Below are positions 1-64,000 of a stretch of 64,000 nt of DNA, piece after piece. The notes below the pieces were generated by a model that did no database searches, was not told the origin of the DNA, and saw nothing but the letters and a program-made list of their open reading frames with translations. The stretch's first letter is position 1; each line of letters starts with the position of its first letter. This DNA is from Microcoleus sp. FACHB-1515 (GTDB lineage: Bacteria; Cyanobacteriota; Cyanobacteriia; Elainellales; Elainellaceae): the NCBI RefSeq assembly GCF_014696105.1, contig NZ_JACJPO010000030.1:1-64000 (forward strand), read 5' to 3'. Made by a program: the position numbers and the translations under genes.

Positions 1-40
1 TATGTGGGTTACTTTGAATAAACTGTTCGAGCGTTTCCAT
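1..40 (-). CDS. N-terminus of a probable IS630-type transposase, cut by window edge
   Basis: Only the first 13 codons are present, read leftward from an ATG at 40-38; they give METLEQFIQSNPH. From memory, many cyanobacterial helix-turn-helix transposases of the IS630/Tc1 group begin with a similar 'FIQTNPDPREL' stretch. The rest lies outside the window, so the family call rests on very few residues. A short G+A-rich palindromic region (about 45-100) separates it from the next gene and could include an element end. Confidence 0.3.
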   Translation of the reverse strand, partial: METLEQFIQSNPH

Positions 41-229
41 TGTCTGAGAGGGTAGAGTTTGAGGCACACCCTCAGCCTACCATTTGTTCACATCCTATTT
101 AGGCTGCCTGTATACGGAAACATTCTGCCTAATAACTTGTTAGACAGCCAAAATTAATCCTACTGCTCATGTCTATTTCCTTCTCTAAATAGCTGGTGGG
201 TTAAGATTGAAAAAATCTCTAGTATCGTC

Positions 230-1180
230 ATGACCAAGTTACCTAAACGTTCTAAATCGCAAAAGATTGGGGTAAGTGCTGCTGATCTCCTCAGTTCTGT
301 TTTTGTCGAGTTTTGCAACGTTATTCCTGTCCCTCAAGAGAGAGACCTCGGTATCGACTTCATCTGTGAAATCATGCGGGGAGAACACCCAACTGGGAAA
401 TTATTCAATATTCAATGTAAAGGAAAAGAAGAAGCCAAAGTAGAAGGTGATTCAATCACAATTCCCATCAAAGTCACAACTCTCAATTATTGGCTTCTTC
501 AACCAAATCCAACATTCTTAATTGTTGTTGATAGCAAAAATGGTTTATTTTACTGGTCTTTTCCTCAAGACTTTCTCGGTTCACTCAATAGGAATTGGCA
601 AGAACAGAATACAGTATCAATTCCAGTTCCTGTTCAGAATTGCTTCGAGCAAGATATAAATGATTTGCCCACTCAATTAGTTTCAATAGTTAATTCACAC
701 GCATCAGCTACTCCTCGAAATGGCGATTATCTCGAAACGTTAACACTTGGAGATGCCATAAATAGGGCTACTGACTACGGATTGTATGTTCTGAGAACAC
801 CCTTTCATCGTCCTTTTCAGTATGTGGGAATGTCTATTGCAGATGCGGCAAGCGCCGTTGGTGGTCAACCCAATAAAGTTGGCAATATCATCGTTGAGTT
901 TGATCAAGCCCATATGCTATTAGAGGCAGAAGGAAATTTTGTGAATTATGTAGATATTGAACTAAAAAAGACTGCACCTTGGAGTCAGAGCCGCCCGTTT
1001 AATTCTGCGGCAATTTTAGGAGTACTTAGTATTAACCCATCCGAGTTGGAATTAGCTCGTAAACAGACACACTTTCACACCTACTATGACCATAAGAGAA
1101 GATTAAAGATTGGTGTATCTTGTCAGTATGAGGGCGCACCGCTATCTGTAGGATTTGGCAGCAAGTATTACAGGGCTTGA
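230..1180 (+). CDS. DUF4365 domain protein, PD-(D/E)XK nuclease-like
   Basis: The N-terminal half (about residues 10-150) matches the DUF4365 pattern: an early GID (residue 43) in a beta-hairpin, followed by FNIQCKGK (60-66). This D...QxK arrangement is that of PD-(D/E)XK nuclease folds. DUF4365 proteins are usually small accessory proteins associated with defence or mobile DNA, and their substrates are unknown. The C-terminal half (about 165-316) is not recognised. The ATG at 230 is the only good start and no strong ribosome binding site is visible. The gene is AT-richer than those that follow and contains no GCGATCGC; the first one in the window is at 1508. Together with the neighbouring transposase-like start, this suggests horizontal acquisition. 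Confidence 0.7.
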   Translation: MTKLPKRSKSQKIGVSAADLLSSVFVEFCNVIPVPQERDLGIDFICEIMRGEHPTGKLFNIQCKGKEEAKVEGDSITIPIKVTTLNYWLLQPNPTFLIVVDSKNGLFYWSFPQDFLGSLNRNWQEQNTVSIPVPVQNCFEQDINDLPTQLVSIVNSHASATPRNGDYLETLTLGDAINRATDYGLYVLRTPFHRPFQYVGMSIADAASAVGGQPNKVGNIIVEFDQAHMLLEAEGNFVNYVDIELKKTAPWSQSRPFNSAAILGVLSINPSELELARKQTHFHTYYDHKRRLKIGVSCQYEGAPLSVGFGSKYYRA

Positions 1181-1374
1181 AGGGAGCAATCAAGGCAATT
1201 CTGTTTTGTCGTATTGTAGCCCAAGTAGTTCGGATTGTTTACTCCAGGTTGGGAGGTGGCACTGTCTAACAATCCCGTTGCACACCGACCGTTGCGAGTC
1301 TTTTCGTTGAGTTTGAGAGGTTACTAGCGGCGGGTGAACGGGGTCGTTACAGCCCGATCGCCCCCAGCAACCCT

Positions 1375-3723
1375 CTAACCCCGAATCTCTGACATCCGAT
1401 CGCTTGCGCCGAGCACTCGTTGCGATCGTCGCCAAGCCCGGACTGCTTTTTGGGCGTTGCTTTTTTGGCCGCGATCGACAAAGCCATCAGCGGCAATTTC
1501 CAGGTCAGCGATCGCGCGGTCGTGATTGCCAAACTGCTGATGCGTCGTGCCGCGATAGTAGTAGGCCGCAGCCACAGTCGGCGCGAGGCAAACGGCAGCA
1601 TCAAAATCGCTCAGAGCGCGGCGGAAATCTTGCTGCTGCTGATAGGCAAGCCCGCGATAGAAATAAGCGATCGCGCTGGGCTGCACCTGGATCGATCGCG
1701 TGTAGTCGGCGATCGCTTCGGTGAAATTTCCCGCTTCGACATGCAGCCAAGCCCGATTGCAGTAGGGCGCGATTTGCTGCGGGTCATGCTGGAGGGATAG
1801 GTGAAAATCCGACAGTGCGCCTTCGCGATCGCCCAAGTCGTAGCGCACCACACCGCGATGGTTGAGCGTGATCGCATCGTGGGGTTGCCTGTGCAAAACA
1901 TGCGTGTAGTCAGCGATCGCGCCTGCTTTGTCGCCCAGGTCGGCTCGCGTCACGGCACGATTCCAGTAGGCAGGGAGGTCGTCTGAAGATAAGTGGGGCT
2001 GCTCAAACCGCGAGATTAGCTGTTCAATGACGGCGCGATCGGTTGTGCAGAGCTTCAGTTGCAGTTCACCCAAAATTGTTTGCATCGCCAGCGCTTCGGC
2101 AATTCCCAAGGCCGCAAACGCGCGATCGCATACCAAAAAATTTTCTGCTGTTCCCAAAATTTGGAACCGGAGGCGATCGCCATGTTGCCGCTTCAGGGCA
2201 AGCAATCGATCGAGCGTGGCTTGCAGTTCCGGGCGCAGTCCTGCTGCTGACCAGCCGCGCACCAGCGGCGTAAGCAGGCGCGGATCTTCGCGATCGCTTT
2301 GGTGACACCAGCCTAAATCCAGCCGTCCGCCGCGCAGCAAAAACGCTTCGAGTCGTTCGACAATTTGGCTGTCAAGTTCAGGTTTTGACCAAGGAAAAAT
2401 CAGAATTAGGCGATGCTGCGCTTGGGCGATCGCCTGTTCGAGAATCGATCGACTGCCCGCGTCGCCAACAGTAGGCACATCCGCCACCAGCCGATATCCG
2501 GGTGCGTGAAATTGCAGTTGGGCATTCACGCTTTGAAACTGCTGGTTCAGCAGGCGACGAATTTGCTTTTTCAGCAGCGTCATGTCGGTGCTGAGATTGC
2601 GCTGGATTTGTCTTTGCAGCGCGATCGCATCAAGTGGCGGCGCGGATGGCTGCGAGTCTACAGAGCGCTGCTGCATCAAAAGCTGCGTCGCTTCTTGAAC
2701 GGATGTAAGCTGCGATCGCAGATGCGCCAAATAGCTGCTGACCAGCATTTGCACCTGCGCGTGAATGTTCATCGTTGGCTTCGGATCGGCTACGTCCAAC
2801 GCTTGCGGCAAATCGCTCAAGTGCTGCCGAAACTCGATCGCTGCTGCCTCGATCGCGGCGATCGTCTGTCGCTGATGGTCTTGCTGCTGGTGCAGATCGC
2901 GCACTTGGCGCGTCAGGCTGCTCAACTCGCGCTTGGGCGCAAGATCCGCCACGATACGCACCAGTTCCCCAACTTCCTGCTTGAGCGACGTGGCATCAAC
3001 GGGCGGCGGCAATTTTTGAAACTGGCGATGAACACTGGCAATTTGGTCTTGCAGCAGGCTCAGCGTCGGCTTAGTGGTGCTGTTGAGTTCCTGCAAGTGT
3101 GCTTGAATTTGATTCACCTGATCGCGCGTTTGGGCGATCGCGGCGTCCAAATGTTCAATCCGATTCGAGTTGGTCATCCGCTGAAGCTGGTAGCTGACCT
3201 GCGCCACTGAATCAAACAGATGGGCATACTGTTCGCGCATCTGTCGCATTTCTGGCCGCAGCGATCGCAAATTCTGCTGCTCGATCGCTTCAATTCGCTG
3301 CTGCAAGTCTTGCTGCACATTCGCTAAATCACTGGACAAATGCTCTAGCACTTCGCGATTTTTCAGCAAGAGCGATCGCCGCAAACTGCTCACCGTTTCG
3401 ACGGTCGGCAGCGAATGCACCTGATGCGTCAGCAGAGCAAGATGGCGTGTCAGCTTGTGATCGAGTTCGGCGATCGCCGTGCTGGTGTTGCGATTTTGCT
3501 GTTCTTCGAGCCGCTTGCGGTTGGCAATGTTCAGCAGCACCAAGGCCGAGAGGGGGGCAGAGGTGTAGAGAAACTGAGCAGAAAGGGTCGTAAAAAAGGA
3601 AACGATCGAGCCAACACCCAATCCAACCAGCGAAGCGAATTCGGCAAAATCCAACCAGTGACGCTGTTTCAAAATGCTGCCCCCGTGCAGTCCTGCGGTC
3701 GGCCAAGAAGTTCCTATATCCAT
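1375..3723 (-). CDS. Membrane-anchored coiled-coil protein with PLD-like and TPR domains
   Basis: From the ATG at 3723 (preceded by GAAAG) the protein is about 782 residues. It has one hydrophobic N-terminal segment (about residues 15-50), then a long Gln/Leu-rich coiled coil (about 60-390). A middle domain (about 430-590) contains LILIFPWSKPELD and GGRLDLGWCHQ, which resembles the PLD-like domain of a conserved cyanobacterial family. The C-terminus holds at least four TPR units (about 605-760, with repeated 'A.ADYT..L...P' patterns). It probably acts as a membrane-tethered scaffold; no enzymatic HKD motif is visible. An ATG 87 bases upstream stays in frame but adds a basic, proline-rich tail without a better binding site. 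The gene is divergent from the FHA gene. Confidence 0.7.
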   Translation of the reverse strand: MDIGTSWPTAGLHGGSILKQRHWLDFAEFASLVGLGVGSIVSFFTTLSAQFLYTSAPLSALVLLNIANRKRLEEQQNRNTSTAIAELDHKLTRHLALLTHQVHSLPTVETVSSLRRSLLLKNREVLEHLSSDLANVQQDLQQRIEAIEQQNLRSLRPEMRQMREQYAHLFDSVAQVSYQLQRMTNSNRIEHLDAAIAQTRDQVNQIQAHLQELNSTTKPTLSLLQDQIASVHRQFQKLPPPVDATSLKQEVGELVRIVADLAPKRELSSLTRQVRDLHQQQDHQRQTIAAIEAAAIEFRQHLSDLPQALDVADPKPTMNIHAQVQMLVSSYLAHLRSQLTSVQEATQLLMQQRSVDSQPSAPPLDAIALQRQIQRNLSTDMTLLKKQIRRLLNQQFQSVNAQLQFHAPGYRLVADVPTVGDAGSRSILEQAIAQAQHRLILIFPWSKPELDSQIVERLEAFLLRGGRLDLGWCHQSDREDPRLLTPLVRGWSAAGLRPELQATLDRLLALKRQHGDRLRFQILGTAENFLVCDRAFAALGIAEALAMQTILGELQLKLCTTDRAVIEQLISRFEQPHLSSDDLPAYWNRAVTRADLGDKAGAIADYTHVLHRQPHDAITLNHRGVVRYDLGDREGALSDFHLSLQHDPQQIAPYCNRAWLHVEAGNFTEAIADYTRSIQVQPSAIAYFYRGLAYQQQQDFRRALSDFDAAVCLAPTVAAAYYYRGTTHQQFGNHDRAIADLEIAADGFVDRGQKSNAQKAVRAWRRSQRVLGASDRMSEIRG

Positions 3724-3913
3724 CTTTCGATCGCCCCGGCCTAAATCAGGAAAGCCTGAACGTGAAGTGAGGGGTTGGAGCGAAGGCGGCGATCGATCGC
3801 CTTTTGCCAACGCTTGTCTAACCTCTATCTCCTGATCCCTTCCTTAGGGCGAGTGTTTTCACGAATTTTTTCGGCTAGAATGGTCAGCATCATTTCTTTT
3901 TTCCAACGCCCCT

Positions 3914-4573
3914 TTGGACACCTCTGACGATAGAGAACTTAGTCAGCGCTTAGATGTGTATCAAGCGTTCCTCAAGCTCTATGAGCATCGTCGGGGACTG
4001 CTTGATGAACTGCTTGACCTGGAGAACGCAACCAATGCGCTGCTGCTAGAGCAAAAGCTGTTCTACATTCAAGGATTGATCGAGGGCGATCGCGTCCAGC
4101 TCATCACGAATCTGATCAACGATCAAACACAAATCTTAACGCAGCCACAAAACATCTGGACGATCGGGCGCGATAGCCGTCAGGTCGGAATTCCGCTGCA
4201 AGATAAGCGCCTGTCGCGCTGTCATGCTGCCATTCGCTACATCAAAGACAAAGGGTTTTATCTAGCCGACCTCAACAGCAGCAACGGTAGTTTCATCAAT
4301 GGCGATCGCATTCACGAAGCGCGTCGCTTGCAACAAGGCGATCAAATTCGCTTGGGCGGCTCAACAATCGTATTTTTCACAGGCAGCACGCACCGAGATT
4401 TGCCTGCGGTTTCTGCCGATCTAATCGATCGCATCGAAACGGTTCCGATCGATGCGACCTCGCCGCCCGATGCAGAAGTGCCAAGCCGCGCTTTGTCTCA
4501 CGCTGAAAGCGTGTTGCCACCCGATAGAACACTGCTGATCTCCCGCAGTGCCAAATCATCCGAGTCTGGCTAG
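3914..4573 (+). CDS. FHA domain protein
   Basis: This 219-residue protein starts at TTG. A helical N-terminus (about 1-60) precedes a forkhead-associated domain (about 75-165). The diagnostic elements are visible: GRD after the first strand, LSRCHAAI (the SxxH position) and LADLNSSNGSFINGDRI (the N-G motif). FHA domains bind phosphothreonine peptides, so the protein probably reads out Ser/Thr kinase signalling. The C-terminal 50 residues are acidic and probably disordered. The stop codon lies two bases from the convergent murD stop. The first four codons after TTG are weakly supported; no ATG occurs nearby. Confidence 0.8.
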   Translation: MDTSDDRELSQRLDVYQAFLKLYEHRRGLLDELLDLENATNALLLEQKLFYIQGLIEGDRVQLITNLINDQTQILTQPQNIWTIGRDSRQVGIPLQDKRLSRCHAAIRYIKDKGFYLADLNSSNGSFINGDRIHEARRLQQGDQIRLGGSTIVFFTGSTHRDLPAVSADLIDRIETVPIDATSPPDAEVPSRALSHAESVLPPDRTLLISRSAKSSESG

Positions 4574-4574
4574 C

Positions 4575-5933
4575 TCACAACGCCAAGCACAACTCGCGGA
4601 AGCGATCGCCCCGCTGCTCAAAGCTTTGAAACTGATCAAAACTTGCACAGGCCGGAGAGAGCAAAACGACATTGGCCTGATGCTGCTTGGCAAGCTCAGC
4701 GGCTCTTGGAACGGCATTTTCTAGCGTTTCCACTTTTTCATAAGTTGAGTAGCCGATCTGAGTGAGGCGATCGCCAAACGCTGCCGCCGCACTGCCGATC
4801 AGCAAAACCGCAGCGGCTTTTTGCTCAATTTTGGTAAGCCAAGCGCGATCGTCTCCGGCTTTCGCTTCTCCACCCGCAATCAAAATGACCGGAGCCGTCA
4901 CCGCTGACAGACCCACTTCTGCCGCATCGTAGTTGGTGGCTTTGCTGTCGTTGATGAACTCCACGCCATCCCGGATGCAGATGCGCTCCAGTCGATGCGG
5001 TACGCCAGGGAAGGATTCGATCGCGCTGGCGATCGCTCCCGCCTCAATGCCCGCCAATTTTGCCGTTGCCACCGCCATCAGCAAGTTTTGCTGGTTGTGC
5101 GTCCCGACCATCTTCAGCGCATCAGCAGGCAAAATTTTTTCTTCATCAAACCAAACCCAGCCGCATTCAATGTACGCACCGCGCCCAGAGGAGGCGAAGC
5201 CATCGCCCACCAGTCCACCGCGCTCCTGAACACTCGTCCAGCAGGCCTTCGGCCAGCGAGCGGCCAATGCCTGCCGCAAATATGGATCGTCCCCGTTCAA
5301 TACGATTTCAGCCGACTGGTTAATCAGTTTCGCCTTAATCGCAAAGTAGTTTTCCAGCGTGTAGTGGCGGCTGAGATGGTCGGGCGTGAAGGTTGTCCAC
5401 ACACCAATGCGCGGCTTGAGGGTGGAGGATGATTCGATCTGGTAGCTGCTGACTTCGGCAATGATCCAGTCAGGGCGATCGTCTGCCAAAGCGACTTCAC
5501 AAGCCGCATACCCAATGTTGCCGCAGGCGGGCGCGTTGAAGCCCGCTGCTTGAAAGATTGCGGCAATTAAAGCGGTCGTCGTGGTTTTGCCATTCGTTCC
5601 CGTAATGCCGACCCAGGGAATATCAGAAAGCGATCGCCATGCCAGTTCCATCTCACCGATCGTTTCGATGTTGCGATCGCGAGCTTCCACCAAGGCAGGC
5701 AAATCCCAAGGCACACCCGGACTCACGACAATTTGCTGAAAATCTGCATTCGGCGTGAAGCTGTGGCCGAGCAGAACCGTGATTCCTTCGGATTCGAGCG
5801 TTTGCTGAATCGGGATCAAACTGGGGGAGGCGTTGCGATCGCTCACCGTCACGTTCCAACCCTGTCGCTTCAGCAATCGCGCTGCGGCAATTCCTGATTT
5901 TCCCAATCCCACCACGCAAGCATTCGGCATCAT
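4575..5933 (-). CDS. murD: UDP-N-acetylmuramoyl-L-alanine--D-glutamate ligase
   Basis: Cytoplasmic Mur ligase that adds D-glutamate to UDP-MurNAc-L-Ala in peptidoglycan synthesis. It shows the N-terminal Rossmann motif [12 protein letters not shown], the ATP loop [12 protein letters not shown], the Mur-family strand [19 protein letters not shown], and the C-terminal [20 protein letters not shown] signature. Family alignment favours one of the paired ATGs at 5933/5930; an ATG at 5966 adds an atypical leader. A GGAGGCGAAGCC palindrome (5181-5209) lies in frame and adds about ten residues ([10 protein letters not shown]) to a loop of the central/C-terminal region. This looks like repeat insertion rather than family sequence. 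Confidence 0.95.
5181..5209. repeat. In-frame palindromic repeat, GGAGGCGAAGCC family, copy 1
   Basis: A 29-base element starting GCGCCC, with GGAGGCGAAGCC in the centre and ending CGCCCA. It lies inside murD and is translated as [10 protein letters not shown] near-identical copy is at 6796-6824 and a diverged one at 56421-56450. Confidence 0.75.
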
Positions 5934-6093
5934 TTCAAACCACGCAACCCTCAACGAAGTCATCATCTTACCGCGCTAGCATGGTCAACGTTTGCGGAAA
6001 GGCGATCGCCCAAACGACAAATACAGGCTGCAATTTCCAAAGTTAAAAAGACGCAAGCGATCGCAACACCAGCAACGCCGCTCAGTTCTAGAT

Positions 6094-7095
6094 TTATTGA
6101 CTCGCTGTAATGCCGCGCTGACGAAGCTGCTGCACAAAAAATTCTTCGAGCGTCGGGCGTGACAAATTCATTGCGGCAAGCTGAGCGTTCATGAAGCGCA
6201 ACGTGGCGAGAAAATCTTGCGGATCGCCTTTCAGATGGCCGTACCAATAGCCATCTTGAAACTGCAAATCGGGAATCCACTGTTGCAGCACATCGGCACT
6301 GCCGCCGTGCACTTTCACCTGATATAAATCTGCTGCTCCCAACAGGTCAGAAATTGAGCCGACGCATAGAAGTTCACCGAGGGCAAGAATCGCGACGCGA
6401 TCGCAAATCTGCTCGACATCGGACAGCACGTGGCTATTAAAAAATACCGTTTTGCCTTGCGATTTGAGTGAGGCAATAATTTCGCGAATCTGATAGCGTC
6501 CGAGCGGATCAAGGCCGGACATCGGTTCGTCGAGAAAGACAACTTCAGGATCGTTAATCAGGGCTTGCGCCATGCCGATGCGCTGAAGCATTCCCTTGGA
6601 ATAGCGGCGCAATTGCTTTTTGCGGGCGGCAGACTGCGCGAGTCCAACCAGATCCAGCAGTTCCGCGATGCGGCGTTGGGCAACATCAGCAGGAATTTGA
6701 AACAGTCCGGCTGTGTACTGCAAAAATTCCCATCCGGTCAGGTAGTCGTAAAAGTAGGCATTTTCGGGCAGATAGCCGACGCGCTGGCGAACAATGCGCC
6801 CGGAGGAGGCGAAGCCCGCGCCCACAGGTTTTCCCAACAGCATCGCTTCTCCCGCAGTGGGACGAATGATCCCCAGCAGCAATTTTAATAGCGTGGTTTT
6901 TCCGGCTCCGTTGGGTCCCAACAGTCCAAACGTTTCGCCCTGATGCACTTGCAGCGTACAGCTTTTCAGCGGCGTGACTTTCTGATTGAGCCAAAATCCG
7001 GTGCGATATTGCTTTTGCAAATTTTGCGTTTGCACAACGATCGATCGATCGAACATCGATAAAGCTGCCGGAGAGGAAGATTGTGCGGTATCCAT
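6094..7095 (-). CDS. ABC transporter ATP-binding protein (ABC-2/CcmA type)
   Basis: A 333-residue ATPase of the ABC-2 exporter type. It has Walker A GPNGAGKT (60-67), a Q-loop region GYLPENAYFYDYLTG, signature LRRYSKGMLQRIGMAQ, Walker B VVFLDEPMSGLD and switch His in FNSHVLSD. The C-terminal 80 residues form the usual accessory region of this group. No permease gene is adjacent, so its partner lies elsewhere and the substrate is unknown. Residues 91-100 (VGAGFASSGR) come from a palindromic repeat inserted in frame just before the conserved VGYLPE. ATG at 7095 is used; an internal ATG at 7056 is also possible. Confidence 0.88.
   Translation of the reverse strand: MDTAQSSSPAALSMFDRSIVVQTQNLQKQYRTGFWLNQKVTPLKSCTLQVHQGETFGLLGPNGAGKTTLLKLLLGIIRPTAGEAMLLGKPVGAGFASSGRIVRQRVGYLPENAYFYDYLTGWEFLQYTAGLFQIPADVAQRRIAELLDLVGLAQSAARKKQLRRYSKGMLQRIGMAQALINDPEVVFLDEPMSGLDPLGRYQIREIIASLKSQGKTVFFNSHVLSDVEQICDRVAILALGELLCVGSISDLLGAADLYQVKVHGGSADVLQQWIPDLQFQDGYWYGHLKGDPQDFLATLRFMNAQLAAMNLSRPTLEEFFVQQLRQRGITASQ
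6796..6824. repeat. In-frame palindromic repeat, GGAGGCGAAGCC family, copy 2
   Basis: This 29-base element matches copy 1 at all but a few positions and has the same length and orientation. It is translated as GAGFASSGR within the ABC ATPase, between the nucleotide-binding core strands and the VGYLPE segment. Confidence 0.75.
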
Positions 7096-7189
7096 GTTAC
7101 TAGGCCAACGTCACGCTTGAGTTATTCCCGATTTTGCCGAGTTTTATGTCACTGTAAAACAAGAACAGGTTAAGAATTGAGACGTGCAT

Positions 7190-7369
7190 ATGGATCGCTC
7201 AAAAATCGTTGCGATTGTCACAGGTGCGATCGCGCTGCTGCTCGGAATTGCCTATTTGATCGTCGTGCAGTTCCTTGATTTTCGCGGCGAAATGCTGCCT
7301 GCTCCGATTAGTCAATCCGCTGTGATTGTGATGGCTCAAATTCTTGAAAGCGCGATCGATCTTGGCTAA
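7190..7369 (+). CDS. Small single-span membrane protein upstream of gpsA
   Basis: A 59-residue protein from the ATG at 7190 (a GTG at 7184 adds two residues). It has one hydrophobic segment, about residues 7-27 (IVAIVTGAIALLLGIAYLIV), then a short polar stretch ending with a weaker hydrophobic region. It overlaps the start of gpsA by 8 bases, suggesting translational coupling. The family is not recognised; short proteins of this type are common in cyanobacteria. Confidence 0.55.
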   Translation: MDRSKIVAIVTGAIALLLGIAYLIVVQFLDFRGEMLPAPISQSAVIVMAQILESAIDLG

Positions 7370-8291
7370 ACCGCTCATCGTCACGGTTTTGGGCGCGGGC
7401 GCGTGGGGATCAGTTCTCGCCATGCAGCCTGCACAGCTTGGTCACACCGTTCGATTATGGTCGCGACGGGGGGAACTGACGCTGGCCGATGCAGTTGATG
7501 CGGCAGATGTAATCGTGTCTGCCATTTCAATGAAAGGCTTGCCCGAAGTGGTGGCGCAGGTGCAGGCGTTGCCGCTGAGCGATCGCGCCATTCTGGTCAG
7601 TGCGACCAAAGGACTTGATGCCGCCACGACCTTGACCCCGACACAGATTTGGCGACAGGCATTTCCCAATCAAGCGATCGCCGTTCTCTCTGGCCCCAAT
7701 TTGTCGCAGGAAATTCAGCAGGGTTTGCCCGCCGCAACGGTTGTTGCCAGCACGAATGCCGAAGCTGCCGCCACTGTTCAGCGCGTCTTTGCTTCCGATC
7801 GCTTCCGCGTCTACACGAACAGCGATCCCTTGGGAACGGAGTTGGGCGGCACGTTGAAGAACGTGATTGCGATCGCGTCGGGCGTGTGCGACGGCTTGCA
7901 GTTGGGCACGAATGCCAAAGCCGCGCTGATTACTCGCGCTCTGGCCGAAATGATTCGGATCGGAACGCATCTGGGCGCAAAGCCAGAAACGTTTTTTGGA
8001 CTGTCGGGCTTGGGCGATCTGTTGGCAACCTGCAACAGTTCACTCAGCCGCAACTATCAAGTTGGATTTGGGCTGGCGCAGGGGCGATCGCTCTCCGCAA
8101 TTCTCACCAACCTGCAAGGCACAGCCGAAGGCGTCAACACGACAAACGTGCTGGTGAAGCTGGCCGATCGCCAAGGCATTCCAATTCCCGTTTCCTATCA
8201 GGTGTATCGCCTGCTGAACGGCAAAATTACGCCGAAAGCCGCACTGGAAGCGTTGATGGAGCGGGATTTGAAGTCGGAGGCGATCGGCTAG
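7362..8291 (+). CDS. gpsA: Glycerol-3-phosphate dehydrogenase [NAD(P)+]
   Basis: Reduces dihydroxyacetone phosphate to sn-glycerol-3-phosphate for membrane lipid synthesis. The dinucleotide motif VTVLGAGAWGS is at the N-terminus, followed by SATKGLD, LSGPNLSQEI, the catalytic-lysine region GGTLKNVIAIASG and GLSGLGDLLATC with the substrate-binding region SRNYQVGFGL. At about 309 residues it is the short cyanobacterial form. The TTG at 7362 follows GAAAG at a normal distance and gives the expected N-terminus; a TTG at 7344 is the alternative. The stop codon TAG (8289-8291) is formed by the first bases of a MITE, so the original C-terminus may have been changed. Confidence 0.93.
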   Translation: MAKPLIVTVLGAGAWGSVLAMQPAQLGHTVRLWSRRGELTLADAVDAADVIVSAISMKGLPEVVAQVQALPLSDRAILVSATKGLDAATTLTPTQIWRQAFPNQAIAVLSGPNLSQEIQQGLPAATVVASTNAEAAATVQRVFASDRFRVYTNSDPLGTELGGTLKNVIAIASGVCDGLQLGTNAKAALITRALAEMIRIGTHLGAKPETFFGLSGLGDLLATCNSSLSRNYQVGFGLAQGRSLSAILTNLQGTAEGVNTTNVLVKLADRQGIPIPVSYQVYRLLNGKITPKAALEALMERDLKSEAIG

Positions 8292-8427
8292 GGTGTGTTT
8301 TCAAAGCTTCTGGTGAATCGCATGGCCGTTGGTTGATCCCCCTGTCCCCATAACAAGGGGGACTTTGAGGATGACTCCCTCCTTGTTATGGGGTGGGGAG
8401 GATCAAAGGGTTTGAAAACACACACTA
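8289..8427. mobile_element. MITE, TAGGGTGTGTTTTCAAA family, copy 1
   Basis: A 139-base element with near-perfect terminal inverted repeats: TAGGGTGTGTTTTCAAA at the left and TTTGAAAACACACACTA at the right. TA at both ends is as expected for IS630/Tc1-type target duplication. The interior is a long imperfect hairpin, with CCCCATAACAAGGGG facing CTCCTTGTTATGGGG, and has no coding capacity. Related elements are at 14729-14914, 47848-47983 and, degenerate, near 16651. Confidence 0.75.
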
Positions 8428-8472
8428 TGGGGCGATCGAATGCCAATCGCTTGACATCCGAATTGCTCAAGC

Positions 8473-9459
<987 letters not shown>

Positions 9460-9627
9460 CTATCTTTATGCTCTCACACGGCGATCGCTTCGATCGCTAA
9501 TTTTTCTCAAGGTTCTCGCTTGCAATGCATCGATCAAACGTCGTAATTCATGTTAGGAAATGTTAAGTTTCTTGTAGCTACTGGATTGTTGAAACTTGAC
9601 TTTTTGATTTTTCCGTCTACTCTTTTG

Positions 9628-10377
9628 ATGTCTATTTTGTCTGCCATTCGGATTGTCTTAGTCGAACCTGCGGGCGCGTTGAACGTCGGTTCGATCGCCC
9701 GCATCATGAAAAATATGGGTTTGCAGCAGCTTGTCCTCGTTGATCCCCACTGCGATCCGCTAGGGGCTGAAGCACGGCAGATGGCCGTTCACGCGATCGA
9801 CATTCTCGAAGCCGCGATCTGCGTCGAGACAATCCCGGATGCGCTGCAAGGGTGCGATCGCGCCATTGCCACAACCGGACGCGATCAGGCAATCGAGAGC
9901 GTGTTAGAGTCACCGCGCCAAAGTTTGCCCTGGCTGTTGCAGGTGCGATCGCCCCATCAGGCCGCCTTGATCTTTGGGCCGGAAGACCGAGGCTTGAACA
10001 ATGCAGAACTGCACTATGCCCAGCGCTTGCTTCGGATTCCCTCCAGTCCGAACTATCCTTCTCTGAATTTGGCGCAGGCAGTGGCGGTGTGCTGCTATGA
10101 ACTTTATTTAATGGCGATCGATCCCCAGCTTCCCGCGCCGGAAACGGCTGAGCGAGCGGCGATCGAATCGATTGAAGCCTTTTACGATCAGCTTGAAACG
10201 GTTTTGCTGCAAATTGGCTATCTGTATCCGCACACGGCGCAAAGTCGAATGGAAAAGTTTCGCCGCCTGTTCAATCGATCGCAGTTGTCAGCGGCAGAAG
10301 TCGCGATGCTGCGGGGAATTTTGCGCCAGATGGCTTGGTTTGTGAGTCGGGATCAATCTCCAGATGATTCTCGGTAA
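9628..10377 (+). CDS. SpoU/TrmJ-family RNA 2'-O-methyltransferase
   Basis: A SPOUT-fold methyltransferase of about 249 residues from the ATG at 9628. The N-terminal IRIVLVEPAGALNVGSIARIMKNMG carries the conserved Asn/Arg of motif 1. ALIFGPEDRGLNN is motif 2, and SSPNYPSLNLAQAVAVCCYEL is the knotted SAM-binding motif 3. This pattern is that of the TrmJ/LasT group, which methylates the tRNA wobble region or rRNA. The C-terminal 80 residues are helical. A 26-codon extension to an upstream ATG at 9550 is hydrophobic and unlike the family. Confidence 0.85.
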   Translation: MSILSAIRIVLVEPAGALNVGSIARIMKNMGLQQLVLVDPHCDPLGAEARQMAVHAIDILEAAICVETIPDALQGCDRAIATTGRDQAIESVLESPRQSLPWLLQVRSPHQAALIFGPEDRGLNNAELHYAQRLLRIPSSPNYPSLNLAQAVAVCCYELYLMAIDPQLPAPETAERAAIESIEAFYDQLETVLLQIGYLYPHTAQSRMEKFRRLFNRSQLSAAEVAMLRGILRQMAWFVSRDQSPDDSR

Positions 10378-10518
10378 GAAATTTTTTGCGATCGCACATT
10401 GGCAAATCTAGTGTAGATATCGTAGAATTTGCGGCGACACAGATGGCAGGGCAACGCTACCCGTAGCGCAACTGACTTCAGCTACATCCCATCACTCTCG
10501 ATCGCGGAGGCGAACTTC

Positions 10519-11997
10519 ATGCAGGAGGCAAATCAATCATCGCGGCTGGCACGGAGACGGCGAATTGCTCAGCGACAACCTGCGGCAGCCCGTCCGACCG
10601 CAGAATCCAAGCTACTCAAGCCCGCAGCCTTTGCGCGTCGCTCTGATCCATCTGTCGCGCCGCGCTCGCGCCAGCTTCCCAGCACTGAGCGCGAAGCGCT
10701 GCCGGAACGGACTCGTGGCGTCCCCACAGGGTTTGGCTCCAGTGAACCGCGCCGCCTGCGATCGATTGAACCAACTCCACCTACCCGCGAAGCGCTTAAA
10801 GAAAGAATTCGCCGCCGCCAAGCTCGCCATGCCGCCGTTCCTGCTGAATCTGCCCGCAAGTCGCGCCGTGCTCGCCGCAAAGCGTCGCCGCTGACGTATC
10901 TGGTGCGTCTGTTGATTTTGGGCGTGGGCGTCGGGGCGATCGCCGGAACGCTCATTTCTGTTCTTGATCCGGCACTGCGGCAGGATGTGACGCAGGCAGC
11001 GCGATCGGCCACGCTCAATTCTCCGGTTGCCACCGAAGGTCAGCCTGTCCGAGTGGCAATGTCTCCGGTCGCGCTTCCAACCGGACAGCCGATGACTCGG
11101 TTGCAAAACTCGATCGAATCGCTCACGTCCGGCTACACAGGGTTGACTCCTGGTGTTTTCGTCCTTGACATCGAAACAGGCGACTATCTTGATCTGAACG
11201 GCTCGTCGATGTTTGCCTCGGCCAGCATGATCAAAATGCCAATCTTGATTGCGCTGCTGCAAGACGTGGATGCGGGCAAAATTCGGCTCGATGAATCGTT
11301 GACGATGAAGCAGGCCGATGTCGCAACCGGATCGGGCGATATGCAGTATCAAGAAGTCGGATCGCGCTACAGCGTGTTAGAAACCGCGACCAAGATGATC
11401 GTGATCAGCGACAACACAGCCACCAACATGCTGATCGCTCGACTCGGCGGAATCGAACTGCTCAATCAGCGTTTCCGCCAGTGGGGACTGACCAACACAG
11501 CGCTGCGAAATCTGCTGCCCGACCTGACCGGAACCAACACCACCACGCCCAAAGAACTTGCAGAACTGCTCGCCCGCATCAGTCAGGGCGATCTATTGTC
11601 GATGCAGTCTCGCGATCGTCTCTTCTCGATCATGCTGAAGACCGAGACCGATACGCTGCTGCCAACGGGAATCGGTCAAGGTGCAACGATCGCCCACAAG
11701 ACCGGAGACATCGGCTCGATGGTCGGCGATGTCGGCTTGATCGACACGCCGCAGGGCAAGCGCTACATTGCCACTGTGATGGTGCAGCGTCCGCGCAACG
11801 ATCCGCGCGCTCAAGAGCTGATTCGCCAAATTTCCAAAGCGACTTACGAATTCGTGACAAAGCCGCAAACACAAGCGATCGAAAGCGAAACGGTGCAGCC
11901 TGCTCCGGATGCCGCTGCTGCCGATGATGCAGCTATGCCCAGCGATGCGGAAGCGCCCAGCGATCAACCCGCTAATGCGGACACACCGACCCGCTAG
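10519..11997 (+). CDS. Membrane-anchored class A beta-lactamase-fold serine hydrolase
   Basis: From the ATG at 10519, which has GGAGG eight bases upstream, the protein has about 492 residues. A long basic, low-complexity N-terminus (1-125) precedes one membrane segment (about 127-148); the hydrolase domain is outside the membrane. Active-site motifs are SMIK (SxxK, about 236-239), SDN (about 297-299) and KTG (about 394-396). In the omega loop, where class A beta-lactamases have ExxLN, the sequence is LPDLT, so the deacylating Glu166 seems absent. It may be a slow penicillin binder or peptidoglycan-related hydrolase rather than a resistance enzyme. The C-terminus is Ala/Asp-rich. A diverged copy of the GGAACGG repeat seems to sit in the basic tail (around 10687-10710). 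Confidence 0.85.
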   Translation: MQEANQSSRLARRRRIAQRQPAAARPTAESKLLKPAAFARRSDPSVAPRSRQLPSTEREALPERTRGVPTGFGSSEPRRLRSIEPTPPTREALKERIRRRQARHAAVPAESARKSRRARRKASPLTYLVRLLILGVGVGAIAGTLISVLDPALRQDVTQAARSATLNSPVATEGQPVRVAMSPVALPTGQPMTRLQNSIESLTSGYTGLTPGVFVLDIETGDYLDLNGSSMFASASMIKMPILIALLQDVDAGKIRLDESLTMKQADVATGSGDMQYQEVGSRYSVLETATKMIVISDNTATNMLIARLGGIELLNQRFRQWGLTNTALRNLLPDLTGTNTTTPKELAELLARISQGDLLSMQSRDRLFSIMLKTETDTLLPTGIGQGATIAHKTGDIGSMVGDVGLIDTPQGKRYIATVMVQRPRNDPRAQELIRQISKATYEFVTKPQTQAIESETVQPAPDAAAADDAAMPSDAEAPSDQPANADTPTR

Positions 11998-12086
11998 CCG
12001 TTGGGGTTGATTGAACAAGTGGCGCGATCGCCATGTTATGATTAGTTGTTCAACTGCAATTTCTGCAAGCTACACTCACGATCGGC

Positions 12087-12377
12087 ATGATTAAACTGCG
12101 ATTAAAGCGATTCGGTAAAAAGCGCGAGGTCAGCTACCGCGTTGTAGCCGTCAACAGCACTTCCCGTCGAGATGGCCGCCCGCTCGAAGAATTGGGTTTC
12201 TACAATCCCCGCACCGATGAAATTCGCCTGGATGTCGAAGGCATTCAACGCCGACTTTCCCAAGGCGCACAGCCAACCGACACCGTTCGCGATTTGCTGC
12301 GGAAGCAAAACATTCTGGGTGGAACTGGACAAGCCGCGCCAGCCACCGAACCTGCCGCCGAACCTGCTCAAGCATAA
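12087..12377 (+). CDS. rpsP: 30S ribosomal protein S16
   Basis: Small-subunit ribosomal protein. [20 protein letters not shown] and the central [14 protein letters not shown] are diagnostic. The protein has 96 residues, with the usual S16 core followed by an Ala/Pro/Glu tail (after about residue 80) common in cyanobacteria. First gene of an operon with the KH protein and phoH; the KH gene starts 8 bases after its stop. Confidence 0.97.
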
Positions 12378-12384
12378 TTTGTTT

Positions 12385-12771
12385 GTGACCGATCATCCTG
12401 CTACGGAAGCCTCGCCCGATTATGCGGGGCTAGTGCGCTTTCTCATTGCGCCGTTTCTTGAATCAGCCGACGCGCTTAAGGTGGACTGTGAAATTGCCCC
12501 CCGCCCGCGCCGAGTGCTGGTTCGATTGGCCTTTGAAGGCGAAGACAAAGGCCGCGTTTTTGGTCGTGGCGGGCGCAACATTCAAGCCGTCCGCACGGTG
12601 CTTCAGGCCGTCGCGCAAACGGTTGGCTATACGGCGCATCTCGACATTTACGGAGCGCAAAGCGATCGACCTCAGAGTGAATCAGCAGGACGACCGCGAT
12701 CGACCTCCGGCAATGGCGGTGTGTCGCCCGATCGCCCGCGTCGTCCACCGCGCCCACGTCCCCCAGCGTGA
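12385..12771 (+). CDS. KH domain RNA-binding protein (YlqC/KhpA type)
   Basis: Small single-KH protein of about 128 residues; the likely start is the GTG at 12385 (a TTG at 12379 is also in frame). PDYAGLVRFLIAPFLE opens the domain, and GRVFGRGGRNIQAVR contains the GxxG loop that contacts RNA. A disordered Arg/Pro/Ser-rich tail follows residue 90. The order rpsP-KH is widely conserved in bacteria and fits a role in ribosome or small-RNA biology. The stop overlaps the phoH start by four bases (GTGA), indicating translational coupling. Confidence 0.87.
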   Translation: MTDHPATEASPDYAGLVRFLIAPFLESADALKVDCEIAPRPRRVLVRLAFEGEDKGRVFGRGGRNIQAVRTVLQAVAQTVGYTAHLDIYGAQSDRPQSESAGRPRSTSGNGGVSPDRPRRPPRPRPPA

Positions 12772-13745
12772 CGACCAGCACGACGATCGACCTGCAAAGC
12801 GCTGAGGCGGCAATGGCGCTTGCGGGTCAGCAAGAAAGCAATCTCAAACAAATCGCGAGACAAACAGGCGCAACGCTCGTCCTGCGCGGTCAAGAACTGC
12901 TGATCAGCGGCACGGAAAAGCAGGTGGATTTGTGTGTGCGACTGGTGCGATCGCTCAAGCCTTTCTGGAGTCAGGGCAAACCAGTTACGAATCCCGACAT
13001 CGCCACCGCACGGCAGGCACTCGACACCGATCGCCAAGACGAACTGCAAGACTTGCAGCGCGACGTGATCGCCCGAACTCGGCGCGGCGAAGACATCCGC
13101 GCCAAAACGTTTCGCCAGCGGCAGTATATCCAGGCCATTCGGACGCACGATCTAACCTTTTGCATTGGGCCAGCCGGAACGGGAAAAACGTTTTTGGCGG
13201 CGATCGTCGCGGTTCAAGCTTTGCTCAGCAATCAGTACGAACGCTTGATTTTGACCCGTCCTGCTGTCGAAGCAGGCGAACGCTTGGGCTTTCTTCCGGG
13301 CGATCTTCAGCAAAAGGTGAATCCCTATTTGCGTCCGCTCTACGATGCGCTGTATGAAATGCTCGATGCGGAAAAAGTGCCGAGCCTGATGGAGCGCGGC
13401 GTAATCGAAGTTGCGCCCTTGGCCTACATGCGCGGTCGGACGTTGAGCAATGCGTTTGTGATTCTGGATGAAGCCCAAAATACAACGCCTGCTCAGATGA
13501 AAATGGTGCTGACGCGCTTGGGATCGAATTCGCGCATGGTGGTAACGGGCGATCTGACGCAGACGGATTTGCCACCCAATCAAGCTTCGGGGCTGGCGAT
13601 CGCAGAACGCATTCTCCGTCGCGTTGAGGGCATTGCCTTCTGTCAGCTCACCAAGGCCGATGTCGTTCGCCATCCGCTCGTCCAGCGCATCGTTGCCGCC
13701 TACGAGGACTACGAAAAACCGCCAGAACCCCGTCGCGATCGCTAG
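12768..13745 (+). CDS. phoH: PhoH family ATPase
   Basis: A 325-residue PhoH-like P-loop ATPase starting with GTG. An N-terminal KH-like region (about 1-85) precedes the ATPase core: Walker A IGPAGTGKT (about 133-141), PAVEAGERLGFLPGDL, then Walker B FVILDEAQNTT (about 229) and TGDLTQTDLP (sensor). Family members are linked to RNA metabolism and phosphate stress; the exact role is not settled. Its place behind rpsP and a KH-domain gene supports an RNA or ribosome function. Two tandem hairpins follow the stop. Confidence 0.92.
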   Translation: MTTSTTIDLQSAEAAMALAGQQESNLKQIARQTGATLVLRGQELLISGTEKQVDLCVRLVRSLKPFWSQGKPVTNPDIATARQALDTDRQDELQDLQRDVIARTRRGEDIRAKTFRQRQYIQAIRTHDLTFCIGPAGTGKTFLAAIVAVQALLSNQYERLILTRPAVEAGERLGFLPGDLQQKVNPYLRPLYDALYEMLDAEKVPSLMERGVIEVAPLAYMRGRTLSNAFVILDEAQNTTPAQMKMVLTRLGSNSRMVVTGDLTQTDLPPNQASGLAIAERILRRVEGIAFCQLTKADVVRHPLVQRIVAAYEDYEKPPEPRRDR

Positions 13746-13750
13746 CAAAT

Positions 13751-13799
13751 AATTTCACAAACAAGTGAAATTCGATTGAATGTTTTTGATTTCAATCGA
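13751..13799. terminator. Two adjacent perfect hairpins between convergent genes
   Basis: AATTTCAC/GTGAAATT (13751-13772) is followed by TTCGATTGAA/TTCAATCGA (13771-13799). They lie between phoH (+) and the CsgG-like gene (-), with A/T-rich flanks, so they could act as a bidirectional terminator. Confidence 0.55.
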
Positions 13800-13896
13800 G
13801 GCGAATCGCTGCTTTGATCAGAATCGATTGTTCAAACGAATGCCGACTGCGATATGCGATCCCAGTCGGCACAAACCCTGCTTGTGATGCTGCGGT

Positions 13897-14604
13897 CTAC
13901 CGTTGCTCGGTCAAGCGAACCACGAGGGCATCAACGGCCTGTTCCGCCGCTTCACTCAGCAGGCGATCGGTGCTACTTGCGTCCGATCCCGATGTCACCA
14001 GACCGCCCAGCGAGAAGTTATTTCCTCGCTCCTCCGCTTCTCCAGACCCTTCGGCAACGGCCAGAATCTCGGCAGTGGTAGTGTCGATCATCCGGGCATT
14101 GACTTCAACTTCAGCCAGATACCGTCTTCTGGAGTTGCCGATTCCCAAAATTGAAAGACCCGATCGCCGCTCTTCAACATTGAAGCGCGTCACAGAACCG
14201 ACAATCACTGCATCCACGCCCAAGATCCGTCCAATTTCGGCAGCGGTGGAGGCATCAATCCGTCCGGATGCGCCTAAATTTTGCTCTCGCAACACTGCTG
14301 CAATTTGGCTGCGTTCGATGATCGAAAATGTGCCGTTTTGCACCATGCGATTCGTGAGCAAATCGCTGATTCCCTGTCCGGGACCGCCGCCGCTGGCAAA
14401 ACTGTAGGCTCCGCCTGTTAATCCGGTGGTGGCAAAGTCAAAGTCGAGGATGGCAACGCGAAGCCGCTGCTGAGTGGAAGCCTGAGCCACCGTTTGTTCA
14501 ACCGCAACCGCCGCAGTTGCGACAAGCAGGGGAGAAGCCAGAACAGACAGCAGCAAAACACCCTGAGCGAGATAGACGAGTCGGGATTGTTTGAGCGATT
14601 TCAT
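13897..14604 (-). CDS. CsgG/HfaB-like secreted protein
   Basis: About 235 residues from the ATG at 14604, which has GGAG upstream. The N-terminus is a signal peptide (basic start, hydrophobic about 8-35, cleavage near VAVEQ). The mature part resembles CsgG: RVAILDFDF, GISDLLTNRMVQNGTFSIIERSQ, VLREQNL, LGVDAVIVGSVTRF. CsgG forms the curli secretion pore. Cyanobacterial homologues are numerous and usually lack other curli genes, as here, so a general periplasmic or outer-membrane role is safer. No lipobox Cys is visible. Confidence 0.8.
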   Translation of the reverse strand: MKSLKQSRLVYLAQGVLLLSVLASPLLVATAAVAVEQTVAQASTQQRLRVAILDFDFATTGLTGGAYSFASGGGPGQGISDLLTNRMVQNGTFSIIERSQIAAVLREQNLGASGRIDASTAAEIGRILGVDAVIVGSVTRFNVEERRSGLSILGIGNSRRRYLAEVEVNARMIDTTTAEILAVAEGSGEAEERGNNFSLGGLVTSGSDASSTDRLLSEAAEQAVDALVVRLTEQR

Positions 14605-14728
14605 GTTAGGAATTAACTCCATTGTGGTGAAACAAAAGTAACTCAAAGACGCAAAGATCTTGAATTTCTAACGAGACAGCGGGCTTCACATTCCTGTGTG
14701 CGGTTTGGGAACTTTGAAGGCGATCGAC

Positions 14729-14914
14729 TAGGGCGTATTTTGAAAGGCATTGACCCTCCCTAACCCCATACAGAAGGAGGGAACTGAACCACTCAAACTC
14801 CCCTTGTTAAAGAGGATTTAGGGGGATCGATTGTCCACCATCCACCCTTCCAGGACTTTTAAAGCAGGCACTAAAGCGTGTTTTGAAAGGTTCGATCGCT
14901 GAAAACACATCTTA
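14729..14914. mobile_element. MITE, TAGGGTGTGTTTTCAAA family, copy 2 (composite)
   Basis: The left end TAGGGCGTATTTTGAAAGG and right end GAAAACACATCTTA are diverged versions of the family ends, again bounded by TA. A second left-type end (TAAAGCGTGTTTTGAAAGG) begins at 14872, only 43 bases before the right end, so a short copy seems to be nested in the element. The interior holds CCCCATACAGAAGGAGGGA and GGATTTAGGGGGATC segments like copy 1. Confidence 0.6.
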
Positions 14915-14965
14915 GAAAACTCGATCGCTTGAGTTTCAGGCGAAGCATTTTCTCTGAAGCGATCG

Positions 14966-16387
14966 CTAAGGAGCAATTAAATCTAGCTGATAGTTTGTTG
15001 ACAAATTACTAAATCTGCGAGCTACTTGCAAGAAATAAGTGCCCGCTTGCAAATCTCTTGAAGTTCCGAACGACAATTCCTCACCGCTGTCGATCAGGCC
15101 GTTGTTATTTGCATCTCGAAACAAGGAAGTAGAAGCATTTGAAGTATTCAGCCTAGCTTGAAAGTTAGCAGCATTGTTGAGCGTGAATCTGTAGAAATCA
15201 ACTAGGTCGAAGTTGCCGACATACTCCCTTCGGGAAGAAGTACCATTGAGTACACCCAGATCACGAGCGGTAGGCAATGTATTTCCGGGATCAGGCAGTC
15301 CATTTCCGCCATAAGGGGTTCCCACCAAAGTCATTTCGTATGCGGCGGCTGAGTTGCTAAAACGCTGCACGATGCCGAGGAAATAATTGCCTGATGGCAT
15401 ATCTACATTCAAGTTGCTCGCGCTCGAATGATAAGTTTCGTTGTCATCGATTAACCCGTTGCTGTTGTCATCCCGATACAATTGAACCGTAAGATTATTG
15501 TTGCCCGTGTTGATCTGGAGGTTTGACAGATCATTGAGCGTAAATCGGTAGATGTCAGCCGTGTCGAATGCACCAATATACTCTTTGATCGATCGCGTGC
15601 CCGAATAGATACCCAAATCAAATGCGGTAGCCAGAGTGCTTCCTGGATCGGGAGAGACATTTCCACCAAAAAGCGTGGGGACAAAAGTGAGTCGATAGCG
15701 AGTTGCAGAATTGCTTGAAGCTCTCAGAAAATAGGTGCCGGATGGCATATCGATCGGCGAAAAACTGCCGAAGCTGGATCTATAAATCTCGCCAGTATCG
15801 ACCAGTCCATTGTTGTTATCGTCGCGAATGAGTTCAAACGTTCCACTCCCACTCAACTCCTCAACTCTTACTTCCACATTGGCAATGTCGTTGAGGGTGA
15901 ATTTGAAGAAATCGACGGGATCTTCTGGCCCAACAAATTCCTCTTTGACAGTGGTTGTGGTGAGCGTTCCAATGTCGATCGCAGTGGCGATCGAATCATC
16001 CCCAACAGGCGGCGGCAGCGGCGGTTCTGGGTCAGGGTTAGGATTGGACGATGGTGTGAGGGCAGCCTGAAGTCTGTAGGGCGTTGTGCCGCGTCGATCG
16101 ACATACTGCACCTGAAGATAGTAGGTTCCCGCTTCCAGATCTGCCCCGATGCGCTCTGGTCGGTTTCTCCGCTGATTGGATGCCGCGATCGTCCTCGATC
16201 GATTGTTGAGCAATCGAACGTTGGCATTTCCCCGCAGTCCGCTGAGCGACATCGAGAAATTGGATGAGCCTGAAGCAGTGAACTTGTAGATATCAATTCG
16301 ATCGCGCTGTCCGACAGAATCGCGAATCGTTCGGTTGAACTGAAGCGTGCGGGCACCACCAAACGTGTTGTCGGAACGACGATTCAT
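14966..16387 (-). CDS. Repeat protein with four pre-peptidase C-terminal (PPC) domains
   Basis: 473 residues made of four repeats of about 110, each with 'D.ADIYRFTLND..N.Q' and 'G.YFL.......S...Y.LTLV' patterns typical of bacterial pre-peptidase C-terminal beta-sandwiches. Repeats 2-4 contain D.N.NGLID motifs (for example DNSNGLIDDNE) that look like EF-hand or dockerin-type calcium loops. No protease domain and no classical signal peptide are present, so it may be exported by a type I or other leaderless route. A Pro-rich linker (about 113-127) follows the first repeat. It is probably a cell-surface or extracellular protein. Confidence 0.75.
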   Translation of the reverse strand: MNRRSDNTFGGARTLQFNRTIRDSVGQRDRIDIYKFTASGSSNFSMSLSGLRGNANVRLLNNRSRTIAASNQRRNRPERIGADLEAGTYYLQVQYVDRRGTTPYRLQAALTPSSNPNPDPEPPLPPPVGDDSIATAIDIGTLTTTTVKEEFVGPEDPVDFFKFTLNDIANVEVRVEELSGSGTFELIRDDNNNGLVDTGEIYRSSFGSFSPIDMPSGTYFLRASSNSATRYRLTFVPTLFGGNVSPDPGSTLATAFDLGIYSGTRSIKEYIGAFDTADIYRFTLNDLSNLQINTGNNNLTVQLYRDDNSNGLIDDNETYHSSASNLNVDMPSGNYFLGIVQRFSNSAAAYEMTLVGTPYGGNGLPDPGNTLPTARDLGVLNGTSSRREYVGNFDLVDFYRFTLNNAANFQARLNTSNASTSLFRDANNNGLIDSGEELSFGTSRDLQAGTYFLQVARRFSNLSTNYQLDLIAP

Positions 16388-16966
16388 AGATTTTCCTTGG
16401 GTTGAGGATGTAAGCAGTCTTGATCTTGCTAATCAGAACCGCTCGGCACTGTTCCAGCCGAGGTTCAAGCAAGATTACGATCGACAGTCAGAACAAATTC
16501 GCCTTGATCCAGCGCAGGGTGGAAAGGCGAAGTCGTTTTGCACTACACTCTGAACTCAGTATTTATACTGAATCAACAATACGCTGCTCGAATGCAATAA
16601 GTCAAGGCTTTTATATTTTCTTAAGGCGTTTAGGCAGTGCGATCGACTCGCCAGGGCGTGTTCTACAACTTTCTAGTCGTGAGATAGCCCAACGGAGATT
16701 CCCCTGTAACCCCCTTAGCAAGGGAAACAGTTTCGTGTGCATGGGAGCAGGATGCAGCGGGCAGGTACGATCTGCCCCTGCGTTTCTCATGCCTACTTTA
16801 GAAGATACAGTTCCCGTGACCGACGAAACCTACGACGACTACGACGCGATCGAACCGTTTGGCAGAGGAAAGTAGCGGCTATTAGTTTTGAGGACGCCAA
16901 TTCGCTTTCGATAAATGTAGAATCAACTCAAGTTTTGGCGCTAGTGGAAGCGCAAGCGATCGCATC
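16388..16966. other. Intergenic region with a degenerate MITE end
   Basis: This 579-base gap has no convincing gene. From 16651, CAGGGCGTGTTCTACAAC and the following CCCCTGTAACCCCCTTAGCAAGGG resemble the left half of the MITE family, but no right end is visible. A 28-codon open frame from an ATG at 16789 (MPTLEDTVPVTDETYDDYDA...) is acidic and has no binding site. The last 80 bases are the upstream region of the DUF2459 gene. Confidence 0.4.
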
Positions 16967-17626
16967 ATGAAGACGCAGCTAAAAAGGTGTATGGCAATTT
17001 CTTTCGTTGGCTTCATCTCATTATCAGTGCTGCTTGCGGCAGGCTCGTTTCTGCCGCGCCGTTGGCAGCATCGATCGCAGGCAAGCTGTCAGTATAAAGT
17101 CTGCGCTATTCAGTTTGATATTCACACGAATATCCTCGTTCCGGTTTATACCGACAGCTTTGACTGGCGAAACCATCTGCCACTTCCGCTCCATCAGCAG
17201 CAGTATTTAGGCTTCGGATGGGGCGATCGAAACTGGTACATGAATCCGCCTACCGAACTGAGCGATACGCTATCTAGAGGCTTGCAGGCGATGTTCTTTT
17301 CCGATGCATCGGTTCTTGGCATTCAGGCATACGATCGTCTTCCGACTCAAAACATCAAATGCGTCGGCGTGACGCGATCGGACTATCTAAAACTGATGGA
17401 ATTTCTTCAAAATGCAATGCAGCGAAACCAGCAAGGAGAAGTGATTCAACTGAGCAATCATCCGCCAACCCAAACTAACTATTTCAAGGCGATCGGCCAC
17501 TATTCAATTCTGCACAACAGCAACCACTGGACGGCAGAAGGATTGGACACTGTCCAAATTAATACGCCACTATGGGCGGGCTTCTCATTTGCAATCATGC
17601 GGCAAATTGAAGCAACCTGTTTGTGA
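16967..17626 (+). CDS. DUF2459 family protein
   Basis: 219 residues. A signal anchor occupies about residues 8-32. The domain then shows FDIHTNILVPV, LGFGWGDRNWYMNPP and YSILHNSNHWTAEGLD, which match DUF2459 (TIGR02117-like, first noted near urease genes). The Cys/His content (H, N/C pattern in HNSNHW) recalls permuted papain-like folds, but no function has been proven for the family. The start ATG has no strong binding site. It stands alone and converges with the following gene. Confidence 0.72.
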   Translation: MKTQLKRCMAISFVGFISLSVLLAAGSFLPRRWQHRSQASCQYKVCAIQFDIHTNILVPVYTDSFDWRNHLPLPLHQQQYLGFGWGDRNWYMNPPTELSDTLSRGLQAMFFSDASVLGIQAYDRLPTQNIKCVGVTRSDYLKLMEFLQNAMQRNQQGEVIQLSNHPPTQTNYFKAIGHYSILHNSNHWTAEGLDTVQINTPLWAGFSFAIMRQIEATCL

Positions 17627-17628
17627 AT

Positions 17629-18069
17629 TTAGAATCGCCCGCTTGGAACCAGTACGAGATCGATCGCTTCACCCAGTCCGAGGCCGAGTCCTGCCAAAAG
17701 CGTGAGATAAAAAAATAGCTGAAGCTGCTTAAAACCAGCCGATCGCATCTCAATTTCAGCAAAGAACATCGTCGCAACAGGTAAAAAAATTAAGTTCAAA
17801 AACAGCGAACCTCCCACAATCAGCGCAAGAGGCAAACTTATCATCAGCCCAGTAATAATCAAGCCAAATAGCCGAGAAGATTTCAACAAAGATAAATTTT
17901 CTAAAATCAGAGTTCCTTTCCAAACGATCGCTAACGTTGCAAGCGTCACAAAAACACCAAAAATCCAAAGAATGTGGTGTGCTGATAAATACCATCCCAA
18001 CAAAGCATAAGCTGAGCCGAGTAGCGTCAAAGCAAGCCAGGGTCTTCTAACTGAAAATTCAGCGTTCAT
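17629..18069 (-). CDS. Small polytopic membrane protein of unknown function
   Basis: 146 residues with four predicted membrane spans: about 12-32 (ALTLLGSAYALLGWYLSAHH), 34-52, 68-100 and 108-135. Charges between the spans are few. The family is not recognised. It ends three bases from the DUF2459 stop (convergent). Confidence 0.6.
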   Translation of the reverse strand: MNAEFSVRRPWLALTLLGSAYALLGWYLSAHHILWIFGVFVTLATLAIVWKGTLILENLSLLKSSRLFGLIITGLMISLPLALIVGGSLFLNLIFLPVATMFFAEIEMRSAGFKQLQLFFYLTLLAGLGLGLGEAIDLVLVPSGRF

Positions 18070-18486
18070 ATTGCTCCAGTCAAAGGAAGTTAAAGGTTCA
18101 AGCTGTATTCATTCAAACTGTATTTAGATGACTCCAGCCATCGAAATTCACTGCTGAGATTTGCTAAAAGCTAAGAGTGGCGATCGTCTCGATTCTTGTT
18201 ATCTAAATTACAAAGTGTAAGTTGAGTTAGGCTGCATCATGGTGGAATATCTCTATTATGAATCGAAATTCAGGCTTGACCCAACCGGAAAAACAGAAGT
18301 CGTTTCACTTCAAACGTCAGATTGACAAGCAATGTCGTTCGCGCAGTGAAAGATACAAAATTTCACAATCTTGCCTTTATCTGGTTCATTTTGCAGTCCG
18401 ACTAACGTTCTCCTGTGACTGTAGGCGGAGAAAAAGCCGAAACCCGCTTGCAGTTGACGGCATGGGAGGCTAGCGGCAAGGTGAAT
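18070..18486. other. Intergenic region, no feature recognised
   Basis: A 417-base gap between divergent or unrelated genes. Short open frames exist on both strands, but none has a ribosome binding site or a recognisable product. Confidence 0.4.
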
Positions 18487-20688
18487 CTACCCGCCAATTC
18501 GAGCATGTTCCGGTGAATACTTGTCGAGCATTTCTGACACTTTGGGATTGTAAAGTCGCAAATAGTTCCAATAATTGCCGAAGACGGATTCGACATAGCC
18601 TTTAGTTTCAGGAAAAGGAATTTGCTCAACAAAAACATCTGGATCGCGAAAGCCAAATCGATCGATCCAGTCGGCAATATTTCCTGGTCCGGCGTTGTAG
18701 CTAGCAACAGCAAACAGCGAATTGTTGCTGTATTCACGATGCGTATAGTCCAAATACCAAGTGCCAAACTTAATATTGTCTTCAGGATTGGTCATCTGAA
18801 AAGATTGGACGCCAATTTGCTCCGAGATCCAATCAGCCGTTCCGGGCATCACCTGCATCAGGCCGAGTGCGCCTGCGGACGATTCGATCTTCGGCTCAAA
18901 TCGCGATTCTTGCCGAATCAAACCTGTCACCAGCATCGGATTTAGCTTGCGCTCTTTCGCCCACTTGTTAATCTGCCCAATGTACGGGAACGGATAGAGC
19001 GCCTGCCAGTAGGAAATTTGCTGCTTTAGATCTTGATAGGCCGATCGATCTTCAGCCTTCTCCCGATTTCGCAAACTTGAAATCATGAAAATTCCGTTCA
19101 GGTTATCGCCCACACCCAAGCGCATCACGCCGTCTGTAAACTGTTCCACGACGGAAGGCTGCATAAACGATTGGAATTCAACCTGCCAATGTGCCCAAGC
19201 TTCGCGGTCTTGTCCCAATCGATAAAGCTCTTGCAGCGTTTGTGAACCCGCAGGCAAATCAGGTCGCTGCGTCGGTTTCACCACTTCCGGCTGTTTCTCG
19301 CGAACAGTCGTGAAGTCCCCCACATCCAGACCCAGCAAAGAAGCCGATCGCCAGGCATAATACGACTCTGGGTAGTGCGTCAACACGTACTCAAAAGACG
19401 TTTTTGCGTCCTGCTGCTGGCCGAGCTGCTGCGCCCACTTGCCGACCCAAAACGCTGCCTCCGGTGCATATTCGCTGTTGGGATTTTCGCTGACCAACTG
19501 ACGCGCGATCGTCCACGCGCCATTAATATCTCCAGCGGCAAATCGCTGTTCGGCCAGTTCCCAGCGTAGTTCAGCAGCCGTGTCTGACTTGCTGTACTGG
19601 CTGAGCAGTTGCTGACGAGCTTTTGAGGCGGATTCTGGGCTGTTGAGTGCGTCGAGCGTTTGCGATTTCTTCAAGAGCGCTTCAGGAGCGCGATCGGGAT
19701 AGCGAGCAATGACTTGATCCAAATATTGAATTGCAATTTCTGGCTTGGGTGCGATCGCCGCTAGCCGCACCAGCGCAAGTCCGGCTTCGTCCGAGTCGGG
19801 AAACTGCTGCACCACCTGCGTGTAAAAAGGAATCGCTGCGGTTGCCTGTTCACTCAGGTGCAAGCCGCGCCCCGCCCGATACACATTCAGCGAAGTTCGA
19901 GGGGCACGGGCATATGCCGACCCTGCATTGCCATAGCGCTGATTTTCCCAATAGGCAAACGCGATCGCTTCCCAATCTTCCGGTTTAAGCTGAGCCGCAT
20001 ATTCCACTGTGAGGCGATCGAGAATCGAAGTAATATCCGGCTGAGAAACGCCATGTCGCGCCAGCAGCAGCAAGAGCGCAGGCTGATTGGAATTTTCTTT
20101 CAGCTTGGTTCGTGCCACTTCTAGCGATCGCGGATGGGCGGGAAATTTGGCGAGAAGCTGATCCCACTGTTTGCGATCGCTACGCCCCAAGGCAAACAGC
20201 GCTTCCGCACCTGCCGGATCGTTTGGATGGCGTTCTACTAAAGTCTTCCAGGTTTGATTCGCCTGATTGCTATTGCCCGCTGCGGCATAAGCCTGGGCAA
20301 GCTTGGCGAGGCTGGGCGCAGCCAGAACCGGATACTCTTGGGCTAAACCTTCTAACAGTGGAATTGCAGAACCCGCTTTGTTTTGCGCGATCAAATCGCT
20401 GGCAAGCAAATAGCGGGCACGATGGCGATCGCCCGACTCTGCACCTGCCGCGATTAGTTGCAGGGTAGGTTGCCGCTGGGCGATCGGCTGATTCACCAAC
20501 GCAAGCACCTGAGAGGCTTCTGCGTCTGAAGTTTGCAGCCGAGTTGCCCCGTCAGCATTGAGGTTGAGCCAAGAGAAGCGATCGCCCAATTCACTGAAAT
20601 ACACTAGGGCGGCTCCGGCTCCAAGGGCAAGCGCTCCGACTGCCGCACCAACGGTCAGCACAATTTGTTGTCTACTTAGCTTTAGCAT
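18487..20688 (-). CDS. Lytic murein transglycosylase with TPR-like repeats
   Basis: 733-residue periplasmic enzyme that cleaves the MurNAc-GlcNAc bond of peptidoglycan with formation of the 1,6-anhydro product. It has an N-terminal signal anchor (about 8-32). A long alpha-helical solenoid of TPR-like units (about 60-460, e.g. AEALFALGRSDRKQWDQLL) precedes a C-terminal SLT domain (about 565-710). There VTGLIRQESRFEP contains the catalytic Glu (about residue 590), followed by SAGALGLMQVMPGTA and VASYNAGPGN. This is the Slt70 architecture. A minus-strand terminator upstream (20769-20799) separates it from ilvB, so it has its own promoter. Confidence 0.92.
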   Translation of the reverse strand: MLKLSRQQIVLTVGAAVGALALGAGAALVYFSELGDRFSWLNLNADGATRLQTSDAEASQVLALVNQPIAQRQPTLQLIAAGAESGDRHRARYLLASDLIAQNKAGSAIPLLEGLAQEYPVLAAPSLAKLAQAYAAAGNSNQANQTWKTLVERHPNDPAGAEALFALGRSDRKQWDQLLAKFPAHPRSLEVARTKLKENSNQPALLLLLARHGVSQPDITSILDRLTVEYAAQLKPEDWEAIAFAYWENQRYGNAGSAYARAPRTSLNVYRAGRGLHLSEQATAAIPFYTQVVQQFPDSDEAGLALVRLAAIAPKPEIAIQYLDQVIARYPDRAPEALLKKSQTLDALNSPESASKARQQLLSQYSKSDTAAELRWELAEQRFAAGDINGAWTIARQLVSENPNSEYAPEAAFWVGKWAQQLGQQQDAKTSFEYVLTHYPESYYAWRSASLLGLDVGDFTTVREKQPEVVKPTQRPDLPAGSQTLQELYRLGQDREAWAHWQVEFQSFMQPSVVEQFTDGVMRLGVGDNLNGIFMISSLRNREKAEDRSAYQDLKQQISYWQALYPFPYIGQINKWAKERKLNPMLVTGLIRQESRFEPKIESSAGALGLMQVMPGTADWISEQIGVQSFQMTNPEDNIKFGTWYLDYTHREYSNNSLFAVASYNAGPGNIADWIDRFGFRDPDVFVEQIPFPETKGYVESVFGNYWNYLRLYNPKVSEMLDKYSPEHARIGG

Positions 20689-20768
20689 TCGCGATCGCCA
20701 TCACGCTTTACAAAAAGACAGCATATTCCCTGAGACTTTAGCATTTTTACTCAAAGTGGTGCGATCGA

Positions 20769-20799
20769 AAAAAGGAGGCTTGTTAAAAACCTCCTCCTG
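20769..20799 (-). terminator. Rho-independent terminator after ilvB
   Basis: Read on the minus strand: AGGAGG stem, loop TTTTTAACAAG, CCTCC stem, then TTTTTT. It lies 33 bases past the ilvB stop and before slt. Confidence 0.7.
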
Positions 20800-20831
20800 G
20801 CGTTTGTTGTGATTTGTTGCTCAAGTCAACC

Positions 20832-22739
20832 TTAGATCTTCGTGCCGCACTCCGGACAGAAGTTGTTGGTGCTGGCGTTTTTTGCGCCGCAGTTCGTGCA
20901 GTGGATCAGTTCGATCGCCTGTTCGAGTTTGGGGCGATCGGGCAGGCCGATCATTTGGGCATTGCTCTTGCCGGGAGCCACCATCGGGTAGCAGTTTTCG
21001 TCACGCTTGACGTGGACATCCATGAGGACAGGGCCTTCGTGAGCGAGCATTTCAGCGATCGCATCTTCAAGCTGATCTCGCTCTGTCACAATCATGCCCT
21101 TGATGCCGTATGCCTGCGCCAGCAAGACAAAATCGGGCATCGACGGCTCCATGTTGGAAGACGAATAGCGCTCGTTGTAAAAGGCTTGCTGCCACTGACG
21201 CACCATGCCCTGCCAGCCATTGTTGAGAATTACGGTTTTGACGTTGATGCCGTACTGCGCTAGCGTTCCCAATTCCTGCAAATTCATTTGGAAACTGGCA
21301 TCGCCGCTGACGCAAATCACCTGTGCATCCGGAAGCGCCACTTGAACGCCCATCGCCGCAGGCATTCCAAAGCCCATTGTGCCGAGTCCAGCACTGGAAA
21401 TCCACTGGCGCGGCCCGTTTTTGAGAAACTGCGCTGACCACATTTGGTGCTGGCCGACATCAGTGGTGTAGTAGGCGTTGGGAGCTTGATTGCTCAGTTC
21501 CACGATCACTTCTTGCGGTGCAATCATGCCGGGGTAGGAAGGTGCAACCATCGGATAGTCGTGCTTCCAGCGATCGATCCGCGCCAGCCAGTCACGAGTC
21601 TGAGCCGGAGCAGGAGCGAAATTATCTTCGCGATCGCGCTTGAGCAAATCTGTCAAAACCCGCCGCACATCTCCGACGATCGGCACTTCGGGCGTGCGGT
21701 TTTTGCCGACTTCAGCCGGATCGATGTCGATGTGAATGACTTTGGCACGCGAAGCGAATTCGTCCAGCTTGCCCGTGACGCGATCGTCAAATCTTGCGCC
21801 AACGGCAATCAGTAGATCGCATTCGGTGACGGCAAAGTTAGCGTAGGCCGTGCCGTGCATTCCCAGCATTCCCAGGGCGAGCGGGTGGCGTTCGTCGAAT
21901 GCGCCTTTGCCCATCAAGGTTGTCGTGACGGGAATTTGGTAGCGTTCAGCAAGCGCATGAATTTCGGCATGGGCGCTGGCTGCGATCGCGCCTCCTCCCA
22001 CATAAAGCAGCGGTTGCTTAGCCTGCCGAATCAGCTTCAGGGCTTGGAACAACTGGCGCGGATTGCCCTTCACGGTCGGGCGGTATCCCGGCAGATTGAC
22101 GCTGCCCGGCGCGACAGGTTCATAGTCAAACTGTTCAAGGCCAACGTCTTTTGGCACATCGATCAGGACAGGTCCAGGACGACCAGAACTGGCAATGTAG
22201 AAGGCTTCAGCCACGATACGCGGAATGTCGCGCACATCGCGAACGACATAGGAATGCTTGACGATCGGCAAGGTGATTCCGTAGATATCCGTTTCCTGGA
22301 AGGCATCCGAACCGATCGCGGGGCGTGCCACTTGACCCGTCACAATCACCATTGGGATCGAATCCATCTGCGCGGTCGCGATTCCCGTCACCAAATTGGT
22401 CGCACCGGGACCAGAAGTGCCAAAGCAAACGCCCACTTTGCCTGTGGCGCGGGCGTAGCCATCTGCGGCGTGGGCTGCGCCCTGTTCGTGCCGCACCAGA
22501 ATGTGCTGAATGCCGCCCGCAGCTTCGGCCAGATATAGCTCGTCATAGATCGGCAAAATTGCGCCGCCTGGATAGCCAAAAATATGAGTAACGCCATGTC
22601 GCTTGAGGCTATCAATCAGCGCATAGCCACCTGTTGCACGAATGGGAAATTGACGAGGCGTAGACGAAGACGAAGCGATTTGCGACGCTGCTGGGGCGGA
22701 TGCAGCACTGGAAGAAAGCACAGGCATAACCTCACGCAT
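20832..22739 (-). CDS. ilvB: Acetolactate synthase large subunit with C-terminal zinc ribbon
   Basis: Thiamine diphosphate enzyme that makes acetolactate or acetohydroxybutyrate for branched-chain amino acids. Domains in order: Pyr domain with [14 protein letters not shown] and the catalytic Glu region [13 protein letters not shown]; central FAD-binding domain; PP domain with the ThDP motif [12 protein letters not shown] ending in NNGW. The residues after about 610 ([19 protein letters not shown]) form a CxxC...CxxC zinc ribbon, which the enterobacterial enzyme lacks. ATGs at 22739 and 22727 (the latter after GTGAGG) are the best starts; the frame stays open to 22913 but the extra part is not family-like. 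The small subunit ilvN is not in the window. Confidence 0.93.
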
Positions 22740-22933
22740 AAAGACGATTTCTGTAACGATCGATGCACAAAAGCCGTTAATATTCCAGTCTAGTTCTGAC
22801 TGGAATTCCTGTCGAGACGCAATATTTGCTGCTTGAGAAATTTCTTTCGCAACCGCATCTCGCGACTGCTCGGCTTTTCTCCAATTTGGCACAGGGCGAT
22901 CGAATGAGTTCACTCATGTCAGCATTTGCTGAC

Positions 22934-23545
22934 TTATGGATGCTGGGTGTTGGGCGTTGGAGGTTGCAAAATTGGCGCTTTCGGCTTGATCTCGTGATGT
23001 TGGGCGAGCAGGGCAAGCAAGAAATCTGCTGCCGTCGTGCGATCGGCTTCAGGCGGGTGACATTGCGCTTGGACGCGCCAACCGATCGCAGTTTGCGGCG
23101 ATCGCCACAGGTCGAGGTGAGCAACGGGCGGATCGGCATAGAAGCTTTCGGCTCCGCCCCAAGCGATCGAACTGTCGTGGGTGAAGCGATCGTGGCTGAT
23201 GCGATGAATCGGAAAATTGCCGATCAGCGGCACACCCCAACCGTCGAATGCAATGAACGCCTTGACTTTTTTTCCTAATGCCTGCCACATCCACGCCGCG
23301 CCGATCGCACCAACGACGCCTGCACTAAAGCTGATGAATACAAGCGGCGTGGAGGCAACAGTTTGAGAACTCGTCGGACGTGGCACAACAAACTGACGAT
23401 AAATATAGTGAAAAATATGTGGGGCAGAGTAGGGGTAACTGTCGCTCGGCACAATCAAATAGTCATCCACGTAAGCCCCGATCTGTTGAACGAAGCTTGC
23501 CGTCAATTCAGGCGGATGAATGCCCGGACAGATAATTACCGTCAT
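22934..23545 (-). CDS. Alpha/beta-hydrolase-like protein
   Basis: 203 residues. MTVIICPGIHPPELT opens with a beta strand and possible oxyanion loop. PLVFISFSAGVVGAIGAA contains an FSAG nucleophile elbow (S-x-G variant of GxSxG). IAFDGWGVPL and HRISHDRFTH follow, with a His that could complete the triad. No close family is recognised, though similar proteins are frequent in cyanobacteria. It is 195 bases downstream of the ilvB start on the same strand but probably independent. The last 15 residues are Pro-rich. Confidence 0.6.
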   Translation of the reverse strand: MTVIICPGIHPPELTASFVQQIGAYVDDYLIVPSDSYPYSAPHIFHYIYRQFVVPRPTSSQTVASTPLVFISFSAGVVGAIGAAWMWQALGKKVKAFIAFDGWGVPLIGNFPIHRISHDRFTHDSSIAWGGAESFYADPPVAHLDLWRSPQTAIGWRVQAQCHPPEADRTTAADFLLALLAQHHEIKPKAPILQPPTPNTQHP

Positions 23546-23611
23546 TGATTTAACTTTGTTTCTCAGCGAGTTTTATGTCAAAGAATCGTTGAATCTGCAC
23601 AAACCATACGA

Positions 23612-23806
23612 TTAAGTTGCGGCTAAAGCATTCGCGATCGCGGCGGGTAGAGCGAGCATTTGCACGATCAAAAGATCAGGTGAAATAAAACTGATGCTAG
23701 CAAATCTGCAAGTTGCTGGCTTTGAAATTGGCTCTTTGTTGTAGTGGGAGTAGGAGCGCAGTAGCGTCGCGATCGCTTGGGTCGTGCTTTTGGAAGAATT
23801 GAGCAT
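23612..23806 (-). CDS. Possible small protein, weak support
   Basis: A 64-codon frame beginning MLNSSKSTTQAIATLLRSY with a hydrophobic C-terminal half (LLIVQMLALPAAIANALAA). No family is recognised and the ribosome binding site is weak. The Ala/Leu-rich end would fit a membrane-associated peptide, but chance is not excluded. Confidence 0.25.
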   Translation of the reverse strand: MLNSSKSTTQAIATLLRSYSHYNKEPISKPATCRFASISFISPDLLIVQMLALPAAIANALAAT

Positions 23807-24282
23807 TTGGAAACATCAGCCAAAACTCATGTCGTCTGCTTGTTAAATTCAATACAACATCGCGATAAAGTCTCAAATTAATTCGCGCAACTCTCTATTA
23901 TTTCAATCAATTTATCTAGGTTGAGTCACTGCTTCTGCTGATATTAATTTTAGTGAAAATAAATTCGCATTTTGTCAATACTTGTTGAGGACTTGTTAAG
24001 CTTCTATTTATTACAGTGGTGTGAGGAAAGAGCGGTCTACTTGAATGTCAACAAGAAGCTGCTCATACATTTGTTCTAGTTGAAGTAAACGATTTGTAGT
24101 TGAGCATGAAGCGATCGCTTGACTACACATTTTGCCAACTGTCCTCTGAGCTTTCAACAGCTAGTATTCGCAGTCAAATTCGATCGCTGCATTCGCTATT
24201 TTGGCGGTGCAACTTTTTTCTGTTTTCTCAATGATGAATCAGAAGTTAGAGCATACTTTGAACTCAGCAGTAGGAGGAAAAA
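23807..24282. other. Intergenic region with one short minus-strand frame
   Basis: A 476-base AT-rich gap. On the minus strand 24130-24011 a 39-residue frame starts MCSQAIASCS and ends LLQLEQMYEQLLVDIQVDRS plus six residues; its amphipathic end looks protein-like, but the start lacks a binding site. A direct repeat ACTTGTTGAGGACTTGTTAAG lies at about 23979-24000. The last 20 bases contain the strong binding site of the next gene. Confidence 0.3.
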
Positions 24283-24633
24283 GTGACAAAAGCAATTGTA
24301 AATTTAACCGAACCGATCGTCATTCAAGAAATTGAAGAAGTCCTGTCAAAATATCCTGATCGGCCTTATCAACAAGCATTTGCGATTCCTGACTTGCGAC
24401 AGAAGTTGATTGTTTACGTAATGACGCGATCGCGAGTTGCCTATGCAGTGGTCGAATCAGAAACGCAATTTAACTCACGAGCTTTTTGCCCTTCGATCGA
24501 AGAGCGATTGCAGATTGAAGCGCTGATTCATCAAGGAATTCAGCAAATTTTTCAAGAAGATGCTGAGTGGGCAATGCGCCATTTGCCGCAGGCAGTTTCG
24601 TCAACGCTTGCGCCTTCTAACTGGTTTGGCTAA
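24283..24633 (+). CDS. Conserved cyanobacterial protein, possibly ComFB-like
   Basis: 116 residues from a GTG preceded by TAGGAGGAAAAA, a strong binding site that fixes the start. LTEPIVIQEIEEVLSKYP and LRQKLIVYVMTRSRVAYAVVE recall the short helical ComFB family (late competence, now linked to cyclic-di-nucleotide binding). The similarity is partial: no Cys residues of the ComFB zinc site are evident apart from one. Probably cytoplasmic. It is 55 bases ahead of rsmA on the same strand. Confidence 0.6.
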   Translation: MTKAIVNLTEPIVIQEIEEVLSKYPDRPYQQAFAIPDLRQKLIVYVMTRSRVAYAVVESETQFNSRAFCPSIEERLQIEALIHQGIQQIFQEDAEWAMRHLPQAVSSTLAPSNWFG

Positions 24634-24688
24634 GCAAGACGAATTTAATTAAGGCAAAATGGTTGATGGTGCTTTTGCGATCGACTTC

Positions 24689-25519
24689 ATGCCTCAGCCT
24701 CGTAAACAATTTGGTCAGCACTGGTTGCGGAGTGAAAAAGCGCTCAACCGCATTGTTGAATCTGCAAATTTATCCGGTTCCGATCGCGTCTTAGAAATTG
24801 GTCCCGGTCAAGGCGTTTTGACTCGGCAACTGCTCGATCGCGCCGGAGCCGTCGTTGCCGTTGAGATCGATCGTGATTTATGTCAGCTATTGGTGAAAAA
24901 GCTGGGCGAAATCGAAAACTTTTTGCTGCTGCAAAGTGATTTTTTGGCGATCGATCTGGATGCACTGCTGCAAAATTTTCCGCAGTTTCAGCAGCCGAAT
25001 AAAGTTGTCGCAAATATTCCCTACAACATCACGGGACCAATTCTTGAAAAACTGCTCGGAACGATCGCTCGACCCAATCCACGACCGTTTGAATCGATCG
25101 TGCTGCTGGTTCAGCTTGAAGTTGCCAATCGCCTGTGTGCAAAAGCGGGATCGCGCCATTTTGGTGCGCTTTCAGTTCGGGTACAGGCGTTGGCAAACTG
25201 CGAGCAGGTGTCGATCGTTCCAGCGAAAGCATTCTATCCGCCGCCCAAAGTTGATTCTGCAATCGTTCGTTTGACGCCGCATCCAATCGATCCGACGCTC
25301 AAAGATCCGCAGTGGCTCGATCGATTAGTCCGACTCGGATTTGCGACCAAGCGAAAAATGTTGCGAAACAATTTGCAAAGCGTGATTGAGCGCGATCGAC
25401 TCGTCGCGCTTTTGGAATCGCTCGATCTTAATCCACAAGTTCGCGCCGAAGATCTCAGCGTGGCCGATTGGATCGCGCTGAGCAATCAGCTATTTGAATT
25501 GACAACAAGCGATCGCTAA
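24689..25519 (+). CDS. rsmA: 16S rRNA dimethyladenosine transferase
   Basis: KsgA/RsmA dimethylates two adjacent adenines in the 3' terminal hairpin of 16S rRNA late in 30S assembly. MPQPRKQFGQHWL is the canonical N-terminus, so the ATG at 24689 is preferred over 24659. EIGPGQGVLT (about 36-45) is the SAM loop, NIPYNI (about 110) the adenine-binding NxPY motif, and FYPPPKVDSAIVRL the late family motif. Length 276 is normal. Confidence 0.96.
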   Translation: MPQPRKQFGQHWLRSEKALNRIVESANLSGSDRVLEIGPGQGVLTRQLLDRAGAVVAVEIDRDLCQLLVKKLGEIENFLLLQSDFLAIDLDALLQNFPQFQQPNKVVANIPYNITGPILEKLLGTIARPNPRPFESIVLLVQLEVANRLCAKAGSRHFGALSVRVQALANCEQVSIVPAKAFYPPPKVDSAIVRLTPHPIDPTLKDPQWLDRLVRLGFATKRKMLRNNLQSVIERDRLVALLESLDLNPQVRAEDLSVADWIALSNQLFELTTSDR

Positions 25520-25620
25520 TTTTGGGCAGCTTTAGAATTTGTTAATCAATTGATCCGAAATCCGGTGATACGATATCTGAACGCTAAAAACGCTTCACTG
25601 ATTTACTTAACCGTTTAATT

Positions 25621-26199
25621 ATGCTAGTTTCTCGTGTTGGTGCAATCGCCATTCTTTCAACGACCTTAACGGTTTTTTTGCCTGTTCGCGCTCATTCGCA
25701 AACTGTTGATTCGCGTGTCAAGCAGCAAACTCAACAGGTTTATTTTCTGCTCGATCGCTGCGAGCCTGCGGTGGCACAACGAGCAGGTGGCAACATTTTG
25801 GTTGCGCTTAATACGCTCCAGAGCTACTTCATTTCTAACGCGGAAAACGGGCTAACCGGAGAAGGAAGCCTAGACGCGACAGGCGGCTTTCGTCCATTTC
25901 GGTTCGACTGTCGGGTGAACATTCGCGATGGGCGCGTGACCGGAGTGACAACGACTTTTTTGGGCGATCCGCCAGGGGATGGTTCTGGTCGCCCAAATCC
26001 CGAAGGAATTCTGGCGATCGTCGATTCGCCTAACGGCCAGCCAGTTCCGCTACGCTATGGTCCCGGAACCGAATATTTTGTTATCGAAAACCTCCCTCAA
26101 GGTGCATCCGTAACGCTGAGCGGTCGATCGAATGGCGACTGGGCAGAAACCTTGGGTGGGGCTTGGGTCTACCGTCCGTATTTGCGCCTTGTTCGCTAA
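25621..26199 (+). CDS. Secreted SH3b-domain protein
   Basis: 192 residues with an N-terminal signal peptide (about 1-26, ending VRAHSQ). A middle domain of unknown function (about 35-115) has two Cys (RCEPAV and FDCRVN) that could pair. A C-terminal bacterial SH3 domain (about 130-190) contains PVPLRYGPGTEYFVIENLPQ and GDWAETLGGAWVYRPYLRLV. SH3b domains usually bind cell-wall peptides, so a periplasmic envelope role is likely. It converges with, and overlaps by four bases, the pseudouridine synthase gene. Confidence 0.72.
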   Translation: MLVSRVGAIAILSTTLTVFLPVRAHSQTVDSRVKQQTQQVYFLLDRCEPAVAQRAGGNILVALNTLQSYFISNAENGLTGEGSLDATGGFRPFRFDCRVNIRDGRVTGVTTTFLGDPPGDGSGRPNPEGILAIVDSPNGQPVPLRYGPGTEYFVIENLPQGASVTLSGRSNGDWAETLGGAWVYRPYLRLVR

Positions 26200-27710
26200 A
26201 ACGGCACGGGCGATCGCAACGTCAGCCAGTGCCCTTGCGGATGCTGAATATGTAGTTCGCGGCTGTGCAAATGCAGGCGATCCCCGGTCGGACTGCCATA
26301 AAGTTGATCGCCCAAAATCGGCACACCCAGCCCAATCGCACAGTGAACCCGTAGCTGGTGCGTCCGCCCTGTCACGGGGATCAGTTCAAAGCGGGTCGAA
26401 TTGTCCAGCCTGCGAAACTGCGTTAGGCTCGGCTTACCGCGCCGATCGACTTTTTGACGTGGACGATCGCCCGGATCGCTCCACAGCGGCAGATCGATCG
26501 CGCCTTCGGTTGGTTCGATCGCTTCCGTCAAAACCGCTTCATAAATTTTTTTCACTTGCCGCTGTTGAAACTGCTGGCTTAAAAAGCGCTGCGTCTGTTG
26601 ATCCCGTGCCAACATCAAAATGCCGGATGTCTCTTGATCGAGTCGATGCACAGCCAGTGCGCTTCCATGCAGCCTGCTCAAAACGCTGTCTTGGCGATCG
26701 AGCGTTCGACCCGGAATGGACAGCAATCCCGCAGGTTTATCAACTGCAATTAGCGCGTCATCTTCGTAAAGAATTGACAAGGCAGACTGAGGCAATCCTG
26801 ACAGCAAAAATCCCATAATTGGCTGGCAGCGATCGACACAAGCTCCATAAAATTCGCCGCAAATTTTGTCACTCTGAGATTTTCCCCACCAAAATTCAGC
26901 CATCGCCAGCGGCTTCAAACCATGAGTTGCGGCAAAGTGCAGCAGCTTTGGAGCGCAACAGTCACCCGTTCCGGTGGGCAAGCTGCCAATCTGATTGAGA
27001 AAAATCGATCGTCCCGCAAAATTCGTCAGTGAGTAAACTCTATGCATTTCTGCTTGAAGCTGCTGCGAGATCGATCGCCTGCGCTGCTTCAGTTCGCGAA
27101 TTCGCGCATCTGCCTGAGCAATTTTTTCGATGAGCGGCTGTAAGGTTCGATCGCGCTGACGCTTTAAATTGCGGCGATCGATCCCATCCTTACGGCTTTG
27201 ATTGTCAAGTTCTACTGATTCACCGACACGATCGCGCTGCTCTTGTCGCCACTGTTGCCGCTGTTGATGGTCGATCGACATCTGCTGAAGTTTCACTGCA
27301 AATTCGCTGGAGAGGCGATCGAATTCCTGCCGAATTGAAAGCTGCTGAAGTTCAATAATTTCCCGCGAAATGGCGCTCAAGATTTGAAGTGTTTCAGCTT
27401 CTTGCAAGGCAACAGATTCTCGACCGGGAATCGGCGGAACCCAACCGGGGATCATGCTTTTGCCATTTAATAATCCTGAAAATGCTTTGAGGACAGCTTG
27501 ATTTCCCTCCGCAGTTTCGACCAGCAAAACGCCGAACATTTTGCCTTCCTCTTGATCCCCAAGCTGCTGCATGAGCCTGTGGGCGATCGACTCGACAAAT
27601 TTTGTGCGCGGCAGTCTCAAGCGATCCCCAGTCTGCGGACAGTTGCCCTCATACCAGTAAGTAACAGTGGCGGAAACGTCGATCGAATGCAGCATCAACT
27701 CGGAAAGCAT
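26196..27710 (-). CDS. RluA-family pseudouridine synthase with long N-terminal extension
   Basis: Converts uridine to pseudouridine in rRNA or tRNA. The catalytic domain is C-terminal (about residues 310-505): LIAVDKPAGLLSIPGR, then HRLDQETSGILMLAR with the catalytic Asp, KIYEAVL, and GRTHQLRVHCA. The N-terminal 300 residues contain a coiled-coil segment (about 135-225, many Gln/Arg) and CCAPKLLHFAATHGLKPLAMAEFWWG, an arrangement common in cyanobacterial and proteobacterial RluA relatives of about 500-560 residues. The ATG at 27710 follows AGGATT; it overlaps the end of the thioredoxin-NHL gene, so the two are probably co-transcribed. The target base is unknown. Confidence 0.87.
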   Translation of the reverse strand: MLSELMLHSIDVSATVTYWYEGNCPQTGDRLRLPRTKFVESIAHRLMQQLGDQEEGKMFGVLLVETAEGNQAVLKAFSGLLNGKSMIPGWVPPIPGRESVALQEAETLQILSAISREIIELQQLSIRQEFDRLSSEFAVKLQQMSIDHQQRQQWRQEQRDRVGESVELDNQSRKDGIDRRNLKRQRDRTLQPLIEKIAQADARIRELKQRRRSISQQLQAEMHRVYSLTNFAGRSIFLNQIGSLPTGTGDCCAPKLLHFAATHGLKPLAMAEFWWGKSQSDKICGEFYGACVDRCQPIMGFLLSGLPQSALSILYEDDALIAVDKPAGLLSIPGRTLDRQDSVLSRLHGSALAVHRLDQETSGILMLARDQQTQRFLSQQFQQRQVKKIYEAVLTEAIEPTEGAIDLPLWSDPGDRPRQKVDRRGKPSLTQFRRLDNSTRFELIPVTGRTHQLRVHCAIGLGVPILGDQLYGSPTGDRLHLHSRELHIQHPQGHWLTLRSPVPF

Positions 27711-29140
27711 AATCCTGGGGCACAAAGTCCGGGGAATTCGATCGCGCTCACGGTCAAACTGTCCAAATCAATTCGCTGAATTTGGTGATGATTCGTATCC
27801 GCCACAAATAAAGTTGATCCCGCGATGCTTAATCCGCTTGGTTCCGCAAAGCCGCCCAAAATCGTTGTACATTCGCCCGTCTGGGGATCAACGCGCTTGA
27901 TTTTGTGATTGTAGGTGTCGGCAATCCACAGAGCGCCCAGCCCGTAGGCGATCCCCATGCAGTGCTGAAGCCGGACTTCTTCGCCTTGCCCGTCGCGATT
28001 GCCAAACCCAAACAGATCTCCACTGCCGCAAACCGTCCGCACTTGGGGATCGCTGCCCAGTTCGATTGCACGAATACTGCTGATTTCGCTATCGGCGATG
28101 AATAGTTCGCGCCCTGCGATCGCTAACCCGCTCGGTTGAGCAAAAGCGGCTTCTTCGATCGCCCCATCGACGCGAAATTCTGCCCCCGTCCCGGCATAGG
28201 TGCGAATCATTCCAGTGCTAAGCCGCAATTCCCAAATTTCATGCGATCCCGCCATTGCAATCAGCAAGCTATCCGCCACCAAAGCGAGATCCCAAGGCGA
28301 ATTCAAGGCAGTCTCCAGTCCATAGCCGCTATGGGGTCGAATGTTGCGGCTTTGTTGTCCGGTTCCCGCGATCGTCTCCACAATTTGCTTTTGAAAATCA
28401 ATCCGGCGAATCAAATGATTGTCTGTATCTGCAACGTAGAGAAATCGGTGATTGGGATCGATCGCCATCCCCTGCGGTGCGGCAAATTGCGCTGTCTCAA
28501 AATCACCATCTTTCCATCCGGCTACACCTACACCGATCGTGTGTTTTACTTCACCATTTAAGGTCGTTACAACGATGCGATGATGGCCGGAATCTGCAAT
28601 GAAAAGCTGGTTGCTCTCTGCATCGGCTAGCACTTTTCCAGGAAAAGCGATCGGCGACAAAATCGGCTCTTGCTGCTTCCGAATTGGCGGCAAATCTGAA
28701 GTATTTTCCTCGATCAAATTGCCAATTAATTCATCTAAAAGCTCGCGCTTTCCTTCTCCTGCAAACGTGCCTGCAATGTAGCCGTTGCGATCGATCACTA
28801 CAAATGTCGGCCAAGCCCGCACCACATAATTTCGCCAGGTATGCAAACCACTATCGACTAAAACCGGATGCTGAATGTTGTAGCGAGCGATCGCCTGCCG
28901 AATACTCTCCACATCCTTCTCATGATCGAACTTGGCCGAATGAACGCCAATTACGACAAGCGTGGGATACTTCTCTTCCAAATACTTGAGATCGGGCAAA
29001 ATATGCAAACAGTTGATGCAGCAATATGTCCAGAAATCAAGCAGAACAACTCGACCTTTCAATTCCTTTAGGGAAAGTGGGCGATCGACGTTCAGCCAGG
29101 GCAGCTTTGCCGAAAATTCTGGAGCGCGAATTTGAGGCAT
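27695..29140 (-). CDS. Thioredoxin-like protein fused to an NHL beta-propeller
   Basis: 481 residues. The N-terminal thioredoxin-fold domain (about 1-150) has DFWTYCCINCLHILPDL with the redox pair in CINC (41-44) and the cis-Pro region AWPTFVVID. From about residue 165 NHL repeats follow (for example LFIADSGHHRIVV, FLYVADTDNHLIRRID, LWIADTYNHKIKRVD), predicting a six-bladed propeller. This is the architecture of NHL-repeat-containing protein 2. There is no signal peptide, so it should be cytoplasmic. Its 3' end overlaps the pseudouridine synthase start. Confidence 0.88.
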   Translation of the reverse strand: MPQIRAPEFSAKLPWLNVDRPLSLKELKGRVVLLDFWTYCCINCLHILPDLKYLEEKYPTLVVIGVHSAKFDHEKDVESIRQAIARYNIQHPVLVDSGLHTWRNYVVRAWPTFVVIDRNGYIAGTFAGEGKRELLDELIGNLIEENTSDLPPIRKQQEPILSPIAFPGKVLADAESNQLFIADSGHHRIVVTTLNGEVKHTIGVGVAGWKDGDFETAQFAAPQGMAIDPNHRFLYVADTDNHLIRRIDFQKQIVETIAGTGQQSRNIRPHSGYGLETALNSPWDLALVADSLLIAMAGSHEIWELRLSTGMIRTYAGTGAEFRVDGAIEEAAFAQPSGLAIAGRELFIADSEISSIRAIELGSDPQVRTVCGSGDLFGFGNRDGQGEEVRLQHCMGIAYGLGALWIADTYNHKIKRVDPQTGECTTILGGFAEPSGLSIAGSTLFVADTNHHQIQRIDLDSLTVSAIEFPGLCAPGLCFPS

Positions 29141-29629
29141 TTACGACTGTTCATCCTCTTCGGGAGAAAAATAAATATCTAAACCAAAGCCTAATCCTCG
29201 ATCGACAATTCGCTTCAGTGTCTCTGGTAAAAAGAAGATTCCAGGATTCGATCGCTTTACTGACCAGCCACAAAATAAATCAGCTTGAAAATTAGCTGTT
29301 AGTTCATGCCATACATCAAGATTTTCAGGCAATCGATCGAGTAGCTGATTAATCTGATCTTCAAGGTGAATTGCCTTCCATTCATCAGAACGGTAAATCC
29401 ACTTTCCTGTTTTCTCAATTCGATCGCGCACTTTGCCGTGAAAGATGTCTCCCTTACGACATGATTTGGTTGGCTGTACACCAAGAACCTCAGTAATGGA
29501 ATTAGGATCAAGGCGATCGCCAAAAAATCGCAGCGTTACACGACATTTATCAGTTCCACTACTTGAAACAGGTGATTGGTCTGACGATTGATTCACAACA
29601 ATCGACTCAATTGATTGAACGATGGCCAT
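29141..29629 (-). CDS. DUF4279 domain protein
   Basis: About 162 residues from the ATG at 29629; a TTG at 29668 would overlap the preceding gene. CRVTLRFFGDRLDPNSITEVLGVQPT and the later TGKWIYRS and ELTANFQADLFCGW match DUF4279, a small family often found beside toxin or immunity genes and of unknown function. The C-terminus is acidic. The stop abuts the next gene's ATG (29140), so the two may share a transcript. Confidence 0.75.
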   Translation of the reverse strand: MAIVQSIESIVVNQSSDQSPVSSSGTDKCRVTLRFFGDRLDPNSITEVLGVQPTKSCRKGDIFHGKVRDRIEKTGKWIYRSDEWKAIHLEDQINQLLDRLPENLDVWHELTANFQADLFCGWSVKRSNPGIFFLPETLKRIVDRGLGFGLDIYFSPEEDEQS

Positions 29630-29664
29630 AACACCGATCTTACAAATTCGATCGATGGAATGGA

Positions 29665-31095
29665 TCAATCAGCAGCGGGTTCTGGCGATCGCAAAATTGG
29701 GACTTCCGGTTCCCCAGTTGGCTCCAGAATCAGCGGTACGTCAGGCTCGATCGATTCCGGCTCAATAATTTCCGGCAGCGTTTGTGGTGCAGATTCGATC
29801 GCTTTTGCCGCTCCCGGTGGTCTACCGCGCCGATTGAAGTAGCCATCTCCGCCGCGCTTCAAGAATTCTTTCCATCCGCGACGAGGCTGCACGGGTTCAA
29901 CTGGTGGAAGTTCGCTCGACGGCGCGGGTTCTACAACGGGTGCAGGCGTTACAGATGGTTCGATAGGTTCGTTATCTTTGGTTGGCGAAACGTTTGTCGG
30001 TGCGGGTTCAACGGGTTCGATCGATGGTTCCGCCACTTCAGGTTCCGGTGTCGGTTCAACTTCAGGCGCGATCGTCTCCTCCGGCTCAACCACTTCCGGC
30101 TCAGGCTCGAAGACTTCCTCTGGCCCAGGCGATGGTTCGGGTGTAGGTTCTGGAATTGGTTCTGGTTCCGGGGCGGGTGGTTGGTAGGTTCGATCGACAA
30201 TTCCCCGCACAGTGGCCGCATCGACATCGCCACGCACAATCTTCGAGAGCGTGTCTGATCCGCCGGGTTCATAGGTGATCAGGCGAACGGTATTGTTAAA
30301 AGCGTTGACGATCGGATTGCCTTGCTCGTCGAGGTATTCAAGCTGCACCCAGTTTTTTCCAGGTTTGAAGCCTTTGAGATAGACGGGTTGCCAGCGATCG
30401 ATCTCGAAACTCTGCCCGTTCACCGTCGCCCGCACTCGCCAATCAGGAATATCGTCGTTTGGATCTTCCTGCGCGATCAGATGCAAAGGCGCGTTCGTCA
30501 GATAAAAATCGAGCATGATCGGCTCTGCACCGTAGCTCGCCTGTGGACGGCTATAGGTCAAAAGTGGCTGATTGGGATCAGGATTGTTGTTGGGCGTTTT
30601 GGTGAAAACGTGGAAGGTCGTTTGCGCGTAGGCTCCTTCATTTTTGAAGCTTTCGTGCCAGGGACGCGAGGCAAAAGCGCGGATGGTGTGGGTTCCAGGA
30701 GTGAGATCGGTAAATTCGATCGATCCGTCCGCATCGTAAACCGCCTGATACGGCTGATTGTCTAAAAAGACATGCAGGTGTGGCCCCAAACCCAAAGCGG
30801 CATTCTTGAACAGGGGCAAATCCTGGACGCGAAATTTCACCGTCACCTGATTGTCGTCTAGGACTTCATCGGGGCGCGGAGAGACGATCGACACCTGCGG
30901 CTGATACTGCTCCAGTTCCGATCGCAACTCCTCGATTACAGCGGGCGGCGCAACTTCAGAAATTCTGCTGCCCAGTCGGGTTGGTTCACCTTTGCCCGCG
31001 ACTGGAGGGCGATCGCCGCCGCAAGCCCAAAGCGTGAAACACAGCGCGATCGCCATAACGGAGACGATCGCCCGTCGCCAACCCAAAATCCTCAC
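29665..31095 (-). CDS. Lipoprotein with Pro/Glu-rich C-terminal region
   Basis: 476 residues. The signal peptide ends in a lipobox (TLWAC, Cys 25), so the mature protein is probably lipid-anchored. Residues about 65-290 form beta-rich domains (PHLHVFLDNQPYQAVYDADG, FTDLTPGTHTIRAFASRP) resembling Ig-like or copper-chaperone-type sandwiches of cyanobacterial lipoproteins. From about 300 to 450 it is a low-complexity Pro-Glu-Val region that could span peptidoglycan. No enzymatic motif is seen. The first gene upstream is psaA on the other strand. Confidence 0.7.
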   Translation of the reverse strand: MRILGWRRAIVSVMAIALCFTLWACGGDRPPVAGKGEPTRLGSRISEVAPPAVIEELRSELEQYQPQVSIVSPRPDEVLDDNQVTVKFRVQDLPLFKNAALGLGPHLHVFLDNQPYQAVYDADGSIEFTDLTPGTHTIRAFASRPWHESFKNEGAYAQTTFHVFTKTPNNNPDPNQPLLTYSRPQASYGAEPIMLDFYLTNAPLHLIAQEDPNDDIPDWRVRATVNGQSFEIDRWQPVYLKGFKPGKNWVQLEYLDEQGNPIVNAFNNTVRLITYEPGGSDTLSKIVRGDVDAATVRGIVDRTYQPPAPEPEPIPEPTPEPSPGPEEVFEPEPEVVEPEETIAPEVEPTPEPEVAEPSIEPVEPAPTNVSPTKDNEPIEPSVTPAPVVEPAPSSELPPVEPVQPRRGWKEFLKRGGDGYFNRRGRPPGAAKAIESAPQTLPEIIEPESIEPDVPLILEPTGEPEVPILRSPEPAAD

Positions 31096-31357
31096 ACGCG
31101 AACTCCTGTCGAAGCGAAACAGCGCAGCAACTCTAAATTATATAGATCTGTTTGAAGAAAATTCGATCGCACTAATACACGATTTTGTAGGGGCGAACGA
31201 CAGTATTTTATCGAAAGAACTTATCTTGTCGATAGATAAAAACTAGATGTTGCAATTTGTAAAACTATCGTTATCTATTGCAATTTTGCTGCCGATCGGT
31301 TAGGTCGGAACCTAGACAGATTCATCGTTTGCTCAATTTGAATTATTGTTAACCCGC

Positions 31358-31388
31358 TTGAGATTGCGCGTAGAGACCACCCTATAAT
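31358..31388 (+). promoter_or_regulatory. Candidate psaA promoter
   Basis: TTGAGA (31358-31363) and a perfect TATAAT (31383-31388) are separated by 19 bases. This would place the start of transcription near 31395 and give a leader of about 235 bases, in the range known for cyanobacterial psaAB. Confidence 0.45.
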
Positions 31389-31486
31389 GCTCAAGAGAAC
31401 CTCTTAGGTATGTGCGGTCTGCCTTACAGCTTCTGCCTTCGGGCGACTGTGCGAACCTTACTCTTTCCCAAAGTCGTAACTCGACC

Positions 31487-31519
31487 TTTACAAAAGTTAC
31501 AAGAACTTCCGAAGTTCTT
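31487..31519 (+). promoter_or_regulatory. Tandem TTACAA motifs and perfect hairpin in psaA leader
   Basis: TTTACAAA and GTTACAAG lie side by side (31487-31503), close to the RpaB-bound HLR1 pattern but with one spacer base instead of two. They are followed immediately by AAGAACTTCCGAAGTTCTT (31501-31519), a perfect 8-bp inverted repeat. Both are downstream of the candidate -10 box, so they could act in RNA or serve a second promoter. Confidence 0.35.
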
Positions 31520-31631
31520 CCACAACTGGTCTCATCGCTTACTAAACACGGATTAGATCGGGGGAAAGAGCTAGACAAATGCCTAAGAATATGGATTACT
31601 CGTTCCTTGTCGAGAGAGAGGAGAGTCTCTA

Positions 31632-33893
31632 ATGACAACAAGTTCACGGGAGCGAGACGCGACGAAGAAAGTTAGGGTCGTCGTCGATAAAGATCCGGTT
31701 CCTACTTCTTTCGAGAAGTGGGGCAAGCCCGGTCACTTCGATCGCACCCTTTCTAAAGGCCCCAAAACCACCACTTGGATTTGGAATCTTCACGCCGACG
31801 CTCACGATTTTGATAGTCACACCAGCGACCTGGAAGACATTTCCCGCAAGATCTTTAGTGCCCACTTTGGTCACTTAGCCATCATTTTCATTTGGCTGAG
31901 CGGAATGTATTTTCACGGTGCGCGTTTTTCTAACTACGAAGCTTGGCTGCTCGACCCGACTGGCATTAAGCCCAGCGCTCAGGTCGTTTGGCCGATCGTC
32001 GGACAAGAAATTCTCAACGGGGATGTCGGTGGCGGCTTCCACGGTATTCAAATCACGTCTGGCTTCTTCCAGATTTGGCGTGCGGCTGGCATCACCAGCT
32101 CGTTCCAGCTTTACTGCACGGCGATCGGTGGCCTCGTGATGGCTGGCCTGATGCTGTTTGCAGGCTGGTTCCACTATCACAAGCGCGCTCCGAAGCTGGA
32201 ATGGTTCCAGAACGTCGAGTCGATGCTGAATCACCACCTGGCAGGTTTGCTCGGTTTGGGCAGCTTGTCTTGGGCAGGCCACCAGATTCACGTCGCGCTG
32301 CCGATTAACAAGCTATTGGATGCTGGAGTTGCTCCAAAGGACATTCCTCTGCCGCAAGAGTTCATCTTGAACTCCGGCTTAATGGCCGAGCTATTCCCCA
32401 GCTTTTCCAAAGGCTTGGCTCCCTTCTTTACTTTGAACTGGGGCGAATATTCCGATTTCCTCACGTTCAAAGGCGGCCTCAACCCCGTCACGGGCGGCTT
32501 GTGGCTGACGGATTCGGCGCACCACCATTTGGCGATCGCCGTTCTGTTTATCATCGCAGGCCACCAATACCGCACCAACTGGGGTATCGGCCACAGCATC
32601 AAGCAAATTCTGGAAGCGCACAGAGGTCCGTTCTCTGGCGAAGGTCACAAGGGTCTCTATGAGATTCTGACCACTTCCTGGCACGCGCAACTGGCAATCA
32701 ACCTGGCAATGCTGGGTTCGCTGACGATCATCGTCGCTCAGCACATGTACGCGATGCCGCCCTACCCCTATCTGGCGACGGACTACCCGACGCAGCTATC
32801 GATCTTCACGCACCATATGTGGATCGGAGCGTTCTTGATTGTGGGGGCAGGCGCACACGGGGCGATCTTCATGGTTCGTGACTACGACCCTGAAGTGAAC
32901 CAAAACAACCTGCTCGATCGCGTGCTTCGTCACCGCGATGCGATCATCTCTCACCTCAACTGGGTCTGTATTTTCCTCGGCTTCCACAGCTTCGGACTGT
33001 ACGTTCACAACGACACGATGCAAGCCCTTGGCCGTCCGCAAGATATGTTCTCGGATAGCGCCATTCAGCTTCAGCCCGTGTTTGCCCAGTGGATTCAAAA
33101 CATCCACACCTTGGCTCCTGGTGGCACGGCTCCCAATGCTCTTGCTCCGGCTAGCTATGCGTTCGGCGGCGGCATTGTCGCTGTCGGTGGTAAGGTCGCG
33201 ATGATGCCGATCGCCCTCGGAACGGCAGACTTCATGATCCACCACATCCACGCCTTCACGATTCACGTGACGGTGCTGATTTTGCTCAAGGGCGTGTTGT
33301 TCGCCCGCAGTTCGCGCCTGATTCCCGACAAGGCGAATCTGGGCTTCCGCTTCCCGTGCGACGGCCCTGGTCGGGGCGGCACGTGCCAAGTCTCTGGTTT
33401 CGACCATGTGTTCTTGGGTCTGTTCTGGATGTACAACTCAATTTCGATCGCCATTTACCACTTCAGTTGGAAAATGCAGTCGGATGTCTGGGGTACGGTC
33501 AACAGCGACGGCTCGGTCTCGCACATCACTGGTGGCAACTTTGCGGCTAGCTCGATGACGATTAACGGCTGGCTGCGCGACTTCCAGTGGGCACAAGCGA
33601 CGCAGGTGATCGGTTCCTACGGTTCGGCACTGTCGGCCTACGGTCTCTTGTTCTTGGGCGCACACTTTGTTTGGGCGTTTAGCTTGATGTTCCTGTTCAG
33701 CGGCAGAGGCTACTGGCAAGAACTGATCGAGTCGATCGTCTGGGCACACAACAAACTGAAAGTGGCTCCGTCTGTTCAGCCTCGCGCTCTGAGCATTATT
33801 CAGGGTCGGGCTGTCGGGGTGGCTCACTTCCTCCTGGGTGGAATTGTCACAATCTGGGCATTCTTCCTAGCTCGAATCATTGCAGTCGGATGA
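31632..33893 (+). CDS. psaA: Photosystem I P700 chlorophyll a apoprotein A1
   Basis: Core subunit of photosystem I, 753 residues and 11 membrane spans. With PsaB it binds P700, A0, A1 and the Fx iron-sulfur cluster. The Fx loop [15 protein letters not shown] (about 573-587) supplies two of the four cluster cysteines; [18 protein letters not shown] and the many HH chlorophyll ligands are visible. Next to the Fx loop the sequence reads SGFDHVF where a Trp usually replaces the Phe. GAGAG precedes the ATG. psaB follows after 24 bases, so they form one transcription unit. Confidence 0.99.
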
Positions 33894-33917
33894 GCAATCG
33901 GAGGACTCGTTTCACAC

Positions 33918-36137
33918 ATGGCAACTAAATTCCCAAAATTTAACCAGGACCTGGCTCAGGATCCGACCACTCGTCGGCTCTGGTATGGGATTGCCACAGC
34001 GCATGACTTTGAAAGCCATGACGGAATGACGGAAGAAAATCTTTACCAAAAGATCTTCGCTTCCCACTTCGGTCACGTCGCGATCATCTTCCTGTGGACT
34101 TCCAGCCTGTTGTTCCACGTCGCCTGGCAAGGCAACTTTGAGCAGTGGATTAAAGACCCGCTGCATGTCCGCCCGATCGCCCACGCGATTTGGGATCCCC
34201 ACTTCGGTAAGCCCGCTGTCGAAGCGTTCACGCAAGGCGGCGCGTCAAATCCGGTCAACATTGCCTACTCCGGCGTGTACCACTGGTGGTTCACGATCGG
34301 AATGCGGACGAACGGCGAACTCTACATGGGCGCAGTCTTCCTGCTCCTCTTGTCCGCGCTGTTCCTGTTTGCAGGCTGGCTGCACTTGCAGCCGAAATTC
34401 CGTCCCTCCTTGTCCTGGTTCAAAAACGCTGAATCGCGCCTCAACCACCACCTGGCAGGCTTGTTCGGCGTCTCGTCCCTGGCTTGGACAGGTCACTTGG
34501 TTCACGTTGCGATTCCTGAATCACGCGGAATTCATGTGGGCTGGGATAACTTCCTCGCCGTCAAACCGCACCCCGAAGGTCTCGCCCCTTTCTTTACGGG
34601 CAACTGGGGCGCGTATGCGGCAAACCCGGACACGCCTGATCACCTGTTCACCACGTCGCAAGGCGCAGGAACCGCGATCTTGACGTTCTTGGGTGGCTTC
34701 CATCCGCAGACGCAATCGCTTTGGCTGACGGACATCGCGCATCACCATTTGGCGATCGCCGTCCTGTTCATCTTCGCGGGACACATGTACCGCACCAACT
34801 TCGGCATCGGTCACAGCATCAAAGAAATGCTGAACGCCAAGAACTTCTTTGGCACCAAGACCGAAGGCCAGTTCAACCTGCCGCACCAAGGGCTGTACGA
34901 CACCTATAACAACTCGCTGCACTTCCAGTTGGGCATCCACCTGGCAGCATTGGGCGTCGTCACCTCGCTGGTGGCTCAGCACATGTATGCTCTGCCGCCC
35001 TACGCTTACATGGGTCAGAGCTTCACCACGCAAGCCGCGCTCTATACCCATCACCAGTACATCGCTGGATTCTTGATGATTGGTGCGTTTGCACACGGCG
35101 CGATCTTCTGGGTGCGGGACTACGATCCGGCTCAGAACAAAGGCAACGTCCTCGATCGCGTCCTCCAGCACAAAGAAGCGATCATCTCTCACCTCTCGTG
35201 GGTCTCGCTGTTCCTCGGTTTCCACACCCTGGGGCTGTACGTCCACAACGATGTGATGAACGCTTTCGGCACGCCGGAAAAACAAATCTTGATTGAGCCT
35301 GTGTTCGCACAGTTCATTCAGTCTTCACACGGTAAAGTGCTGTACGGCTTCGACACCCTCTTGTCGAACGCTGACAGCGTGGCAACGACGGCAGGAGCCG
35401 CTTGGCTTCCCGGCTGGCTCGACGCCATCAACAGCGGCACAAACTCGCTGTTCTTGACCATCGGCCCTGGCGACTTCCTGGTTCACCATGCGATCGCCCT
35501 GGGTCTGCACACCACGACACTGATTTGCGTCAAAGGCGCACTCGATGCTCGCGGTACGAAGCTGATGCCCGATAAAAAAGACTTCGGCTTCACCTTCCCT
35601 TGCGACGGCCCCGGTCGTGGCGGCACCTGCCAAACCTCGGCTTGGGAACAGTCCTTCTACCTCGCCATCTTCTGGATGCTCAACACGATCGCCTGGGCGA
35701 CGTTCTACTTCCACTGGAAGCACCTGGGCATCTGGCAGGGCAACGTGGCACAGTTCAATGAGTCCTCAACCTACCTGATGGGCTGGTTCCGCGACTACCT
35801 GTGGCTCAATTCCGCTCAGTTGATCAACGGCTACAACCCCTACGGCATGAACAATCTGGCCGTCTGGAACTGGATGTTCCTCTTTGGACACCTGGTTTGG
35901 GCAACCGGATTCATGTTCCTGATTAGCTGGCGTGGCTACTGGCAAGAACTGATCGAAACGCTGGTCTGGGCACACGAGCGCACCCCGCTCGCCAACCTCG
36001 TTCGCTGGAAGGATAAGCCAGTTGCAATGTCGATCGTCCAAGGCTGGCTGATCGGATTGGCTCACTTCACGGTTGGCTACATCCTTACCTACGCCGCCTT
36101 TGTGATTGCCTCAACATCAAGTCGATTCGGCGGATAG
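33918..36137 (+). CDS. psaB: Photosystem I P700 chlorophyll a apoprotein A2
   Basis: Second half of the photosystem I core heterodimer, 739 residues, with 11 membrane spans. The Fx loop [12 protein letters not shown] (about 558-570) is intact. After it comes [14 protein letters not shown], whereas the common sequence is DISAWDAFYLA(M/V)F; this copy is therefore one residue longer and changed at several normally conserved positions. The C-terminus STSSRFGG is also slightly longer than usual. The binding site GGAGG is 12 bases before the ATG. A strong terminator follows at 36169-36200. Confidence 0.99.
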
Positions 36138-36168
36138 CGCGATCGAGTTTGATGTAGGCGCATAAACC

Positions 36169-36200
36169 AAAAATCCCTCGCCTCCGGGCGGGGGATTTTT
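36169..36200 (+). terminator. Rho-independent terminator of psaAB
   Basis: AAAAATCCCTCGCC, loop TCC, GGGCGGGGGATTTTT: a long GC-rich stem ending in a T-run, 31 bases after the psaB stop. The A-run at the left would let it work in both directions. Confidence 0.85.
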
Positions 36201-36291
36201 GATCAATAAAATCTTGTCTTCGTAGAGCTAAGAGTGCGGGCGTTTTCAGACTTTACTAACGTCTTTTCGCGCCTAACCCCAAAAAAGAGTC

Positions 36292-36333
36292 CTACCTAGC
36301 GCTACTTAGTGCATACTACCTAGCACTAAGTAG
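36292..36333 (+). promoter_or_regulatory. Candidate HicB operator upstream of hicAB
   Basis: A perfect 11-bp inverted repeat CTACTTAGTGC (36302-36312) / GCACTAAGTAG (36323-36333) has 10 bases between the arms. Two direct CTACCTAG copies (36292-36299 and 36316-36323) lie 24 bases apart. The cluster ends 16 bases before the hicA start, the expected place for an autoregulatory antitoxin site. Confidence 0.55.
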
Positions 36334-36349
36334 TACAAAGGCTTAACCC

Positions 36350-36541
36350 ATGAAAGTACGGGATGTAATCAAAAGGCTTGAAGAAGACGGTTGGTATCTT
36401 GCCAGAACGAAGGGCAGTCATCGACAATTCAAACATCAAACGAAATCGGGTGCTGTTACAGTGTCAGGTAAGCTTAGTGTTGACGTGCCGATCGGTACGC
36501 TAAAAAGTATTTGGAAACAAGCTCAGCTAGAGCAAGATTAG
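36350..36541 (+). CDS. hicA: HicA-type mRNA interferase toxin
   Basis: 63 residues with the HicA double-stranded RNA-binding-like fold: VRDVIKRLEEDGWYLARTKGSHRQF carries the catalytic His (residue 24, GSHRQF), and TVSGKLSVDVPIGTLKSIWKQA completes the family pattern. Toxins of this family cleave mRNA and tmRNA independently of the ribosome. hicB follows after 10 bases, the normal toxin-first order. Confidence 0.92.
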   Translation: MKVRDVIKRLEEDGWYLARTKGSHRQFKHQTKSGAVTVSGKLSVDVPIGTLKSIWKQAQLEQD

Positions 36542-36551
36542 GAAGGAGAAA

Positions 36552-36764
36552 ATGCGCTACGCAGTGGTGATCGAACAAGGAGAAACCAGCTACGGGGCTT
36601 ATGTGCCTGACTTGCCAGGTTGTGTCGCGGTTGGTGAAACTTTAGATGAAGTTCGAGAACTCATTCATGAAGCAGTTCAATTTCATTTAGAAGGACTGCG
36701 AGAAGATGGCGAGCCGATTCCCCCACCGAGAAGTATTTTGGAGTACGTTGAAGCTGAGAATTAA
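36552..36764 (+). CDS. hicB: HicB-type antitoxin
   Basis: 70 residues; the degraded RNase H-like fold of HicB is clear in YAVVIEQGETSYGAYVPDLPGCVAVGET and the helical LIHEAVQFHLEGLREDGEPIP. No C-terminal DNA-binding domain (RHH or HTH) is visible, as in short HicB forms, so how it would bind the operator is unclear. Strong GGAAGGAG binding site. Confidence 0.92.
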   Translation: MRYAVVIEQGETSYGAYVPDLPGCVAVGETLDEVRELIHEAVQFHLEGLREDGEPIPPPRSILEYVEAEN

Positions 36765-36783
36765 TGCGGACGCGATCGCATCT

Positions 36784-36848
36784 CCAGCAATTGTTGATAG
36801 ACAAACAATTGCTGGAACCCAACCGACCTGTCAGGGCACGGCGTGCCC
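36784..36848. repeat. Two perfect palindromes downstream of hicB
   Basis: CCAGCAATTGTT (36784-36795) pairs exactly with AACAATTGCTGG (36804-36815) across a 9-base loop. It is followed by GGGCACG-G-CGTGCCC (36834-36848). There is no T-run. They may terminate both hicAB and the convergent FAD gene, or be interspersed repeats. Confidence 0.5.
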
Positions 36849-36855
36849 CCGCAAT

Positions 36856-38919
36856 CTAGCGCCAATCTTCCCAGTTTTCATTAAAGATCGACGTATTTGG
36901 AAAAGCAGTTGGATTGTTCTGCTGATTGAGTCGCTGCTGAAATTGCTCTAGTAGCGGTTCGCGCTGGGGAAGCTGATCGACCAGTTGATACGGCAAAACG
37001 CCTTGATCCAGGGCAAAATCGATCGCATTGCCCACTGCCGCACCCGACGACCATTCAAACGAGTGGACGCGATAGGCAGCGGCAGCAATGTGGCTTGTCG
37101 CAATGCTTTTGCCTGCCACCAGCAGATTATCGACTTGCTGCGGAATCATCGATCGCAACGGAATTTGGAACGGATAGGCTTGTCCGGCTCCGCGTCGTTC
37201 GCCTTCCCGTTCGCGGTTTCCAGCTTTTTCCGGCGGCGACTCTTGCATACAGGGGTGAAAGTCGATCGCATAGTGACCAATGCCGACCGCATCCGGGAAG
37301 ATGGTCGATCGCGTCCGCCGCATCGCATTTTCCGGCGAAACCTGACCCCCGATCACCGAAGCGGCATTCAGTCCGGCTAAGGTAGCCCGCAGGCGGCGAT
37401 AGGTTTCGGGCGAAAGCGTGGTTTGGTAGTACGGATCGCTGTAGTCGCGTCGCGAAATATCCACTTCCCAAACGGAAAATCCCTGCGGCTGACCGAGGCT
37501 CGGTCGTCCGATGATGCGTCGGCCTTCGCGCATGTAGGGATACTTCGACAAACCGTGAGCCGTGCCCATCGGAGAATCAAGTCCGGACAAATAGCGAATA
37601 TTCGGCTGCGGCACTTTCACACCCGGCCCAAGCTGCGAGTCGGTTGTGCCCATTGCCAGCCAGTAGAAATAGCCCCGCGCCAATTCTTCTGCACTGCGTA
37701 GGCTAGCGGTGCGAAGTCCACCCATCCAGCCGCCCGGATTCAGTTGTCCACTCGATCGCAACTGTTCGCGGCTGTAGATCAAATTGTCGCGATTGGTTCC
37801 CGGTCGATAGTCGTTGCCCCAAGTCCAGTTTTGCATCGAGATATCGCCCGGATGCACGGTGTAATCTTGATAGCTGCGGCGATTGGTGGGGCGATTGCGT
37901 CTTGGTGTGGCGGCAAAAATGCGGCGATAGGTGAAGACCGCATCAAAATCAAAGCGCGACAGTTCGTAGCTGTAGTAATTGTGGTAGCGCAAATAGAACG
38001 AAGGCATTTCATGCCGCTGCCGCTCCGCTGTTGCCTCCATTGCAAAGGTGTAGGTGTAGCCCTGCGGACAATACGGATCGTTGGAAGCGCTCGAAGAAGA
38101 CGGCTCCAAGTACGATCGCGCATCAATTCCCAAGCGATACGGCACATCCGCCAGTCCGATAATTTCTCCGGTTTCGGTCGCATCGACGACGTACCAGTCA
38201 GCGGGATGAGTGCGATTGCGTTCGCGCTGAGCGGGGACAAAGCGAATGATTTGCTTTTGGAAGCGATCGGAATTTTCGTAGCGATACCAGTCTTCGATCG
38301 TTTGAGAAAGCGGATCGGTGTTGAGCGCAGGTGCGCCCGGTGCGGGACGATGTTCGATCGCCGTCACCGATCGAATCTGACTGCCGCTGCGATCAAGTTC
38401 CTTCACAACGGTTGAAGGAAACCATTCGAGCCGTCCGCGTCCGCGTCGTGCCGCCTCGCGCAGCATTTCGCGAGCCACCGCATCGCCCACGCGCGGCGAA
38501 AAACAAGTTTCGCTCACCCAGCAGTCGCCCGGATTTGGATCGCGTTGGCGCTCTTGCAGACGCCGACGCAGTTCCAAATAGCCACGCGAATAAAACTGAC
38601 GCGCCTGCTGCGTCGGGCGTTCATCCAAGGCTGACGTACCCTGAGCGGAAATTTGGCCGCCCAGCCAGTCCGTAATTTCCGTGAGGCAAACCGTGCGTCC
38701 GGCCAAAAGTGCTTCATAGGCAGTTGCCACGCCTGCCAACCCGCCACCCACGACAAGTGCATCACACGCAACGGTGCGATACCGTTCCGGAACGCCACGA
38801 TCGGGCGATCGCGTCGGTGTGGCGATCGCGGAGCGCTCCCGGAACGGTATCGCGGCAACCGGACTGAGGATTTCAATCAGCGCCAAACTCAACGCTGCCC
38901 AAGCAATTCGACGTATCAC
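36856..38919 (-). CDS. Exported FAD-dependent oxidoreductase
   Basis: 687 residues from a GTG preceded by GAGGAG. A signal peptide (about 1-23) is followed by a short basic linker and the FAD-binding Rossmann motif ALVVGGGLAGVATA (about 55-68), then the conserved LTEITDWLGGQISAQG. The rest is typical of the large FAD_oxidored family (PF12831); ATETGEIIGLADVPYRLG and PLRSMIPQQVDNLLVAGKSIATSHIAA are further family motifs. The substrate is unknown. The linker (about residues 24-48) is encoded by two inverted copies of the CCGGAACGGTATC repeat, an insertion between leader and enzyme. Confidence 0.82.
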   Translation of the reverse strand: MIRRIAWAALSLALIEILSPVAAIPFRERSAIATPTRSPDRGVPERYRTVACDALVVGGGLAGVATAYEALLAGRTVCLTEITDWLGGQISAQGTSALDERPTQQARQFYSRGYLELRRRLQERQRDPNPGDCWVSETCFSPRVGDAVAREMLREAARRGRGRLEWFPSTVVKELDRSGSQIRSVTAIEHRPAPGAPALNTDPLSQTIEDWYRYENSDRFQKQIIRFVPAQRERNRTHPADWYVVDATETGEIIGLADVPYRLGIDARSYLEPSSSSASNDPYCPQGYTYTFAMEATAERQRHEMPSFYLRYHNYYSYELSRFDFDAVFTYRRIFAATPRRNRPTNRRSYQDYTVHPGDISMQNWTWGNDYRPGTNRDNLIYSREQLRSSGQLNPGGWMGGLRTASLRSAEELARGYFYWLAMGTTDSQLGPGVKVPQPNIRYLSGLDSPMGTAHGLSKYPYMREGRRIIGRPSLGQPQGFSVWEVDISRRDYSDPYYQTTLSPETYRRLRATLAGLNAASVIGGQVSPENAMRRTRSTIFPDAVGIGHYAIDFHPCMQESPPEKAGNREREGERRGAGQAYPFQIPLRSMIPQQVDNLLVAGKSIATSHIAAAAYRVHSFEWSSGAAVGNAIDFALDQGVLPYQLVDQLPQREPLLEQFQQRLNQQNNPTAFPNTSIFNENWEDWR
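38776..38853. repeat. Inverted pair of GGAACGGTATCG-family repeats
   Basis: GCGATACCGTTCCGG (38776-38790) and its reverse CCGGAACGGTATCGC (38839-38853) bracket two GCGATCGCG segments, i.e. two copies of the element facing each other. They encode part of the N-terminus of the FAD oxidoreductase. Confidence 0.65.
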
Positions 38920-39124
38920 ACCACACTCCTCGATCGCAACAGTTCATCAACAATGATTCCAGACAAAATAATTCCGGACAAAGACTGGACGCGCCCGCTC
39001 GTCACAAGTTCCAACACTCCGTAATGCTCCATCATGAATAGGTAACAATACGCAACAAATAGACGAAGAATCACTTACAGACTGATAAAATCTGCCCATG
39101 TGTCATCTACTGAACGTAATAGCA

Positions 39125-39547
39125 ATGATTCAAACTGTTGCCTATTCTGAGGCTTCACCTGTGATTCGTGCCGTCCGTACTCAAGTTTTTCAGGTGGAGC
39201 AACATATTGATCCGGCGGTTGAAGTAGACGGACTAGACGAAACGGCGTTTCATTTGCTGGCAATTCAGGACAGCAAAGTAATTGGAACCACCAGGGTGCG
39301 TGTCTTGAGCGATCGCATTGCCAAGATTGAGCGTGTCGCCGTGCTGCCCGACTATCGCAAGCGCGGCTTTGGCAAAAAGCTAATGGAAACCGCGATCGCT
39401 TTGGTGCGCGATCGGCAAATTCCCGAAGTCAAGCTCAATGCTCAAGTTCATGCCCGCAGCTTCTATGAAAAGCTAGGATTTCAGCAGTGGAGCGAAGAAT
39501 TTCAGGAAGCCGGAATTCTACACATTGAAATGAGACGATACGTTTAG
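39125..39547 (+). CDS. GNAT family N-acetyltransferase
   Basis: 140 residues from the ATG at 39125 (an ATG at 39098 adds an atypical leader). AIRAVRTQVFQVEQHID-like N-terminus and the acetyl-CoA loop RVAVLPDYRKRGFGKKLM (motif A), then LNAQVHARSFYEKLGFQ (motif B), identify the ElaA/YjcF-type branch. Substrate unknown. Followed by a strong terminator. Confidence 0.88.
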   Translation: MIQTVAYSEASPVIRAVRTQVFQVEQHIDPAVEVDGLDETAFHLLAIQDSKVIGTTRVRVLSDRIAKIERVAVLPDYRKRGFGKKLMETAIALVRDRQIPEVKLNAQVHARSFYEKLGFQQWSEEFQEAGILHIEMRRYV

Positions 39548-39562
39548 TTGACTTGATTGAGC

Positions 39563-39599
39563 AAAGCCGCTGCTATTCCGAAATTGGCAGCGGCTTTTT
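39563..39599 (+). terminator. Rho-independent terminator after the GNAT gene
   Basis: AAAGCCGCTGC (39563-39573) pairs with GCAGCGGCTTT (39587-39597), followed by TT; 16 bases past the stop. Confidence 0.8.
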
Positions 39600-40137
39600 G
39601 CTGGCAAAATTTTGTGGCTTTGGCTGCAAGATATCGATTGATCCGGCACGCAATTGACGCGATCGACTTTCAAATGCAGGAAAACAGATTCAATTCGCAT
39701 TGGGGATCAACTAAAGCTTTGAGTGTCGAAAATAGATTTCTTCAGAACGATCGATCGGGCTGCCTAAATCTATCCTGCGATAGGTGAAGAAGCTTTAAGT
39801 TGTATCGACAGCTACCAAAACCAACGATTTTTGGACATCTTAAGGGCAAATTGAAACGCTCACTCTATGAATTTCTACCCCGAGTCAGACCCAGAACTTT
39901 GAAATTTGAGCTTTATTAGAATAAAAGAGAGCAAAGATTTTTCTTGATACAGTTCTTCACTTTTCTTGTTGTTTCTTTTTGTTACAACTAACTGTCTTTA
40001 TGAAGCGGTAAGTGAGTGAAACTCCCCACTTTAAATGGTAGTTTCCCCAACGGCAAGATTGGGAACAATAGAGTTTAATAGCTTTGGAACTTGCTGCTTT
40101 GCCTGCTACGACTGTTTTTTATTTTTTTATCAATTTC
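39600..40137. other. AT-rich intergenic region with stem-loops near its end
   Basis: 538 bases with no convincing coding frame. At 40018-40045 GAAACT pairs with AGTTTC, followed directly by CCCAA...TTGGG (40046-40063). These hairpins lie 75-120 bases before the zinc-ribbon gene and could be its leader or a small RNA. The pyrimidine-rich block 39945-39980 (TTTTCTTGTTGTTTC) precedes them. Confidence 0.4.
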
Positions 40138-40338
40138 ATGAACACTTGCCCCTGCTGCTCCCAACCCCTGCTGCGTCACGCTCGTCGCAATAGTATTTAT
40201 TGGTTTTGCTCGCACTGCTGGCAAGAAATGCCCAACTTGTCCGATCGCCTGACTGTGCCCAGCGATGAACCTGTGTGTGTCCCCACGTTCACAAAAACGC
40301 TCAGCCTGGCTCGCTACAGCGGGAGTCAAGCAGGCTAA
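40138..40338 (+). CDS. Small zinc-ribbon protein
   Basis: 66 residues. MNTCPCCSQPLLRHARRNSI then YWFCSHCWQEMP gives a CxxC...CxxC zinc ribbon in the first 35 residues, with a polar tail. Closely similar small proteins are widespread in cyanobacteria, without known function. The ATG at 40138 is chosen because the zinc motif begins immediately; an upstream ATG adds a hydrophobic, Phe-rich leader. A perfect terminator follows. Confidence 0.72.
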   Translation: MNTCPCCSQPLLRHARRNSIYWFCSHCWQEMPNLSDRLTVPSDEPVCVPTFTKTLSLARYSGSQAG

Positions 40339-40383
40339 GCGCCAAGTTCGACACAGCAAAGTTCGACACAATCGATCGCCTTG

Positions 40384-40422
40384 GTGAGGCAGGAGGTCAA
40401 TTTCTCCTGCCTCACGCTTTTT
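40384..40422 (+). terminator. Rho-independent terminator after the zinc-ribbon gene
   Basis: GGTGAGGCAGGAG and CTCCTGCCTCAC form a 12-bp perfect stem with loop GTCAATTT, followed by GCTTTTTCT. Confidence 0.88.
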
Positions 40423-40589
40423 CTAGAAGCCGCATCAGATCAACGTAAGTTCGATGAGTGTGTTCGCTGCGGTTGAATCGCCGGACAGATCCTCAAATCC
40501 TCCACCAGTGGGAGACTTTGAAGCTCACTCATGGGAATTTAGGGTTTGGCGATTCCTGCGGACAGCGCTTCCGCCCCACCAATCAACCT

Positions 40590-40623
40590 CAAAGTCCCCC
40601 ATGTATGGGGGATTTAGGGGGCT
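40590..40623. repeat. CAAAGTCCCCCA / GGGGGATTTAGGGGGCT repeat, copy 1
   Basis: A 34-base element with CCCCCAT-GTA-TGGGGG palindrome followed by ATTTAGGGGGCT. Copies 2 and 3 are at 56756-56789 and 58338-58371. The preceding 130 bases contain similar degenerate CCC/GGG segments. Confidence 0.75.
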
Positions 40624-40664
40624 AACCCCCAAGCGTCGTCGCACCTCAATCTGGTTCATCGAAC

Positions 40665-42311
40665 TCACGTAGATTCAACGGTTGGCCGTGAGATGCTTCG
40701 CGATCGCCGCAGGTGTTCCAGCCGAGCCGCTTGCGCCGCTGTCGGCAAACCCAGATCTTCCAGAATCCCCAAAGCGGCGTATTCTCCGGTTTCACACGCG
40801 CCATCCATGTAGCCTTGGGCGGCGTAGGAGCAGTGTTCGCCCGCAAACCAAATGTTGCCGATGCGTTCACCTTCTGCCCCGCCGATCGATGTCCACTGAC
40901 CGACGCGATAGGCAGAATACGACCCTTGCTGATACGGTTCGCCTGCCCAAAATGCACGGACTGCCCGCCCGCGATCGACCTGTTCTAGACCGGGAAAAAT
41001 TGAGTCAAGCTGGCGGCTAAGCAGTTGAGCGTGACTTTCAGGATCGCCTGCACCCAGTTCAATTCCGGCCTGTCCGCCGCGCAAATCCGTCAGCCATGCG
41101 GTCGGGCTGGACTGGTAGCGGGCACTTTCCCAGGTATTTTGGAACGGCAGATCCGAGTAAATACTGGCAGTTGAGCCATAGCGCGATCGCCACAGTCGCT
41201 CTTGAAAAGGAACGGCCAGTTTGCTGCTGGTTCCGTAGCCAAGCTGGTCGATCGATCGCCGCTTGACCGGAGACATTTCAACCGCCAGATCGATTTGGCG
41301 CAAAACGGGGAAAGGCACAGTCAGCAAGATGCGATCGTAAGTCCGCGCCTGATTGATGCCGTCTTGCCGCAGGCTGACTCGATAGCCGCCGTCCGCTCGC
41401 GCTCGAATCGATTCGAGAACAGTTCCCGTTTCGATGTACGGACTGAGGCGATCGGCCAGAGCGCGAGGAATGCGATCGTTGCCGCCGATCACGTGATAGC
41501 GCTCGTCACTGATGCCGTAGGTACTCCAGCCGCCGATTTCTGTGCCGATTAAAAACAGCAGATTCAGGCAGGATTGTTCCTCAATCTCCATCCCCATTTC
41601 GGTCACGTAGGCGACGCGGATTAGTTCGCGCAGCGTCGGGCTGATTGACGTGGAATCGAGATAATCGGCCAGCGACAGCCGATCGAGCCGCATCGCTGCC
41701 GGACTGGGATGATGGTAAGTAATTTTTTCATCGGGCGCGATCGATTCCAAGTCTCGAAGAATCTGTGCGGCCAGCGGCTTGAACTCTTCCGCGATCGTGC
41801 GATGGCTGACGTGATTGCCGCGAATGTAGAACACTTCCGGAATCAAGCCTCGGTCTGCCGATCGCAAATCGGCCATTTCTAAGTTAAGCTCAGCCGCGAT
41901 CGATCGAATATGCACATGGGCGCTATCGATGAATTCGCCGCCCAGTTCTACCACTCCAGGCGCATCGGGCACATTCGTCAAACTGCTCATGCGGCCACCG
42001 ACGCGATGGCTCGCCTCCACAATGTCGATCGGCACTCCAGCTTGATGCAGACGATAGGCGGCAGTCAGTCCGGCAATTCCGGCTCCCACAATCAGCACTT
42101 TCGGAATCGGCTGAGCGCGAGCGATCGAGGGAAAAGCGGTGTTGAGCGCGATCGCCCCTGCCAGAACGCTACTACTTTGCAGCAGTCGGCGGCGCGATAA
42201 ACGTTCGTTCAGCCAACCTTGAGCTTCTGCGGTTGAAGTCTCAAGCTGTTGGGAAATTTGGGCGGTTTTGTAGCTTAAACGCAGTAAATCAAGTAGTCCA
42301 TTCCGCGACAT
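40665..42311 (-). CDS. Tat-exported flavin amine oxidase
   Basis: 548 residues. A twin-arginine signal (LSRRRLLQSSSVLAGAIAL, about 38-56) predicts export with bound FAD. KVLIVGAGIAGLTAAYRLHQAG (about 71-92) is the dinucleotide motif, followed by EASHRVGGRM. The C-terminal GNIWFAGEHCSYAAQGYMDGA is the FAD-contact motif of the monoamine/L-amino acid oxidase family. It would oxidise an amine or amino acid in the periplasm, releasing ammonia and hydrogen peroxide; the substrate is unknown. It is the last gene of the minus-strand nitrogen region but 300 bases separate it from the next. Confidence 0.85.
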   Translation of the reverse strand: MSRNGLLDLLRLSYKTAQISQQLETSTAEAQGWLNERLSRRRLLQSSSVLAGAIALNTAFPSIARAQPIPKVLIVGAGIAGLTAAYRLHQAGVPIDIVEASHRVGGRMSSLTNVPDAPGVVELGGEFIDSAHVHIRSIAAELNLEMADLRSADRGLIPEVFYIRGNHVSHRTIAEEFKPLAAQILRDLESIAPDEKITYHHPSPAAMRLDRLSLADYLDSTSISPTLRELIRVAYVTEMGMEIEEQSCLNLLFLIGTEIGGWSTYGISDERYHVIGGNDRIPRALADRLSPYIETGTVLESIRARADGGYRVSLRQDGINQARTYDRILLTVPFPVLRQIDLAVEMSPVKRRSIDQLGYGTSSKLAVPFQERLWRSRYGSTASIYSDLPFQNTWESARYQSSPTAWLTDLRGGQAGIELGAGDPESHAQLLSRQLDSIFPGLEQVDRGRAVRAFWAGEPYQQGSYSAYRVGQWTSIGGAEGERIGNIWFAGEHCSYAAQGYMDGACETGEYAALGILEDLGLPTAAQAARLEHLRRSRSISRPTVEST

Positions 42312-42614
42312 AAAAAAGGGTGTGTAGCTTGTACTCAGATCTTGCGCGTCTTGCCATCGACAAAACGACCGAGCGCCAATGACGCTACGGCGATCGAGTC
42401 AGGGAAAGCGGCGATCGTGCCCTCGATCAAGGAGTGGATCAAGCGGCGATCGCAACCAATAGAAACCAACAGAAACTGAGAAGAGGTGCTGGGGCAGGCG
42501 ATCGCCTATCCGGTTGGGCAGAAAAGCGCTGCCCCGCAAAACCCGATTTCAACTTCCATCGGTGTTCGCCCGATGCAAGATGTGAGATGAACGGAGCCAA
42601 TGCTCCTTGCTCTT
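42312..42614. other. Gap between amine oxidase and allophanate-hydrolase-like gene
   Basis: About 300 bases, rich in GGCGATCG-type HIP1 relatives. No gene, terminator or regulator site is recognised. The right-hand 100 bases would be the tail of the upstream operon. Confidence 0.35.
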
Positions 42615-43031
42615 CTAGCCTAACTCGTCTGCTGCCTGGGAGTCACGCGACTGACGCCAGCCCACATAAGCCCGCCAGCCGCCCCACTCGGTAATTTCTC
42701 GCTCATCTTCACACAAAATCGCTTCGCCCAACACACCCAAGACGATTTCGCCATCGGCAAGGCGAACTTTGCCAATACACAATCCGGGCGGTTCCTGTTG
42801 CAAAATTGTTCCCAGTCCGGCTGGCGGCACTGCCCAGACTTCAACCGCGATCGATCGTCCGCCTTCCCGAACGCGCAGCATGGCTGGATGGCGATCCGCG
42901 ATCGACCACAACCGATAGCACGGCTCAGTTTCCGCCTCGCGCACAAATTTGGCTTCGACAGCGAGCAAATTCGGATTCAGTTCCAAGCCGCGCATCAAAG
43001 TTCCATTCACCGCAAGATGAATCGGCTGCAT
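42615..43031 (-). CDS. Stand-alone allophanate hydrolase C-terminal-like domain
   Basis: 138 residues. VNGTLMRGLELNPNLL, the later YRLWSIADRHPAMLRV, EVWAVPPAGLG and PPGLCIGKVRLADGEIVLGVLGE match the C-terminal domain of allophanate hydrolase (AtzF/DUR1-type), whose fold resembles gamma-glutamylcyclotransferase. In the full enzyme this domain follows the amidase and has been proposed to decarboxylate N-carboxycarbamate. Here the amidase half is missing, and the cysteine hydrolase gene ends 10 bases upstream, so the two are probably co-translated. Cytoplasmic. Confidence 0.75.
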   Translation of the reverse strand: MQPIHLAVNGTLMRGLELNPNLLAVEAKFVREAETEPCYRLWSIADRHPAMLRVREGGRSIAVEVWAVPPAGLGTILQQEPPGLCIGKVRLADGEIVLGVLGEAILCEDEREITEWGGWRAYVGWRQSRDSQAADELG

Positions 43032-43041
43032 GATTGCCTCG

Positions 43042-43725
43042 TCAAATTGTTGCAGGACTGGCGGCCAAAGCAGCCAAAACAGCCTCAGATGAGCTTGTCC
43101 AGCCGATGATGCCGCCTTGGGCGCGGAGCATTTCGATCGTCACCCGCTTGAATTCGGGGAAGTAGCTTTCGGTGCAGTCCTCGACCAAGAGGCATTCGTA
43201 GCCGCGATCGTTCGCCTCGCGCATCGTCGTTTGCACACAAACCTCAGTCGTCACGCCCGTAAACAGCAGATGCGTAATTCCACGCGATCGCAGAATTTCC
43301 GACAGTGGAGTTGCATAGAATGCGCCTTTTCCCGGTTTGTGAATCACAATTTCTCCAGGCAGCGGAGCAAGTTCTGAAATGATGTCGTTTCCGGGTTCGC
43401 CTTTGATCAAAATGCGACCCATTGCCGATCGATCGCCAATTCGCAAGCTGCCATTACCGCGATCAAGTTTCGACGGTGGACAGTCGGACAAATCCGGCTG
43501 ATGACATTCGATCGTGTGAATGATTGGCAACTGCAATTCGCGGAATCGATCGAGCAGTGTTTTCAAAGTGGGGACGATCGATTGCAGCCGAGTGACATCA
43601 TTTCCTAATGCGTCTCCAAATCCACCAGGCTCTAAAAAATCACGCTGCATGTCGATAATTACCAGCGCAACCTGACTGAATGCTGGCAGTTTGTAATCAT
43701 AAGGTTGAGCAGAAATTGTCACCAT
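43042..43725 (-). CDS. Isochorismatase-family cysteine hydrolase (amidase)
   Basis: About 228 residues from the ATG at 43725; an upstream extension to 43839 would overlap the LysE gene. [17 protein letters not shown] holds the catalytic Asp, [10 protein letters not shown] the family loop, and [27 protein letters not shown] the nucleophilic Cys after the cis-peptide (VTTEVC). The sequence is clearly related to the biuret hydrolase at 46133 (shared [17 protein letters not shown] and KPGKG-FYAT). Family members hydrolyse C-N bonds in biuret, ureidoacrylate, nicotinamide or carbamoylsarcosine. The small neighbour downstream and the exporter upstream (5 bases) point to one operon. Confidence 0.85.
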
Positions 43726-43730
43726 ATTGT

Positions 43731-44366
43731 CTAGTCTTTGCTTGATCCGGCAAATGCAGTTGTTAAACCTAATCCCAGATAGACGCTGCCGCTGAAATAG
43801 CGCTGAGCGCGAAGAAAGCGAAGATTTCCTCTCAGCCACTGGCCGATCGATCCGGCAATCAGCGCATAAAGTCCGTCGCTGACTGTGGCGATCGCGACAA
43901 ACAAACAGCCGAGAATCAGAATTTGTGAAACGGCTGAATCTTGAGAGCGATCGACAAACTGAGGCAGAAACGCAAAATAGAACAGCGCGACTTTTGGATT
44001 GAGAATATTGACGACGACCCCTTGAAAGAAAATGCGTTTCAGGCTGTCTGATTCGACGGGGCGATTGGGCTGAACTTCTTCACGAGTCAGCAGTGTACGA
44101 ATGCCAAGATAAATCAAATAGGCTGCACCCAAATATTTGATGATGCTAAATGCGATCGCCGATGACATCAGCAGCGCAGAAAGCCCAAACGCAGCGGCAG
44201 CGATGTGAAAGAAATTGGCAAATTCAATTCCCAACATCGAAACAATTCCGGCCAAACGACCTTGATTGATGCTTCTAGCAACAATGTAAAGAACGGCGGG
44301 ACCAGGAACGATCGCGATCGCAAAACTGGCGGCAGCAAATATTAGTAAGGTTGATAATTCTGGCAT
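43731..44366 (-). CDS. LysE/RhtB-family amino acid exporter
   Basis: 211 residues with six predicted spans. The family motif [23 protein letters not shown] (about 16-38) and [22 protein letters not shown] follow the LysE/RhtB pattern. Usually exports amino acids or analogues. The stop is 5 bases before the hydrolase start, so they belong to one unit; in this context it might expel a toxic intermediate or surplus amino compound. That role is inference. Confidence 0.87.
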
Positions 44367-44455
44367 GGGTTTCCTGTTGGTTTATCTGTTGATCAATTAA
44401 AGCTATTTCATTCTGCGCTGGCTTGCCCTGAACTGAAGTTCGGGCTAAAAGCTGA

Positions 44456-44538
44456 AGTCCGTTAAAACGGACTGAGAGGGCGATCGCAACCTGTTTGAAC
44501 AGGTTTTCGCTTTCAGCCTGAAATTTATTTCAAGGCTG
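44456..44538. repeat. Cluster of three short palindromes
   Basis: AGTCCGTTAAAACGGACT (44456-44473), AACCTGTTTGAACAGGTT (44488-44505) and CAGCCTGAAATTTATTTC with AAGGCTG (44514-44538) are consecutive inverted repeats, resembling palindromic repeats found throughout filamentous cyanobacterial genomes. They lie between the ABC ATPase gene and lysE on the minus strand and may stop or stabilise the transcript. Confidence 0.6.
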
Positions 44539-44566
44539 TATTGCGAGAATGAAATAACCCTTCTGA

Positions 44567-46117
44567 TTAATGTCCGGCCATTGCGTGACCGATCGCCGCA
44601 AAATCTGCTTTGTCTGTCAAACTTTCGTAGGCAAATTGGCCGCCGCTGATCACGAGAATGCGATCGCTTAACTTCAACAATTCGTCTAAATCTTCGCTGA
44701 CCAATAAAACCGCAACGCCGCGATTGCGAGCGGCAATAATTTGCCCGTGAATGAATTCAACGGCAGCAAAATCAAGGCCAAAACAGGGATTCGCGGCGAT
44801 TAGCAAATTGATTTCATTGGAGGAAAATTCGCGGGCGAGGACGGTTCTTTGCACGTTGCCGCCGGACAAGTTGCCGACGGGCGTTTCGGGTGACGGCGTT
44901 TTCACGGAGAACTGGGTGATTAAGCTTTGCGCCATCTGGCGGATCGCTTGGAGGATGAGCAGAACGCCTTTGGCCTGCGGGGGGCGATCGAACGTCCGCA
45001 AGGCCATGTTTTCCGCCACGCTCATGTGGGGAACGCAGGCATTTCGCAAGGGTTCTTCTGGCAGCGCAAAAACGCGATGCTGGCGCATTTCGGCGCGAGT
45101 GGCGCGGTAGGGCTGGCCGTTGACGAGAACCTGTCCCTGTGTGGCTTCGCGCTGTCCGGCCAAGACTTCGACCAGTTCGCGCTGGCCGTTGCCGGAAATT
45201 CCCGCGATGCCGACGACTTCGCCGCTGTGGACGGTGAACGTCACGCCTTTGACGGCTTCGAGGCCGTTGTCTTTGTTGGCGTGGAGCGATCGAACTTCGA
45301 GGACGGGTTTGGTTTGCAGGTGCGCGACTTTTTCGACGGCTTGGGGATCGCCTCTGTCGCCCATCATCATTTCGGCCATGTCGCTAACCGTAAGATCTTT
45401 GACAGCTCCGCTTCCGGCAAATTTGCCTTTCCGCAAGACGGTAATTTCGTCCGCAAAGGCCATCACCTCGCGAAACTTGTGCGAAATCATCAAGACGCTG
45501 AGTTTGCCCTCATTCACCTGTTCGCGCAGCAGTCCCAGCACCTCATCGGCTTCTTGCGGCGTCAGCACCGAAGTCGGCTCATCCAGAATCAAAATGCGGC
45601 TGTGTAAGTAGATCTGCTTCAGAATCTCCAGCTTTTGCTTTTGTCCCGCTGCAAGCTGGGCGATCGGCACATCCAGGGGAACCTGAAACGGCGCGGTCGT
45701 CATGAATGCCCGCAGTCCGTCCATTTCCTGTTTCCAGTTGATCAAATTCGGACTGTCGAAGCGCGACAAAACTAGATTTTCAGCCACCGTCATGGCCGGA
45801 ACCGAGGTGAAATGCTGATACACCATGCCGATTCCGTATTTGTGGGCATCGCGGGGGGAGTCGATCGCCACCGTCTGCCCGTCAATTTTTACCTCGCCGG
45901 ATGTCGGCGCATAAAAGCCCATCACGCACTTGACGAGCGTACTTTTGCCCGCGCCGTTTTCGCCCAGCAAAGCGTGAAAGCTTCCGGGTTTGAGCGTCAT
46001 CGAAACCGAATCGAGCGCAGCCAGCGAGCCAAACTGCTTCGTCATGTTGACGATCGCCAGTTCGGGCGGCGGCAAAATCGTGACAGTAGGCGATTGGATG
46101 GGGTCGATCGCAGTCAT
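44567..46117 (-). CDS. Double ABC ATPase of a BMP/nucleoside-type transporter
   Basis: 516 residues with two nucleotide-binding domains in tandem. The first has Walker A LGENGAGKSTLVKC (about 53-66), AAGQKQKLEILKQIY and Walker B ILILDEPTSVLTPQE. The second (from about 270) has the degenerate Walker A GISGNGQRELVEVLAG and LSGGNVQRTVLAREF. This is the RbsA/YufO arrangement of importers for sugars and purine nucleosides. With the two permeases and the BMP lipoprotein it completes one importer. The biuret hydrolase gene ends 15 bases upstream, so the hydrolase is embedded in the transporter operon. Confidence 0.93.
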   Translation of the reverse strand: MTAIDPIQSPTVTILPPPELAIVNMTKQFGSLAALDSVSMTLKPGSFHALLGENGAGKSTLVKCVMGFYAPTSGEVKIDGQTVAIDSPRDAHKYGIGMVYQHFTSVPAMTVAENLVLSRFDSPNLINWKQEMDGLRAFMTTAPFQVPLDVPIAQLAAGQKQKLEILKQIYLHSRILILDEPTSVLTPQEADEVLGLLREQVNEGKLSVLMISHKFREVMAFADEITVLRKGKFAGSGAVKDLTVSDMAEMMMGDRGDPQAVEKVAHLQTKPVLEVRSLHANKDNGLEAVKGVTFTVHSGEVVGIAGISGNGQRELVEVLAGQREATQGQVLVNGQPYRATRAEMRQHRVFALPEEPLRNACVPHMSVAENMALRTFDRPPQAKGVLLILQAIRQMAQSLITQFSVKTPSPETPVGNLSGGNVQRTVLAREFSSNEINLLIAANPCFGLDFAAVEFIHGQIIAARNRGVAVLLVSEDLDELLKLSDRILVISGGQFAYESLTDKADFAAIGHAMAGH

Positions 46118-46132
46118 GGCAGTTAGAAGAAA

Positions 46133-46813
46133 TTAGGGTTGAATGGCAGAAATCACCGCAGCGGAATTTGCGATCGCACCAAACACTCCACCCTGCATCG
46201 TCACCATCTTCAGGGCGGCGAGGTGGTTGCCGTAGTCGGTCGCTCCGGTGCAGTCGGACAAAATCAGGCATTCGTAGCCGCGATCGTTCGCATCGCGCAT
46301 CGTCGTGTGTACACAAACATCGGTCGTGATCCCCGTCAAAATCAAGTTTTGAATGCCGCGCAGCTTCAAAATCATGTCGAGATCGGTTGCGTAGAACGAG
46401 CCTTTTCCCGGTTTGTCGATCACAGGTTCACCGGGCAACGGTGCGAGTTCAGGAATAATTTCCCATCCCGGTTCACCCCGGACGAGAATTTTGCCGCAAG
46501 GTCCGGGATCGCCAATCCCCGCGCCGATTTGCCGCGATCGCCACCGCTTATTTTCCGGCAGATCGGCCAAGTCGGGTCGATGCCCTTCGCGGGTATGCAT
46601 GATGTGGAAGTTTTGCGATCGCATCACCTCCAAAAGTCGTTGCAGCGGGGCGATCGGGGCGCGGGTGAGCGATAGATCGTAGCCCATCTGATCCACGTAG
46701 CCGCCCCTGCCGCAAAAATCGATTTGCATATCGATCACGATCAGGGCGGTGTTTTCGGGACGGAGATCGCCGTTAAACGGATATTTGTACGGTTCTGATT
46801 CGATGTAGCGCAT
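46133..46813 (-). CDS. biuH: Biuret amidohydrolase-like cysteine hydrolase
   Basis: About 226 residues from the ATG at 46813. The sequence follows the rhizobial biuret hydrolase I remember almost throughout: [80 protein letters not shown] and [20 protein letters not shown], plus [20 protein letters not shown]. The catalytic Asp (IDMQ), Lys and Cys (TDVC) are present. Biuret hydrolase makes allophanate and ammonia from biuret in s-triazine degradation. Position inside the transporter operon suggests the imported compound is its substrate. It could instead act on a related ureide. Confidence 0.75.
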
Positions 46814-46871
46814 GAGGAGGAGGTGCAAGTAGAAAACCCGGAGAAATGAGAGGTTGCAATTCCTGTTGGTT

Positions 46872-47798
46872 CTAAGTGTCGGTTCCGAGTGCGCCCGGTG
46901 CGCCTGTGAGGGTGCGCTTGGGGGAGCAGGTAAAAATCATGATCGCCAGAGTCAAAATATAAGGTGCAGCATTAAACAAGTAGTAGCCTTGCTCGATGCC
47001 AACGGATTGCAGGGCAGGGCCGATCGCCTGCGCCCCACCAAACAGCAGCGACGCCCCCAAGCACTGCATCGGATTCCATCGGGCAAAAATCACCAGCGCA
47101 ACGGCCATCAAGCCCTGTCCGCTCGATATCCGCTCTGTCCAAACGCCCGGATAGTAAAGCGACAAAGATGCGCCGCCAATTCCGGCAAGGAAGCTGCCGA
47201 TCGCCACGCTAATCAGCCGCACCTTGAAAATCGACACGCCCATCGCCCGCGCCGCATCCGGACTATCCCCGACCGCACGAATAAACAAACCCCAGCGCGT
47301 CGATCGAAAGAACCACTGCATCAAGGGAGCGATCGCCACGCCCAACAAAAACAGCGGACTAATCTGCAAAGCGGCCTGCAAAGCGGGAGCCGTTCCGCCG
47401 CCTGCGAGATCGATCGTCGGCAACTGCGGCGCGGACGGCTGAATAAACGGCTTGCCAAAGAAAAATGCGATGCCGCTGCCAAAAATAATCATCGCGATCC
47501 CAACCGCGACATCGTTGACTCTGGGCTGCTGCGACAGCCAACCGTGAATCAATCCGAGCAAAATTCCCGCAAATCCCGCTGCCAGAACGCCCAACCAAGG
47601 CGATCCCGTCAGATAGGACACGGCGTAAGCGCTCATCGCCCCAGTCAGCAACGTTCCCTCTAATCCGAGGTTGATTTTGCCGCTTTTTTCAGTCAGGCAT
47701 TCGCCCAAACTGACGAATAAAAAGGGAGTGCCGCCGCGCATCGTTCCGGCTGCGATCGCTAAGGGCACACCCCACCAACCAATTGCTTCTGCCGTCAT
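46872..47798 (-). CDS. ABC transporter permease (second) of the BMP-type system
   Basis: 308 residues from the ATG at 47798, which has GGAG upstream. About eight to ten membrane spans; [18 protein letters not shown] is the conserved 'N.G.EG' signature of the branched-chain/ribose/nucleoside permease family (BPD_transp_2). It pairs with the permease at 47996. A MITE (47848-47983) lies between the two genes and may affect read-through. Confidence 0.92.
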
Positions 47799-47847
47799 CA
47801 CTTCTCCTTTGGACGTTAAATTCAGGATTCGGGTGTTACATAACCTC

Positions 47848-47983
47848 TAGGGTGTGTTTTAACTCACGATCCTCCCCAGCCCTCCTTGAGAAGGAGGGAG
47901 CCGAACCACCGCTCAAAGTCCGGGTTCTCAAGGGGGATCTCCACAAGCAATGCCATCACGAAAGGCTTTTCAAACACGCTCTA
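47848..47983. mobile_element. MITE, TAGGGTGTGTTTTCAAA family, copy 3
   Basis: 136 bases, with left end TAGGGTGTGTTTTAACTC and right end CTTTTCAAACACGCTCTA, TA at both ends. Interior contains CCTCCTTGAGAAGGAGG and CAAGGGGGATC, giving a strong hairpin. It sits 12 bases past the stop of one permease and 50 bases before the next, inside the transporter operon. Confidence 0.7.
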
Positions 47984-47995
47984 ATCCCTTACCCC

Positions 47996-49108
47996 TCAAG
48001 AAACCACGATCGATTCTTGCCCCGGACTTGTCGGCGGTTCGGGCGGCGCGACCATTGCGGGCTTTTCTTTGAAGAACTCGAAGCGGCCATAGAGCGATTC
48101 GCTAAACAGGATGACGAGGAAGACCAAGCCTTGAAAGACGAGGACGGTGGCATCGGGGAGGTTGTGCGATCGCTGCAAAATGCCGCCGCTAGCAAGAATG
48201 CCGCCAACTAAGACGGAGACGATCGCCGCCGCCAGCGGATTATGCCGCGCCACGAATGCGACCAGAATGCCGCCGTAGCCATAGCCCACGTTCAGCGATT
48301 CGTTGGCTGCGCCCTGCACGGCTGCAACTTCCACCATTCCGGCCAAGCCTGCACAGGAACCCGCCAGGAAGCAGACGATGACGGTGAGTTTGCCGACGGG
48401 CAATCCGGCGATTCGGGCAGCGCGGATGTTGCCGCCTGCGGTTCGAGCCGCGAAACCGAACGTGGTGCGCTGCATCAAAAAGTAGGCAATCACGCAGGCA
48501 ATCAGACCATACAGCAAGCCCCAGTGAACGCGAGTGCCGGGAATCGATCCGAGCATGACTGCTTCGGGTAGGGGAAACGTTGAGGGCTTGTTGAGCGAAC
48601 TGGGGTCTTTCATTGGGCCGCCGACCAGGTGATTGAGCAGCGCGATCGCCACATAGTTCAACAGCAAACTGCTAATCGTCTCGTTCACCGCGCGGTAGTG
48701 CCGCAACGCGCCCGCGATCGCAATCCACAAGCCGCCCGCCACGAGTCCGGCGATCGCCATGCCAATTTGCACCATGCCAGCCGGAAGACTGGCCGACAGC
48801 GGCAGACCGATCGCGATCGCCGCCAGTCCGCCCACCACCAAAGCGCCCTCGTTGCCAATAATCACCAGTCCCAAGCGAGCAGGCAGAGCCGTACACAACG
48901 CGCACAGCATCAGGGGAGCCGCCCGAATCAAGCTATTTTGAAACGTACTCCATTTGCCAAAAGCCGCCTTCCAAATCGACGCATACACGCCAAACGGATT
49001 CGCCCCGGCAAACGCACAAAAGATGCCAAACAGAATTAAAGAAACCAGCAGTGCGGCGATCGGCAGGGCGATCGACTCTAAGGCTTTGCGCGATCGATAG
49101 CTGAGCAT
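47996..49108 (-). CDS. ABC transporter permease (first) of the BMP-type system
   Basis: 370 residues from the ATG at 49108 (an upstream extension to 49201 is Pro/Ser-rich and unlike the family). About ten membrane spans. LGLVIIGNEGALVVGGLAAI is the NEG signature of this permease class, and FAARTAGGNIRAARIAGLPVGKL the cytoplasmic ATPase-contact loop. The C-terminal end is a short Pro/Glu tail. It follows the binding-protein gene after 134 bases. Confidence 0.92.
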   Translation of the reverse strand: MLSYRSRKALESIALPIAALLVSLILFGIFCAFAGANPFGVYASIWKAAFGKWSTFQNSLIRAAPLMLCALCTALPARLGLVIIGNEGALVVGGLAAIAIGLPLSASLPAGMVQIGMAIAGLVAGGLWIAIAGALRHYRAVNETISSLLLNYVAIALLNHLVGGPMKDPSSLNKPSTFPLPEAVMLGSIPGTRVHWGLLYGLIACVIAYFLMQRTTFGFAARTAGGNIRAARIAGLPVGKLTVIVCFLAGSCAGLAGMVEVAAVQGAANESLNVGYGYGGILVAFVARHNPLAAAIVSVLVGGILASGGILQRSHNLPDATVLVFQGLVFLVILFSESLYGRFEFFKEKPAMVAPPEPPTSPGQESIVVS

Positions 49109-49242
49109 AGAAGTGTTGGGGATTGGGGATCGGGGATCGGCCAGAGCTTGGAGGGAGCGATCGGGTGTGGGCGATCGGGTTTCAGGCTGTTTTGCTTTCA
49201 AGCTGTTTTGCCGACACCTGATGCCCGCCGCCCGCCACCCCT

Positions 49243-50430
49243 TTAACTTCCCACTGACCCAATCACACCCTCCACCAAATAGTTCATCGCTTCCAGCTTC
49301 GGGTCTTGCTGCTTCAGGTCTTGCCCTGCTGGAACGACGACATTGCCTTTGTTGTCTTGCAGGCCGCCTTTGTAAATCACCAAGCTGCCGTCCATGAATC
49401 CGGCTTTGGCGGCGTCGGCGGCGGCTTTGGCTTCCGCACTAACGGCAGAACCGTAGGCGGAGACTTTGCAGAAGCCGTCTTTGAGGCCGCCGCGCAGCAG
49501 ATGGGGAATGCCGCCGTCTGCCAGCGTTTTGCCCGATCGAAAATCTTCTGCCAGCCGCGAATAGATATTCGTCCAGTCCCACTCGGCTCCGGTCAGGTAG
49601 CCTTTGGGCGCAAGCGCGGCTTGATTGGCGTGATAGCCCGTGCAGAAGATGCCGCGCCGTTCCGCCGTTTCCATCACCACTTTCGGACTGTCTACGTGGC
49701 AGGTGACGACATCAATGCCCTGATCGACCATGCTGTTGACGGCTTCGGCTTCTTTAATCGGCTCTGCCCAGTTGCCCGTAAACACGACCTGCGTGGTGGC
49801 TTCGGGCTTGACGCTGCGAGCGCCCAAGGTGAAGCTGTTCACGTTTCGCAACACTTGCGGAATTGGCTTGGCGGCAACGAAGCCGAGCTTGCCAGTTTTG
49901 GAGGTCATGCCTGCGACGATACCCGCGACATATTGTGCTTCGTCAATGTAGCCAAAGTAGCTGCCGACATTTTTGGGATGCTGGCCTTCGACATACAGCC
50001 CGCCGCAGTGGAAAAACTGCACGTCTGGGTATTCCTCGGCCATTTTGAGAATGTGCGGGTCAAAGTAGCCGAAAGACGTGGGAAATAAGGCTTTTGCGCC
50101 GTCAATGTCGATCATGTTTCGCATCGTTTCGGCAACGGCGGTGGTTTCCGGTACGTTCGCTTCTTCGACCAGCTTCACCCAGCTAAATTTCTGCGCCATG
50201 CCCGCTGCACCTTCGGCATGAGCTTGGTTGTAGCCATAGTCGTCTTTGGGACCGACGTAGATGAAGCCGATCGTCATCGGCTCGTCGCCACTGCCTTCGC
50301 CGCCACCTGCTTCGGCAGTCGATCGCTCCGAAGTACATCCGGTACCAAATTGCGTGGTGAGGCCAAACGCGGTAGTGGCAAGCAGTCCCCGAATGACCTG
50401 ACGACGCGATAGGGAAAATTTTTGACTCAC
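49243..50430 (-). CDS. BMP-family substrate-binding lipoprotein
   Basis: About 395 residues from the GTG at 50430, which has GGAG seven bases upstream. The signal SRRQVIRGLLATTAFGLTTQ looks like a Tat leader, ending in GTGC (lipobox-like), so the mature protein is probably lipid-anchored at the periplasmic face. IGFIYVGPKDDYGYNQAHAEG is the BMP-family opening; AETMRNMIDIDGAKALFPTSF and VTCHVDSPKVVMETAERRGI continue it. BMP proteins bind purine nucleosides in well-studied cases; related ones serve other ligands. It should be the first gene of the operon and lies 119 bases downstream of a GTA-N8-TAC motif. Confidence 0.9.
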   Translation of the reverse strand: MSQKFSLSRRQVIRGLLATTAFGLTTQFGTGCTSERSTAEAGGGEGSGDEPMTIGFIYVGPKDDYGYNQAHAEGAAGMAQKFSWVKLVEEANVPETTAVAETMRNMIDIDGAKALFPTSFGYFDPHILKMAEEYPDVQFFHCGGLYVEGQHPKNVGSYFGYIDEAQYVAGIVAGMTSKTGKLGFVAAKPIPQVLRNVNSFTLGARSVKPEATTQVVFTGNWAEPIKEAEAVNSMVDQGIDVVTCHVDSPKVVMETAERRGIFCTGYHANQAALAPKGYLTGAEWDWTNIYSRLAEDFRSGKTLADGGIPHLLRGGLKDGFCKVSAYGSAVSAEAKAAADAAKAGFMDGSLVIYKGGLQDNKGNVVVPAGQDLKQQDPKLEAMNYLVEGVIGSVGS

Positions 50431-50548
50431 AGCTTGCTCCAAGGAACAGTAGTAAACAGGCGAACCGGAACCAGGCAAACTCAGAGGCCGGGAAACTGTC
50501 TAGGGCGATCGCTCCAGACAGCTTGAATTGCAACCTTGCATCAATCTG

Positions 50549-50562
50549 GTAAATTACACTAC
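50549..50562 (-). promoter_or_regulatory. Candidate NtcA box of the transporter operon
   Basis: On the minus strand GTAGTGTAATTTAC fits GTA-N8-TAC exactly, the binding pattern of the nitrogen regulator NtcA. It lies 119 bases upstream of the binding-protein start. No good TAN3T box is visible 20-24 bases downstream, which weakens the case. Confidence 0.45.
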
Positions 50563-50842
50563 TGCCAAATATTGTTTTGTCGCAAAAATTACATCTAATC
50601 CGAGCAAACTATTCACAGAACTTAACAGAAAAGATGCGGAAAAATCGAAATGCTTCAGCCAATTTCATGCATCTTGTCGATCGACACACCCTCACTCAAA
50701 TATCAGCAATCAAATATCAGTCAACAGGGCAGTTCCAAAATCGCCTTTTCAAGACTCGAAACGCGATCGCCATGAGTAAACTGAATGGTAAGACAAGCAA
50801 TTTCTTAAAGATTTCGACGCAGCATTTCTCATTCCCAAAATT

Positions 50843-51270
50843 ATGATGGACACCTTCATTTCTCGCGACAAAATTCAGCTTTCGGCTGGAACAGTGGTGC
50901 GAATGCTCGGTTCTTGGCAGGACTACATCGCGCTGTCCGACAGTCGCGGCGATTCCTCAATTCCACGCATCAAATATCGAGATGGAGAAATGAAATCGAC
51001 GTAACGACCTACTCTGACGCTAACGATTACGCAGTCTACCAAGTTCCAGAGGTTTGGCTACTCAAGCGTAATCGACTCGTAATTTATGAACTGCAAGCAG
51101 GCATTTATCAAGAGCGATCGACCAGTCGCTATTTTCCCAATGTTGATTTACAGAAAATAATTGCCGACTGTTTGGAAGTAGCAAAAGTTCGAGGTTCGGG
51201 GGTGGCGATTCGGGAGTTGCGATCGCGAAGCGCTCCCGGAACGGTATCGAGTTTAAGTGCTGCAAATTAA
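50843..51270 (+). pseudogene. Uma2-family (DUF820) gene with internal deletion
   Basis: The frame from 50843 encodes a Uma2 N-terminus (VVRMLGSWQDYIALSDSRGD and IPRIKYRDGE) but stops at 51004 after 53 codons. From about 50993 in another frame the Uma2 C-terminal part follows: EIDVTTYSDANDYAVYQVPE, then VWLLKRNRLVIYELQAGIY. The middle part with the PD-(D/E)XK active site, roughly 80 residues by comparison with intact homologues, is missing, and the junction shifts the frame. The 3' end carries a GGAACGGTATCG repeat (51219-51249). Functional loss is near certain. Confidence 0.75.
51219..51249. repeat. GGAACGGTATCG-family repeat, copy in Uma2 remnant
   Basis: 31 bases, GCGATCGCGAAGCGCTCC continuing into CGGAACGGTATCG; matches the 38822-38853 copy with one difference. 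It encodes the C-terminal tail of the Uma2 remnant. Confidence 0.7.
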
Positions 51271-52727
51271 TCTTTGAAGCGCGATCGCACCTCTTGCCAC
51301 CGTTCATTTTTCGTCTCTATAAACTCCACTTCTGCTAATCCTTTGCGCTTGGTCGGTTTGGACAGACCTTTCCAGGTTTTTCGTAAGCTGTTGAAGGCGG
51401 GACCAACCAATTCGATCGGCAGTTTGGAGACGACCCAGCGGGCGATCGGGTTGCGCCCAACGGCAAACGAACCGCTGATCACCACTTCCACTAGCCAGCG
51501 ACTCAGGGGAATTTTGGCCGGACGATAGCCAAAATCGGGAATCGGCTCTCTCAAAAAGTGCTGAACGGCGAGACGGATGAACGTGCCGCGCTTTTTGAAG
51601 TCGAGCATGTGGCCGTGCATGGCGAGGGCAGCGGGAAGGGCGATCGACTCCAAGTGCAACTCATCTGCGGCCTGCATTTGAGCGAGAATCTTTTCAGCCA
51701 ATTCGCTGCGAGCAACGACGACCGAATGCCCGCCGCCCGCTTGCTCAAAGGCAGGCGACCACGCATCGCCAACGGATAGATCGGTTGCCTCATTCGTAAA
51801 GTCCGGCGTGATTTGGCAGTTGCGCGAAATATAGAACGGAATCAAATAGTTGTAGTAGAACTTTTGGGCTTTGAATTCTCGTCCGTCTGCCGTTTCAACG
51901 CGCAAATATCCCGGCCATTCTCCCGCTCGCCACTGAAGCGCGGTGATGGCGATCGAATCTTCCACGCCTTGCATCCGCAAAAACGCCCGCACCGCTCCGG
52001 CATACATATTCGTCCCCGTGTATGGCCCGGCCACAAACACAACTTTTTGCGCGGCAGGATGTCCAGCAGCTTGCAGCATCCGCAGGGCTGTCACCTGTTC
52101 TGGCAGTCCGACAAACGCCAGCCGACCAGCAAATTTTTCCATTTCCGGCAGCAGCGTCAGCATCGGCGTGACGGCGTAGACGCTTTGGGCGGCGGCAAGA
52201 ATGTCGGCGCGAGTCGTGGCGATGATTGGCGTGGCAGTTTCCGGGTCGTGCAAGCCTTGCTGAAGAACGATCGCCCCGTCAATCTGACCTGACTCCAGCA
52301 GGTGAATCAAGACGCGACTGATCACGCCACCCGATGCACCCCGCCGCCGCACACCTGGATCAGAAGCGTAGCCCGTGAAAATTTGCCGATAAGCTCCAAT
52401 CAGCGGATCGCGCTCGGTGTCGGGAAAAAGCCAGTTGAGCAAGTCGGGATACGGCACACCGCGACCAGAGCAGACCGACCACGCCAGCGGCATCTGCTGC
52501 GATCGCGCTGCGAGAATTTCTTCCAAACTGCCAAAAAAGGTTGCCAGCTTCTTGTCATCCGGCCACTGGTTCAAGGCTTCGATCGATCGCAACTGCGGCA
52601 ATGGCCCCTGTTCGGTTTGGCGAAACTCCAGCAGTTGCGGATTCAGGCCGACGCAGGCTCCACAGTGCGTACAGTTGCCGGGGCGAATCACCTCGGTTTG
52701 CAGTCGATTCCAGTAGTCAGTGGGCAT
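51267..52727 (-). CDS. FrhB/FdhB-family iron-sulfur protein
   Basis: 486 residues. [13 protein letters not shown] (about 18-30) holds three Cys of a [4Fe-4S] site. [26 protein letters not shown] and [32 protein letters not shown] match the coenzyme F420 hydrogenase/dehydrogenase beta-subunit family. In cyanobacteria this family includes the ferredoxin-dependent divinyl reductase and related reductases; the window has no sign of which one this is. A role in reduction with ferredoxin is likely. It starts 28 bases after the end of the glycosyltransferase gene on the same strand. Confidence 0.85.
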
Positions 52728-52755
52728 TGTTGCAGAAGCGATCGCGGCGAGAACA

Positions 52756-53766
52756 TTATGGCATTTTGCGATCGCGCAGCGTTCCCGTCTCGGTATCGCG
52801 AGAATGTGGAGTGGAATCGCGCCCGTCCAGGTCGGCTCGCCGCAGCCGAAGCTGAATATCTTCTAGCACTTTGCGATTCACAGCCATTAAATCTGCAACA
52901 AGGCTGAACATCCAAATTTGAAAGCCAATCAAAATTAAAACTGCTGCCAAAATCAAACTAGGCGCACGCGATCGCGTTCCATTTTCTAACACAAATAGAA
53001 TCAGCCAGCGAATTCCTAACAGAGTCCCGATCGAAAACGGAATGCTTCCCAAAATCATGAAAAACCGCAGGGGTTTGTAGGTCATGAAAATGCGGAGGAT
53101 CGTGAACAGCGATCGCTGCACATAGGAAGGAATGCTTTTCACCAAGCGCGACGGACGCAAATAGCCATTCGTGCGAATCGGCACGGAAATCACCGTCATG
53201 CCGCGCTGTCCGGCTTGAATAATTGTCTCCAGCGTGTAGGTATATTCGTTGAACACATTCAGCCGCATCGCTGCCTCACGGCTAATCGCCCGAAAGCCGC
53301 TCGGTGCGTCGGCGACCTGCGTATTGCTTGCCAGCCGCACGACCCAGCTACCGAAGCCCTGCAAAAACTTTTTGGTCGGGGAAAAATGCCGAATTTTGGC
53401 GATCGGTCTTGCCCCAATCACAATTTCCGCCCGCCCGTTCAAAATTGGCTCGACCAGCTTCGGAATATCTGCCGCGCAATACTGATTGTCGGCATCCGTG
53501 TTGACAATAATATCGGCTCCCGCCCGCAAGCTGGCCTCAATTCCGGCCATAAATGCCTGTGCCAACCCTTGATTGTGCGGCAGGTCAACGACATGATCGA
53601 CGCCATTTTCTAAGGCCACTTCCACTGTGCGATCGCGACTGCCATCGTTGATAATTAGCCACTCCACGCGATCGATCCCCGGCAGGCTGCGCGGCAGTTC
53701 CGCCAGCGTCACCCCCAAGGTCGCTTCCTCGTTGTAGCAGGGAATTTGAATGATCAGCTTGGTCAC
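52756..53766 (-). CDS. Family 2 glycosyltransferase (dolichol-phosphate mannosyltransferase-like)
   Basis: 336 residues. [20 protein letters not shown] opens the GT-A fold; [15 protein letters not shown] contains the DxD metal site (NTDADNQ); [14 protein letters not shown] and [19 protein letters not shown] are further family motifs. Two C-terminal membrane spans (about 235-260 and 275-300) anchor it. It probably transfers a sugar to a lipid carrier in envelope glycan synthesis. Its last 15 residues are encoded by a GGTATCG-family repeat (52768-52800), so the C-terminus is atypical. It precedes the FrhB gene. Confidence 0.88.
52768..52800. repeat. GGTATCG-family repeat at the end of the glycosyltransferase
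   Basis: GCGATCGCGCAGCGTTCCC followed by GTCTCGGTATCGCG: a diverged member (33 bases) that forms the 3' end of the coding sequence. Confidence 0.55.
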
Positions 53767-53940
53767 GGCTGCGATCGAATTTCGTCAAAGGTCGCAAGGT
53801 CGGATTTTAGCAGAAGATCGGGGGTGGGGGCGATTGGTTCCGCAAGAGGGCTGTTAAGCAGAAATTAATTCTGCAATTTATCTGAAAACATCGAAATACT
53901 CAATACAATCGATTGTGAACAAATTTAATCGAGAATAGTC

Positions 53941-54864
53941 TTGAATAAGCAGCCCCTTGCCGAAGTTTTTGGATTTCCCGCCGATAGCTTCACAGAAGAA
54001 GCTAGACGACATAGAAATAATAGACTTTGTCCCTTCAATAATAAGGTTCCAAATTGCACGAAAGATAGCGTAGTTGATCCACTTGGCGTTTGTACCATTT
54101 TCGACAATGATGAATTAGCAATAATTTGTCCTGTGCGTTTTCGTCAGAATTGGATCATTGCAGAACACGCCGCTGCTTTTTGTTTCTCTCCAGGCACTCG
54201 CTGGACGACCCTTGTAGAAGTAAGATTGAATGACAAAAATGGGAAATCGGCGGGCAACATCGATGTTGTTCTAGTTGCTTATGATGAAGAAGGTAAAGTA
54301 ACCGACTTTGGCTCACTTGAAGTGCAGTCTGTATATATAAGCGGCAACCTTCGCAAATCTTTTTTCAAGCCTTACGCTGATGACCCTTCTGGATATTTAA
54401 CTACTGACTGGTCAAGAAGCAGAAAAAAAGTGCCGCGCCCAGATTATCTATCGTCTTCAAGAAAGAGGCTTGCTCCACAGCTTATCTATAAGGGTGGTAT
54501 CTTCAAAGCTTGGGGCAGAAAGCAGGCTGTCGCTGTTCACAGTGTCTTTTTCGATAGGCTTCCCTCGTTGCCTCAAGTTGCTAAAGCAGAGGCAGATATT
54601 GCGTGGCTGATTTATGACCTGGTTTATGACGAGCAACAACAGCGGTATAATTTGACTCCTACGCGAACAATTTACACGCAGTTTAAGCCTTCACTAGACA
54701 GAATTACCCTTTCGGAAGCAGGAGCCGTTGAAGATTTTATCGCGAACTTGCAACTGAAACTTAATGCAAAGTTGAATGGGGCAAGCACTGTAGAAATTTC
54801 AGATGTTCCTGCTGACTTGCCCGCTGATGAAACCGATCTATTCGATGAGCTTGAAAATATCTAA
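53941..54864 (+). CDS. NotI-family type II restriction endonuclease
   Basis: 307 residues from a TTG. EVFGFPADSFTEEARRHRNN and LCPFNNKVPNCTK fit the NotI family (PF12183). Four Cys (30, 39, 51, 63) match the iron-binding site of NotI. GNIDVVLVAYDEEGKVTDFG then SLEVQ gives D108, E127 and Q129, the ExQ variant of the PD-(D/E)XK active site. The recognition sequence cannot be read from the protein. It overlaps the methylase by one base (TAATG), and the pair contains no HIP1 octamer and is AT-rich compared with its neighbours, pointing to recent transfer. Confidence 0.85.
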   Translation: MNKQPLAEVFGFPADSFTEEARRHRNNRLCPFNNKVPNCTKDSVVDPLGVCTIFDNDELAIICPVRFRQNWIIAEHAAAFCFSPGTRWTTLVEVRLNDKNGKSAGNIDVVLVAYDEEGKVTDFGSLEVQSVYISGNLRKSFFKPYADDPSGYLTTDWSRSRKKVPRPDYLSSSRKRLAPQLIYKGGIFKAWGRKQAVAVHSVFFDRLPSLPQVAKAEADIAWLIYDLVYDEQQQRYNLTPTRTIYTQFKPSLDRITLSEAGAVEDFIANLQLKLNAKLNGASTVEISDVPADLPADETDLFDELENI

Positions 54865-55733
54865 TGCAACAACTAAATCTATTTCAAGAAATTGGAAGTG
54901 AACAAATAGTCAATGTTGCGTCTGTGCCTCAGCGCAGCCCATTTCGATATCCTGGCGGCAAAACATGGTTCGTGCCCCACATTCGACGTTGGTTTTCTTG
55001 TTTTGACACCAGACCGAACGAGTTGATTGAGCCATTTACAGGAGGCGGTAGTATCAGTCTTGCTGCTGCTTTTGAGCAGCTTACAAATACTGTGAAAATG
55101 GTTGAGATAGATGAAGATGTTGCATCCGTTTGGAAGACAATACTTGACGGCAATGTTGAGCAACTAGCAAGCCGAATCGAGTCTTTTGAGATGAACATTG
55201 AGAACGTAAAAGAAGTATTGTTTCAATCTCCTATTTCGTGCGAAGATCGAGCATTTCATACCATTTTAAGAAACCGTGTAAATCGTGGAGGAATACTTGC
55301 AGCAGGAACTGGCTTAATTAAGAACGGTGAAAATGGAAAGGGAATATCATCACGCTGGTATCCTGAAACATTGAAAAAGCGCATTCTTGCAATTGCTGCT
55401 CAGAACAACATTAATTTTGTGGAGGGTGATGGATTAAAGGTATTAAGGGAAAATGTAGATCGTGAAGATGTGGTCTTCTTTATCGACCCGCCTTACACAG
55501 CAGGAGGAAAAAATGCAGGAAAGCGGCTTTATAAACATAGTGAACTTGATCATGAAGAGCTGTTTCGCACAGCAAGTTCTTTACGTGGTCAGTTCTTGAT
55601 GACCTACGACAACACAAGGGAAATAAGGGAAAAAGCTCAGCGGTACAACTTTGTTTTCAAGGCGGTGTCGATGAAGAACACGCACCACTCTAAATTGACT
55701 GAATTAATAATTAGTCGTACTGAAGATTTTTAA
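54864..55733 (+). CDS. D12-class N6-adenine DNA methyltransferase
   Basis: 289 residues. SPFRYPGGKTWFVPHI (SAM motif I, about 25-40), LIEPFTGGGSISLAAAFEQ, and the catalytic FIDPPYTAGGK (motif IV, about 206-216) identify the Dam/DpnM-like D12 class, which methylates adenine N6. Its start overlaps the endonuclease stop, as expected for a coupled modification enzyme. NotI itself is protected by cytosine methylation, so an adenine methylase implies a recognition site with A and a different specificity from NotI. Confidence 0.93.
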   Translation: MQQLNLFQEIGSEQIVNVASVPQRSPFRYPGGKTWFVPHIRRWFSCFDTRPNELIEPFTGGGSISLAAAFEQLTNTVKMVEIDEDVASVWKTILDGNVEQLASRIESFEMNIENVKEVLFQSPISCEDRAFHTILRNRVNRGGILAAGTGLIKNGENGKGISSRWYPETLKKRILAIAAQNNINFVEGDGLKVLRENVDREDVVFFIDPPYTAGGKNAGKRLYKHSELDHEELFRTASSLRGQFLMTYDNTREIREKAQRYNFVFKAVSMKNTHHSKLTELIISRTEDF

Positions 55734-55764
55734 TAGCGCAGTGGTTACTCAGCTACGCTATGTA

Positions 55765-55932
55765 CTAGCTCGATCGATCGCCAGACAATTTATCACGAGA
55801 TTTTAATCCGTCTTCGATGAGGATGAGTGCCATTTGCGAGAGCGATCGCCGCTCCTCGTTCGCCAACACTTCTAACGCCTGCTTCACCTCATCAGACATA
55901 TAAACAATTACTTTCGGCTTCTGACTAGGCAT
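55765..55932 (-). CDS. Ribbon-helix-helix protein (CopG-like antitoxin?)
   Basis: About 55 residues from the ATG at 55932. KPKVIVYMSDEVKQALEVLA-NEERRSLSQMALILIEDGLK is a beta-strand followed by two helices, the ribbon-helix-helix pattern of CopG/ParD-type DNA-binding proteins. No toxin gene is adjacent. Upstream ATGs are in frame but add an Arg/Leu-rich leader. It converges with the methylase gene. Confidence 0.65.
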   Translation of the reverse strand: MPSQKPKVIVYMSDEVKQALEVLANEERRSLSQMALILIEDGLKSRDKLSGDRSS

Positions 55933-56082
55933 CGAATTAAGGCGCATGTACAAGGTGAGATGCCTGAATTCTAAGTCTTTGCAGATCACAGTAAGTTGTG
56001 CCCTGACAAAGTAATCCTTAGCAATCCTTTATGGATTCCGGTGACTTACCTGTGATATAGTTTGGACGACAACCAAAACAAA

Positions 56083-56120
56083 ACCCGTGCGATCGAGCTT
56101 GGAACCAAAATCGCACGGGT
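56083..56120. promoter_or_regulatory. Perfect hairpin upstream of the 56151 gene
   Basis: ACCCGTGCGAT (56083-56093) and ATCGCACGGGT (56110-56120) pair perfectly over 11 bp with a 16-base loop. On the minus strand a T-rich tract follows (TTTTGTTTTGG), so it could be a terminator there; on the plus strand it would be in the leader of the next gene. TGTGATATAG (about 56051-56060) just before it resembles an extended -10 box. Confidence 0.5.
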
Positions 56121-56150
56121 GCTGTTTCTACACGCAATGGTAGTTTTTCC

Positions 56151-56456
56151 ATGATGCCAGAAGATCCGTCGGAATTTGACCCGAATGCTTTGCCGAGCGC
56201 AGACGATTTGATTTTGGAAGCCTACAAGCGGCAAGCCGAGCGGCGACTGGTCGAAGAACTGCTCGCTGCAATTCGGCAGGCGAATGAACCGCGACCTTTG
56301 GTCATTCTGGAGCGCACTCAGGCGGATTTTTTGCGGAATTTGATGCTGGATTTGATTGCCGGAAATGAATCGGCTCGGTTTGCAGTCGATCGCCTCCGCA
56401 TCGGGCTGGATTTGCTCGACGGGCGCGATGGCTCCGCCTCCTTTGGGCGCACATAA
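56151..56456 (+). CDS. Small helical protein of unknown function
   Basis: 101 residues from tandem ATGs at 56151/56154. The middle (YKRQAERRLVEELLAAIRQA, about 26-45; RTQADFLRNLMLDLIAGNES, about 54-74) is predicted helical and amphipathic. No family is recognised. The last ten residues (DGRDGSASFGRT) come from a GGCTCCGCCTCC repeat (56421-56450), so the native C-terminus has been replaced or extended. yidD follows 64 bases later. Confidence 0.55.
   Translation: MMPEDPSEFDPNALPSADDLILEAYKRQAERRLVEELLAAIRQANEPRPLVILERTQADFLRNLMLDLIAGNESARFAVDRLRIGLDLLDGRDGSASFGRT
56421..56450. repeat. GGCTCCGCCTCC repeat, copy 3 of the GGAGGCGAAGCC family
   Basis: GGGCGCGATGGCTCCGCCTC followed by CTTTGGGCGC: the reverse orientation of the 5181 and 6796 copies with a few changes. 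It forms the 3' end of the 56151 coding region. Confidence 0.6.
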
Positions 56457-56519
56457 GTCGATCGCATTCGTCCGTTACGGCATTGCGCTCGACCCTCTCG
56501 ATCGCGCTAGGATCGAGCC

Positions 56520-56753
56520 ATGAAGACTGTGATGCTGAGTTTAATTCGAGCCTATCGGCTGCTGATTTCGCCACTGCTCATGCCCGCCTGTCGGTTTCAG
56601 CCGACCTGTTCGCAATATGCGATCGAGGCGATCGAACGATTCGGTGCATGGCGTGGCGGCTGGATGGCAATGCGGCGCATTCTCCGCTGTCATCCATTCC
56701 ATCCGGGCGGCTATGATCCGGTTCCGCCTGCCAAACATCACGACTGCTGCTAA
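56520..56753 (+). CDS. yidD: Membrane protein insertion efficiency factor YidD
   Basis: 77 residues. [20 protein letters not shown] then [20 protein letters not shown] is the invariant family core, with the [13 protein letters not shown] end. YidD is a small amphipathic inner-membrane protein that helps YidC-dependent insertion. The start ATG at 56520 gives [13 protein letters not shown], the standard N-terminus. Confidence 0.95.
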
Positions 56754-56755
56754 TT

Positions 56756-56789
56756 CAAAGTCCCCCAATTTTGGGGGATTTAGGGGGCT
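56756..56789. repeat. CAAAGTCCCCCA / GGGGGATTTAGGGGGCT repeat, copy 2
   Basis: 34 bases, three after the yidD stop and ten before the stop of the carotenoid oxygenase. Same orientation as copy 3, which lies on the other side of that gene. Confidence 0.8.
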
Positions 56790-56798
56790 GCCACAAAT

Positions 56799-58316
56799 TC
56801 AACCCGCACAGCCGAAATATTCAGGCGTGAAGCTGCCGTGTAGTCCGTAGGGAACGTGGTGCTTCAGGTGCAAACGGGCGATCGGTTCTCTGAGATCTTT
56901 CGCATCAAGAATCACCAAATCCGATCGCTCTCGCTGCGAATCGTAAACGAGCGTCAAAATCCAGCCGTCATCTTCATCACCAACGGCAGACGTGGTAGGT
57001 AAACCGTCCTGATACGATTGGGCGGCACGAGGCACAAAAATCGGTTCACCGACGTAGCCGTGTGGGGCGGCGCTCCAAAGCTGGCGATCGCTCGTTTCCA
57101 AATCGACTTTCAAGATCGCTTGAAGCGGGGCGTTGCCTTGCGATCGATGCGCGGCTCCGAGGTAGGCGTAGCGATACGGGCGTCCGGCCAAACTGGGGTG
57201 GACGTAGGGAAATTCGCAGCAGCGCGATTCGATCAGGTGGCGATCGACTTTCTTGCCTTCCAGATCAAGGCGGAAGCGATACAGATGTCCGGGCGAAAGC
57301 GCATCGAAATCGACTTCGCGATAGTCGGAATTTGGATCGACGGCGGGAAACGCTTCGTAGCAGACGGAATCGATACAAACTGCGCCATCTTTTTCAAAGG
57401 CGTTGCTGTGGTGAAACACAAAGCCGGATTGGGTTTGCAGCGTTTGCACGGGTGATTTGCCGTCGCGGGGAATCAAAATGATTTGCGTCGGCTTGTTCGG
57501 CTGGAATTTGAGGCATTCCCCCGCGCCGCGCAGTCCGATCGCAAACGGAATCGGATTGAACGCAACGGGATTTTGGAAAAAGATGCAGTAGTTCGGCGTA
57601 ATCGCGAAGTCGTGAATGAAGGCGAAACCCGGAACAGCGTGGGCGTGTTCGCGAATCACTTTGCCTGTCGCGTCGAGTTCGTAGATCGTAATCGTGGTGG
57701 AAAGTCCGGGTTTGATCGCGAAGTTGACCAAGGTTTGTGTTTCGGGATCGATCCAGGGATGCGCGGCAAATGCAGAACCCGGATGCAAAACGCCGTCCAG
57801 ATATTCTTTGCCGATCGTCTCCAAACTGTGCGGATCGAGCCGATGCGGTTCCGCCGCTTCCCACAGGGCGAGCAGCTTGCCGCCCCAGTAAATCACCTGC
57901 GTATTGGCGATATTTTTCAGCCGAAAATCGAGGAAGTTTGCCAGCCAGCCTCCGGGCTTTTGTGTGCCAAACACGCCGCGATACAGCATTTTTCCGGCTT
58001 TTTGTTCGGCGCAGTATGCCTCGGTGCGGACGAAGCGATTGCGGAAGTAGGCGCGGCCATTGTCAAAGGCGATCGAACACACCATCCCGTCACCATCAAA
58101 CGGATGATGCAAGCGCTGTCCGCCGACTTCCAGCAGTCCTGGCCCGTTGCGAAACAGCGTTCCGTGCAGGTCAACCGGAATTTCACCGTCGATCTCGTCA
58201 ATTTCATAGCTGTATTCGTGCGGCAGCGATCGATATCCCTTTTGCCAGTCGGTCAGGACATAAGAAGCCTCGGTGGGAACCGATTCGGCGCGTTCGTGTA
58301 GCTGAAAGCTCTGCAT
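56799..58316 (-). CDS. Carotenoid/apocarotenoid oxygenase
   Basis: About 505 residues. Non-haem iron enzyme of the RPE65/CCD family, a seven-bladed propeller whose iron is held by four His: likely ones are in FAAHPWIDPET, FIHDFAIT, FVFHHSNAFEKDGA and the C-terminal HHVPYGLHGSF. GTLFRNGPGLLEVGGQRLHH-PFDGDGM is the family start signature. It cleaves carotenoids or apocarotenals to apocarotenoids such as retinal. The ATG at 58316 is preferred; 58340 is also in frame. It is bracketed by two direct copies of the CAAAGTCCCCCA repeat, and separated by 66 bases from the transporter gene on the same strand. Confidence 0.93.
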   Translation of the reverse strand: MQSFQLHERAESVPTEASYVLTDWQKGYRSLPHEYSYEIDEIDGEIPVDLHGTLFRNGPGLLEVGGQRLHHPFDGDGMVCSIAFDNGRAYFRNRFVRTEAYCAEQKAGKMLYRGVFGTQKPGGWLANFLDFRLKNIANTQVIYWGGKLLALWEAAEPHRLDPHSLETIGKEYLDGVLHPGSAFAAHPWIDPETQTLVNFAIKPGLSTTITIYELDATGKVIREHAHAVPGFAFIHDFAITPNYCIFFQNPVAFNPIPFAIGLRGAGECLKFQPNKPTQIILIPRDGKSPVQTLQTQSGFVFHHSNAFEKDGAVCIDSVCYEAFPAVDPNSDYREVDFDALSPGHLYRFRLDLEGKKVDRHLIESRCCEFPYVHPSLAGRPYRYAYLGAAHRSQGNAPLQAILKVDLETSDRQLWSAAPHGYVGEPIFVPRAAQSYQDGLPTTSAVGDEDDGWILTLVYDSQRERSDLVILDAKDLREPIARLHLKHHVPYGLHGSFTPEYFGCAG

Positions 58317-58337
58317 GATATGAAATGAATTAAAGTT

Positions 58338-58371
58338 CAAAGTCCCCCATTCATGGGGGATTTAGGGGGCT
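58338..58371. repeat. CAAAGTCCCCCA / GGGGGATTTAGGGGGCT repeat, copy 3
   Basis: 34 bases; directly repeats copy 2 at 1,582 bases' distance, with the carotenoid oxygenase gene between them. Confidence 0.8.
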
Positions 58372-58382
58372 TTGCCAAAAAA

Positions 58383-59810
58383 TTAGTCGATCGCCTCTTC
58401 TGCCGCCACCAGTTCCGGCATAAACTCCGCCGTCACGGGTGAATTGGCAATCACCGGATCGATCGTCGGCGCGGTCGCCTGCGGCAAAGCATTTGGTTCT
58501 GCCGATTCGGACGATGCAGCCGGAAGCAAGCCCAGCAGCGGCAAAGGTAAAAGCGTACTGAGGTTGGTGATGATCACCAGCAGCCAGAGGCGATCGAAGT
58601 TGCTTTCGTTCACGCCCAGCCAGTGCATCAACACCGCGCCAAATTCATACGACAGCAAGCCCGCCAAATTGGTCACCGACATCAGCAGCGCAAACAACGT
58701 CGCCTCAACTCCGGGCGGACATAATCTTGCCGCCAGCACGAGGACGGGCATGTAGGCGATCTGCCCCATCACCGTGAGAATCAAGCTGTCACCGAGGCTG
58801 AACCAGGAATCGGGAATGCCGATCGATCGGTTGGTGTGCGTCACCAAAATCAGCATCGTCATACCGAGAATCGTGGAAATTACGGTTGTCCAGCCGAAAA
58901 TGACGCGAAACGGCAACGCCTTGAAAAATCGCTGAAACATCCAGATTCCCACCAGGGAAGCGAGGCTCGTCACCAGTCGGACGCGACCCAGAAACTCCGG
59001 CTGAAAGTGCAGTTCGTTCGTCGTGAAGTAGAAAAAGGCGGAATCTGCCGAAGGCGTCGCCTGCCACAGAAACAAAAATACGGTCGGCATCCAGATCGCC
59101 TTTTGCGTCACGGCCTGCTTTAGCTGCACGACCTGATCTTTGACCGCTGACCAGTTGTTCGGATGAGTCACCTTCTCTTCCACAATCAGGCCAGCAACGA
59201 GGGTGACAATCAGCGGAAACGTGGCCGTGATGCCGAAAATCGTTTTCGCCGTGAAATGCTCTAGCAGCAGGCCACTCAGGTAAGCCGTCAGCAAGCCGCC
59301 AACGGCAGACGCTCCCCAGCAAATCGATTGCAGCGATCCGATATCGCTTTGCGATTCTGCCCGCGCCCGCTCCACGACGATCGAATCCACAATCACATCG
59401 CTAATTGCCAGCGAAAGCGAACTGAGGGCGATCGCGGTTGTTGCCGCCCAAGGCGAATGCACCACTGTCGCCATCATCACCCAAGCTCCCGTGCCGAGCA
59501 GCCCCGACAAAATCAGGTAGGGACGGCGGCGATAGCCAAACAGCGGTAGGCCATCGGAGATAAAGCCAAACAGCGGCTTCACCATCCAGGGCAGCGCGAC
59601 AATTCCCATCAGGGCGGACACCTGAGCGGGACTTAGCCCCAAGTCGTCCTTGAGGAAAAAGCTGACGGCCAGCCGCGCCAGTCCCAAAATGCCCTGAACG
59701 AAATACACCAGCAAAATTGCCAGCAGTTCCGGGCTTGGCTCATGCCCCAAGAACACCTTTTGCGTAAAGGTATCTTTGAGCTTGGTGAAGTTGGATGAAG
59801 AAGCAACCAT
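58383..59810 (-). CDS. Folate/biopterin-family transporter
   Basis: 475 residues from the ATG at 59810. Twelve predicted membrane spans of a major-facilitator fold. VYFVQGILGLARLAVSFFLKDDLGLSPAQ is the BT1/FBT family opening, LPWMVKPLFGFISDGLPLFGYRRRPY the cytoplasmic loop, and VDSIVVERARAESQSDIGSL a conserved central motif. A characterised cyanobacterial relative transports folates. The N- and C-termini are short and polar. The first base of the gene lies upstream of the carotenoid oxygenase on the same strand, but a repeat separates them. Confidence 0.9.
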   Translation of the reverse strand: MVASSSNFTKLKDTFTQKVFLGHEPSPELLAILLVYFVQGILGLARLAVSFFLKDDLGLSPAQVSALMGIVALPWMVKPLFGFISDGLPLFGYRRRPYLILSGLLGTGAWVMMATVVHSPWAATTAIALSSLSLAISDVIVDSIVVERARAESQSDIGSLQSICWGASAVGGLLTAYLSGLLLEHFTAKTIFGITATFPLIVTLVAGLIVEEKVTHPNNWSAVKDQVVQLKQAVTQKAIWMPTVFLFLWQATPSADSAFFYFTTNELHFQPEFLGRVRLVTSLASLVGIWMFQRFFKALPFRVIFGWTTVISTILGMTMLILVTHTNRSIGIPDSWFSLGDSLILTVMGQIAYMPVLVLAARLCPPGVEATLFALLMSVTNLAGLLSYEFGAVLMHWLGVNESNFDRLWLLVIITNLSTLLPLPLLGLLPAASSESAEPNALPQATAPTIDPVIANSPVTAEFMPELVAAEEAID

Positions 59811-59942
59811 GCAACGAGTGCGATCGTAAAGAAATATCAAGGTTGCCTACCATGATACCTTCCTCGCCCCATGTGTCTACTGACTTTCGAGGGAGGAAGA
59901 CCGCATCGCCGCTCTATGCCTGCTTTACAGAAATTTATCGTT

Positions 59943-60107
59943 CTACTGTTGCGCTACACCGTTGACGGGCGGACAGGGCGCTTGCAAATCTGAGGCCAAT
60001 CCCAATCGATCGACCAAACTCGACACCAAAATTACGCCCACCAGCACATACACCAGTGGCAGCGGATCGCCCCAACCTTTTGGATTTCCAGGTTGAAATT
60101 CGGCCAT
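59943..60107 (-). CDS. Small single-span membrane protein
   Basis: About 54 residues from the ATG at 60107. A Gly/Pro-rich start (MAEFQPGNPKGWGDPLP) precedes one hydrophobic segment (LVYVLVGVILVSSLVDRL) and a Cys/Pro tail. It looks like a photosynthetic-type small subunit or similar, but no named family is recognised. Confidence 0.5.
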   Translation of the reverse strand: MAEFQPGNPKGWGDPLPLVYVLVGVILVSSLVDRLGLASDLQAPCPPVNGVAQQ

Positions 60108-60180
60108 ATTTATTCTCGCAATGCTTCTTAGCAAAAATTATCGCGTGGATCGATCGACTTTGGACGCGATCGAGTCAGAC

Positions 60181-60744
60181 TTACAGCTTTAACCACGCAA
60201 ATAAATTTCCTAATGCCAGTTGCAGTTCGATCGCAAAATTAGGAACAGGCAAAATATCCGTTGCTTCTTCAAAAAATTCGGGTGCTTGTCCTGCTGGATA
60301 AGTCAGTACCGTTTCATCATCCGGATCGATAATCCAGCCAAGCTGAGTGCCGTGCTTCAAGCCGTGCAATAGATTTCGCGTTAATCGGTTTTGCGATTGT
60401 TCCGGTGAGAGAATTTCAATTGACCAGTCAGGAGCCGCTTCAAACCGATTTGCTACCTGTCCGCGATCGTTTCTTGGAATGCGATCCCAGGTGAATACGG
60501 CAATATCAGGAACCGTCGATCGTCCCCTAAACGTACAGCGTAATTCGGGAAAAGCCAAGGCAATCTTTTGATCTTCAGTGACAGCGTTAATTGCGGTCAC
60601 TAACTTGCCCTGCAAGCGGCTGTGCTGTCCTTGTGGCATTGGCTTTTGAGTAATCTGTCCATCAATGAATTCGCTGGCGGGCTTGGTTTCTGGCAGCTTC
60701 AGAAATTCCGCCAAAGTCAAGGTTTTTTGAGGAATTTGCACCAT
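60181..60744 (-). CDS. Uma2 family (DUF820) putative nuclease
   Basis: 187 residues. TLAEFLKLPETKPASEFIDG, FRGRSTVPDIAVF and APDWSIEILSPEQSQNRLTR follow the Uma2 pattern of a PD-(D/E)XK fold (VPDIAVF with Asp; EILSPEQS with Glu; downstream Lys). Uma2 proteins are extremely common in cyanobacteria and their activity is mostly untested. The start ATG at 60744 gives a canonical MVQIPQKTLTLAEF. Unlike the copy at 50843, it is intact. Confidence 0.88.
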   Translation of the reverse strand: MVQIPQKTLTLAEFLKLPETKPASEFIDGQITQKPMPQGQHSRLQGKLVTAINAVTEDQKIALAFPELRCTFRGRSTVPDIAVFTWDRIPRNDRGQVANRFEAAPDWSIEILSPEQSQNRLTRNLLHGLKHGTQLGWIIDPDDETVLTYPAGQAPEFFEEATDILPVPNFAIELQLALGNLFAWLKL

Positions 60745-60780
60745 AGGACTTGCTTGATATCGTTTGGAGCGATCGCACTT

Positions 60781-60981
60781 CTATTTTTGCTCACTCAACA
60801 CCTGCGGCGGGTCAAACACAACGAAAAACGATCCCTGCCCGACCTGTCGCTGCAAGAACCGCACCTGATCGTCTGCATCGATCTGGTTGTAGAGACGGCA
60901 AATTGCTCTCGGCAACTGCCCCGGAAACGAAGCCACGATGATATAAGGCCGATAGCTATCGGGCGTGTAGGTGTGCGTCAT
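60781..60981 (-). CDS. Small conserved-looking protein, unknown function
   Basis: 66 residues: THTYTPDSYRPYIIVASFPG, LPRAICRLYNQIDADDQVRF, then GSFFVVFDPP. Alternating hydrophobic strands and one helix suggest a compact ferredoxin-like fold. No family is recognised. It is 36 bases upstream of the Uma2 gene on the same strand. Confidence 0.5.
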   Translation of the reverse strand: MTHTYTPDSYRPYIIVASFPGQLPRAICRLYNQIDADDQVRFLQRQVGQGSFFVVFDPPQVLSEQK

Positions 60982-61072
60982 TGCTTTTGTAAAACTCAGC
61001 TTTTAGCAAAATAGCATTTTTGCGTTTGCGCGTAAATGCGTTAACCAGTAAAAGTAGATTTCGGTAGTAGGC

Positions 61073-61315
61073 ATGACAGAATTGAGCCAAATTGCAACAG
61101 AGCGAATGGCTGACAAGCGAGAATTTCGCGGCTACATCCCTGCCGACTTAAATAAATTGATTCGGGCTGTGACGGCTTTGAAGAATGGCGATCGAGACTG
61201 GAATCTCAGCGATGTTCTCACTGAAGCGCTGCAAGACTGGCTAGAGAAACCTGAAAATCAAGCCTTGATCGAAAAGCACAATCTTGGTGAAATTCCAAAG
61301 CTTGACAAAGAGTAA
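61073..61315 (+). CDS. Ribbon-helix-helix-like small protein
   Basis: 80 residues. KREFRGYIPADLNKLIRAVT and NLSDVLTEALQDWLEKPENQ form a strand followed by two helices, similar to RHH antitoxins or partition-type regulators. It ends 6 bases before the fossil 5' end of a pentapeptide gene, so it originally may have been followed by that gene. Confidence 0.6.
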   Translation: MTELSQIATERMADKREFRGYIPADLNKLIRAVTALKNGDRDWNLSDVLTEALQDWLEKPENQALIEKHNLGEIPKLDKE

Positions 61316-61321
61316 TCCCCA

Positions 61322-61369
61322 ATGGCAAACGAAGAGCATTTGAGGATTTTGAAGGAAGGGGTCGATCGC
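61322..61369 (+). pseudogene. Remnant copy of the 5' end of the pentapeptide-repeat gene
   Basis: The 48 bases from this ATG match 62259-62306 at all but a few positions (ATGGCAAACGAAGAGCATTT here, ATGGCAGACGAAGAGCATTT there) and then diverge. The frame encodes MANEEHLRILKEGVDRPV and stops at 61396. Together with the copy at 62259 it brackets the toxin-antitoxin pair. Confidence 0.75.
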
Positions 61370-61380
61370 CCGGTTAGTTT

Positions 61381-61689
61381 ATGCGTTATTGGCTAGAGTT
61401 TTCGCCTGCTTCACAAAGGCATTTGCGAGCATTGACCGTTCGACAACAGCAAATTGTTTTAACGGCGATTGAGCAGCAATTGCTTTACGAGCCGATGACT
61501 GAAACTCGAAATCGAAAGCCGATGCGATCGAATCCGTTGGCAAGCTGGGAACTGCGAATCGCGAATTTGCGGGTGTACTACGATGTAGTTGAAGAGGTTG
61601 ATCCACCACTACAGATTGTTCGCATTCGGGCGATCAGCGTGAAAGAACGAAACAAGATATTCATTGGAGGCGAAGAGGTTGACCTATGA
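61381..61689 (+). CDS. RelE/ParE-type toxin
   Basis: 102 residues. MRYWLEFSPASQRHLRALT, ETRNRKPMRSNPLASWELRI and LRVYYDVVEEVDPPLQIVRI follow the RelE/ParE fold, with basic residues where the RNA-cleaving or gyrase-binding surface lies. It overlaps the next gene by four bases (ATGA), indicating a toxin-first module. The ATG lies inside the fossil frame. Confidence 0.82.
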   Translation: MRYWLEFSPASQRHLRALTVRQQQIVLTAIEQQLLYEPMTETRNRKPMRSNPLASWELRIANLRVYYDVVEEVDPPLQIVRIRAISVKERNKIFIGGEEVDL

Positions 61690-62240
61690 GCGATCGATCC
61701 GCAGAATCAATGCCTGAATTTGAAGACGATGCCGAATCGATCGCGCTGGCGAACAATCCGAAGTTTTTGGAAATTTTGGAGCGATCGCGTCAGGAGCATG
61801 AAGCAGAAGGCGGCATCTCGCTAGAGGAAATGCGTCGTCGTTTGGGGCTTGAGCCGTCGTCAGAACCGCTGTTTGAACTGCTGCATCAAGAAACAATGGA
61901 CTTGGCACAGGCGGCAGCAGAATCGAGCGAGCGCACTCAAGCAACTCAGCTTCTCCAGCAAGCATTTGAAAACGAAGCTCAAGCGGCTGAACTGATTGCG
62001 GATGATTTGGATGCAGAACCGACTCGATCGAGTTTGCATTGCAGCGCGGCAAGGTTGGCGATCGAGTGTGGCAATTTTTCAGTTGCAGAACGCTTGCTCG
62101 TCACGGCTTTAACCGGAAATCCGCCTGAAGAAATTGCGGAAGAACTCAAAGATCTTTTTGTGCAAATCAATCTGCGTCGATATGTTGAGCGGCGAGGTGT
62201 TGATTTGAATGAGTTACCGAATGCTTTAGAGGTTTTGTAG
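61686..62240 (+). CDS. Antitoxin-like domain fused to a helical cyanobacterial domain
   Basis: 184 residues. The N-terminal part (about 1-58) has DAESIALANNPKFLEILERS and a GGISLEEMRRRLGL end, typical of small antitoxins that pair with this toxin type. After a linker, the C-terminal part (about 85-180) contains LLQQAFENEAQAAELIADDL, LHCSAARLAIECGNFSVAER and GNPPEEIAEELKDLFVQINL, which I know mainly as a separate small protein or C-terminal domain in cyanobacteria. The two parts look joined. The C-terminal domain is all-helical, possibly TPR-like. Confidence 0.65.
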   Translation: MSDRSAESMPEFEDDAESIALANNPKFLEILERSRQEHEAEGGISLEEMRRRLGLEPSSEPLFELLHQETMDLAQAAAESSERTQATQLLQQAFENEAQAAELIADDLDAEPTRSSLHCSAARLAIECGNFSVAERLLVTALTGNPPEEIAEELKDLFVQINLRRYVERRGVDLNELPNALEVL

Positions 62241-62258
62241 GGCGATCGGGTTTAAGAA

Positions 62259-63599
62259 ATGGCAGACGAAGAGCATTTGAGGATTTTGGGGGAAGGGGTC
62301 GATCGCTGGAACCAATGGCGAAAAGATAAGTCCATACTACAACCTAACCTCTACAGTGCCGATCTCAGTGGAGCCAATCTCCGCAAGGCCAATCTGCGCA
62401 GGGCAGACCTGAAAAATGCCAATTTACGCAGTGCTGATCTAAGTGATGCTGACCTTAGTGATGCCAACCTCAGCCGTGCTATTCTGAGCGGCGTTAACCT
62501 CAGCAATGCTATCCTTCGCAGCACCAACCTTAGCCATGCCGATCTCAACAATGCTAACCTCAACAATGCCAACCTGCGTAATGCTGGCCTCAATAGCGCC
62601 AACCTCAACAATGCTAACCTCAGCAACGCATATCTTATTGGTGCCAACCTCAGTCATGCCATTCTGTGGCGAACTCAGGCTCTAGGTGCCATCTTGCGAG
62701 GAGCACAATTAACTGGAGCTGGCGTAGAAGACTGGCACATTAATCGTGCAACGCAACTAGATGGTGTAATTTGCGACTATATCTTTTTAAAGGGCAGAGA
62801 GGGAGAACGCCGCCCTAGCAATGGCAGCAGAATTTTCGCCCCAGGTGACTTTACAAAATTAATTCAAAAATCCCTAGAAACCGTCGATTTAATCTTCAGC
62901 AACGGCATCGATTGGAAAGCATTTGCACTTTCATTGGAAGATTTGCGAGTTGAGTACGAAGAGCAAGAATTATCAATTCAAGCAATTGAAAACAAAAACG
63001 ATGCTTTCGTGATTCGTCTCAACGTGCCACCGGATGCAGACAAAGGCGCGATCGAGCGTCAGGCAATGGAATTCTATGAAACGAGGTTGGCGGTATTAGA
63101 AGCGCAGTATCGATCGACTTTGCAGGCGAAAGATGAGCAGATTGCAATTTACCGCGAACAAAGTACGAACATGACGGAAATTGTTAAGCTGTTGGCTAGC
63201 AAACCGATTGATGTGAGAGCGATCGCAATGGCAGACAATCAATCCTCTAAAGTGACTCAAATCTTTCATGCGCCTGTTGGCGGCGTTGCTGGAAATGTCG
63301 AGGGAAACATGAATGTTTACTCTCCAGAACAGCGGCAAACCCTCGCAGAAGCCGCAACCGAAATCCAGCAGCTTTTAGAGCAGCTATCGCAAACTTATCC
63401 AACGACGACGCAGGCTGAAAAATTGGCGGTTGCTGCGAAAGCCGCAGAGGAAATTGAAGCGAATCCTGTGTTGCGATCGCGAGTGATTGGCGCACTCAAA
63501 GCAGGCGGAGTGGAAGCGTTAAAAGAACTGGTTGATCATCCGCTCGTAACTATTTTGCTTGCTGCATTGGAAGGATGGCAGCAGCCCGACTCGAAATGA
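62259..63599 (+). CDS. Pentapeptide-repeat protein with helical C-terminal domain
   Basis: 446 residues. A short cap (MADEEHLRILGEGVDRWNQW) precedes about 25 pentapeptide units, A(D/N)LXX, at about residues 30-155, which form a right-handed quadrilateral beta-helix. A linker and coiled coil follow (about 185-335), then GGVAGNVEGNMNVYSPEQRQ and AEAATEIQQLLEQLSQTYPT, a C-terminal region shared by many cyanobacterial multidomain proteins. Function unknown; such proteins are often regulatory or effector scaffolds. The 15-base periodicity at about 62340-62700 comes from the protein repeat. A terminator follows. Confidence 0.85.
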   Translation: MADEEHLRILGEGVDRWNQWRKDKSILQPNLYSADLSGANLRKANLRRADLKNANLRSADLSDADLSDANLSRAILSGVNLSNAILRSTNLSHADLNNANLNNANLRNAGLNSANLNNANLSNAYLIGANLSHAILWRTQALGAILRGAQLTGAGVEDWHINRATQLDGVICDYIFLKGREGERRPSNGSRIFAPGDFTKLIQKSLETVDLIFSNGIDWKAFALSLEDLRVEYEEQELSIQAIENKNDAFVIRLNVPPDADKGAIERQAMEFYETRLAVLEAQYRSTLQAKDEQIAIYREQSTNMTEIVKLLASKPIDVRAIAMADNQSSKVTQIFHAPVGGVAGNVEGNMNVYSPEQRQTLAEAATEIQQLLEQLSQTYPTTTQAEKLAVAAKAAEEIEANPVLRSRVIGALKAGGVEALKELVDHPLVTILLAALEGWQQPDSK

Positions 63600-63642
63600 G
63601 AAAAAGTTGAAAATTTCTCAGAATTGAACAATTTTTTGCAAT

Positions 63643-63687
63643 AAAAAAGCTGGGGCTAATGAGCTTTTCATGCGTCCCAGCTTTTTT
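63643..63687. terminator. Bidirectional terminator between pentapeptide and CobW genes
   Basis: AAAAAAGCTGGG (63643-63654) and CCCAGCTTTTTT (63676-63687) form a 12-bp stem whose arms end in A and T runs. It lies between convergent genes. Confidence 0.85.
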
Positions 63688-63699
63688 ATTTAGTCGTTT

Positions 63700-64000
63700 C
63701 TATTTGCCAAATCCGCGACCGCGATTGGTCGAAGGCATACAGACGCAGGCTTGAATTTGCGATCGCAACTTGTCGTGATCCAAATTCTGACCAATCAGCA
63801 CCAGTTGATTTTTCGGCTGACCTTTCCACTCATCATCATCCAGCGAAAAACGTTTGCCGCTGAGGTGGAAAATGTGGCGGCGCGGCGAACCGTCTTCGTT
63901 GCGGCTTTCGTCAAACCAGAGGATACCTTTGGCGCGGAAGACTGAGGCGGGCAACTGATTGTCGAGGAAGTTTTGGAATTTGCGAATGGCGAAGGGGCGA
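63700..64000 (-). CDS. C-terminal part of a CobW-family GTP-binding protein
   Basis: The frame runs off the right edge; about 100 C-terminal residues are present. LPASVFRAKGILWFDES, HIFHLSGKRFSLDDDEWKG and NQLVLIGQNLDHDKLRSQI, ending GRGFGK, match the C-terminal metal-chaperone domain of CobW/COG0523 GTPases. These proteins deliver zinc or cobalt or act in metal homeostasis. The N-terminal GTPase domain (with CxCC motif) lies outside the window. Confidence 0.85.
   Translation of the reverse strand, partial: RPFAIRKFQNFLDNQLPASVFRAKGILWFDESRNEDGSPRRHIFHLSGKRFSLDDDEWKGQPKNQLVLIGQNLDHDKLRSQIQACVCMPSTNRGRGFGK

Follow-up and report, generated by a model that had tools for sequence, protein, structure and literature searches.

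The window (64,000 nucleotides of Microcoleus sp. FACHB-1515, contig NZ_JACJPO010000030.1) carries a minus-strand operon that probably serves to scavenge nitrogen from triuret and biuret, with a pathway that may end through a stand-alone relative of the C-terminal domain of allophanate hydrolase (AH_C) and urease. For the core of the operon, comprising an importer, a biuret hydrolase (BiuH) and a triuret hydrolase (TrtA), a role in triuret and biuret use is well supported as a prediction from sequence. The first-pass annotation had proposed that a run of nine minus-strand genes takes up and hydrolyses a ureide or biuret-like nitrogen source; this is still the best reading, sharpened here to triuret and biuret by a match above the BiuH cut-off and by TrtA-type residues. 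An ORF check of the window recovered all nine genes in the same order and at the same coordinates, with families assigned by profile match:

49243-50478, minus strand: BMP substrate-binding lipoprotein, AtzT-like (PF02608, 126 bits; 6pi5, E = 2.2e-59)
47996-49201, minus strand: ABC permease 1 (PF02653, 106 bits; same operon position in 8 other cyanobacterial loci)
46872-47801, minus strand: ABC permease 2 (PF02653, 135 bits; same operon position in the same 8 cyanobacterial loci)
46133-46828, minus strand: predicted biuret hydrolase BiuH (NF050097, 418 bits; 6azo, E = 1.5e-119; residues)
44567-46117, minus strand: importer double ABC ATPase (PF00005, two stretches; flanked by biuH and trtA in related loci)
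43731-44366, minus strand: LysE-type translocator (PF01810, 113 bits; inserted between the ATPase gene and trtA)
43042-43728, minus strand: predicted triuret hydrolase TrtA (6xix, E = 6.6e-86; six TrtA-type residues; listed ORF extends to 43839)
42615-43031, minus strand: stand-alone AH_C protein (PF21986, 143 bits, cut-off 27; 5c5z, E = 8.9e-43; 4gyr, E = 3e-12)
40665-42311, minus strand: amine oxidase (PF01593)
50549-50562, strand not assigned: GTAN8TAC box ahead of the operon, a candidate NtcA site

From the bmp gene to AH_C, the intergenic gaps are 41, 194, 43, 15, 200, 2 and 10 bases, and the amine oxidase gene lies 303 bases beyond AH_C. The end set earlier for the region, 50562, is the last base of the GTAN8TAC box, and no RNA families or tRNAs were found within the window. 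The matches to PF02608, to PF02653 (twice) and to PF00005 (double) bear out the full BMP-type ABC importer that had been claimed, and the PF21986 score does the same for a separate allophanate-hydrolase C-terminal-like domain. The LysE and amine oxidase genes reported downstream are both present, but they are not conserved parts of the system: in the other loci examined, no ORF had LysE as its best match, and an amine oxidase was met once, at 24% identity. Large genes upstream of several operons might have encoded a urea carboxylase or an oxoprolinase, but both of those that were scanned encode WD40-repeat proteins. The gene-order search that the first-pass annotation had proposed was run on 386 genomes, an even sample of the cyanobacterial phylum, and found the six core genes (bmp, two permeases, biuH, ATPase and trtA) together in 9 of the 13 BiuH-bearing genomes, Microcoleus included. 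This clustering, together with E-values to 1e-119 against a solved BiuH, argues that the locus is not due to chance.

The protein encoded at 46133, described before as a close biuret-hydrolase relative inside the operon, is classed by sequence as BiuH. Its score passes the cut-off of the NCBIfam BiuH equivalog (370 bits), and alignment places in it Asp36, Lys142, Lys145, Cys175 and Gln215 of BiuH as well as all six second-shell residues of the BiuH type (Y47, Y53, S147, D173, T200 and V218), with the residue roles in BiuH and TrtA taken from PMC7948467. The probable translation start is an ATG around 46813. Among relatives, the full BiuH signature recurs in 36 of 40 BiuH sequences and the full TrtA signature in 41 of 43 TrtA sequences, duplicate loci included.

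The second related hydrolase, at 43042, can now be assigned more specifically as a predicted TrtA. Its nearest solved relative is TrtA 6xix (291 bits, E = 6.6e-86), compared with E = 3.6e-61 for BiuH 6xjm; BiuH chains reach 210 bits or less, and the 248 bits scored against NF050097 fall below the BiuH cut-off. All six TrtA-type residues (F35, N41, A134, E160, Y187 and I205) accompany the catalytic set; the catalytic D, E, K, K, C and Q are kept in both hydrolases, and the two split into TrtA and BiuH types at all six discriminating positions. The listed ORF begins at a GTG at 43839 and overlaps the LysE gene, but homology begins only at an internal ATG at 43728, so the true trtA coding sequence is likely 43042-43728. 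A third isochorismatase of the genome (C13) was set aside, being nearest to RutB, below the RutB cut-off and different in its residues. A misleading biuret likeness, with the hydrolases in fact cleaving a different ureide such as ureidoacrylate, as RutB does, seems very improbable. The superfamily is the same, and the RutB model matches the two proteins at 99 and 118 bits, but both scores fall far short of the RutB cut-off (378), the BiuH cut-off is exceeded by 46133, and every specificity residue tested fits.

The binding protein at 49243, in which a twin-arginine-type signal and a lipobox can be recognized by eye, has AtzT (6pi5) and then 3s99 (E = 9.2e-50) as its nearest solved relatives. 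Far weaker matches were obtained to BmpD (6shu, 5.4e-10), BmpA (9q1u, 2.9e-8) and TpN38(b) (4iil, 1.6e-6), all of them nucleoside binders. The earlier placement in the BMP family stands. Studied BMP importers carry purine nucleosides, as the first-pass annotation stated, but the closest solved relatives here are not nucleoside binders, as those of a PnrA/BmpA-type purine-nucleoside importer would be. AtzT of Pseudomonas sp. ADP binds guanine and 2-hydroxyatrazine (PMC6834077), and 49243 shares with it the Tyr45/Trp194 sandwich, Ser97, Phe98 and Asn169. Four of the seven guanine-contacting residues (Tyr45, Ser97, Phe98, Glu165, Trp194, Asn218 and Asn220) are retained in 49243 and three are changed, to Gln, His and Asp; across the binding proteins of these loci, Glu165 is replaced by Gln in 27 of 30, Asn218 by His in 30 of 30 and Asn220 by Asp in 30 of 30. 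The structure 3s99 likewise has His and Asp at the positions of Asn218 and Asn220. Import of a purine or triazine, the kind of ligand bound by AtzT, with the hydrolases acting later on purine oxidation products made in the cell, would be consistent with the ligands of the nearest solved proteins (guanine/2-hydroxyatrazine for AtzT and a purine for 3s99) and with the aromatic sandwich and Ser/Phe contacts kept from both. The three replacements and the absence of any ring-opening or purine-oxidising gene among the nine ORFs make this unlikely, and we infer that the importer carries triuret and/or biuret.

The protein at 42615 corresponds to the C-terminal domain only of AtzF, scoring 109 and 104 bits against AtzF cut-offs of 487 and 511. 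The earlier statement that the window lacks AtzF was confirmed, and a profile search of the whole Microcoleus genome extended it, with no AtzF above cut-off; allophanate would then leave by another route. The wider distribution bears on the suggestion that the path may end otherwise. Stand-alone AH_C, at at least 62% identity, is intact in 13 of the 386 genomes, 12 of which are BiuH-positive (hypergeometric P = 9e-21) and one of which (G233) is not. Conversely, AH_C is present in 12 of the 13 BiuH-bearing genomes, Microcoleus included, with AtzF over cut-off in none of these 12, an absence that is near the base rate since AtzF is rare in cyanobacteria (13 of 308 strains; PMC6737895). The one BiuH genome with AtzF over cut-off is the one without AH_C, and a swap between the two within cyanobacteria rests on this single AtzF genome. 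AH_C lies away from biuH in four of the 12 genomes with both.

Beyond these genomes, we collected AH_C loci as the best 80 of 568 relatives, ranked by how closely they resemble the stand-alone form. Selection thus accounts in part for the lack of fused AtzF in this set, and genome-wide AtzF searches are the better test; L144, L161, L193 and L196 overlap with the 13-genome set. Twenty further AH_C genomes, hand-picked from these loci to span phyla and contexts (completeness not stated), yielded no AtzF over cut-off, and 19 of them encode urease, the exception, with no urease above cut-off, being a Nitrospira MAG (G387). Urease was also found in 24 of 24 genomes checked, including all 8 comparators negative for both BiuH and AH_C, and, being very common in cyanobacteria, it carries little weight as evidence. 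In 28 of the best 80 of 568 loci, some on short contigs and others of 20 kb, neither BiuH, TrtA, an importer nor AtzE is nearby. Two candidate substitutes for AtzF were rejected. The in-operon carbon-nitrogen hydrolase of some relatives proved to be a formamidase, at 575 bits over a cut-off of 406, found in 7 of the best 80 of 568 loci, and since it also stands beside AtzF in Proteobacteria, it is no stand-in; AtzE occurs in 7 of 13 BiuH genomes but also in 5 of 11 BiuH-negative comparators.

The C-terminal domain of AtzF is reportedly a probable decarboxylase, according to a 2013 AH_C structure paper. AtzF C-terminal domains carry a GAHL motif, which is presumably important for function; 12 of 12 AH_C sequences of our alignment (A1) have NGTL there instead, a change suggesting that the chemistry of AH_C may not be the same. 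A literature search for the intermediate proposed in AH_C chemistry found nothing. The N- and C-terminal domains of AtzF act in sequence (PMC5770610), and both allophanate and dicarboxyurea decay to urea and CO2 (PMC6219798). In the pathway that we propose, the AtzT-like importer (49243, 47996, 46872 and 44567) would take up triuret and/or biuret; TrtA would convert triuret to carboxybiuret with release of one ammonia; carboxybiuret, whose half-life on its own is about 20 min (PMC7948467), would become biuret by spontaneous loss of CO2, or perhaps through a cupin in some relatives; and BiuH would yield allophanate and ammonia, the two hydrolytic reactions being known for their families and predicted here. 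AH_C would then decarboxylate allophanate to urea, from which the genome's urease would free the last two ammonias. We give this ending, by AH_C and then urease, an even chance. The broader proposal, that AH_C represents a novel allophanate (N-carboxyurea) decarboxylase making urea from the products of BiuH or AtzEG, and that cyanobacteria, Verrucomicrobia and Nitrospira break down triuret and biuret by way of urease rather than AtzF, is advanced tentatively, at slightly less than an even chance.

AH_C could instead act directly after TrtA as a carboxybiuret decarboxylase, in the role of TrtB, with allophanate decaying to urea unaided. The 10 bases between trtA and AH_C in Microcoleus fit such a role, as does the TrtA-range match in all 13 BiuH-positive genomes of the 386, so that among these presence alone cannot separate the two tasks. 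Nonetheless, this role seems rather unlikely, given that AH_C and AtzF seem to substitute for one another and that genome G177 has TrtA with neither BiuH nor AH_C. Among the best 80 of 568 AH_C loci, 16 contain a cupin gene, 15 of them with trtA, so that the slot may be filled (the cupin role is guessed) and AH_C is probably not just for the carboxybiuret step; seven have BiuH and no TrtA in the DNA at the locus, TrtA lying on another contig for L193 (genome G133); and in 13, AH_C is directly upstream of atzE, where decarboxylation of carboxybiuret would starve AtzE. A split AtzF, in which AH_C and a separately encoded amidase-signature protein would act in trans as one allophanate hydrolase, has a true precedent in genome G060, where an amidase of 659 bits stands beside AH_C, and the Microcoleus genome does encode AtzE (704 bits, cut-off 426), an AtzG-like partner and one further amidase. 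The G060 protein, however, keeps the GAHL motif that the Microcoleus AH_C lacks; G296 and G346 (100% and 99% complete) have one amidase-type match each, in the GatA score range; the two AtzF-model matches of Nitrospira G386 are one GatA-range protein and one AH_C; and AtzE is distributed as described above. We consider a split AtzF distinctly improbable.

Expression of the operon is somewhat more likely than not to be under NtcA nitrogen control. Among 22 distinct upstream regions from cyanobacteria, 11 contain a GTAN8TAC box, compared with 0 of 5 non-cyanobacterial ones (P = 2e-5, with regions treated as independent and the chance set at 0.125 for each); duplicates L144, L161 and L196 were removed from the count, and the non-cyanobacterial L153, L176, L192, L197 and L217 were set aside. 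Where Microcoleus has this upstream box, a GntR or LysR gene lies close by in several of the proteobacterial plasmid loci.

Both triuret and biuret occur as impurities in fertiliser and may also arise when uric acid is oxidised. If our reading of the operon is true, an oxygenic phototroph lineage joins the likely users of both compounds. If AH_C is indeed an allophanate decarboxylase, there is a second way to end the pathway, a small uncharacterised family becomes a candidate new decarboxylase, and some comammox Nitrospira genes called atzF would encode an AH_C protein; the annotation 'allophanate hydrolase' should then be equated with AtzF cautiously where only the C-terminal domain is encoded.

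Several parts have counterparts in known systems. BiuH of Rhizobium leguminosarum 3841 (6azo; PMC5806882) has the same catalytic and second-shell residues as 46133, in a different host and with a different allophanate-handling step, while TrtA of Herbaspirillum sp. BH-1 (6xix), again from a different host, shares the catalytic triad and all six discriminating residues with 43042; both Microcoleus activities are predictions. AtzH (DUF3225) of the atzDGEHF operon is a proposed N-carboxy-urea decarboxylase (PMC6219798), the activity proposed here for AH_C; the two families are unrelated, and AH_C is found in loci in which one would look for AtzH or AtzF. The 'allophanate hydrolase-related protein' of E. 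coli CFT073, identical to the 5c5z sequence over the compared range, is a stand-alone AH_C with the motif NGTLMRGLELN. Its gene run includes a BiuH-like cysteine hydrolase, allFGH-like genes, a carbamate kinase and a cytosine permease but, unlike that of Microcoleus, no BMP importer. The first-pass annotation knew of no such gene combination in cyanobacteria, and we found no earlier report of a trtA-biuH-importer operon there in the literature searched; the combination itself is not new, for trtA, biuH, bmpA-nupABC and atzF occur together in ammonia-oxidising bacteria (PMC12625717) and trtA, biuH and atzF in Herbaspirillum and Rhizobium (PMC7948467). The core operon is thus already known from Proteobacteria and appears unreported in cyanobacteria only. 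Of ten proteobacterial plasmid BiuH loci, hand-picked from 198 records with a match, eight have the importer and TrtA in the order bmp-perm-perm-biuH-ATPase-trtA, eight have AtzF, none has a stand-alone AH_C, and two lack both AtzF and AH_C within 9 kb. Compared with the published triuret/biuret operon (trtA, biuH, atzF, trtB and bmpA-nupABC), Microcoleus shares the importer, biuH and trtA, but has a LysE insert and, instead of AtzF, a stand-alone AH_C.

The minus-strand run of nine genes noticed in the first-pass annotation was confirmed as consecutive open reading frames, assigned through their Pfam and NCBIfam families as follows:

50478 to 40665, minus strand: the run of nine open reading frames
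Minus strand: BMP-family binding protein (49243), two permeases and double ATPase
Minus strand: two isochorismatase-family hydrolases (46133 and 43042)
Minus strand: LysE translocator, AH_C domain protein (42615) and amine oxidase

From the binding protein to AH_C, which resembles the C-terminal domain of the allophanate hydrolase AtzF, the spacers measure 41, 194, 43, 15, 200, 2 and 10 bases. The amine oxidase lies 303 bases beyond AH_C and was not counted in the operon. No RNA family at the gathering threshold and no tRNA was found in the window.

Hydrolase 46133, described earlier as a close biuret-hydrolase relative, scored 418 bits, exceeding the BiuH equivalog cut-off of 370, and of the solved proteins Rhizobium BiuH is closest to it (1.5e-119). 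The second related hydrolase, 43042, falls under this cut-off at 248 bits; among solved proteins it matches the triuret hydrolase TrtA best (6.6e-86, versus 3.6e-61 for the best BiuH). By alignment, both proteins keep the catalytic set; catalytic and second-shell residues are those named in portions of the TrtA paper (PMC7948467), with BiuH residue roles taken also from parts of PMC5806882. At TrtA positions 35, 41, 134, 160, 187 and 205, 43042 carries F, N, A, E, Y and I, and 46133 carries Y, Y, S, D, T and V, as in BiuH. Cut-off and residues thus uphold 46133 as BiuH, while best solved relative and residues alike place 43042 nearest to TrtA. Among related loci the full signature occurs in 36 of 40 BiuH and 41 of 43 TrtA proteins, counts that take in the window and enter some genomes twice; A replaces S in the four BiuH exceptions, and the TrtA exceptions are one with L replacing I and one gapped at E160 and the catalytic Cys. 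The original reading of a locus for uptake and hydrolysis of biuret-like nitrogen is supported, and narrows to triuret and biuret.

The nearest solved relatives of the binding protein are AtzT (2.2e-59) and 3s99 (9.2e-50), with much weaker matches to the Bmp and TpN38 lipoproteins (5e-10 to 2e-6). Ligands of AtzT include guanine (110 nM) and 2-hydroxyatrazine (2.2 uM), according to excerpts of PMC6834077. Of its seven named contacts, Tyr45, Ser97, Phe98 and Trp194 are kept, with Glu165 altered to Gln, Asn218 to His and Asn220 to Asp; across related loci, Gln occurs in 27/30 binding proteins, and His and Asp each in 30/30. The structure 3s99, modelled with a purine, has the same His and Asp. 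Together, these relatives and contact residues point to a ligand that is likely flat and nitrogen-rich; from the operon context we infer triuret or biuret.

BiuH exceeded its cut-off in 13 of 386 genomes sampled from the phylum, all 13 with a second match in the TrtA range (239-257 bits). A search for the gene order in cyanobacterial genomes found the six core genes (bmp, two permeases, biuH, ATPase and trtA) clustered in nine of them. Near biuH, two genomes (G193, G346) have only the ATPase and trtA, and a third (G170) only the ATPase; in G133, the contig begins within the second permease and no other complete core gene adjoins biuH. A further genome outside the 13, G215, has a decaying locus (L050), with biuH and AH_C broken and trtA and the ATPase open. 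Several loci (L038, L039, L048 and others, also in Proteobacteria) carry a formamidase gene between permease 2 and biuH. Large genes adjoin the operon in several cyanobacteria, possibly by coincidence: those at L037:1665-5330 and L038:12774-14396 encode WD40-repeat proteins, and open reading frames in L039, L042, L047 and L048 group with them by BLAST.

GTAN8TAC is the consensus bound by NtcA. The window holds five such boxes versus 2.0 expected, a number reached by 9/100 shuffles, so that the box upstream of its operon is weak evidence alone; nor does a TAN3T box lie 20-25 beyond that copy. Of 22 distinct cyanobacterial loci, 11 have the consensus in the 400 bases upstream of the binding-protein gene, where about 0.13 per locus would be expected; none of five non-cyanobacterial loci has it.

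The lack of AtzF noted for the window extends to the whole genome, where none passed the cut-off. By itself this absence is not striking, since few cyanobacteria have AtzF: among 308 strains whose urea genes were surveyed, allophanate hydrolase is listed for 13 (PMC6737895, as excerpted). Only one of the 13 BiuH genomes, G060, has AtzF, split into amidase and AH_C and lying near urea carboxylase. A stand-alone AH_C is present in each of the remaining 12: the window's and 11 that are 63-79% identical to it. Elsewhere in the 386 genomes, AH_C is intact only in G233 (62%) and broken in G215. Treating genomes as independent, the hypergeometric P for this overlap of 12 is 9e-21. Within the phylum, G060 alone makes the case that AtzF and AH_C replace one another, a case to which proteobacterial plasmids add. 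Further matches at 32-41% identity, domains of the AtzF type and a second, distinct type among them, were left out of the stand-alone counts. The second type lies beside the xanthine dehydrogenase gene xdhA in the window's genome (L065; G000 C52:217904-218263) and has relatives in other genomes of the phylum.

Scanning the genome_contigs set (84,980 species), we took the best 80 of 568 AH_C loci, from cyanobacteria, Verrucomicrobia, Rokubacteria, Nitrospira, Nitrosomonas, Sneathiella and others. BiuH or TrtA lies nearby in 35 of these 80, or 40 with importer genes counted; AtzE is just downstream in 13, one also with BiuH; and AH_C accompanies trtA and a cupin in 15. A short open reading frame, AtzG-like by eye, separates AH_C from AtzE in 10 of the 13, and, apart from AtzE, no amidase-signature gene gave a best match in any of the 80. 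In the tree, whose supports are weak in places, cyanobacterial AtzE-linked AH_C proteins nest among BiuH-linked ones. In 20 AH_C genomes drawn from these best 80, AtzF never passed the cut-off and urease did so in 19. The window's genome also encodes an AtzE (704 bits; L053, G000 C13:343857-345200), with an AtzG-like partner just upstream and leuA adjoining. In E. coli CFT073, AH_C lies in a gene run (L222:13190-20403) with a cytosine permease, carbamate kinase, allFGH-like genes and a cysteine hydrolase that resembles BiuH but, at 280 bits, misses the cut-off. Many E. coli plasmids (e.g. H62) carry relatives of AH_C (about 58% identity) that are labelled glutamyl-tRNA amidotransferase or hypothetical protein. 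The cluster of L194 is probably from a mislabelled bin: its contig bears the title Klebsiella pneumoniae MAG, but in the tree its AH_C sits with Sneathiella proteins.

We propose that triuret would be imported and converted by TrtA to carboxybiuret, which would lose CO2 to give biuret; BiuH would then yield allophanate, to be decarboxylated by AH_C. Carboxybiuret has a half-life of about 20 minutes (PMC7948467, in part), and the cupin of trtA/AH_C loci could serve this step. In L037, L043, L045 and others, a gene for a small Cupin_7 protein either separates the ATPase gene from trtA or follows trtA; this protein is a possible carboxybiuret decarboxylase. Urea and CO2 are the decay products of allophanate and dicarboxyurea (passages of PMC6219798). 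With AtzF absent and urease present, urea would be the natural exit, in keeping with the earlier suggestion that the path may end differently.

AH_C stands in the place of AtzF, elsewhere precedes AtzE, and occurs beside trtA and a cupin, so that a putative allophanate decarboxylase is the reading that explains most. Against it counts the loss in stand-alone AH_C of the GAHL motif; GAHL or GAHM is present in all 11 AtzF C-terminal domains compared (4gyr, 4iss, G060, G185 and seven from plasmids). The altered motif may reflect either a new specificity or another function. Decarboxylation also leaves unexplained the 28 of the best 80 of 568 loci with no BiuH, TrtA, importer or AtzE nearby.

A literature search found no report of triuret in cyanobacteria or of this combination there, as the first-pass annotation had supposed; the matches listed for biuret in cyanobacteria were, by title and abstract opening, on other topics, and the word biuret is absent from PMC6737895. 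The core operon is of a known kind, with no report found in this lineage. Ammonia-oxidising bacteria carry trtA, biuH, atzF, trtB and bmpA-nupABC together, and comammox Nitrospira the same set without trtB (sections of PMC12625717). The operon of Nitrospira sp. bin.260 (L197), preceded by AllG and a carbamate-kinase-like protein (PF00696), resembles in arrangement those published for comammox, yet nothing in this genome matches the AtzF model except one protein in the GatA score range and AH_C, which raises the possibility that comammox genes described as atzF are in fact stand-alone AH_C. Among ten proteobacterial plasmid BiuH loci, eight have the importer and TrtA in the window's order, eight have AtzF within 9 kb, and none has a stand-alone AH_C; over the same distance, the R. 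etli and Peteryoungia loci lack AtzF as well as AH_C. Seven of the eight plasmid AtzF proteins have a C-terminal domain with GAHL or GAHM, and none was seen in that of Salipiger. Ending without AtzF, the window's operon is a new variant with a proposed key step: most of the plasmid loci share the order of importer, biuH and trtA with the window, and most have AtzF, where the window would rely on AH_C.
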